From contig JAUSOK010000074.1 of the NCBI GenBank assembly GCA_030656035.1, forward strand, positions 1 to 33,252: a DNA stretch of 33,252 nucleotides, read 5' to 3'. Below the pieces are notes generated by a model that was given only the letters and a program-made list of their open reading frames with translations, had not been told where the DNA came from and ran no database searches. Below are positions 1 through 33,252 of this stretch, one piece after another (the first letter of the stretch is position 1; each line of letters starts with the position of its first letter). Source of the DNA: Syntrophales bacterium. Its GTDB lineage: Bacteria > Desulfobacterota > Syntrophia > Syntrophales > Fen-1087. Both the position numbers and the translations under genes were made by a program.

Positions 1-933
1 ACCGAGCGGACATACATGGAATGGTTCCGGCGTTTTCACACATATGTGACCGGGATAAAACGGAAAGATTGGCAGATTCATGGCGTTGATGAGACGGATG
101 TCAGGGATTTCCTGAGTCATCTTGCCGTCAGGCAAAGCGTATCATCTTCTACGCAGAATCAGGCTTTCAATGCCCTGTTGTTTCTGTTTCGGGAGGTCAT
201 CAAAATCGATCTTCAGGATCTCGGTAAAACGGTCCGGGCCAAGAGGGGGCCGAAACTGCCCGTGGTTTTGACACAGGAGGAGGTTCGTAAGTTGCTTGAC
301 CAGTTAACGGGAAGGGATTTGCTCATTGTTCAGCTTCTTTACGGCACTGGGATGCGGCTTATGGAAGTTGCCCGGCTGCGGGTTCAGGATATTGATTTCG
401 GTTTGAATTCCATCGTCGTCAGGGCAGGCAAAGGGGATAAAGACCGGATAACGGTCATGCCCGAAGCGGTTAAAGAAACCCTGAAAGAACATCTGGGGCG
501 CGTGATGAAGATTCATGAAAAAGACCTTGAAAAAGGTTACGGCAAGGTATATCTGCCGGAAGCTCTCGACCGCAAATATCCGAACGCGGCAAAGGAGTGG
601 GGCTGGCAGTATGTCTTTCCCGCCGCCTCGCTATCGGTCGATCCCCGATCCGGCAAAGTTCGCCGTCACCATATCAGCCCCAGTTCCATTCAGAAAATCG
701 TGGCGGATGCCGTAAGGAAGGCCGGAATTGTAAAGCATGCCAGCGTGCATACCCTGCGTCACAGTTTCGCCACGCATCTCTTGATGAACGGTGTGAACAT
801 CCGCGAGGTTCAGGAGCTTTTAGGTCACAAGAACGTTGAAACGACCATGATTTATACCCATGTTCTCAGGAATATGTCGAAAGCGCCGATGAGTCCGCTG
901 GATGTCCTCTTACATAAAGAAAAAGAAGACTAA
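1..933 (+). CDS. Integron-type tyrosine recombinase (IntI-like), 5' end outside the window
   Basis: A site-specific tyrosine recombinase of the integron-integrase family, which recombines attI and attC sites. The frame is open from base 1, and residues before the first in-window ATG (base 16) already resemble the family's N-terminal SAM-like domain, so the gene starts upstream and perhaps 30 residues are missing. The N-terminal core-binding domain is followed by the catalytic domain with Arg in [11 protein letters not shown], the [12 protein letters not shown] box, LLGH, and the nucleophile Tyr in MIYTH. The IntI-specific insert is visible around [18 protein letters not shown] and [11 protein letters not shown], and this separates it from XerC/XerD. 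The attI site and any cassettes would normally lie beyond the 5' end, so they cannot be seen. No attC-like repeat follows the gene. Confidence 0.88.
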
Positions 934-994
934 ACCCGGGAAATGAAATCTTAATTGGATACGACAGATTATCAAACCGAAAGAAGGAGACGCG

Positions 995-1660
995 ATGAAA
1001 TTTGTTAAAGACATCTATGTTTATGAATGGACGGACTGTTATGACAACAACTGCAACAGCTTCTATATCGGGGGCGGCGTGCAGGCCCTGATCGATCCCG
1101 GTCTGACGCGCTATGTCCCGTCGCTTTTGGAGAGCATGAAACTCGACGGCATTCAGGAGGCCGACATCCGGTATGTCATCAACACCCATTCCCACCCGGA
1201 CCACTTTGAGGGCTCGGCGTATTTTGCTCCGGATAAGGTGAAAATCGCCATGCATGACGATGAAATCGCTTTCCTCAACGGGGAGGGCGGCGGCCTGTAC
1301 GGCCTGTTCGGGTTGGGCAGACCCGCTGTCGATATCAACATGAGCCTGAAGGAGGGCAACCTTGTGCTGGGGGATGAAGCCTTTGAAATTATTCTCATCC
1401 CGGGTCATTCGCCTGGTTCCGTCGGCCTGTACTGGCCGGCCCGGAAGGCGCTGTTCTGCGGCGATTTGATCTTCGATCAAAGTGTGGGGCGGACGGATTT
1501 CCCCGGCGGCAGCGGCGCCCAGCTCAAGGAGAGCATCCGGAGTCTTGCCAAGCTGGACATCGAATACCTTTTTCCGGGCCACATGGGAATGGTCGAAGGG
1601 GCGGAAAACGTCCAGAGAAATTTCAAGATCGTGATACAGCAGATCTTTCCGTATATTTGA
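995..1660 (+). CDS. MBL-fold metallo-hydrolase, glyoxalase II-like
   Basis: A 221-residue metallo-beta-lactamase-fold hydrolase, probably cytoplasmic with a dinuclear zinc or iron site. The metal ligands are readable: HSHPDH at residues 65-70, His138 in PGHSPGS, Asp157 in FCGDLIF and His196 in FPGHMG. The segment FDQSVGRTDFPGG is typical of the glyoxalase II/ETHE1-like branch. That suggests thioester or persulfide hydrolysis, but the substrate cannot be read from sequence. The start ATG has a good ribosome site (GAAGGAG, 5-8 bases upstream). It stands alone, 61 bases after the integrase and convergent with the thioesterase gene. Confidence 0.85.
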   Translation: MKFVKDIYVYEWTDCYDNNCNSFYIGGGVQALIDPGLTRYVPSLLESMKLDGIQEADIRYVINTHSHPDHFEGSAYFAPDKVKIAMHDDEIAFLNGEGGGLYGLFGLGRPAVDINMSLKEGNLVLGDEAFEIILIPGHSPGSVGLYWPARKALFCGDLIFDQSVGRTDFPGGSGAQLKESIRSLAKLDIEYLFPGHMGMVEGAENVQRNFKIVIQQIFPYI

Positions 1661-1689
1661 CGGCGAGCGCTTTGAAAAACACATTTCCC

Positions 1690-1759
1690 GTCATTCCGAG
1701 TGCCGGCGAAGGATCTGATCTCGCCGGGGATTCTTCGTCGCAAGACGCCTCAGAATGAC
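1690..1759. repeat. Imperfect 70-bp inverted repeat in a convergent spacer
   Basis: The ends GTCATTCCGAG (1690-1700) and CTCAGAATGAC (1749-1759) are inverted with one mismatch. Inner segments CGAAGGATC and GATTCTTCG also pair imperfectly, so the whole element can fold into one long hairpin. It lies between the convergent MBL hydrolase and thioesterase genes. This is the look of a REP- or MITE-type dispersed repeat, and it could also act as a bidirectional transcription barrier. No second copy was seen in this window. Confidence 0.5.
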
Positions 1760-1793
1760 AACGTATGCAAGGATATAAAGCCATCCCGTTGAG

Positions 1794-2255
1794 TCATTCC
1801 AGGCTCGGGATGGGAATGAACTCGTCTTTCTTTAAGATCATGTAGGTCGCCAGCCCCTTGGCGATCAGCGTCCCGTCGCCGTTTCTGACCTCCACGTCGC
1901 CCAGGGCGGTCCTGGCGCCCTTGTGGACGATGCGCGCTTCGGCCATAATTTCGCCCGCATCGAAGGGCTTGAGAAAATTGATCTTCATCTCCACCGTGGT
2001 GAAGGTCTCGTCCCTGTCCACGAGTCCGATCAGGGCCATCGCGACAGCCGAATCGGCGGCGGAAAAAATGGCCCCGCCGTGGGCTATCCCCAGCGGATGG
2101 ACGAGTTTCCCGGCAAAAGGCAGCCTCACCTTCGCCCAGCCTTTTTTCACGTCGGCCAGCTCCAGGCCGAGCAGATCCCAAAAAGGCGATTCCTGCCGCA
2201 TTTTGGCCAGCAGGGACTCTCTGAATTTCGGCGCAAGATCTTCATAATGGGTCAT
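1794..2255 (-). CDS. PaaI-family hotdog-fold acyl-CoA thioesterase
   Basis: A 153-residue hotdog-fold protein that most likely hydrolyses an acyl-CoA or aryl-CoA in the cytoplasm. The family signature HPLGIAHGGAIFSAADSA (about residues 53-70) carries His59-Gly60-Gly61 and Asp68, as in PaaI and HGG-type thioesterases. The length is normal. The start at ATG 2255 was preferred over an in-frame TTG six bases earlier because GAGGA sits 9 bases before the ATG and only 3 before the TTG. It is 91 bases downstream of the PEP carboxykinase gene on the same strand. PaaK further along could supply phenylacetyl-CoA, but nothing ties the two genes together. Confidence 0.82.
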   Translation of the reverse strand: MTHYEDLAPKFRESLLAKMRQESPFWDLLGLELADVKKGWAKVRLPFAGKLVHPLGIAHGGAIFSAADSAVAMALIGLVDRDETFTTVEMKINFLKPFDAGEIMAEARIVHKGARTALGDVEVRNGDGTLIAKGLATYMILKKDEFIPIPSLE

Positions 2256-2346
2256 GAACAAAGATCCTCAGAAATGCGGCGGGATTTGCGCATCCTCGTA
2301 AATATTGCCCCAGCATCTGATGAATCAACAACACTGCCATCTTTTC

Positions 2347-3999
2347 TTATTCGTCGTTCATCTTCTCGATCACGGCATTGCCGGTTTCGCGGTAGGGCAG
2401 GGATTCGCGGATCGGCTCGGGGATGCGGCCGTATTTCGCCTCGAAGGCTTCCAGGTACTGCCTGCGTCCGCCCAGAAAGTCCGCCGCCCTTTTCTTCATG
2501 AGGTTTCGGTCCGTAAATAATGTATGGGCACGCATCAGATCGAGGTTCGCCCGGTCGCACTTGATGGGATAGTAATGACCCAGGCAATCCGTCTCCACGC
2601 TGAAACGGAGCTGTTTGCGGACAAGATCGTTGTAAGTCGCCAGGGACTGCCGCAGCGTCACCTTTTCGTCAAGCGGGCCGATCGTCCCCGTATTGGCCAG
2701 ATAGCAGGGAATTTTGTTTTTTCTGACGATATCGTGGAAAATCATGGCGTGCTCGAGGCGGTCGCCCGCCACAAAGGGATCGAGAAAGAATTCCCGCTTG
2801 AACTTGCCCGCCTCCTCGGGATTGCCGCCGCTGCTCTCTATGGATTCGCCGTAGATGAACAGCATCGTTGCCTGCTCGGCCGTCAGCCGGCTGATGACAT
2901 TGACCAGCGGGTTCCGGGTCAGAATAATGATGGCATGGAGCTTCTGCGCCCGCAGGCTTTTCGAGGCAATTTCGAGATTGTCGCGCGTCACGACGGCGCG
3001 GGCGTTTCCGGTTTTTACGAGATCCTTGAAATCGGGCATGTACGGATACTTGGTGACGGCCACGTTTTCCAGGAAGGCGTCTCTGGACTCGGCGGCGCGC
3101 AGAATCTCCGGCTGGCTTTCATCGAGCCCCTCCGTCTTGACATAGAGCCCGCCGATCTCGAAGGCCGCGTAACCGCCGTCAAAACCGATCGTGCCGCCGT
3201 CGTCGCCGATCATTTCGGAGCTTTCGCGCGGCAGCTTGGAAAATTTGCGGCACAGTGTCGTCGTTTTTCCTGTGGCCGTTAGCCCCGAAACGGCCGTGAC
3301 CACTTCCTGCAACTCCGGCCGCTCTGTCTTTTCGTCATAGATCCACAAATAATCCCGCCGGGCGCCGGCGTGCAGGAATATCCCCGTTTTGTCGATGGCC
3401 TTGATGCGCCAGTCCTCGAATTGGAAAACGCCCTTCTTGCCCTCGCCAAGATAGATCGTATTGCGGCAGATCTTCACCTGATCGCCCCGTTTATCTCCCA
3501 TGAAGAGACGGACCGTGACGTCCTTGTCCAGCAGTTTTTTTGCCTTGTTGGCTTCAAAGTGCTCGTCGGTAAAATAAATGATTGTATAGGTCGGATCATC
3601 AACGACGCGCGCTTCGGGCCGGTCGAGCAGCAGTTTCAGGCCGTAGGCGACATGGGCGTAGGCTTCGGGAATTAAAAAACGGACCGTCACCCCGTCCAGG
3701 CCGTCGCCGACGATGGTATCGAGGGAGATAACGCGCTCCGTGCCGAGGACGTCAATGGCCTGACAGGCCAGGGCCTCTTCGGTTTCGCCGAAGGGGTGAT
3801 CGACGCTGTTTCGGGTATGCGGGGCCGAGCGGTTCATCGGTTCGGAGTCGGCCGCCACCGAGCCGAGCTGGGTCTGAATGACCCCGTCCTGCCTCAGGGC
3901 GATACGCTTCAGCTCTTCCAGAGACAGGCCCTCGCTGAGGCGTTTGTCCCGCCGGGCCTCTTCATAGATCCGCTTTGCGGCTGATTTGAAAATATTCAT
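2347..3999 (-). CDS. pckA: Divergent ATP-type phosphoenolpyruvate carboxykinase
   Basis: A 550-residue protein of the ATP-dependent PEP carboxykinase family, which interconverts oxaloacetate and PEP with CO2 and ATP/ADP. The phosphate-binding loop is GLTATGKTTT (residues 239-248), followed by MIGDDGG (263-269) with the paired Asp that binds metal. A His in GIFLHAGA (His210) matches the family's catalytic His region, and FLENVAV is a familiar PCK segment. It differs from the E. coli type, which has GLSGTGKTTLS and GDDEHGW, and the canonical CSAN motif before the P-loop is altered. The family call is sound. The enzymatic assignment of this branch is less certain. No strong ribosome site is seen before the ATG. 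Confidence 0.8.
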   Translation of the reverse strand: MNIFKSAAKRIYEEARRDKRLSEGLSLEELKRIALRQDGVIQTQLGSVAADSEPMNRSAPHTRNSVDHPFGETEEALACQAIDVLGTERVISLDTIVGDGLDGVTVRFLIPEAYAHVAYGLKLLLDRPEARVVDDPTYTIIYFTDEHFEANKAKKLLDKDVTVRLFMGDKRGDQVKICRNTIYLGEGKKGVFQFEDWRIKAIDKTGIFLHAGARRDYLWIYDEKTERPELQEVVTAVSGLTATGKTTTLCRKFSKLPRESSEMIGDDGGTIGFDGGYAAFEIGGLYVKTEGLDESQPEILRAAESRDAFLENVAVTKYPYMPDFKDLVKTGNARAVVTRDNLEIASKSLRAQKLHAIIILTRNPLVNVISRLTAEQATMLFIYGESIESSGGNPEEAGKFKREFFLDPFVAGDRLEHAMIFHDIVRKNKIPCYLANTGTIGPLDEKVTLRQSLATYNDLVRKQLRFSVETDCLGHYYPIKCDRANLDLMRAHTLFTDRNLMKKRAADFLGGRRQYLEAFEAKYGRIPEPIRESLPYRETGNAVIEKMNDE

Positions 4000-4030
4000 G
4001 CTTTTTGTCTACGAAAAAAGAGGGTCTTCA

Positions 4031-4435
4031 TTAAAAACTGAACTGAATCAGGGGGCTGACGCGCTGCTGGGTTTGCCATTTCGACCATTCCCGGCTATCG
4101 AGGCAACGGTTTTCATCCGCGTCGGCGGTGGAAAATCTTTCCAGCGCCTCCTCCTGGAATTCATTCCGGTCAATTCTGCCGTCCCTGTTCTTATCCATCT
4201 CGGCAAGCCAGTCTTTCCGGTCCGCTTCCGACAAGGCCTCAAGCTCCTCCTTGTCCAGATGACCGCTGCCGTCCTTGTCCAGCTTGTTAAAGGTTTTTGC
4301 GGTCGCATCGACATATTCCTGTTGCGAAATTATGCCGTCCTTGTCCTTGTCAAGGGCTTCAAACGCCTTTTCCGCGCCGGAAACAGGCCCTGTCAACACC
4401 AGGATCATAACGACTGCGATGATAAATTTTTGCAT
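4031..4435 (-). CDS. Secreted four-EF-hand calcium-binding protein
   Basis: A 134-residue exported protein: a signal peptide (residues 1-20, hydrophobic core IIAVVMILVL, probable cut after VSG/A) followed by four EF-hand loops. Loops are at 29-40 (DKDKDGIISQQE), 53-64 (DKDGSGHLDKEE), 81-92 (DKNRDGRIDRNE) and 105-116 (DADENRCLDSRE). The fourth has Arg in place of the usual Gly6 but keeps the Asp, Asn and Glu ligands. The start at 4435 was chosen over two upstream in-frame ATGs because AAAGGA lies 8 bases before it. It follows the M50 protease gene by 29 bases on the same strand, suggesting one transcript. It probably binds Ca2+ in the cell envelope. Its partner is unknown. Confidence 0.85.
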   Translation of the reverse strand: MQKFIIAVVMILVLTGPVSGAEKAFEALDKDKDGIISQQEYVDATAKTFNKLDKDGSGHLDKEELEALSEADRKDWLAEMDKNRDGRIDRNEFQEEALERFSTADADENRCLDSREWSKWQTQQRVSPLIQFSF

Positions 4436-4464
4436 CGGCATAGTCCTTTCCATAAAATCCGCGT

Positions 4465-5088
4465 TTACGGCAATAAAATCCTGATGATCATCAGAATGAT
4501 CCCGCGGAAAAAGGCAATCAGCGGATTCAGCACGCCCAAAAACAGCAGTCCGATGATCAGGAAAAACCCGTAGGGTTCAATCCTAGAGAGGGCATACTGC
4601 CATCTTTCCGGCAAAAAGCCCATTAGAATTTTCGACCCGTCCAGCGGTGGAATCGGAATCAGATTGAATGCGGCCAAGATAATGTTGATCTGGGCCAGAT
4701 AGTAGAGCAGTGTTGCCGTCGCCGTTCCCGGAGCCGGCGACAAAAGCCGGTACAGAAAAAACGCCAGGAAGGCCAGGATCATATTCGTAATGATGCCCGC
4801 CGATGAAACCAGGATGAGGCCTTTTTTCGTATCCCGGATGTTATTGAAGTTGACCGGTACCGGCCTGGCCCAGCCAAAGCCGAAGATAAACAGCATGATC
4901 GTCCCAACGGGGTCAAGATGCCTGATTGGATTGAGACTCAATCGGCCCTGCAATTTGGCCGTCGGGTCTCCCATGCGCCAGGCCACCCATCCGTGGGCCA
5001 GCTCGTGCAGGACGACGGAATACATCAGCGGGATGGCCAGCAGGACAAATGTCAGCGGATCTTTGAGCAGCAGGTTGAGCAGTCCCAT
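4465..5088 (-). CDS. Site-2-protease-type membrane metalloprotease (M50 family, rhomboid-like short form)
   Basis: A 207-residue integral membrane zinc metalloprotease of peptidase family M50. The zinc motif HELAH is at residues 28-32 within the first hydrophobic segment, and the third ligand region NLIPIPPLDGSKIL lies near residues 142-155. Several other strongly hydrophobic stretches form the remaining membrane segments. There is no PDZ domain, so it belongs to the short soluble-domain-free group rather than to RseP. The ATG has GGAGAGG about 14 bases upstream, a somewhat long spacing. It is first of a likely two-gene unit with the EF-hand gene. Its substrate is unknown. Confidence 0.88.
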   Translation of the reverse strand: MGLLNLLLKDPLTFVLLAIPLMYSVVLHELAHGWVAWRMGDPTAKLQGRLSLNPIRHLDPVGTIMLFIFGFGWARPVPVNFNNIRDTKKGLILVSSAGIITNMILAFLAFFLYRLLSPAPGTATATLLYYLAQINIILAAFNLIPIPPLDGSKILMGFLPERWQYALSRIEPYGFFLIIGLLFLGVLNPLIAFFRGIILMIIRILLP

Positions 5089-5126
5089 GCAGATATTTTT
5101 TCCTCTCCTTGGTCTTTAGGCGGGGC

Positions 5127-5155
5127 AGTCTCGCAGAGCCAGGCGCTTCTGTCAA
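5127..5155 (-). promoter_or_regulatory. Weak candidate sigma70 promoter for the M50 protease gene
   Basis: On the minus strand a perfect -35 TTGACA (5150-5155) is followed after 17 bases by GAGACT (5127-5132), a poor -10 hexamer. Its position, about 40 bases upstream of the M50 start, fits, but the -10 makes this tentative. Confidence 0.25.
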
Positions 5156-5263
5156 TCTATAAAAATTCACAGGCGATTATACAGAACTCTCAAATTATCT
5201 TGTGGTCAAGAGCGCACTCTGCTAAATTTCGGCAAGAAGGCAGATTCGAAAGGAGGTGACCTC

Positions 5264-5416
5264 ATGGAAAAACATCATCGGTTTTCAATCTGGTATGTCC
5301 TGCTCGGTGTCTGGGTGGTGCTGATCGCCCAGAGCTATCTCTCCTCCTTGTTCGCCCACCAGGTCATTTCTTACAGTCAGTTTCTGTCGCTTTTGAAAGA
5401 GAGCAAGATCAGGTAA
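5264..5416 (+). CDS. 50-residue FtsH N-terminal fragment (possible remnant or small membrane protein)
   Basis: This short frame has an excellent ribosome site (AAAGGAGGTGAC ending 3 bases before the ATG). It encodes a basic start MEKHHRF, one membrane segment (about residues 9-30, WYVLLGVWVVLIAQSYL), then QVISYSQFLSLLKESKIR and a stop. That arrangement matches the first transmembrane helix and the beginning of the periplasmic domain of FtsH, where the SYSQF..LL motif is conserved. The AAA and protease domains are missing: the stop codon merges directly into the ribosome site of ybaK. Either it is a truncated ftsH whose remainder was deleted, or it is a retained single-pass peptide. It would be co-transcribed with ybaK. 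Confidence 0.65.
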   Translation: MEKHHRFSIWYVLLGVWVVLIAQSYLSSLFAHQVISYSQFLSLLKESKIR

Positions 5417-5427
5417 GGAGGTTCGTT

Positions 5428-5916
5428 ATGTCCCGAGACAAAACCCCCGTCACGACGGCCCTGCTGGCCCTGAAAAAAAACCAGGCGGCATTTATCCCGC
5501 GGCCTTACAAATACGAGGATCGCGGCGGGACCCGGGTATCGGCGCGCGAACTGGGCGTTGACGAACATGAAGTCATCAAGACGCTTGTCATGGAGGACGA
5601 TAATAAGTCGCCGCTGATTATCCTGATGCACGGCGACCGGGAAGTCTCCACCAAGACCCTGGCCCGCCTCCTGGGAGTGAAGGCCGTTCACCCCTGCGAT
5701 CAGAAAACCGCAGAGAAGCATACGGGTTACAAGGTGGGTGGGGTATCTCCCTTCGGGACGAAAAAGGCGTTGCCGCTGTACATGGAAGAAAGCATCGCCG
5801 GCCTGCCCCGCATCCTGATCAATGCCGGCCGCCGCGGGCTTCTGGCGGAGATGTCGCCGTCCGAACTGATCCGGGTTCTGCAGCCGGTTCTCGTGAAATG
5901 CGGCATGGCTTCTTAA
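5428..5916 (+). CDS. ybaK: YbaK/EbsC-type aminoacyl-tRNA deacylase
   Basis: A 162-residue stand-alone trans-editing protein of the YbaK/ProX superfamily. YbaK hydrolyses Cys-tRNA(Pro) mischarged by prolyl-tRNA synthetase. Supporting segments are KTLVMEDD, HGDREVSTKTLARLLG, KHTGYKVGGVSPFGTKK and LPRILINAGRRGLLAEMSP, which cover the family's substrate pocket, including the GGVSPFG loop. The length is typical. The start ATG is preceded by TAAGGAGG at 7 bases, which overlaps the stop of the FtsH-like fragment upstream, so the two are coupled. Exact tRNA specificity (Cys-tRNA-Pro versus another mischarged tRNA) cannot be proved from sequence. Confidence 0.9.
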   Translation: MSRDKTPVTTALLALKKNQAAFIPRPYKYEDRGGTRVSARELGVDEHEVIKTLVMEDDNKSPLIILMHGDREVSTKTLARLLGVKAVHPCDQKTAEKHTGYKVGGVSPFGTKKALPLYMEESIAGLPRILINAGRRGLLAEMSPSELIRVLQPVLVKCGMAS

Positions 5917-5938
5917 AAAACAAATGTCGCAAGGGTTC

Positions 5939-5967
5939 TTGACGTTATGGTTAATCGTCATTATAAT
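5939..5967 (+). promoter_or_regulatory. Strong sigma70-type promoter upstream of the thioredoxin gene
   Basis: TTGACG (5939-5944) and a perfect TATAAT (5962-5967) are separated by 17 bases. The pair lies about 80 bases before the thioredoxin start and 23 bases after the ybaK stop, so the redox genes that follow probably have their own transcript. Confidence 0.7.
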
Positions 5968-6046
5968 TTCATAGAGGATAAAAAAGTATTTTCCGGATTG
6001 CAGGCTTTGAAAAACCGGCCCGTGAGGCATCGAAAGAGATGTGATC

Positions 6047-6607
6047 ATGAGTTCCGAGCAAATTATTATCCGCTGTCTTAACTGCGGAACGAAAAATCGC
6101 ATCCCCAGGCAACGCCTGCAGGACAATCCGACCTGCGGTCACTGCAGAGCTCCTCTGGATGAAATGATCATCCGTTGCCTTTATTGCGGGACCAAAAACC
6201 GCATGCCCGAGGATCGGATCAACGACAGCCCCAAATGCGGCAAATGCGCTGCGCCGCTGGTGAACAGCGGTGAACAGGGACTCCCCGTGGATGTGACGGA
6301 CGCCACCTTTTCAAAGGAAGTCATTACCTCTGCCCGTTCCGTCCTCGTGGATTGCTGGGCGCCCTGGTGCGCCCCCTGCAGAATGGTGGCCCCGATTCTC
6401 GAAGAACTGGCCCACAAATACGCAGGCGGCGTAATAATTGCGAAACTCAACGTGGACGAAAATCCCCTGATCGCTTCCCAGTATACTATTCAGAGCATTC
6501 CCACCATGCTGCTGTTCAAGGACGGCAAAATGGTCAACAGGCTGGTCGGCGCGCTGCCCAAGGAAGAAATCGAGCGGCACCTGCTGGCGATCATGAAAAC
6601 AAACTAA
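6047..6607 (+). CDS. Thioredoxin with duplicated N-terminal zinc ribbon (TrxC-like)
   Basis: A 186-residue cytoplasmic protein-disulfide reductase. The C-terminal thioredoxin domain (about 78-186) has active site WCAPC (107-111), the cis-Pro in SIPTMLLFKDG and the usual C-terminal GALPKEEI. The N-terminal part holds two tandem zinc ribbons, Cys10/13/30/33 and Cys44/47/64/67, sharing RCLxCGTKNRxP and CGxCxAPL. Ordinary thioredoxin 2 (TrxC) has a single such ribbon, so this one arose by internal duplication. ATG 6047 was preferred to GTG 6041 because GAAAGAGA is 7 bases before it. A strong promoter lies upstream, and two Cys-rich genes follow. Confidence 0.9.
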   Translation: MSSEQIIIRCLNCGTKNRIPRQRLQDNPTCGHCRAPLDEMIIRCLYCGTKNRMPEDRINDSPKCGKCAAPLVNSGEQGLPVDVTDATFSKEVITSARSVLVDCWAPWCAPCRMVAPILEELAHKYAGGVIIAKLNVDENPLIASQYTIQSIPTMLLFKDGKMVNRLVGALPKEEIERHLLAIMKTN

Positions 6608-6639
6608 TCCTCTCAAGAGAATAAATTTCAGGGTGACCG

Positions 6640-6822
6640 ATGATCCTTTGTTCCGAAACCAAACCACAGGCGCCTGCCCCGGAATCCGACGAGGATTTTG
6701 AAAACTGCAAGGGCCGGTGCGGATATACGCAATGGTGCCGGGCCTGCATGGAAGAAAGAAAAGAACTGCTCAGAGAAGCCGAAGAAAAGGAGAACGATCA
6801 TGCCGACGAACGATACGCCTGA
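6640..6822 (+). CDS. Small Cys-rich hypothetical protein
   Basis: A 60-residue frame with an acidic, proline-rich start, a cysteine cluster (DFENCKGRCGYTQWCRACMEE) and a charged tail likely to be helical. The four closely spaced cysteines could bind zinc or an iron-sulfur cluster, but no family is recognised. Its ribosome site is weak (CAGGGTG). It begins 32 bases after the thioredoxin stop and its 3' end overlaps the next gene by 23 bases, which supports translation as part of one redox-related unit. It may be a real small gene or a chance frame. The Cys cluster and overlap favour the former. Confidence 0.5.
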   Translation: MILCSETKPQAPAPESDEDFENCKGRCGYTQWCRACMEERKELLREAEEKENDHADERYA

Positions 6823-6985
6823 AATGCCGGACGCCTACTGGAAGTGCAGCAACTGCGGGAACACCATTCAAAGCCCGCTGCCGCCCGAAACATGCCCGGT
6901 CTGCTCCCGGAAATGCGAATTTCTAAATGTGACCTGCTATCAACCCGACTGCGGCTTCACGGGAATTGACAACAGATTGAAATGA
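6800..6985 (+). CDS. Rubredoxin-like small zinc/iron protein
   Basis: A 61-residue protein with a rubredoxin-type knuckle pair: CSNC (16-19) and CPVC (32-35), preceded by the aromatic YWK and separated by PLPPETCP, as in the rubredoxin-like domains found alone or on rubrerythrins. Three more cysteines (39, 46, 51) lie in the C-terminal half, which is unusual and may form a second metal site. The start is ATG 6800 with AAAAGGAG 6-7 bases upstream. It overlaps the preceding Cys-rich gene. Likely role: small electron carrier or metal-binding redox protein alongside the thioredoxin. This is inferred from motif and context. Confidence 0.75.
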   Translation: MPTNDTPEMPDAYWKCSNCGNTIQSPLPPETCPVCSRKCEFLNVTCYQPDCGFTGIDNRLK

Positions 6986-7091
6986 TTCAGGAATACTTCC
7001 CACACGCCCCATCCCTTCCCGCCCGCGCAGGGGAAACTGGACCCCTCTTCCTTTAGCGGTTGGGAAAAAACGAACGGCACGGAGACGCTGC

Positions 7092-8666
7092 ATGCAAATC
7101 TTTGAAAACGCCGAATTCATTTCCTGCGAGGATCAGAACCGGGTCTTCCGGGTGATGGTGGAAGATCGCGGCCGCATCAAGTTTACGGGCGATCACCTTC
7201 CGGAGACCTATCGGGCCGTCCCGACACGCATCAACCTTCAGGGGCAATGCATCCTGCCCGCCTTTGCCGACACACACATGCATTTTGAATCCTTCGCTTT
7301 TTTCCGCTCCACATTCGATGTCCGCCATGTGCAGAACTTCACGGAACTTGCCGATGTCGTTCATGAATACGAGCAAAGCCATCCCCGGGACAAGGTCATT
7401 CTGGGGTTCGGCGTTTCACCCCATACGGTTGAGGAAAGGCATCTGCCGGACCGGATCCGCCTCGATCAGATCACGACCAAACCGCTTTGCATCGTCAAAT
7501 ACGACGGCCACGCCGCCGTGGCCAATACGGCCCTGCTGGAGAAATTGCCGCGATCCGTCACGGCACAGGCCGGCTTTGACAAAACAACCGGCGGACTTTA
7601 TCAACAGGCCTATTACGACGCCGTCAACCATCTGACCCGGTCGATTTCCCTCTATCAGGTTCTCAAAAATATGCTCGGCGCCTCGGATGAACTGGCCAGG
7701 CGCGGATTCGGGCTGATTCACACGGTGGAAGGACTGGGGTTTCCGCTGGACGCCGATATCGATCTGATGCGCTTTGCCGCCCGGGGCCTGCCGCTTCAAT
7801 ACCGCATCTATTTCCAGACCATGGACGTCCGGAAAGTGATCCGGCGCAGCCTGCCCCGGATCGGGGGCTGCTTCGCCACCGCCCTGGACGGCTGTTTCGG
7901 CACCGAAGACGCCGCCCTGAGCGAACCATACACGAACAATCCCGCCAATCGGGGGTTCCTGGCCTATTCGCAGCAACAGGTGAACACGTTCGTAAAAGAG
8001 GCAAACCGCATGGGGCTGCAGGTATCCATGCATGCCATCGGGGATGCCGCCGTCGAGCAGGCGATAATCGCCTATGAAGCGGCCCTGGCAGACTTTCCGC
8101 GGCAGGACCACCGCCATGTGATCATCCACGCAAGCCTGATGCCGCCTCCGCTGTTGGAACGTGCGGCAAGGATCGGCATTCATATCGCCATCCAGCCGCC
8201 CTTGCTCCACTGGGATCAGGAGCCCATGAGCTATCTGACCCATATCCTGGGCGAGAGGGCCGGCCGCCTGATGACCTGCAAAAGCATGCTCGATTACGGA
8301 CTGACGATTGCGGGCGGCTCCGACGCCCCCTGCTCTTATCCAGATGCGATCCGCGGCATCCATGCAGCCTGCAACCACCCCGATCCGGATCAGCGCATAT
8401 CCACACTGGACGCCCTGCGAATGCATACCCACTGGGCGGCCCGGCTGTCCTTTGACGAAGCACAGCGCGGCACGCTGCCCCCCGGGAAAATCGCCGATTT
8501 TGTGGCGCTGGACAAAAACCCGCTTGCGGTGAAACCGGAACACCTGAAGGATATTAAGGTGATGAATCTATACCTGAAAGGCCGGCCCTATGAGCCGTCC
8601 ATCAAAAGTCCGGCAGACCTCTGCAAGCAGGCTTTAAAAAATATTCTCTTAAAGCATAATTCGTGA
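7092..8666 (+). CDS. YtcJ-like metal-dependent amidohydrolase
   Basis: A 524-residue amidohydrolase of the AepA/YtcJ branch (COG1574 type). The N-terminal metal motif THMH is at residues 61-64 after ILPAFAD. Later hallmarks are KYDGHAAVANTALL, the metal His in VSMHAIGDAAVEQA, IIHASLMPP, and the terminal Asp in GGSDAPCSYPDAIRGIHAA. The C-terminal beta domain follows (GKIADFVALDKNPL). The physiological substrate of this group is generally unknown. They hydrolyse diverse amides and cyclic compounds. The start ATG has GGAG 7 bases upstream. A long hairpin overlaps its stop codon, and the Nudix gene follows 58 bases later. Confidence 0.87.
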   Translation: MQIFENAEFISCEDQNRVFRVMVEDRGRIKFTGDHLPETYRAVPTRINLQGQCILPAFADTHMHFESFAFFRSTFDVRHVQNFTELADVVHEYEQSHPRDKVILGFGVSPHTVEERHLPDRIRLDQITTKPLCIVKYDGHAAVANTALLEKLPRSVTAQAGFDKTTGGLYQQAYYDAVNHLTRSISLYQVLKNMLGASDELARRGFGLIHTVEGLGFPLDADIDLMRFAARGLPLQYRIYFQTMDVRKVIRRSLPRIGGCFATALDGCFGTEDAALSEPYTNNPANRGFLAYSQQQVNTFVKEANRMGLQVSMHAIGDAAVEQAIIAYEAALADFPRQDHRHVIIHASLMPPPLLERAARIGIHIAIQPPLLHWDQEPMSYLTHILGERAGRLMTCKSMLDYGLTIAGGSDAPCSYPDAIRGIHAACNHPDPDQRISTLDALRMHTHWAARLSFDEAQRGTLPPGKIADFVALDKNPLAVKPEHLKDIKVMNLYLKGRPYEPSIKSPADLCKQALKNILLKHNS

Positions 8667-8693
8667 AGCGTATCTCGTACGCTTCACGAATTA
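8657..8693. repeat. Perfect 16-bp hairpin overlapping a stop codon
   Basis: The arm TAATTCGTGAAGCGTA (8657-8672) and its exact reverse complement (8678-8693) are separated by the 5-base loop TCTCG. The left arm contains the amidohydrolase stop TGA (8664-8666). A T5 run follows 10 bases later at 8704-8708. The gap to the T-run is longer than in a standard intrinsic terminator, so this could be either a leaky terminator before the Nudix gene or a REP-like element. Confidence 0.65.
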
Positions 8694-8724
8694 CGAATTA
8701 CGCTTTTTCTGACAGGGAGCGATC

Positions 8725-9288
8725 GTGCAATCCGATCAAGATAAACAAGACAACGGCCTCTTAATGTATCACAGCCGGGTATTCGATGTTTATGAAGGGG
8801 AGGTCTGCTTTCCCAATGGCCGCAAGAGCCGGCAGAGCTGGATTGACCATAAACCCTGCATTGCCGTCGTCCCGGTCACCGACGCGGGCGAGCTGATTCT
8901 CATCCGGCAGTACCGTCACGCCGCCCGCCAGACGCTCACAGAGATTCCGGCAGGGGCTATCGACAAGGGAGAGGAGTCCGTGGAGGCCTGTGCACAACGG
9001 GAACTGGCGGAAGAAACCGGCTTTCAGGCAAAACAACTCGTCAAGCTCTTTGAGGGGTATTTGATCCCGGGTTACGGCAATGAATATATGTATTTTTTCA
9101 TGGCGCGCGACCTCTTTCGGCGGCACCTGCCGCCGGACGAAGATGAATTCATCGAAACGCTGACGGTCTCTTTCAAAGAGGCCGAAGCCATGATCAAATC
9201 GAAGCGGATTGTCGATGTCAAAACGGCGCTCGGCATCGGCCTGGCCGCCGCTTGGCTGAAGCAACAGGGGCTTTATCCGGAAGGGTAA
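8725..9288 (+). CDS. Nudix hydrolase, ADP-ribose pyrophosphatase-like
   Basis: A 187-residue Nudix hydrolase, closest in style to ADP-ribose pyrophosphatases (NudF type), which cleave ADP-ribose to AMP and ribose 5-phosphate. The Nudix box runs from PAGAIDKGEE to QRELAEETGF, with the metal-binding REL.EE core intact. The spacing before RE is one residue longer than the canonical GX5EX7RE. EGYLIPGYGNEYMYFF matches the substrate-side loop of the ADPRase group. The start is GTG with AGGGAG 6 bases upstream. The gene converges on the lipoprotein gene with only 10 bases between the stops. Confidence 0.88.
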   Translation: MQSDQDKQDNGLLMYHSRVFDVYEGEVCFPNGRKSRQSWIDHKPCIAVVPVTDAGELILIRQYRHAARQTLTEIPAGAIDKGEESVEACAQRELAEETGFQAKQLVKLFEGYLIPGYGNEYMYFFMARDLFRRHLPPDEDEFIETLTVSFKEAEAMIKSKRIVDVKTALGIGLAAAWLKQQGLYPEG

Positions 9289-9298
9289 GTCCTCCTTT

Positions 9299-9832
9299 TC
9301 AGCGCAGCATCTTATCCCGCTTATCCAGTTGAACTTCGAGCTTTTTAAGCAACTCCATGTCTTTTTTCAGCTGTTCGTTTTCCTGCTTAAGGCTCGCGCA
9401 CCCGGCTATGAGCCGCTCGTTATCCTGTTGCAGCTTTCCCGCCTTCTCCTGCACGGAGAGGCTTTTCACGTGCAGGGACTGGATGGCGTCGATCATACGG
9501 ATGAACGTTTCCGCCAGCGGGCGCCACCTGCTTTTGGGATAGTCCTTTGTCAAAGCGGCAAAGGTCTCCCTGGCCTTCGCATAATCGGCCGGCTTGTCCG
9601 TCAGGCCCAGCCAGGACACGCCTTCATTGAGCATCACGGCGTCGGCCGGCGGATTGGTGAACAGCCCGGTTTTCTCAGCGGGGACCACGGCAAAGCCCGG
9701 ACCTGTCCCCTTGTCCGGCGCCGCCGGAGATGAAGCGCAGGCGCCGACCAAAAAGATCAGCAAACCCGTAACGACCAACCGCGCCAGGTTATCCGGCAGA
9801 CAGCGACGGCTTTGATCCCGATTGAATGTCAT
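9299..9832 (-). CDS. Lipoprotein with C-terminal coiled coil
   Basis: A 177-residue predicted lipoprotein. A basic N-terminus and hydrophobic stretch (about 18-30) end in a lipobox VGA-Cys32, so the mature protein is lipid-anchored. Residues about 75-110 (LNEGVSWLGL..DYAKARETFAALTKDYPKSRWRPLAETF) look like a TPR/YfgM-type helical repeat. The C-terminal third is a heptad-like coiled coil rich in Lys, Glu, Gln and Leu. No specific family is recognised. The start ATG 9832 has AGGAAGGA 5 bases upstream. It lies 63 bases downstream of the GGDEF membrane protein gene on the same strand and may be its envelope partner. Confidence 0.78.
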   Translation of the reverse strand: MTFNRDQSRRCLPDNLARLVVTGLLIFLVGACASSPAAPDKGTGPGFAVVPAEKTGLFTNPPADAVMLNEGVSWLGLTDKPADYAKARETFAALTKDYPKSRWRPLAETFIRMIDAIQSLHVKSLSVQEKAGKLQQDNERLIAGCASLKQENEQLKKDMELLKKLEVQLDKRDKMLR

Positions 9833-9895
9833 GTTGTCCTTCCTGCGAAAGAAAAATTTCCGCATTATTTTAAGACCTCTTATTCATCAAGTATT

Positions 9896-11242
9896 TCAAG
9901 TCGCTTCCGGATGGCCGGCATTCAGGCTTTCCTCTTTTACGAAGTTGTTGCCCGCGAGCGATTTCGCATATTCCTTTAATTCCGCCGTTACTTCCGCCAT
10001 CTCGAGGGCATTTTTAAAGCGGCGCCCGTCGCCGGTGACCATTGCCACAGAAACGGAAAGCAACGGAAATGTCTGTTCGTTCCCCCTCCGATCCTTGCCG
10101 ACAATGAAGCCCCGCTGCAGATCTTCCGCCGAGTAAAACGGCCGGATCTGCTCATCAAAAACATCCACGAGGCGGCGGCCCAGCGTCTCGGCCCGCTCCG
10201 GTTCGGCAATTAGCACAAAGTCATCCCCGCCGATATGGCCGACAAAAACATCCCGCAGGCCGGCGCGCGCCCGCTCTGCCAATAGTATCTTTGCGACTTC
10301 CTTGATGATTTCACTCGCCCAGGCGTAACCATACTTGTCGGCATAGGGCTTGAAATAGTCGAGATCAATCTGGCAGAGGGAAAAGGCGCGCTGAGCCGAT
10401 AAACGTTCCTCGATGATCCGCTCGATGGCCAGATTTCCCGGCAGGCCGGTGAGGGGGCTGGCGTCGATGTTCAAGGCCTCGAGCAACTTAAGCCGCTTCG
10501 CCATGACCCCGAAAGCGTTTGCCAGGCGGCCGATTTCATCCGGCCGATCGATATGCGGATGATGGTCAAACTGCCCTTCGGCAATCAAACTCGTTGCCTT
10601 TTCCAATTTTTTCAAAGGCACGGAAATATTATACGTGATCAGCAAGGCCAGTGAAATTCCCGCCGCAAGGCTCGCCACCGTCAGGATAATCGTGATATGT
10701 GCGGCATTGGAGCCCTGCGTGCGGATCAGGTTCATCCTCGCATCGATATTTTTCTCAGCCTTGTGCTGCATGGTCCGCACTTCGGACGCCAGACTCTCGA
10801 TGATTTTTTTCCCATCGCCTTCGGACAGGGCCACGGCCTCCGGCAGCCGGTTTTCCGCAACCAGCGTCATAGCCTGTTCAAAAAGGGCGGCATACTGTTG
10901 CGCCAGCGCTGCCGTCTGCGCTTGCCTGTCTGCATAATCCCGAAAGGGATGACCGGCAATATCCTGCAGGCTTTGCGCAAATTCCCGGTTGCGTTCGTGG
11001 AATATCTCGGCGAGGGAGGGGTCTTTGAGAATCAGATATCTGCGTTCGGCGCTTTCCTGGGCCAGCAGGGCATACATCATTTTTTTGCTGGTCTCGACCA
11101 CAAAGAAATCCTGGCTGATGATGCTGTAAGTCAGATCATTGAGTTGACGCAGACTGACAACAGCGTAGGCGCTGGCCATGACAGTCAGGAGGGCCATCAC
11201 GAGATAGCTCAGGAGCATCTTTCGGCTGATCGTCAGTTTCAT
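9896..11242 (-). CDS. Membrane-anchored GGDEF protein with HAMP domain (diguanylate cyclase-like)
   Basis: A 448-residue sensor protein. A transmembrane helix (about 9-30) is followed by a helical periplasmic ligand-binding region (about 31-165), a second helix (TIILTVASLAAGISLALLI), a HAMP linker (SVPLKKLEKATSLIAEGQFDHH..DEIGRLANAF) and a GGDEF domain. The catalytic signature is GGDDF (338-342), a conservative variant compatible with activity. The substrate-side segment is IDLDYFKPYADKYGY. No RxxD inhibitory site is seen in the expected place. It probably makes c-di-GMP in response to an envelope signal, but activity is not certain. ATG 11242 was chosen for its position just before the first membrane helix. 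It is divergent from paaK. Confidence 0.85.
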   Translation of the reverse strand: MKLTISRKMLLSYLVMALLTVMASAYAVVSLRQLNDLTYSIISQDFFVVETSKKMMYALLAQESAERRYLILKDPSLAEIFHERNREFAQSLQDIAGHPFRDYADRQAQTAALAQQYAALFEQAMTLVAENRLPEAVALSEGDGKKIIESLASEVRTMQHKAEKNIDARMNLIRTQGSNAAHITIILTVASLAAGISLALLITYNISVPLKKLEKATSLIAEGQFDHHPHIDRPDEIGRLANAFGVMAKRLKLLEALNIDASPLTGLPGNLAIERIIEERLSAQRAFSLCQIDLDYFKPYADKYGYAWASEIIKEVAKILLAERARAGLRDVFVGHIGGDDFVLIAEPERAETLGRRLVDVFDEQIRPFYSAEDLQRGFIVGKDRRGNEQTFPLLSVSVAMVTGDGRRFKNALEMAEVTAELKEYAKSLAGNNFVKEESLNAGHPEAT

Positions 11243-11446
11243 GATCTTCGCCTGCTTCGGTCGGAATGGGAAGTTGACTACCATATCTCCGGCGTTTGCG
11301 CAAAGAAGAAAACGCGGCGGCGAAAAACAGCCCATGAAATAATGCGTTGTCTGCAGCCCTTATAAAAGCGATTTTTGGCGGCCCTTTAGGCAGGGTTCCC
11401 GTCGAAGATTGATAAAAATCTTGATTGGCGTCATCAGGAACAATTC

Positions 11447-11475
11447 TTGCCTCGGTTGTCGTCTTTTGATATAGT
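11447..11475 (+). promoter_or_regulatory. Candidate sigma70 promoter for the paaK-ACT operon
   Basis: TTGCCT (11447-11452) and TATAGT (11470-11475) are spaced by 17 bases and lie about 50 bases before the paaK start in the 285-base divergent spacer. Nothing else was recognised in that spacer. Confidence 0.55.
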
Positions 11476-11527
11476 GCGTCCAACGGTTTTTCAGAAAGAT
11501 TGAATAAAGAAGCGGGAGGCTTGATGC

Positions 11528-12838
11528 ATGATCTACAATGAGGAGTTTGAAACCCTGCCCAGGGAAGTGCTGGAGGCGCTGCAGCTCAAAAGGCTGCAGC
11601 AGGTGGTGCAGCGGGTTTATCACACCGTCGGCTTTTATAGAACGGCCTTTGACGAGGCAGGCGTGAAGCCGGATGATATCAAAAGCCTTGCCGATCTTGC
11701 CCGGTTTCCCTTTACCACCAAACAGGATCTGCGCGACAACTACCCCTTCGGCCTCTTTGCCGTGCCCATGAGCAGCGTGGTCCGGCTGCAGGCCTCATCG
11801 GGCACAACGGGCCGTTCCACGGTCGTGGGATATACGAAGCGGGATATCGACGTCTGGTCGGAGCTCATGGCCCGCTGCTTTGCTGCCGCCGGCCTGAACA
11901 AGAACGACATCATTCATAACGCTTACGGCTACGGCCTGTTTACGGGCGGCCTGGGCGCCCATTACGGGGCGGAACGGCTGGGCGCCAGCGTCATTCCCAT
12001 GTCGGGCGGCAACACCAAGCGGCAGATCATGATCCTGCAGGACTTCGGCCCCACGGCGATCTGCTGCACACCCTCCTACGCCCTCAACCTGGCGGAACAG
12101 GGACGGGCCATGGGCGTCGACATGCGGAACCTGAAACTGCGCGTCGGGATCTTCGGGGCCGAACCCTGGTCGGACAAAATGCGCGATGATATCGAAAGCG
12201 CCCTGAATATCACGGCCTTGAATATCTACGGCCTGTCCGAAGTCATGGGGCCGGGCGTCTCTATGGAATGCACCGAGGGCCGCAGCGGCATGCATGTCTT
12301 CGAAGATCACTTTCTCATCGAGATTATCGACCCGGAAACGGGCTCCGTCCTGCCCTACGGCGAAAAGGGGGAACTGGTCTTCACAACGATCACGAAAGAG
12401 GCCTTCCCGCTGATCCGCTTCCGCTCGCGGGATATCACGACCCTGAACATCGCACCCTGCCGGTGCGGCCGGACCCATGTCCGCATGGATCGCGTCATGG
12501 GCCGCAGCGACGACATGCTCATCATCCGCGGCGTCAACGTCTTCCCTTCGCAGATCGAAGCGGTGCTGCTCAATATCGAGGGCGTCGAACCGCATTACCA
12601 GCTGATCGTGGAGAGGGTTGACACATTGGACACCATCGAAGTCCAGGTGGAGGTCAGCGAAAAGCTCATGGACGAGTCGGAGGGTGAAGTCAGGGTACTG
12701 CAGAACATGGAACGGCGCATCGTCAAGGACATGAAGGACTATCTGGGCATTTCCGCCAAGGTGAAGATGGTCGAGCCGAAATCATTGCAGCGTTTTGAGG
12801 GCAAGGCCAGTCGGGTCATTGATAAAAGACAGATATGA
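11528..12838 (+). CDS. paaK: Phenylacetate-CoA ligase (PaaK family)
   Basis: A 436-residue AMP-forming aryl-CoA ligase. PaaK activates phenylacetate (or a related aryl acid) with ATP and CoA. The ATP loop SSGTTGRST is at residues 90-98. [32 protein letters not shown] and RSRDITTL complete the adenylate-forming core, and the C-terminal lid contains [20 protein letters not shown]. Length and layout are typical. The start ATG has GGGAGG 9 bases upstream. The ACT-domain gene follows 13 bases later. In anaerobes such pairs often occur with indolepyruvate oxidoreductase genes, which are absent here. The acid used in vivo is therefore inferred only at family level. Confidence 0.92.
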
Positions 12839-12851
12839 AGGAGGACAGCTC

Positions 12852-13283
12852 ATGAAAGTCGAACAGATATCCATATTTCTGGAAAACAAGCCCGGCGGAC
12901 TGGAGAAGGTGACAAAAATTCTCAGTGACGTCAACATCAATATCCGCACGATGGCTGTCGCCGATACGTCCGATTTCGGCATCGTCCGCATGATCGTCAA
13001 CAACGTGGAGACGGCAACCAGGGTGCTCAAGGAAAACGGTTTCACCGTCAGCCGGACCACCGTGGTGGCCGTGGAGGTGCCGGACCGGCCGGGCGGCCTG
13101 CACAGCATCCTGGAGGTCATCGCGAAGGAAAACGTCAATATCGCCTATATGTACGCCTTCGTGGAAAAGAGCGGTGAAAACGCCGTCATGCTTTTCCGGT
13201 TCGATCAGCAGGACAAGGCCATTGACGTGCTCGTGAAAAACGGTATCAACGTCCTGCCCGGCGAAAAGCTGTACTCTTTTTAG
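12852..13283 (+). CDS. Tandem ACT-domain protein linked to PaaK
   Basis: A 143-residue protein made of two ACT domains (about 1-70 and 71-143), each with the glycine-containing turn (ENKPGGLEKV and DRPGGLHSIL) that forms the amino-acid-binding site. It has no catalytic domain, so it probably senses an amino acid or aryl acid and modulates the adjacent ligase. This type of small ACT protein is commonly found next to paaK in anaerobes. The start ATG has AAGGAGGA 6-7 bases upstream, in the same operon as paaK. It converges with rtcB with a 19-base spacer. Confidence 0.87.
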   Translation: MKVEQISIFLENKPGGLEKVTKILSDVNINIRTMAVADTSDFGIVRMIVNNVETATRVLKENGFTVSRTTVVAVEVPDRPGGLHSILEVIAKENVNIAYMYAFVEKSGENAVMLFRFDQQDKAIDVLVKNGINVLPGEKLYSF

Positions 13284-13302
13284 TGGATTGTGATTTTTTA
13301 CG

Positions 13303-14745
13303 TTATCCCTTGATGCATCCGAGGGATCGCAGTTTTGCGACTTTCTTCGAGATGCCCGCCCGGTGCACCACCGCGACCACCTCATCGAGATTCTTGTACG
13401 CCTCCGGGATTTCCTCCCGCAGCGTGCCCCGGCCGCTGGCCATAACGATGACGCCCCTGTCCGCCATGTCCCGGTGTACGACCCGGCCTTTGCTCAACTT
13501 CGTCGCCTGGGCACGGCTCATCACGCGTCCGGCTCCGTGGCAGGTGCTGCCGAAGGTATCCTCATAGGCCCTGTCGGTCCCCGCCAGCACATAAGACCCC
13601 GTCCCCATGTCGCCCGGAATCAGGACCGGCTGACCGACCTTCCGGTAGCGCTCCGGCACGGCGGGATGGCCTGCGGGAAAGGCCCGCGTGGCGCCTTTGC
13701 GGTGGACGCAGAGTTTCTTGAGCTGCCCATCCACGGGCAGCGTCTCGATCTTGGCGATATTGTGGCAGACATCGTAGAGCAGGCGCATGCCGAGTTCGCG
13801 CGGCGTTTTACGCAGCGTTTTCTCAAAGGTTTCCCGCGTCCAGTGCATCAGCATCTGCCGGTTCGCCCAGGCATAGTTGGCCGCGCAGGCCATCGCGGCC
13901 AGATAATCCTTTCCTGCCTGGGAATCCAGATAGGCGCAGGCCAGTTGGCGGTCCGGCAGATTCAGGCTCATCTCTCTCATGTGCTTGATCATGCGGGCCA
14001 GATAATCGTCGCAGACCTGATAGCCGAGGCCGCGGGAGCCGCTGTGGATCATGACGGCAATCTGATCCTGCTCCAGGCCGAAGGCGGCGGCCGCAATGGG
14101 GTCGAAGATCTCCTCCACCACCTCGATTTCCAGAAAATGATTGCCCGACCCCAGTGTGCCCAACTGCTGCTTGCCGCGGTCCATCGCCCGGGCGCTGATC
14201 TTTTCCGGGTCGGCGCCGTCCATCGCACCGTGGTCTTCCGTCGCCTCGAGGTCCTCAGGTGTACCGTAGCCCTGATCGACGGTCCACTTGGCCCCTTCGA
14301 TCAGGACCTTGCGGCTGTCCTTCGGGGACAGTTTCAGCGGCCCTGTGGAACCGACGCCGGAGGGGATATTCTGAAACAGGGCCGTCACGAGTTCCGGCAA
14401 CTGCTTGCGAATTGCGTCCAGGTCCAGCCGTGTCGTCATCATGCGGCAGCCGCAGTTGATGTCGTAACCCACGCCGCCTGGTGAAACGATCCCCGAGGCC
14501 ATGTCGAAGGCCGCCACGCCGCCGATGGGAAAGCCGTAGCCCCAGTGCATGTCGGGCATGGCCAGGGAATACTTGACGATGCCGGGCAGATGCGCCACAT
14601 TGGCCACCTGCTTCGGGCTTTCGTCGCCGCCCATGTCCCGCAGGAGACGCTCGCTCGTGTAGAGGATGCCGGGCACTCTCATGCCCCCCGCCGGTTCGAT
14701 GAGCCAACGGTTCTCATCCATTTTTTTCATTATCGTCTCAGACAT
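13303..14745 (-). CDS. rtcB: RNA-splicing ligase RtcB
   Basis: A 480-residue GTP- and Mn-dependent RNA ligase that joins 2',3'-cyclic phosphate or 3'-phosphate ends to 5'-OH ends in RNA repair. Metal ligands are recognisable: Asp95 and Cys98 in GGVGYDINCGC, the His in GSGNHFLEI, the His in HSGSRGLGYQV and the His in DVCHNIAKIE. The guanylated His lies in CHGAGRVMSR. The conserved PGDMGTGSYVLAGT and the C-terminal SLGCIKG end are present. ATG 14745 has GGGAGGG 9 bases upstream and overlaps the archease stop by 8 bases. It is the last gene of the gyrB-gyrA-archease-rtcB string. No rtcR-type regulator is adjacent. Confidence 0.95.
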   Translation of the reverse strand: MSETIMKKMDENRWLIEPAGGMRVPGILYTSERLLRDMGGDESPKQVANVAHLPGIVKYSLAMPDMHWGYGFPIGGVAAFDMASGIVSPGGVGYDINCGCRMMTTRLDLDAIRKQLPELVTALFQNIPSGVGSTGPLKLSPKDSRKVLIEGAKWTVDQGYGTPEDLEATEDHGAMDGADPEKISARAMDRGKQQLGTLGSGNHFLEIEVVEEIFDPIAAAAFGLEQDQIAVMIHSGSRGLGYQVCDDYLARMIKHMREMSLNLPDRQLACAYLDSQAGKDYLAAMACAANYAWANRQMLMHWTRETFEKTLRKTPRELGMRLLYDVCHNIAKIETLPVDGQLKKLCVHRKGATRAFPAGHPAVPERYRKVGQPVLIPGDMGTGSYVLAGTDRAYEDTFGSTCHGAGRVMSRAQATKLSKGRVVHRDMADRGVIVMASGRGTLREEIPEAYKNLDEVVAVVHRAGISKKVAKLRSLGCIKG

Positions 14746-15172
14746 CGAACACGACCCTCCCTTGCCATCCCCTGGCCGTTTGCACCACGGCCGCCTGATG
14801 ATAGGTAACGGCTTTGATCTCTGTCTTGACCCGGTCCTTTCGGGCGTCATAGCGGCGGCCGCGGATGTCCGCCCTCAGGCGCTTCTCAGCGATCTGCGCA
14901 ATGCGGCATTCTGTCAGCAAAAAACCTTCGCCATTGAAAAGATAGAGGATTTCACGCAGAAAGTTCACAAAAAGATCGGCGCTGTCGGCTCCGTCGATCA
15001 CGAGTTTCCGGGCCTCCGTGGATGCCGTCGTCTGCGCATCCACCCCTTCCACGAGCAGATCAAAGAGGGCAAGGGCCGCCCGGCTGAACAGATCCGCCTG
15101 GGTCTTGCCAAAGACCTCGATTCCCAGATCGGCAGTATGGTCGAAAACCCGATATTTTTTCAAAGGTCTCAA
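14738..15172 (-). CDS. Archease, RtcB cofactor
   Basis: A 144-residue archease, the small protein that promotes RtcB guanylylation and multiple turnover. The hallmark N-terminus KYRVFDHTADLGIEVFG is present, as are the LFVNFLREILYLFNGEGF segment and the C-terminal VKAVTYH-like EIKAVTYHQAAV. No ATG is available. TTG 15172 or TTG 15163 is the start, and the latter has better spacing from AGG and GAG. The gene overlaps rtcB by 8 bases and begins 18 bases after gyrA, so all three are probably co-transcribed. Confidence 0.92.
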   Translation of the reverse strand: MRPLKKYRVFDHTADLGIEVFGKTQADLFSRAALALFDLLVEGVDAQTTASTEARKLVIDGADSADLFVNFLREILYLFNGEGFLLTECRIAQIAEKRLRADIRGRRYDARKDRVKTEIKAVTYHQAAVVQTARGWQGRVVFDV

Positions 15173-15190
15173 CCTGTATATTCTTATCGT

Positions 15191-17692
15191 TTAACTTGTT
15201 TCATCTTCGGAGATTTCTTCCTGCACGTCATCGAGGAAATCCTGGTCTTCGCCTTCCCTTTCCTCCTCCCGCTCAGCTCGGGCCATGCCGACCAGCCGTT
15301 CCTCGGGCGCCAGATCGATCATTTTTACGCCCTGCGTGCTGCGATGAATCAGCGGCACCGCCTCCACCTTGACGCGGATGATGTTTCCGGTATCGCTGAT
15401 CAGCATGAGGTCTTCGTCGCCCGTCACCTGCAGGATCCCGGATACCATCCCCACGCGCGGAACCGTTCTCAGGTTGATGATCCCCCTGCCGCCCCGGCCC
15501 TGCAGGCGGTATTCCGCAACGCTGGTCCGTTTGCCGAAACCCTTTTCCGAAACCGTAACGACGGAATTGCCCTCAGTGGGGATTTCCACGCCCACGACGA
15601 CGTCGTCCTCATCCATGCGGATGCCGATCACGCCGCGGGCCGTCCGGCCCATATCTCGCACATCCTCCTCCTTGAAGCGGATGGCCATGCCCTTGCGCGT
15701 CCCCATAAACAGCTCCTGATTCCCGAGGGTCAACTGCACGTCGATCAGGTCGTCCCCTTCATCGATGGACATGGCAATGATCCCGGCCGAGCGCGGATTG
15801 GAAAAAGCCGTCAGTTCCGTTTTCTTTACAATCCCCTTTTTCGTGACCATGACGACGGATTTCCCCTCCTGAAAATCGCGGATGGGCAGAATCGCCGCCA
15901 TGCGCTCTCCCGGCGCGATGCTGATCAGATTGACGACGGCCTTCCCTTTGGCGGCGCGTCCCCCCTGGGGGATCTGATACACTTTCAACCAATGGACTTT
16001 CCCCTTGTTTGTAAAAATCAGGACATAATGATGAGTCGAGGCAATAAATATCTTTTCGACAAAATCCTCTTCCTTCGTGCCCATACCAACCTTGCCCTTG
16101 CCGCCCCGGTGCTGGCTTTTGTAAAGACTTACGGCATTGCGCTTGATATAACCGAAGTGGGAGACGGTCACGATCATATCTTCTTCGACGATCATGTCTT
16201 CAATGTTGATATCCTCGGAACTGACGACGATTTCCGTACGGCGCTCATCGCCGTAGCGGGCCTTGATCTCTTCGAGTTCGGACACGATCACGTCCAGGAC
16301 TTTCCGGGGGGTGTCCAGGATGCCCTGCAAAGCCGTAATCAGGCTCATGAGTTCCTTATATTCCGCATCGATCTTTTCCCGTTCCAGGCCGGTCAGGCGC
16401 TGCAGTCGCATCTCCAGGATGGCTTTGGCCTGAACCTCCGTCAGACCGAAGGCTTCTATCAGAGATGCGGAGGCCTCCTGGGGATTTTTCGACTTTTTGA
16501 TCACCGCGATGACCGCGTCGATCTGCTGAAGGGCGATGATGAGCCCGGTCAGAATATGGGCCCGTTCCCGAGCGCGGTTCAGATCAAACTGGGTCCGGCG
16601 GATCACGACCTGTTTGCGGAAATCGACAAAACTGAGGAGAATGTCCTTCAGGTTGAACACCCGGGGTTGCTGCTTGTCGATGGCCAGCATGATGATCCCG
16701 AAGGTGTTCTCCATCTGGGTGTGCTTGTAGAGCTGATTGAGGATAACGCCGGAGATCTCGTCCTTTTTCAGGTCAATCACGATCCGGATGCCCTCCCGGT
16801 CGGATTCATCCCGCAGGTCTACGATCCCGCCGATCTTTTTTTCCTTCACGAGTTCCGAGATGCGCTCGATCAGATTTGCCTTGTTCACCTGATAAGGCAG
16901 TTCCGTGACGATGATGCTCTCCTTGTCATTACGGGCATTGCGCTCGATGAGCGCCCGGGCTCTGACCCGGATGATCCCCCGTCCGGTCCGGTAAGCGGAA
17001 ATGATCCCCTCCTTGCCATTGATAAAGCCGGCGGTCGGAAAATCGGGCCCCTTGATGGATGTCATGAGTTCATCCACCGTGATCTGGGGGTTTTCAATCA
17101 GGGCGATCGTGCCGTTGACGACTTCCGTCAGGTTGTGCGGCGGTATGTTCGTCGCCATCCCGACGGCAATGCCGCCGGTGCCGTTGAGCAGCAGCATGGG
17201 CAGGCGCGACGGCAGAACGGTCGGCTCCACGAGCGATTCATCGTAGTTGGGGATGAACTCAACGGTTTCCTTTTCCAGGTCCGCGAGCATTTCCTCGGCA
17301 ATGCGGGCCATGCGCACTTCCGTATAACGCATCGCGGCCGGCGGATCTCCGTCGATGGAGCCGAAATTTCCCTGGCCGTCGATCAACTGATAGCGCATGG
17401 AAAAATCCTGCGCCATGCGGACCAGCGTGTCGTAGGCCGCCACATCGCCGTGGGGATGGTACTTGCCGATGATATCACCGACGATGCGTGCTGATTTTTT
17501 ATAGGCCTTGTTCCACCGGTTGCCCATTTCATGCATGGCAAAAAGCACGCGGCGGTGGACCGGCTTCAGGCCGTCCCGGACATCGGGAATCGCCCGACCG
17601 ATGATGACGCTCATGGCATAGTCCATATAGGACTTTTTCATTTCCGCTTCGATATTAACCAGAATATTCTTATGGTGAAGATCTTGATCCAT
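15191..17692 (-). CDS. gyrA: DNA gyrase subunit A
   Basis: An 833-residue type IIA topoisomerase subunit that breaks and rejoins DNA with GyrB to introduce negative supercoils. The catalytic Tyr123 is in AAMRYTE. The quinolone-determining region reads GKYHPHGDVAAYD, with Val84 at the E. coli Ser83 position and Asp88 at the Asp87 position. The C-terminal beta-pinwheel begins with a GyrA box (HRGGKGK, about residue 530) and the protein ends in an acidic tail. The GyrA box supports gyrase rather than topoisomerase IV (ParC). The ATG has AAGGAG 4-5 bases upstream. It follows gyrB by 85 bases. Confidence 0.97.
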   Translation of the reverse strand: MDQDLHHKNILVNIEAEMKKSYMDYAMSVIIGRAIPDVRDGLKPVHRRVLFAMHEMGNRWNKAYKKSARIVGDIIGKYHPHGDVAAYDTLVRMAQDFSMRYQLIDGQGNFGSIDGDPPAAMRYTEVRMARIAEEMLADLEKETVEFIPNYDESLVEPTVLPSRLPMLLLNGTGGIAVGMATNIPPHNLTEVVNGTIALIENPQITVDELMTSIKGPDFPTAGFINGKEGIISAYRTGRGIIRVRARALIERNARNDKESIIVTELPYQVNKANLIERISELVKEKKIGGIVDLRDESDREGIRIVIDLKKDEISGVILNQLYKHTQMENTFGIIMLAIDKQQPRVFNLKDILLSFVDFRKQVVIRRTQFDLNRARERAHILTGLIIALQQIDAVIAVIKKSKNPQEASASLIEAFGLTEVQAKAILEMRLQRLTGLEREKIDAEYKELMSLITALQGILDTPRKVLDVIVSELEEIKARYGDERRTEIVVSSEDINIEDMIVEEDMIVTVSHFGYIKRNAVSLYKSQHRGGKGKVGMGTKEEDFVEKIFIASTHHYVLIFTNKGKVHWLKVYQIPQGGRAAKGKAVVNLISIAPGERMAAILPIRDFQEGKSVVMVTKKGIVKKTELTAFSNPRSAGIIAMSIDEGDDLIDVQLTLGNQELFMGTRKGMAIRFKEEDVRDMGRTARGVIGIRMDEDDVVVGVEIPTEGNSVVTVSEKGFGKRTSVAEYRLQGRGGRGIINLRTVPRVGMVSGILQVTGDEDLMLISDTGNIIRVKVEAVPLIHRSTQGVKMIDLAPEERLVGMARAEREEEREGEDQDFLDDVQEEISEDETS

Positions 17693-17777
17693 GATTCTCC
17701 TTCACTATTGTTTCTCAGTTATGTGATTCTATTCAAGCACTTCCGGGATTATCCGTTTAACGTAAGGGGTGAGTCCA

Positions 17778-20276
<2,499 letters not shown>

Positions 20277-20334
20277 TTATCTTTTTCCTCATATCTTTCA
20301 TCTGTTTAAACATTTTATCATCCTTTCAATATAA

Positions 20335-21450
20335 TCAGATCCTCAATGGCATAATAATACAGAAGTGATGAATATTATCCACCGGCCGAATCACCCCTGG
20401 CTTCATCCCTGGGCGCATCTCAAAAATAATATTTTTCTCATCAATCGCTTCGATGGCATCAATAAGGTAATTCACATTATACCCTATTTCCAGATTACCA
20501 CCCTGATAGACGACGTCAATCTCATCATTTGCTTCACCTACATCCGGATTAGTAGAATTGAGAATAATTTTATTTTCCTGTAATTTCACAATCACCCCAC
20601 TATACCGCTCACTGGATATAACATTCATCCGGCGCAGGGCATGCAGAACGGCCTCTCTCTCAAATTGAACATCAATCCCTTTTTCCGTGGGAATGACGCG
20701 CCGGTAGTCCGGATATTCGGAATCGATCAGACTGACTTTCAGCATTGTATGATCTGTTTTAATGACACACATCCCCTGCTGAACACCGACCCAAATATCA
20801 CCTGTCTCACCCTCCAGAAGCTTTCTGATTTCAAAAATCCCTTTCCTGGGGATAATAATACCCTTCTCAAGCTTCAAAAAGTCCTTATCTCCCGAATAAA
20901 TACTTACCAGCGCCAGACGGTGACCGTCTGTCGCAACCGCCTTCAATACTCCCTGTTTCTCTTCATCCGATTCAAAATAAACACCATTTAGATTTTTTCT
21001 AACCTCATCACCGGACATGGAAAAAGCTGTTTTGATAATCATATCCTTCAGCATCTGAGCGCGCATTCTGAAAAAGTTTACATCCTCGTTAATCACAACA
21101 GCAGGAAAGTCATCGGCAGGAATGCCCGGGATTTTATAAATAACTTTCTGTGCTGTCAAGGTAACCAGACACTGGTCATTTTTATAAAAATGAATAGTGT
21201 CCCCCTGAATTTCTCTAATCATTTCAAAAAGTTTTCTGGCAGAAAGTGTTACCTCTCCCTCATAGTCAACACTAGCCTCATAATCCGCCACCAGGCCGAT
21301 TTCCCTATCTGTCGCAGAAATCTTTATTCCCTGTTTTAAGGCCTTGATCATGACATTATTCAAAATCGGCATCGTGGTCTTCTTTTCCACAATTCCCAGT
21401 GTTTTCTGAATCCCATCTAAAAATATATTCCTCCCGATTTTAAATTCCAT
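20335..21450 (-). CDS. dnaN: DNA polymerase III beta sliding clamp
   Basis: A 371-residue beta clamp, the ring that tethers DNA polymerase III to DNA. Family hallmarks include the N-terminal EKKTTMPILNNVMIKA, FAMSGDEVRKNLNGVYFE-like FSMSGDEVRKNLNGVYFE, ATDGHRLALVS and the C-terminal PGVIRPVDNIHHFCIIMPLRI. ATG 21450 was chosen because GGGAGGG sits 4-5 bases upstream. An in-frame start 18 bases earlier lacks this. It lies downstream of dnaA across an AT-rich spacer and 64 bases upstream of gyrB. Base composition is visibly more AT-rich than in the gyr genes. Confidence 0.96.
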   Translation of the reverse strand: MEFKIGRNIFLDGIQKTLGIVEKKTTMPILNNVMIKALKQGIKISATDREIGLVADYEASVDYEGEVTLSARKLFEMIREIQGDTIHFYKNDQCLVTLTAQKVIYKIPGIPADDFPAVVINEDVNFFRMRAQMLKDMIIKTAFSMSGDEVRKNLNGVYFESDEEKQGVLKAVATDGHRLALVSIYSGDKDFLKLEKGIIIPRKGIFEIRKLLEGETGDIWVGVQQGMCVIKTDHTMLKVSLIDSEYPDYRRVIPTEKGIDVQFEREAVLHALRRMNVISSERYSGVIVKLQENKIILNSTNPDVGEANDEIDVVYQGGNLEIGYNVNYLIDAIEAIDEKNIIFEMRPGMKPGVIRPVDNIHHFCIIMPLRI

Positions 21451-21608
21451 AAATCCCTCCCTGCTCATTATTAACTTATTTAAGTTTTTAGTTATTTATT
21501 AAAACAATAGTATTCGTAGTAGGTCTTGTTGATGTCTGTTTATGAATGATATTTATAATAATATTATTTATATAAATATAGTCGTCATGTTGATGAAAAT
21601 TATTAATA
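21451..21608. other. AT-rich dnaA-dnaN spacer, candidate unwinding region of oriC
   Basis: This 158-base spacer contains an uninterrupted 32-base A/T-only tract (21549-21580), a palindrome AACTTA-TT-TAAGTT (21473-21486) and three related 9-mers: TGTTGATGT (21527), TGTTTATGA (21537) and TGTTGATGA (21588). These resemble degenerate DnaA boxes (consensus complement TGTGGATAA). Its position between dnaA and dnaN fits a bacterial origin unwinding element. It may also hold the dnaN promoter. Confidence 0.5.
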
Positions 21609-22961
21609 TCAGAGATGATGTTGTAAAATATTTTCAATTTCATCGACGATGTTTTTTATTTTAATATCTGCGTCTAACATCCGCTTTAGTTTGTTATTGG
21701 CATAAATAACGGTTGAGTGATCCCTCCCCCCTATTTTTTCACCAATATCCGGAAATGAAGAGGTGGTGAGCTTTCTGGCTAAATACATAGCAATCTGCCG
21801 GGCCTGAACAATATTCTTATTTTTTTTCTGAGACTTGACATCAGATATTTTCACACCGGTTTTCATGGCAACCGTCTTAATAATATCATCAATCGTAACG
21901 TCTTCCTTTTCAGACTGTCTAATGATTTTATTCAGCACTTCTTTTGCCAGCTCCAAGTCTATTTCCCTTTCACGCAGAGAGGAATAGGCGGCAATACGAA
22001 TCAAAAATCCCTCCAGTTGCCGGATGTTGGACTCTGCGTGGAAGGCAATATAATGGGCCACGTTCTTCGGCAGGCTGATCTTGTTCTCCTGGGCCTTCTT
22101 TTCGATAATGGCGATTCTGGTTTCTATTTCCGGTTGTTGTATATCGGCAATCAAGCCCCACTCAAACCGCGACCGCAGCCGTCCTTCCAGATTGGGAATA
22201 TCCTTTGGAAATTTATCACTGGTAACAACAATCTGTTTTCCGGAATCATGAAGTGTATTGAAAGTATGAAAAAACTCTTCCTCCGTTTTTCCTTTGCCGG
22301 CAATGAACTGAATGTCGTCAATCAGTAGATAATCAATATTGCGGTATTTCTCGCGAAACTTGGGCATTTTGTCAAAGCGAATCGAACTTACTAGTTCGTT
22401 GAGAAACTCTTCCGCGGAGACATAGACGACATTCAGTTGAGGATAAAGGGATACGGCATGAAGTCCGATTGCGTTGAGAAGATGAGTTTTACCCAGTCCC
22501 ACCCCGCCGTAAATGAACAAGGGATTATAATTTTTTGCCGGCTTCTCGGCCACGGAAATGGCCGCCGCATGGGCGAATTGGTTACTTGCCCCGACCACAA
22601 ACCGGTTAAAATTATAATTCTGGTTCAAAGAAGCATGCGTTTTGATACGAACGGTTTTTCTGGCTGCATGTATTGTTTTTTCCACAACCGGATCTTGCAT
22701 GGCGGCCCCTCCCCCATCGCCGCTGATTATGAAATTTACAAAGAGTTCAACACCTGCAACGGACGACAGGGCATCGGTGATGATCGGTCGATAATTCTCC
22801 ATCAGCCATTCTTTGAAAAATTTATTTGGAACAGAAAGATGAACCTGGTTCCCCTCCAGGGATGTTACCTTAATGGGCATTATCCAGGTGTCAAAGTTCT
22901 GCTGGCTGATCTTATCTTTAATAATATTGATGCTTTTGTCCCAGAGAATATCCAATTTCAT
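21609..22961 (-). CDS. dnaA: Chromosomal replication initiator DnaA
   Basis: A 450-residue AAA+ initiator that binds DnaA boxes and melts the origin. Domain I occupies about residues 1-80, with a short linker. The AAA+ core has Walker A GGVGLGKT (152-159) and Walker B LLIDDIQF (212-219). The C-terminal DNA-binding domain carries the DnaA signature GGRDHSTVIYANNKL. The ATG is preceded by AAAGG at 4 bases. Three DnaA-box-like sites lie directly upstream, consistent with autoregulation. Order parB-dnaA-dnaN on one strand is the usual origin arrangement. Confidence 0.97.
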   Translation of the reverse strand: MKLDILWDKSINIIKDKISQQNFDTWIMPIKVTSLEGNQVHLSVPNKFFKEWLMENYRPIITDALSSVAGVELFVNFIISGDGGGAAMQDPVVEKTIHAARKTVRIKTHASLNQNYNFNRFVVGASNQFAHAAAISVAEKPAKNYNPLFIYGGVGLGKTHLLNAIGLHAVSLYPQLNVVYVSAEEFLNELVSSIRFDKMPKFREKYRNIDYLLIDDIQFIAGKGKTEEEFFHTFNTLHDSGKQIVVTSDKFPKDIPNLEGRLRSRFEWGLIADIQQPEIETRIAIIEKKAQENKISLPKNVAHYIAFHAESNIRQLEGFLIRIAAYSSLREREIDLELAKEVLNKIIRQSEKEDVTIDDIIKTVAMKTGVKISDVKSQKKNKNIVQARQIAMYLARKLTTSSFPDIGEKIGGRDHSTVIYANNKLKRMLDADIKIKNIVDEIENILQHHL

Positions 22962-22967
22962 ATACCT

Positions 22968-22999
22968 TTATAAACAACTTTATCAACACCTGTGGATAA
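22968..22999. promoter_or_regulatory. Cluster of three DnaA boxes upstream of dnaA
   Basis: A perfect DnaA box in reverse orientation, TGTGGATAA (22991-22999), is preceded by TTATCAACA (22980-22988, one mismatch) and TTATAAACA (22968-22976, two mismatches). The boxes are spaced 11-12 bases start to start, about one helical turn. They fill the 48-base parB-dnaA gap next to the dnaA ribosome site. Likely roles are dnaA autorepression and part of a bipartite origin. Confidence 0.7.
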
Positions 23000-23009
23000 A
23001 TAAAGGGGA

Positions 23010-23861
23010 TCATTCATCCATCAGGAGTTTGATCACCCGGTTCAGATCATCTGCTGAATTAAAAATAATTTCGATCCGACCGGATTTCTTTTTAGTCAAG
23101 TAGATTTGTACCTTGGCCATCATGATCCTGGAGAGGGTTCGCTCCACATCCATGATGTAGATGTCCTTTTTAAGGTGTTTTTTCCCCGGTGTCGTCTTTT
23201 TTAAATTTTGCATCAGGCGTTCGGTATCCCGGACGCTGAGCGCCTTTTTTAAAACAGTCTCCAGAATTTTCAGCTGCTCTTTCGGAGAATCAATCCCCAG
23301 CAATGACCGTGCATGGCCGCTGGTAATCTTCTTTTCAGTCAAGGCGTTTTTGACTGCCGGCGGCAGTTTAAGCAAACGCAGGGTGTTTGCAATGGTTGAA
23401 CGATCCTTGCCCACGCGGGTGGACAGGTCCTCCTGAGAGAGACCAAACTGGCCGGTCAGGGTTTGATACGCTTCCGCCTCTTCAATGGGGTTCAGCGCTT
23501 CCCGCTGGATATTTTCGATCAGAGACAGCTCGGCGACTTCGATATCCTGGGCCTCGCGAATGATCACGGGGACGCTCTGTAAGCCGGCCTGCTGGGCCGC
23601 CCGCCAGCGGCGTTCACCGGCAATAATTTCATATCCCGCTACGGCTTTTCTGACGATAATGGGCTGGATGATCCCGCTTTTTTTGATGGAGGAGACCAGT
23701 TGCTGCTGTTGCTTGTCGTTGAAATCCCGCCTGGCCTGAAAACGGTTGGGAGAGAGTTCTTCAATGCCGCACATCACAAAGGAAGGCCGGTTATTGAAAC
23801 CTTCCAGCAAGTCGGGAAACATGGCCCCCAGCCCTTTACCCAAAGAGTTTTTCTGCGGCAT
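23010..23861 (-). CDS. parB: Chromosome partition protein ParB
   Basis: A 283-residue ParB/Spo0J CTPase clamp that loads at parS sites and spreads to form the segregation complex with ParA. The N-terminal GLGKGLGAMF-like LGKGLGAMFPDL tail is the ParA-interacting region. CTP-binding motifs GERRWRAA (82-89) and ENIQREALN (116-124) are intact. The helix-turn-helix follows (FGLSQEDLSTRVGKDRSTIANTLRLL), then a lysine-rich linker and a C-terminal dimerisation domain. It begins 4 bases after parA, so the two are co-transcribed. The parB stop is 48 bases from the dnaA start. No parS consensus was found in the window. Confidence 0.96.
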   Translation of the reverse strand: MPQKNSLGKGLGAMFPDLLEGFNNRPSFVMCGIEELSPNRFQARRDFNDKQQQQLVSSIKKSGIIQPIIVRKAVAGYEIIAGERRWRAAQQAGLQSVPVIIREAQDIEVAELSLIENIQREALNPIEEAEAYQTLTGQFGLSQEDLSTRVGKDRSTIANTLRLLKLPPAVKNALTEKKITSGHARSLLGIDSPKEQLKILETVLKKALSVRDTERLMQNLKKTTPGKKHLKKDIYIMDVERTLSRIMMAKVQIYLTKKKSGRIEIIFNSADDLNRVIKLLMDE

Positions 23862-23865
23862 TGCC

Positions 23866-24636
23866 CTACAGCCTCCCGTTGGTCATGATTTCTTTGGCCA
23901 AATCCATATAGGAAACAGCGCCACGCGACCGGATGTCATAGAGAATAATGGGAAGACCATGGGAGGGGCTTTCGGAAAGTCTGACATTTCTGGGAATGAC
24001 GGTTTCGAACACCCTGCTTCCGAAATACTTGCGCACGTCTTCGCTCACGCGATGGCATAAAAGATTTCTCGTATCAAACATGGTCAACAAAATTCCGCCC
24101 AGCGCCAGAGATGGATTCAGATTGGATTTGATCAGCTTTAATGTATTCATTAGATGGCCGAGACCTTCCATGGCAAAGTACTCACACTGGAGGGGAACAA
24201 TGACAAAATCAGCCGCCACAAGGGCGTTGACTGTCAAAAATCCCAGCGAAGGAGGACAGTCGATGATCAAATAATCGTACCCCTCCCCGAGATTCCGGAT
24301 CAGCTGGCGGAGTTTTTTTTCCCGGTCAGGAAGGGAAACAAATTCTATTTCAATGCCTACCAGTTCCTGATTGGCCGGGGCCAGATCCAGATGGGGAATC
24401 AACGTTTTGACAATGACCTCTTTCAGAGAGGTCTGGCCGATAAGGGCATGGTACATGTTTTTTTCACGAACGCCCCGTCCGTCTATGCCCATACCGCTGG
24501 TCGCATTGCCCTGCGCGTCGCAGTCGATCAGCAGGGTTTTTTTTTCGGCCGTGGCCAGCGACGCGGCAAGGTTAATGGCGGTCGTGGTTTTGCCCACGCC
24601 CCCCTTTTGATTGGCGATGCATATGATTTTAGACAT
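23866..24636 (-). CDS. parA: Chromosome partition ATPase ParA (Soj)
   Basis: A 256-residue deviant-Walker ParA ATPase that drives origin segregation with ParB. Walker A with the signature lysine is NQKGGVGKTT (9-18), followed by the A' motif DCDAQGNATSG and Walker B YLIIDCPPSLG. The C-terminal half includes SEDVRKYFG, IPRNVRLSESPSHGLP and YDIRSRGA. The length is typical of chromosomal Soj rather than plasmid ParA with an N-terminal regulatory domain. No clear ribosome site precedes the ATG. Upstream is a 101-base AT-rich spacer before rsmG, in which no clear element was seen beyond A and T runs. Confidence 0.96.
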   Translation of the reverse strand: MSKIICIANQKGGVGKTTTAINLAASLATAEKKTLLIDCDAQGNATSGMGIDGRGVREKNMYHALIGQTSLKEVIVKTLIPHLDLAPANQELVGIEIEFVSLPDREKKLRQLIRNLGEGYDYLIIDCPPSLGFLTVNALVAADFVIVPLQCEYFAMEGLGHLMNTLKLIKSNLNPSLALGGILLTMFDTRNLLCHRVSEDVRKYFGSRVFETVIPRNVRLSESPSHGLPIILYDIRSRGAVSYMDLAKEIMTNGRL

Positions 24637-24737
24637 GAATTATTAGAATAAGATTGTGCTCATCATTCATGATAAACTGCACGCGAAGCTATCACAAAAA
24701 AAGGTTTTTTAGAAGCAATTTTTTCCATTAATTTCTA

Positions 24738-25391
24738 TTATATATCTATTTGAAATATCATTATTTTTCGCCTGCCTCCGTCATAAGGAAGGCTGAGGTC
24801 GTGACAGGCGATGCAGCGCAGGCCAGAATCGTGAGAGGGCACTGTTTCTTCTTCGCCGCGGGGTCCTTTCATGGCGATCAGCAGGCCGCCCGGGGACAGA
24901 AAAAACCGGGCCATCGTGAATAAGTCAGGCAGCTTGAAAGCAGCCCGGGAAATAACGGTCTGGAAAGTATGACGGTATGCGTCGTCTGTCATCGCTGATT
25001 CGACCCGGGCATGGATAACCACGGCCTGCGACAGCGGCAATTGGCGAATCAGATGCCTGAGAAAGGAGCTTTTTTTCCGCGATGCTTCCAGCAAGGATAC
25101 ATGCAGGGCGGGCCGGGCGATTTTCAGCGGGATTCCAGGAAAGCCGCCGCCCGATCCGATATCCAGCAGCCTGCCCTGCGGAGCAATGATATAGGGCGCC
25201 GGTGTAAGGGAATCGACGAAATGTTTAATCACGATCTCCTCCGGCGTGCGGACGGAGACGAGGTTCATTTTTTCATTCCATATCAGCAGTTCCCTGTAAT
25301 AGCGGTCGAAGAGATCCAACGCCCGCCCTTCAAGCGCGACATTCAGGGCAGACGCCGAGTCTTTCAGCAGTTTACGCAGGTGCTCGTTCAT
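24738..25391 (-). CDS. rsmG: 16S rRNA (guanine527-N7)-methyltransferase
   Basis: A 217-residue RsmG (GidB) enzyme that methylates N7 of G527 in 16S rRNA with S-adenosylmethionine. The SAM-binding motif LLDIGSGGGFPGIPLKI spans about residues 75-91, preceded by WNEKMNLVSVR and KHFVDSL and followed by LLEASRKKSSFLRH and VISRAAFKL. ATG 25391 was chosen. An upstream GTG (25400) follows GGAGG with a rather long 14-base gap and is an alternative. rsmG next to parAB is a standard origin-region arrangement, but mnmG, usually adjacent, is not here. Confidence 0.93.
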   Translation of the reverse strand: MNEHLRKLLKDSASALNVALEGRALDLFDRYYRELLIWNEKMNLVSVRTPEEIVIKHFVDSLTPAPYIIAPQGRLLDIGSGGGFPGIPLKIARPALHVSLLEASRKKSSFLRHLIRQLPLSQAVVIHARVESAMTDDAYRHTFQTVISRAAFKLPDLFTMARFFLSPGGLLIAMKGPRGEEETVPSHDSGLRCIACHDLSLPYDGGRRKIMIFQIDI

Positions 25392-25504
25392 GTGCGCCAC
25401 GATAGCAAAATGGACCTCCGGGAACAATAAAAAAAGAGGGGACGTCGTATTTTATGATAAAGTCCGCGCTAAATTTATAACTTGACGGTTAAGGGAGCTG
25501 ATCA

Positions 25505-26236
25505 TTGGAAGCAAGCGTGAAGATGGAAAACATCGCCATTGTTCTGAAAGGACCCAAATACGCCGGCAATGTCGGTTCTGTGGCGCGCGTTGCGAAAAAT
25601 ATGGGCATCGACAAGATTCTCGTAGTAGGTGGCCGCGAAATGCCGCCGGCGGAGATGAAACTGACGTCCACGCACTTTGCGGCGGAGCTGATCGATCAGA
25701 TCGTCTATTTGAACGACATGAAGGAGGCCCTGGCTGGTTTTGAATACCTTGTGGGAACCACGTCAAGATTGGGATCTGTCAGGGGGCCGGTGGTTTCGCC
25801 CCGGGAAATGGCGGCAAACCTGATCGATATCTCTCAGCACAACCGGGTGGCATTGCTTTTCGGACCCGAGGACAGAGGGCTCGCCAATAAAGACCTGAGA
25901 CTTTGTCATGGCCTCGTGAAGATTCCCACGTCAGAGCGGCTCAAATCCATTAATCTTTCCCATGCCGTCATGATCCTCTGTTATGAGATATTTACGGCAC
26001 AGCGGAACGATCTGGAAACCTTTACCCCAAGGCTTGCCACGGCGGCGGAAATCGAGGACATGTATGAACAGATAAAGGCCCTGCTGCAGAAAATCGGTTT
26101 TCTCAATCCGCAAAACCCCGAATACTGGATGCTGCACATTCGCCGGTTTTTTTCCCGGACCCGGCTCTTTTCGAAGGATGTTAAAATTATCCGGGGGGTA
26201 TGCCGCCAACTGGACTGGCGCCTTGATAATAAATGA
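25505..26236 (+). CDS. TrmJ-type tRNA ribose 2'-O-methyltransferase (SPOUT)
   Basis: A 243-residue SpoU/TrmH-superfamily methyltransferase of the TrmJ branch, which methylates the ribose at position 32 of tRNA. Motif 1 is KYAGNVGSVARVAKNMGI with its conserved Asn and Arg, motif 2 is LLFGPEDRGLANKDL, and motif 3 is IPTSERLKSINLSHAVMILCYE, together forming the SAM-binding trefoil knot. The C-terminal extension (about 170-243) is the TrmJ helical domain. The start is TTG with AAGGGAG 8 bases upstream. ATG 25523 is the alternative. It is divergent from rsmG across about 110 bases. Its TGA stop lies inside the first copy of a dispersed repeat. Confidence 0.85.
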   Translation: MEASVKMENIAIVLKGPKYAGNVGSVARVAKNMGIDKILVVGGREMPPAEMKLTSTHFAAELIDQIVYLNDMKEALAGFEYLVGTTSRLGSVRGPVVSPREMAANLIDISQHNRVALLFGPEDRGLANKDLRLCHGLVKIPTSERLKSINLSHAVMILCYEIFTAQRNDLETFTPRLATAAEIEDMYEQIKALLQKIGFLNPQNPEYWMLHIRRFFSRTRLFSKDVKIIRGVCRQLDWRLDNK

Positions 26237-26321
26237 CGACTGCGTAAAAAGTCCGGATGCAGCGTTGCGCGGCATCCTTCGTCGTTGCGGCATACGCCTG
26301 GGGACATGACGCAGTCGTCAT
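26233..26321. mobile_element. 89-bp inverted-repeat element (MITE/REP-like), copy 1
   Basis: Perfect 13-base terminal inverted repeats ATGACGACTGCGT (26233-26245) and its complement (26309-26321) bound this element. The interior contains TAAAAAGTCCGGATGC, GTTGCGCGGCATCCTTCGTC and TTGCGGCATACG. The same segments, in the same order, occur on the minus strand near 33118-33187. No transposase is encoded. The left terminus supplies the stop codon of the TrmJ-type gene. Confidence 0.75.
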
Positions 26322-26351
26322 TTTCGCCGCTTCACCGCTCTGCAAGGCCTG

Positions 26352-26549
26352 TCAGGCGTCTTTGGTCATGACCTTGACGAGGATGCTCCGGCAGCACTCG
26401 GTGTTTTTGATCACAAAGCAGTCCGGCTTCTCCAGAAGCTGGTACATGCCGTTCGCTTCAATGATCAGGTCTTCTTTTGTCAAGTTCCCGCTTTTCGGAA
26501 CCAGCATCATCCTGCCGAGCGGGATGCCGCTCTCCTTCAAAACAGCCAT
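26352..26549 (-). CDS. Small hypothetical protein, 65 residues
   Basis: The frame has an excellent ribosome site (GCAGGAGGAAATC before the ATG), which fixes the start at 26549 rather than upstream. The protein is a compact alpha/beta-looking 65-mer beginning MAVLKESGIPLGRMMLV, with a C-terminal pair of cysteines in NTECCRSILVKV. No signal peptide or membrane segment is seen and no family is recognised. It is 60 bases downstream of the DUF2284 gene on the same strand and could belong to that cobO-DUF2284 unit. Confidence 0.6.
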   Translation of the reverse strand: MAVLKESGIPLGRMMLVPKSGNLTKEDLIIEANGMYQLLEKPDCFVIKNTECCRSILVKVMTKDA

Positions 26550-26609
26550 GATTTCCTCCTGCATAAAATGATTGGTTCGGCCGACATGGGACCGATGCAC
26601 AAAATACTT

Positions 26610-27215
26610 TTAAATCAGCACAACCCCGGTCCATGTGATTTCGTTCACAATCGGAAAACGAATCGATAGACGCACGTTGGCCACCGTTTCAACCACATCG
26701 ATGCCCATGGCCTCCATGGATGGCCTGGCTTTGAAAGGGTGGCGGCAGACACGACCTTTTTTTACGGCCACGCATTCGTCGCAGAGCCGGCAGCACCCCC
26801 CGATCAATCCCGTGGCGAAGCGAAATTGATACACAAACGCCCATTTTTCCGCAAGATTGACCAGTTCATGGAGTTTTTTCGCCGGGGTGTAAACCTCGGC
26901 GGAGGGGCCGCCGGCCATGGCCTCCGGCAGCGGCGCCGTAATCTGTATCAGGACGGCGCCGGTGTAGCGTGCGAGGGCGTCCCGGAAAAAGGCGACGGAC
27001 GGGACAAAGGGCGGGCACATGAGGTTTTTGTTGTAACTGTCGCATACCGGGATCTGACATTTCAGCCGAACCCGTTCATCAACGACGATGTCGGAAACAC
27101 CGATCCTCTTCACAACCGACGCGCCCTGCTGCCGGAGGCGCGCCATGATGTCCTTCATGGCCTTTTCAGGGGGCGCCTTGGCGTCAGCGGTTTTTTTCTT
27201 CCCCTCGCGCTTCAC
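26610..27215 (-). CDS. DUF2284 predicted metal-binding protein
   Basis: A 201-residue cytoplasmic protein matching the DUF2284 family of predicted metal-binding proteins, common in anaerobes. The cysteine pattern supports this: CQIPVCDSYNKNLMCPP in the first third and GGCCRLCDECVAVKKGRVCRHP in the last, spaced as for an iron-sulfur or zinc site. SMEAMGIDVVETV is also characteristic. The function is not established. The start is a GTG immediately after the cobO TGA stop, implying translational coupling. ATG 27158 is an alternative. The lysine-rich first 20 residues may be non-conserved. Coupling to the cobalamin adenosyltransferase hints at a corrinoid-related role, by inference. Confidence 0.8.
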   Translation of the reverse strand: MKREGKKKTADAKAPPEKAMKDIMARLRQQGASVVKRIGVSDIVVDERVRLKCQIPVCDSYNKNLMCPPFVPSVAFFRDALARYTGAVLIQITAPLPEAMAGGPSAEVYTPAKKLHELVNLAEKWAFVYQFRFATGLIGGCCRLCDECVAVKKGRVCRHPFKARPSMEAMGIDVVETVANVRLSIRFPIVNEITWTGVVLI

Positions 27216-27773
27216 TCAATACTCTATTCCCGCCCTTTCCTTGATTCCCTGGGCGTAGTGATGTTTGATCTCGCGGACTTCACTGACCATATCGGCCAGT
27301 TCAATCACATCGGCAGGGGCGTACCGGCCCGTCAAAACCAGGTCCAGCGAGACCGGTTTTGTCTTGATGATTTCAATAACATCTTCGAGCTCGACAAGCT
27401 TAAAATCCAAAGCCACATTGATTTCGTCGAGGACAACCATCTGATAGTCCCCGGACGCAACGGCTTTTTTGGCCAGGGCCAAGCCCTGCCGGGCAAGCTC
27501 GATATCCACGGGGGCTGGGTCGTTTTTCATGACGAAACTATCCAGTCCGCATTGAACCATGGTCAGCATGCCTGCCAGATATTTTTCCGACGCCAGGACC
27601 TCGCCGTATTTTTTTCCTTTCATGAACTGGATGATCAGAACCCTGCTGCCGTGACCGACGCTTCGCAGCGCCTGGCCGATGGCGGCGGTCGTCTTGCCTT
27701 TCCCGTCGCCGGTATAGACGAGGACCAGTCCCCGGTTAAAGCGGGCCAGTGTTTCTGCAATCGGATCTTCCAT
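27216..27773 (-). CDS. cobO: Cob(I)yrinic acid a,c-diamide adenosyltransferase (CobO/BtuR type)
   Basis: A 185-residue ATP:corrinoid adenosyltransferase that forms the Co-C bond of adenosylcobalamin. The P-loop GDGKGKTT (22-29) follows GLVLVYT, and LDEINVALDFKLV and LVLTGRYAPADVIELADMVSEVREIKHHY are family hallmarks. The ATG at 27773 has GGGAG 8 bases upstream. An in-frame TTG 15 bases earlier falls on the terminator and is rejected. It lies downstream of meaB and the mutase, whose coenzyme it would supply, but an intrinsic terminator separates them. Its transcription is therefore partly independent or by readthrough. Confidence 0.92.
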   Translation of the reverse strand: MEDPIAETLARFNRGLVLVYTGDGKGKTTAAIGQALRSVGHGSRVLIIQFMKGKKYGEVLASEKYLAGMLTMVQCGLDSFVMKNDPAPVDIELARQGLALAKKAVASGDYQMVVLDEINVALDFKLVELEDVIEIIKTKPVSLDLVLTGRYAPADVIELADMVSEVREIKHHYAQGIKERAGIEY

Positions 27774-27786
27774 AACTGTTTCTCCC

Positions 27787-27828
27787 AAAAAAAAGCCCGG
27801 GTCGCTGCAACGGCGTTTCTCCCGGGCT
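27787..27828 (-). terminator. Intrinsic terminator after meaB
   Basis: On the minus strand, AGCCCGGG (27828-27821) pairs perfectly with CCCGGGCT (27801-27794). An inner CGC/GCG pair sits in the 19-base loop, and a T8 run follows directly (27794-27787). It ends the mutase-meaB transcript just before the cobO ribosome site. Confidence 0.8.
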
Positions 27829-27852
27829 ACGTGGTCTATGAACCGTAGGCCC

Positions 27853-28824
27853 CTATGAACAGACTTTCAGATATCGCCGTGCGATCTCTTCGGCCAGGGT
27901 GTAGGGGTCCGTTTCTTTTTTCATCAATCTGTCAATCATTGCGTCCAGCTCGCCGGTCGCCGCCAGGGCGCTGAGCACCGGTTCCAGAACGGAGCAGCGG
28001 ATCGCTTCGTTGAGTTCCATCGCCGTTTTCCGGTGAACCCGGCTGCCCAGCAGGCCATGGTTGACCAGGTGCTGGTAATGGCCCTCGATCGTCTGAGACA
28101 CTTCATAGAGGCTTTTGGTGAAACCCTCCGGTTCAAAGGCGTTATCGCACTTGAGAATCGGAGGCCGCCAGCCTGCCGGGAAAGCGGACGCCGGCGCCAT
28201 GTCCAGCATGGCCATGATTTCCCGGCGCAGCTTGGAAGAGCCTTCCCGGTCCGCCTTGTTGATAATGAAGATATCGGCAATCTCCAGAATGCCCGCTTTT
28301 ATGGCCTGGATCTCGTCGCCCATGCCGGGGATCAAAACCACGATCACCGTGTGGGAGTGATTGATAATATCCACTTCCTGCTGGCCGGTTCCTACCGTTT
28401 CCACCAGGACGATGTCTTTTCCCATGACGTCCATGATGTGGATCGCATCGCCCACGGCCTTGGCCAGACCGCCCAGGGCGCCGCGCGTCGCAAGGCTGCG
28501 AATGAACACGCCCGTATCCTCCGCATGGCGCTGCATGCGGATGCGGTCGCCCAGAATAGCGCCGCCCGTAAAGGGGCTGGTCGGGTCAACGGCCAGCACC
28601 CCCACGGTTTTATCCTTTTTCCGGAAGGCTTCCACCAGGCCGTCCACGAGCGTGCTTTTCCCGGCGCCCGGCGATCCGGTAATGCCGATGACATGCGAAT
28701 GCCCCGTCAGCGGGAAAAGATGCTTCATCATGGAGCGGGCTTCCTGCATTCCGTCTTCAAGATGTCGGATCAGGCGGGACGCGGTCCGGACGTCTCCCGA
28801 TTGAATTTTCTTCACTCTTTCCAT
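27853..28824 (-). CDS. meaB: MeaB/ArgK-type G-protein chaperone of a B12-dependent mutase
   Basis: A 323-residue P-loop GTPase that gates cofactor loading and protects acyl-CoA mutases. Walker A is GSPGAGKST (50-58), followed by VDPTSPFTGGAILGDRIRM, ETVGTGQQEVDI (Walker B/switch III region) and the base-recognition NKAD. The length and C-terminal dimerisation arm are typical. It starts 4 bases after the B12-binding subunit gene, in one operon with both mutase subunits. MeaB serves several mutases (methylmalonyl-, ethylmalonyl-, isobutyryl-CoA), so it does not settle the substrate. Confidence 0.95.
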   Translation of the reverse strand: MERVKKIQSGDVRTASRLIRHLEDGMQEARSMMKHLFPLTGHSHVIGITGSPGAGKSTLVDGLVEAFRKKDKTVGVLAVDPTSPFTGGAILGDRIRMQRHAEDTGVFIRSLATRGALGGLAKAVGDAIHIMDVMGKDIVLVETVGTGQQEVDIINHSHTVIVVLIPGMGDEIQAIKAGILEIADIFIINKADREGSSKLRREIMAMLDMAPASAFPAGWRPPILKCDNAFEPEGFTKSLYEVSQTIEGHYQHLVNHGLLGSRVHRKTAMELNEAIRCSVLEPVLSALAATGELDAMIDRLMKKETDPYTLAEEIARRYLKVCS

Positions 28825-28828
28825 TATG

Positions 28829-29233
28829 TTAGTCTCTCGTTTTAATATTTGTCTTGAACCAGTCTACGATGCCGTCGAGGGTTGCGCCGGGGACAAAAAT
28901 GGCCTTGAGACCGGCGTCATAGAGCAATTTGAAATCCTGTTCGGGAATAATGCCGCCGCCGACAACGGCGATATCATCGCCGCCGCGTTCCTTGAGCTGC
29001 TCGACAACAGCCGGGAACAGATAGCGGTGAGCGCCGGACAGGCAGCTCAGGCCCACCACGTCCACGTCTTCCTGAATCGCAGCCGAGGCAATCTGCTCGG
29101 GTGTCTGGTGACAGCCCGTATAAATCACTTCAAAGCCCGCATCACGGAAGCACCGGGCCAACACCCGGGCGCCGCGATCATGACCGTCCAGCCCCGGTTT
29201 TGCAACCATTACACGAATTTTCTTCTCTGCCAT
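28829..29233 (-). CDS. Acyl-CoA mutase small subunit, B12-binding domain
   Basis: A 134-residue cobalamin-binding subunit equivalent to the C-terminal domain of methylmalonyl-CoA mutase. The base-off/His-on motif is intact: Lys12, Asp16, His18 and Gly21 in AKPGLDGHDRG, followed by VDVVGLSCLSGAH and VVGGGIIPEQD, which hold the dimethylbenzimidazole tail. The His supplies the lower cobalt ligand. ATG 29233 has GAGGAGG 10 bases upstream. TTG 29239 is the alternative. It lies 27 bases after the large-subunit gene, and the two form the enzyme. Confidence 0.94.
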   Translation of the reverse strand: MAEKKIRVMVAKPGLDGHDRGARVLARCFRDAGFEVIYTGCHQTPEQIASAAIQEDVDVVGLSCLSGAHRYLFPAVVEQLKERGGDDIAVVGGGIIPEQDFKLLYDAGLKAIFVPGATLDGIVDWFKTNIKTRD

Positions 29234-29260
29234 GTTCAATATTCCTCCTCATTCATTTGC

Positions 29261-30943
29261 TTAGTAGAGTCCCGGATCGCGGTATTCACCGTAGACTTCC
29301 CGATAGACGTCGCAGATTTCCTGGACGCTGGCCAGGCTTTTCACGGCCTCGATGCAGTAAGGCATGACATTGTCGCCCTTCTTGCAGGCGTTCTTGATGT
29401 CGTCGAGGGCCTTCTTGACGGCCTTGCCGTCCCGTTTCCGGCGGACAGCCTGAAGCCGTTCAATCTGCTGCGCTTCCACGGAATCGTCAATTTCGATCAG
29501 GGGAATGGGAGTCGCTTCGTCGGAGACATACTTGTTGATGCCGATCATGATCTTTTCACCGGAGTCGATCTGCCTCTGATAGAGATAGGCGGCGTCGGCG
29601 ATTTCAAGCTGGGGGAAGCCCTTTTCAATGGCCGCCACCATGCCGCCCATTTCGTCGATCTTGTGGATGTATTCCCAGGCCTTCTCTTCCATCTCGTTGG
29701 TCAGGGCCTCGACGAAATAGGAGCCGGCCAGAGGATCGATCGTGTTGGCCGCGCCCGTTTCCTCGGCGATGATCTGCTGGGTCCGGAGCGCGATCTGGAC
29801 CGCGTGGTCCGAAGGCAGGCAGAGAACCTCATCGAGGGAGTTCGTGTGCAGCGACTGGGTCCCGCCGAGGACGGCGGCGAGGGCCTGCGTAGCCGTACGG
29901 ACGACGTTGTTGTAGGGCTGCTGTGCCGTGAGGGAACATCCCGCCGTCTGGGTATGGAAGCGCATCCACCAGGAGCGCTCATCTTTCGACTTGTAGCGGT
30001 CCCGCATGGCCTTGGCCCAGATTCTCCGGGCGGCCCTCAGTTTGGCGATTTCCTCGAAGAAGTCACTGTGGGAGTTGAAGAAGAATGACAGCCGGGGGGC
30101 GAATTCATCCACGTCGAGCCCCTTGCGGCGGATCACGTCTTCAACGTATTCCATGCCGTCCCTCAGGGTAAAGGCAAGCTCCTGAACGGCCGTCGCGCCC
30201 GCTTCCCGGATGTGGTAGCCGCTGATCGAGATCGTGTTCCAGCGGGGGACATACTTGGTGCCGAATTCCACGGTATCGCTGATCAGCCTGACCGATGCAT
30301 CCGGGGGGCACATCAGCGTCTTCTGGGCGATGAATTCCTTGAGCATGTCATTCTGAATCGTTCCGCCGATCTTGGTCAGGGGGATGCCCCTGATCTCTGC
30401 AGCGGCGCAGTACATGGCCCAGAGAGCCGTTGCCGGCGGGTTGATGGTCATGGATGTGGTAACCTTGTCCATGGGGATGCCTTCGACCAACTGCATGAAG
30501 TCTTCCAGGGTATCGATGGCTACGCCGCACTTCCCGCATTCCCCCCTGGCCTTGGGACAGTCGGAGTCATAACCCATCAGGGTCGGAAAATCGAAGGCCG
30601 TACTGAGGCCCGTCTGGCCTTCCTTCAGCAGCATGTGCCAGCGCTCGTTGGTGGTCTTGGCGTCGCCCATGCCGGCAAACATCCGGAAAGTCCAGTACTT
30701 GCCGCGATAACCGGTCGGCTGATTGCCCCGCAGATAGGGGAACTGCCCCGGATACCCGATATCCTTTTCAAAATCCATGTCCTTGATGTCTTCCGGTCCG
30801 TAGAGACGCCTGATTTCCAGGTCGGACACGGTTGACCAGCGAGGTTTCTGATCCGGCGTCTTGGCGATGACCTTCTTGACCTCGTCTTCCCATTTTGTCC
30901 TCATTTTGCTGGAGCTATCCAGCAGTTCCTTGGCAAAATACAT
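29261..30943 (-). CDS. B12-dependent acyl-CoA mutase large subunit, methylmalonyl-CoA mutase-like with Gln207
   Basis: A 560-residue TIM-barrel subunit of a two-subunit, adenosylcobalamin-dependent acyl-CoA mutase. Hallmarks are GQTGLSTAFDFPTLMGYDSD, SISGYHIREAGA with the catalytic His, DEFAPRLSFFF and GGTQSLHTNSLDE. The substrate-discriminating pair in known enzymes is Tyr89/Arg207 for methylmalonyl-CoA mutase. Here Tyr79 aligns with Tyr89, but the Arg is replaced by Gln207 in KEFIAQKTLMCPP. Gln at this site is known for isobutyryl- and 2-hydroxyisobutyryl-CoA mutases. ECGKCG (135-140) replaces a usually Cys-free EVGKVG. ATG 30943 has GGAGG 9 bases upstream. The substrate is unresolved. Confidence 0.9.
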   Translation of the reverse strand: MYFAKELLDSSSKMRTKWEDEVKKVIAKTPDQKPRWSTVSDLEIRRLYGPEDIKDMDFEKDIGYPGQFPYLRGNQPTGYRGKYWTFRMFAGMGDAKTTNERWHMLLKEGQTGLSTAFDFPTLMGYDSDCPKARGECGKCGVAIDTLEDFMQLVEGIPMDKVTTSMTINPPATALWAMYCAAAEIRGIPLTKIGGTIQNDMLKEFIAQKTLMCPPDASVRLISDTVEFGTKYVPRWNTISISGYHIREAGATAVQELAFTLRDGMEYVEDVIRRKGLDVDEFAPRLSFFFNSHSDFFEEIAKLRAARRIWAKAMRDRYKSKDERSWWMRFHTQTAGCSLTAQQPYNNVVRTATQALAAVLGGTQSLHTNSLDEVLCLPSDHAVQIALRTQQIIAEETGAANTIDPLAGSYFVEALTNEMEEKAWEYIHKIDEMGGMVAAIEKGFPQLEIADAAYLYQRQIDSGEKIMIGINKYVSDEATPIPLIEIDDSVEAQQIERLQAVRRKRDGKAVKKALDDIKNACKKGDNVMPYCIEAVKSLASVQEICDVYREVYGEYRDPGLY

Positions 30944-31270
30944 ACGTTCCACCCTCCTTCTGTAAAGTCTTTTTGTCTTGTTAGATCATAAGAAATTCCT
31001 TACGATCTGAGCCGTTCTATTTCTTGCTTGACCATCCGCGGATTATATGAGAAGTATCCCAGACTCACCTGATCAAAATAGAAGTCAACAGGGAAAAACA
31101 ACTTGTTTGCCATTCAATTGTAAAAGTGCCATGATGCAGGAGAAGTCGGCCTCGCGGCCGGACGGCAATCGCCGAGATCTGAGCCCCCACGCGACCTGTT
31201 ATTACGGAATAGCTCCTTTGTCAAGGCAAAAACATAAGAAGTCGTAAGATTTCGGAAGCGAGAAGGAATT
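30944..31270. other. Divergent intergenic region between mutase and MtnA-like genes
   Basis: This 327-base spacer separates two outward-facing genes and must hold both promoters. It contains one clear inverted repeat (30983-31008), described separately. No cobalamin riboswitch B12 box, tRNA or convincing sigma70 pair was recognised. Short frames here have poor composition and no ribosome sites. Confidence 0.6.
30983..31008. promoter_or_regulatory. Operator-like inverted repeat upstream of the mutase operon
   Basis: AGATCATAAG (30983-30992) and CTTACGATCT (30999-31008) are inverted with one mismatch around a 6-base centre, 40 bases before the mutase start codon. The size and symmetry suit a dimeric repressor such as a TetR- or GntR-type regulator. 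No regulator gene is adjacent. Confidence 0.45.
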
Positions 31271-32266
31271 GTGTCGGAACCGCTGTTGATGAATCTGGAA
31301 AATAGCGTCTATCTGGAAGACGAGGCGCTGATCATTGTGGACCGCCGAAAACTGCCGCTCACGGTGACGCCGGTTTATTGCACGGAAGCCGAGGAGGTGG
31401 CCCTGGCCATTCGGGAGATGATGGTTCAGGGGGCCGGGGACATTGCGATCACTGCCGGGTTCGGTCTATATCTCGCCGCCCGGAGGCTGGAACGGGAAGG
31501 ACAGGCCGGGTACCGGGTTCAACTGAATAAGGCTGCGTCGCTGCTTATAGCCACACGGCCCACGGGTTTTCATCTGGCCGCTCTGCTGCATAAACTTCTG
31601 GAAAAAGTCGATCAGGCCGGAGACGACCAACAGCCTTCCGGGGTCATTCTGGAACACTTGCAGCGGGCGCTCGTTCGGCAACGGGAGATTTCCCAGGATA
31701 CGGGTCGGCATGCGGAGACGCTGCTCGTCTCCGGCGACGCCATCCTGACCCACTGTTTTGCCGGCGCCGGTCTTCTCTACATGCTGCAATATGCCCGGGA
31801 AAACGGCAAGGACATCAAGGTCTTCTGCACGGAAACGCGACCCTATCTGCAGGGGGCCAGACTCACCGCGTGGTCCGTCAGTGAAATGGGCATGGATACT
31901 ACGTTGATTACCGATAATATGGCGGCCTGGTGCATGTCGCGGGGCATGGTACAGAAGATCTTTACGGCCGCGGACCGCGTTGCCATGGATGGCGTGGCGG
32001 CCAACAAGGTGGGAACGTTGCAGTTGGCCATCTGCGCCCGGCATTACGGGATCCCTTTTTACATTCTCGCCTACGGCGGCCCGGACCGCCGGACATTAAA
32101 AGGCGAGGACATTCCCATCGAGGAGCGGGAAGCTCGGGAAGTGCTTGAATTTCAGGGCAATCCCATCAGCGGGCCCAAGGTGAAAGGGTATTACCCGGCT
32201 TTTGACCTTACGCCGCCGGAGCTGATCAGCGGTGTCGTAACCGCCTCCGGCATTCAAAAGAATTAA
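31271..32266 (+). CDS. eIF-2B/MtnA-family sugar-phosphate isomerase (methylthioribose-1-phosphate isomerase-like)
   Basis: A 331-residue protein of the MtnA/eIF-2B-alpha family. MtnA isomerises 5-methylthioribose 1-phosphate to the ribulose form in methionine salvage. The catalytic Cys162 is in ILTHCFAGAG and Asp240 in AADRVAMDGVAANKVGT, at almost the same positions as in Bacillus MtnA. TETRPYLQGARLTAW is another hallmark. The usual RGAPAIG loop reads QGAGDIA here, and DSMAGHVM is DNMAAWCM, so this may be a paralogue acting on another sugar phosphate. The start is GTG with AAGGA 3-4 bases upstream. No other methionine salvage gene is nearby. Confidence 0.8.
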   Translation: MSEPLLMNLENSVYLEDEALIIVDRRKLPLTVTPVYCTEAEEVALAIREMMVQGAGDIAITAGFGLYLAARRLEREGQAGYRVQLNKAASLLIATRPTGFHLAALLHKLLEKVDQAGDDQQPSGVILEHLQRALVRQREISQDTGRHAETLLVSGDAILTHCFAGAGLLYMLQYARENGKDIKVFCTETRPYLQGARLTAWSVSEMGMDTTLITDNMAAWCMSRGMVQKIFTAADRVAMDGVAANKVGTLQLAICARHYGIPFYILAYGGPDRRTLKGEDIPIEEREAREVLEFQGNPISGPKVKGYYPAFDLTPPELISGVVTASGIQKN

Positions 32267-32478
32267 TGCAAGGCTTTATCATCAGGAGCGGACCCTGACG
32301 TTTGCACAGACAGGATTGATTCCGGGACCAGATAGCTTCTCATTTTATCGGCAAAGTAGATCAGAATCCACATATCATCGGGCGTCCGGTTCCCCCGTCT
32401 TCCCACGACTTTACCCACACAGCCATTGAAGGGATGTCTGGGATGATCGACCATAACGATGGTTCCCAGTTCCATCAT
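32263..32478 (-). CDS. Small hypothetical protein, probable SH3-like barrel
   Basis: A 71-residue protein beginning MMELGTIVMVDHPRHPFNG, then CVGKVVGRRGN and WILIYFADKMRSYLVPESIL. The G-x-V-x-V start and the GKV turn resemble small SH3/KOW-type barrels, but no family is named. GGAGGTGA lies 4-7 bases before the first of two adjacent ATGs, so the start is 32478 although the frame extends upstream. Its TAA stop overlaps the stop of the converging MtnA-like gene through a shared TTAA. Confidence 0.6.
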   Translation of the reverse strand: MMELGTIVMVDHPRHPFNGCVGKVVGRRGNRTPDDMWILIYFADKMRSYLVPESILSVQTSGSAPDDKALH

Positions 32479-32690
32479 TTTGTCACCTCCGTTTTCCTTT
32501 TCGCCGGCTCCGTCGCACGAACGAAGCAGCCTTTTTACCATTCCGGGATGCTTGCACCTATCACATCCAAAAAAATTATGCACGACCGCTTTTGCGTTAT
32601 TTATCATTTTTTCGGCGACGCATCTGGATAAACACGTTTAAGTATGGTATAGGCTCCATGATTTTTACATACCGGGAAGGAGAAGGTTCC

Positions 32691-32999
32691 ATGGAAATCA
32701 AGATGCCCATCAAGTTTCACGGAAATTATGTGGTTGACATCCGCTGCGGGGACGAAGAAAACCGGGAGCGCTGTCAGAAGCTGACCATGCGGGCGTTGTC
32801 CGCCGAAGAGCAGCAACAGTCCTACAAAGCCAAAGGCATCGACGAAAAAGTAATGCCCACGCACCAGATAACGTTCTATGATTTTGGCTGTAAGCGCATC
32901 ATCGAAGGGAAACTGATCGAGAATGAAGAGGACCGAGCCGTTTTTCGCGTCCGGGACAAGGAATACGGATTTGCCCCGTTCCTGCCGAAAAGTGCATGA
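32691..32999 (+). CDS. Hypothetical protein, 102 residues
   Basis: A soluble-looking, charged 102-residue protein starting MEIKMPIKFHGNYVVDIRCGDEENR, with a probable helix at 30-50 and a C-terminal beta-rich part (FYDFGCKRIIEGKLIENEEDRAVF split across strands). No signal peptide, membrane segment or known motif is seen. ATG 32691 has GGAG 8 bases upstream. The frame extends further 5' but without a better start. It is divergent from the SH3-like gene. The second repeat element begins about 30 bases after its stop. Confidence 0.6.
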   Translation: MEIKMPIKFHGNYVVDIRCGDEENRERCQKLTMRALSAEEQQQSYKAKGIDEKVMPTHQITFYDFGCKRIIEGKLIENEEDRAVFRVRDKEYGFAPFLPKSA

Positions 33000-33027
33000 A
33001 AAAGTCGAAAAACTGTTGAATCCCGGA

Positions 33028-33187
33028 CAGCTTCGTAAAAAGCTCCGCAGGCAAGGCGCACAAAGTATGGGGACACGACTCTGTCAAGCCCCCTCCCCAT
33101 GAGGAGTACTTGGACGTACGCCGCAATGACGGACGAAGGATGCAGCGCAACTTGAGCATCCGGACTTTTTTACGAAGTCGTCATCTC
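33028..33187. mobile_element. Dispersed inverted-repeat element, copy 2 (about 160 bp)
   Basis: The ends AGCTTCGTAAAAAGCTCCG (33029-33047) and the inverted CGGACTTTTTTACGAAGTCGTCAT (within 33161-33184) are imperfect terminal repeats. Read on the minus strand, the right two-thirds matches copy 1 in order: ATGACGACTTCG, GTCCGGATGC, GTTGCGCTGCATCCTTCGTC, TTGCGGCGTACG. This copy is longer than copy 1 by an interior segment (about 33050-33115). Its outer end supplies a TGA stop to the gene at the right edge. Confidence 0.7.
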
Positions 33188-33252
33188 TGATGATAATAGA
33201 CAACCGCGGCCAGCAGCGGGGCCATTTCTGCAAGCTCGCAAACGGCGCCCAG
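33181..33252 (-). CDS. C-terminal end of a gene cut by the right edge, unidentified
   Basis: The minus strand is open from the window edge for 23 codons and ends ELAEMAPLLAAVVYYHQR followed by TGA. The composition is protein-like and the stop coincides with the terminus of the repeat element, mirroring the TrmJ-type gene at copy 1. Too little is present to name a family, and a chance frame cannot be excluded. Confidence 0.35.
   Translation of the reverse strand: MGAVCELAEMAPLLAAVVYYHQR

What the first reader, a model, noticed from the sequence alone, without database searches (positions are those of the whole stretch)
5264..5416. Orphan FtsH N-terminal membrane segment with a perfect ribosome site
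A 50-residue frame encodes just the first transmembrane helix and the start of the periplasmic domain of FtsH, then stops exactly where the ybaK ribosome site begins. The translation signals are strong and the frame is undamaged, unlike a decaying pseudogene. It could be a deletion scar, or a retained peptide that inserts into FtsH hexamers.
Basis: partly seen in the sequence, partly recalled or inferred. Interest (0 to 1): 0.5.

Follow-up and report, generated by a model that had tools for sequence, protein, structure and literature searches.

The report
Stump of a deleted ftsH gene
The 50-codon reading frame is most likely what is left of a second ftsH protease gene after a deletion removed the rest of it and a neighbouring DNA-repair gene, so it is an ordinary gene remnant, although its start signals may now help express the gene behind it.

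Summary
In detail: window 5264-5416 is an intact 50-codon frame with a strong ribosome site. It encodes FtsH's first membrane helix and stops at a TAA that is itself the start of ybaK's ribosome site (TAAGGAGG). It is most likely a deletion scar. Residues 1-49 match, at 54-80% identity, the N-terminus of an accessory FtsH paralog ("FtsH-B") in 48 other genomes of the order; in 38 its frame is 596 aa or more, in 8 it runs to or almost to a contig end, in 2 undetermined bases break it. The sister genus has ftsH-B beside pckA and a mutY piece; a relative has ftsH-B - mutY - ybaK - trx. In the window's 91%-complete genome the rest of ftsH-B and any mutY ortholog were not found, and ybaK lies 2,749 nt closer than in that relative. 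The one same-genus genome held lacks the frame. No comparable short frame was found well inside a contig. A proline present in 42 of 42 other copies examined is lost, and an unselected frame this short often stays open. The genome's remaining FtsH is a different paralog, so entry into its hexamers is unlikely. ybaK may now be expressed from ftsH-B's start signals (inferred).

The parts
5250..5259 (+). Shine-Dalgarno site AAGGAGGTGA of the truncated ftsH-B frame
   Evidence: Read directly; the only occurrence in the window on either strand. That it complements the 16S 3' end is general knowledge; this genome's 16S was not read.
5264..5410 (+). codons 1-49 of accessory ftsH paralog B: first transmembrane helix and start of the periplasmic domain
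   Evidence: 54-80% identical to N-termini of FtsH-B in relatives; Kyte-Doolittle mean peaks at 1.92 over 19 residues
5411..5416 (+). junction codon AGG and the stop TAA; TAA is also the first three bases of ybaK's TAAGGAGG site
   Evidence: the exact breakpoint, within about 5411-5421, cannot be resolved without the ancestor
5414..5421 (+). TAAGGAGG, ribosome site of ybaK, 6 nt before its ATG
   Evidence: G009 has AGGAGG at a like distance from its ybaK start
5428..5916 (+). ybaK, Cys-tRNA(Pro) deacylase-like, intact frame of 162 aa
   Evidence: TIGR00011 153.2 bits, a hair under its 153.25 cut-off; Pfam tRNA_edit 99.7 bits, cut-off 25.5
6041..6607 (+). trxC-like thioredoxin; downstream neighbour of ftsH-B in several relatives
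   Evidence: NF008229 152.5 bits, cut-off 125; synteny
4465..5088 (-). M50-family membrane protease, divergent upstream gene
   Evidence: Pfam PF02163 61.1 bits, cut-off 27.2
2347..3999 (-). pckA (PEP carboxykinase); divergently oriented upstream of ftsH-B in four relatives, and of the stump here
   Evidence: tblastn synteny in L032, L042, L098, L099; the gene name is recognised by eye, no family search was run on it

Best explanation
The frame is the 5' stump of an accessory ftsH gene (ftsH-B). Shown: relatives carry the longer gene; one relative (G009) has the order ftsH-B - mutY - ybaK - trx; the sister genus has ftsH-B downstream of divergent pckA and followed by a mutY piece; here codon 49 is followed almost at once by the ybaK leader; neither the rest of ftsH-B nor a mutY ortholog was found in the genome. 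Inferred: one deletion of about 2.75 kb removed codons 50-600 of ftsH-B together with mutY. The stop is supplied by the UAA inside ybaK's own UAAGGAGG Shine-Dalgarno sequence, because the join fell in that frame, which explains why the frame 'stops exactly where the ribosome site begins'. Inferred consequence: ybaK is now transcribed, and perhaps partly translated, from ftsH-B's start signals, with the 50-codon frame as a short leader. The peptide itself most likely has no function and the join is too recent for the frame to have decayed.
For: FtsH-B in 48 other genomes of 155 searched in the order: 38 with an open frame of 596 aa or more; 8 (G008, G021, G044, G090, G113, G131, G143, G150) whose frame runs to or within about 16 nt of a contig end; 2 (G002, G058) broken at undetermined bases. 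Sister genus G002 has both parts of the protein (residues 1-312 and 313-597), pckA upstream and a mutY piece downstream. G009 has ftsH-B 600 aa, mutY at +1812, ybaK at +2913, trx at +3473; the window has ybaK at +164. In G000 an FtsH-B query finds residues 1-49, paralog A at C115 and one weak 36% match elsewhere; one M41 domain in all; no mutY match above 30% identity. Of 52 matches four have frames under 120 aa; the other three run to or within about 16 nt of a contig end. Pro36, present in 42 of 42 other copies examined, is Ser here. 30 of 450 possible single substitutions break the frame, and 12 random substitutions leave it open in 48% of simulations.
Against: In the same-genus genome G001 and in the sister genus G002 ybaK does not follow ftsH-B or mutY where its upstream side is held, so the region has also been rearranged, and the join could come from a rearrangement rather than one simple deletion. 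Only one relative (G009) shows the full ftsH-B - mutY - ybaK - trx order. The MAG is about 91% complete, so absence of mutY and of the rest of ftsH-B is not proven. Codon position 2 is 96% identical to G002 (position 1 76%, position 3 69%), compatible with constraint up to a recent time. By eye the ribosome site is stronger here than in the 11 relatives printed.
Confidence: 0.89

Rival explanations
1. Retained leader: the frame is now kept by selection as a translated leader whose termination at the UAA inside ybaK's Shine-Dalgarno site feeds ribosomes to ybaK (termination-reinitiation or unfolding of the site).
For: Strong ribosome site on the frame, intact frame, stop overlapping the next ribosome site, 11-nt gap. 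Gaps of +9 to +12 nt make a small peak in E. coli gene pairs (PMC10666635, passages seen).
Against: Not seen in any other genome of the 155 searched. The same passages report reinitiation falling 40-80% at +14 nt in E. coli pairs and say that pairs at +9 to +12 nt are likely initiated independently or, alternatively, coupled. ybaK has its own strong site.
Confidence: 0.06
2. Functional micro-peptide that enters FtsH hexamers and modulates them.
For: It is a clean single-helix FtsH N-terminus with start signals.
Against: The genome has only paralog A, one M41 domain found. blastp of the peptide against A's N-terminal 124 residues gives no equivalent alignment (best: 12 residues, E 0.045, to A's second helix), although a multiple alignment does place the two N-termini against each other. 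The proline found in 42 of 42 other copies is lost. No conservation of the short form.
Confidence: 0.02
3. Assembly chimera: the metagenome assembler joined an ftsH-B contig to a ybaK contig.
For: The genome is a 209-contig assembly in which the rest of ftsH-B and mutY are missing, and ybaK lies elsewhere in G001 and G002.
Against: The junction is inside a 33-kb contig without undetermined bases; no word of 14 bases or more from 5301-5500 recurs in the window (other contigs not compared); and ftsH-B upstream of ybaK-trx on the same strand matches G009.
Confidence: 0.03

Closest known systems
Bacterial pseudogenes / gene remnants left by deletion
   Same: 5' part of a gene found longer in relatives, the rest and a neighbouring gene not found, no conservation of the short form
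   Different: The stump happens to end in a clean stop supplied by the next gene's ribosome site, so it looks like a tidy small gene
FtsH ATP-dependent zinc metalloprotease (TIGR01241)
   Same: First membrane helix and start of the periplasmic domain
   Different: No ATPase, no M41 protease domain
Translationally coupled gene pairs and leader frames
   Same: Short frame just before a gene, stop overlapping the next ribosome site, same strand
   Different: 11-nt gap, own strong site on ybaK, coupling untested, not conserved
Small FtsH-binding proteins (lambda CIII, SpoVM)
   Same: Small proteins linked to FtsH; here only a possible parallel
   Different: Those are independent proteins; this is a fragment of an FtsH paralog. 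[quoted passage not shown] what I say of SpoVM is recalled

Membership tests
FtsH (TIGR01241) | N-terminal FtsH_ext segment with transmembrane helix | tested here: inconclusive
   FtsH_ext 24.7 bits, E 2.8e-5, just under the 25.5 cut-off and over 42 of 103 positions; 54-80% identity to FtsH-B N-termini: homologous, but only part of the domain
FtsH (TIGR01241) | AAA+ ATPase and M41 zinc protease domains | tested here: not met
   Frame ends at codon 50; the only M41 domain found in the genome is at C115
Deletion remnant / pseudogene | Full-length gene in relatives, including at a matching neighbourhood | tested here: met
   G002 (pckA upstream, mutY piece downstream) and G009 (mutY-ybaK-trx downstream)
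Deletion remnant / pseudogene | Missing part and intervening gene absent from the genome | tested here: met
   Not found; the assembly is about 91% complete, so absence is not proven
Deletion remnant / pseudogene | Relaxed constraint | tested here: inconclusive
   Pro36Ser at a site unchanged in 42 of 42 other copies, but codon position 2 still 96% identical to G002 and mean identity within the range of the intact copies
Translationally coupled leader | Short stop-to-start distance or overlap | tested here: inconclusive
   11 nt; passages of PMC10666635 give clearly reduced reinitiation at 13-14 nt
Translationally coupled leader | Downstream expression depends on leader translation | not testable with these tools
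   needs a reporter assay
Conserved small protein | Short frame kept in other species | tested here: not met
   No comparable short frame well inside a contig among 155 genomes of the order; the one same-genus genome held has no match

The most novel reading that the evidence does not exclude
The deletion scar has been taken over as a 50-codon translated leader that sets ybaK expression through a stop codon embedded in ybaK's Shine-Dalgarno sequence, giving a small new regulatory frame made from a protease gene.
Probability: 0.06. Interest if true: 0.3.

Novelty: new member of a known kind. Interest (0 to 1): 0.1.

Why it matters
Little beyond annotation: it shows how an extended Shine-Dalgarno sequence (UAAGGAGG) can give a truncated gene a clean stop and make a deletion scar look like a designed small gene. 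It also records what looks like loss of an accessory FtsH and of MutY in this lineage; MutY loss, if real, could raise the G:C to T:A mutation rate (established knowledge of MutY, not tested here).

Tried and rejected
Paper searches, seen as listings with abstract beginnings only: truncated FtsH small proteins (5 papers, none on topic by title), FtsH with SpoVM, CIII and hexamer (none), gene remnants (44 papers, 8 listed, none opened), Syntrophaceae with FtsH (none), FtsH with SpoVM (13 papers, 8 listed). Translational coupling (16 papers, 8 listed) led to passages of one paper. The sigma-70 scan of 5000-6700 found no promoter-like site before the frame and one between ybaK and trx; its count is at chance level. 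The 49-residue table had minus-strand loci in the wrong orientation and is superseded.

Rejected: FtsH-hexamer peptide (only the unlike paralog A was found in the genome); conserved small protein (no other short frame well inside a contig); chance likeness (54-80% identity in 48 genomes).

Copies that fall short of full length were checked. G131 and G153:C135 run off their contig ends (G153 has a second, full copy). G090 stops 13-16 nt from a contig end. G143, G150 and G113 reach contig ends, as do G021, G044 and, by coordinates, G008. G002 and G058 are broken at undetermined bases. In the second collection L128 has a frame of 514 aa that ends inside its contig without undetermined bases; I did not find out why. 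Left out of the 43-row comparison: L018 and L024 (matches do not cover residues 1-49), L029 and L030 (weak matches, 34-38% identity, not FtsH-B), and the matches that got no locus. The 42 other copies come from 41 genomes.

Full report
What is there. Window 5264-5416 (+) is an intact 50-codon frame, ATG to TAA, with AAAGGAGGTGA just before it and ybaK (ATG at 5428) 11 nt after it. Its first 49 residues match the start of FtsH: Pfam FtsH_ext E 2.8e-5, just under the curated cut-off. The window is a whole contig (C42, 33,252 bases) of a 1.98-Mb, about 91% complete assembly in 209 contigs.

Which FtsH. Searching the order with the 50-residue peptide gave matches in 49 of 155 genomes, the window's own included, at 54-80% identity apart from itself. 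Of the 48 others, 38 have an open frame of 596 aa or more, 8 run to or within about 16 nt of a contig end, and 2 (G002, G058) are broken at undetermined bases. Full copies read here are 596-612 residues. I call this paralog FtsH-B; the example from G034 scores 813 bits against the FtsH model, cut-off 600. The genome's own complete FtsH, at C115, is a different paralog (A): 48-50% identical to four FtsH-B proteins, 865 bits to the same model, near what I recognise by eye as tilS and folP. G009, G018, G034 and G054 each have two M41 domains, one of them at the FtsH-B locus; the window's genome and its same-genus neighbour G001 each have one. G002 also has one only, that of FtsH-B, in an 84% complete assembly. 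FtsH-B is thus an accessory paralog with a patchy distribution.

What happened at this site. In G009 the order is ftsH-B (600 aa), mutY at +1812, ybaK at +2913, trx at +3473. In the sister genus G002, ftsH-B follows divergent pckA and is followed by a mutY piece at +1793; its frame is interrupted at an undetermined base. pckA also lies divergently upstream of ftsH-B in L042, L098 and L099. In L034, L036, L115, L116, L117 and L119 trx lies 2.3-3.3 kb after ftsH-B with no ybaK match between. In the window, pckA and an M50 protease gene lie divergently upstream and ybaK starts at +164, which is 2,749 nt closer than in G009. An FtsH-B query found in the genome only residues 1-49, paralog A and one weak 36% match, and a MutY query found nothing above 30% identity (the query passes TIGR01084, 344.5 bits against 286.5). 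A deletion from codon 49 or 50 of ftsH-B to the ybaK leader explains both losses. G001 has M50, a PPOX-like gene and mutY in a row with no ftsH-B between them (its contig ends soon after mutY), and its ybaK lies on another contig behind other genes; in G002 ybaK also lies elsewhere. So the region is unstable in this family, and a rearrangement join cannot be excluded.

Why it ends so neatly. The stop TAA is the first part of TAAGGAGG, the ribosome site of ybaK. UAAGGAGG is the extended Shine-Dalgarno sequence (established knowledge), so it carries a stop codon in one of three frames. The join fell in that frame. Of the other two frames one would have run on to a stop at 5559 and the other had no stop in the 300 bases scanned and is the frame of ybaK. 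The exact breakpoint, within about 5411-5421, cannot be fixed without the ancestor.

Is the frame kept? No other genome searched shows it. Of 52 matches, four frames are shorter than 120 aa: this one, two that run off contig ends, and one that stops within about 16 nt of a contig end. The second collection (19 loci) gave no frame under 120 aa inside a contig: L113 is G002's contig, L114 reaches its contig end, L128 ends at 514 aa for a reason I did not find, in L124 the gene start lies outside the locus, and three weak loci (L129-L131) had no hit in my scan. Against 42 other copies (41 genomes) the window's frame changes one residue that they all share, Pro36 to Ser; its mean identity to the others (0.668) lies within their range (0.605-0.767). 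Against G002 codon positions 1, 2 and 3 are 76%, 96% and 69% identical. Of 450 single substitutions 30 would break the frame, and about half of simulated neutral frames still stand after 10-12 substitutions. The intact frame therefore shows that the loss is fairly recent or that the frame is kept, and does not decide between them; the lack of a second case and the lost proline favour the first.

What it does now. The likeliest effect is on ybaK: it now sits behind ftsH-B's start region (inferred). Coupling by termination-reinitiation is possible at 11 nt but expected to be weak: passages of PMC10666635 report a 40-80% drop at +14 nt in E. coli pairs. No promoter-like site was found before the frame; one (TTGACG-17-TATAAT) lies between ybaK and trx, in a scan whose count is at chance level. 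Insertion of the peptide into FtsH hexamers is unlikely, because the remaining FtsH is paralog A and its N-terminal helix does not align with the peptide by blastp.

Verdict. Most likely an ordinary deletion remnant of an accessory ftsH gene; interest low. The boldest reading left open, a scar taken over as a translated leader for ybaK, I put at about 6%.

Noticed in passing
G002:C161, L032 (ftsH-B +1793 and +8869): Two partial mutY matches on one contig in the sister genus: a 3' piece directly after ftsH-B and the main part about 7 kb on at the contig end, as if something was inserted with partial duplication.
   Followed up: no
window 4031-4453 (-): A small protein with what look like EF-hand repeats (recognised by eye, no family search) lies between pckA and the M50 protease gene; in G001 (L087) these two genes are adjacent without it.
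   Followed up: partly
G000 whole genome: No mutY ortholog found (best matches 25-30% identity); possibly a mutator background, or missing from a 91% complete assembly.
   Followed up: partly
window 5939-5967 (+): Promoter-like TTGACG-17-TATAAT between ybaK and trx (11 of 12 consensus bases; the scan as a whole is at chance level).
   Followed up: no
window 6041-6607 (+): TrxC-like thioredoxin with two Zn_ribbon_Thio2 stretches before the thioredoxin domain.
   Followed up: no
L128 (JAIPDZ010000027.1), match at 809: An ftsH-B copy outside the order search whose frame ends at 514 aa inside the contig, with no undetermined bases.
   Followed up: no
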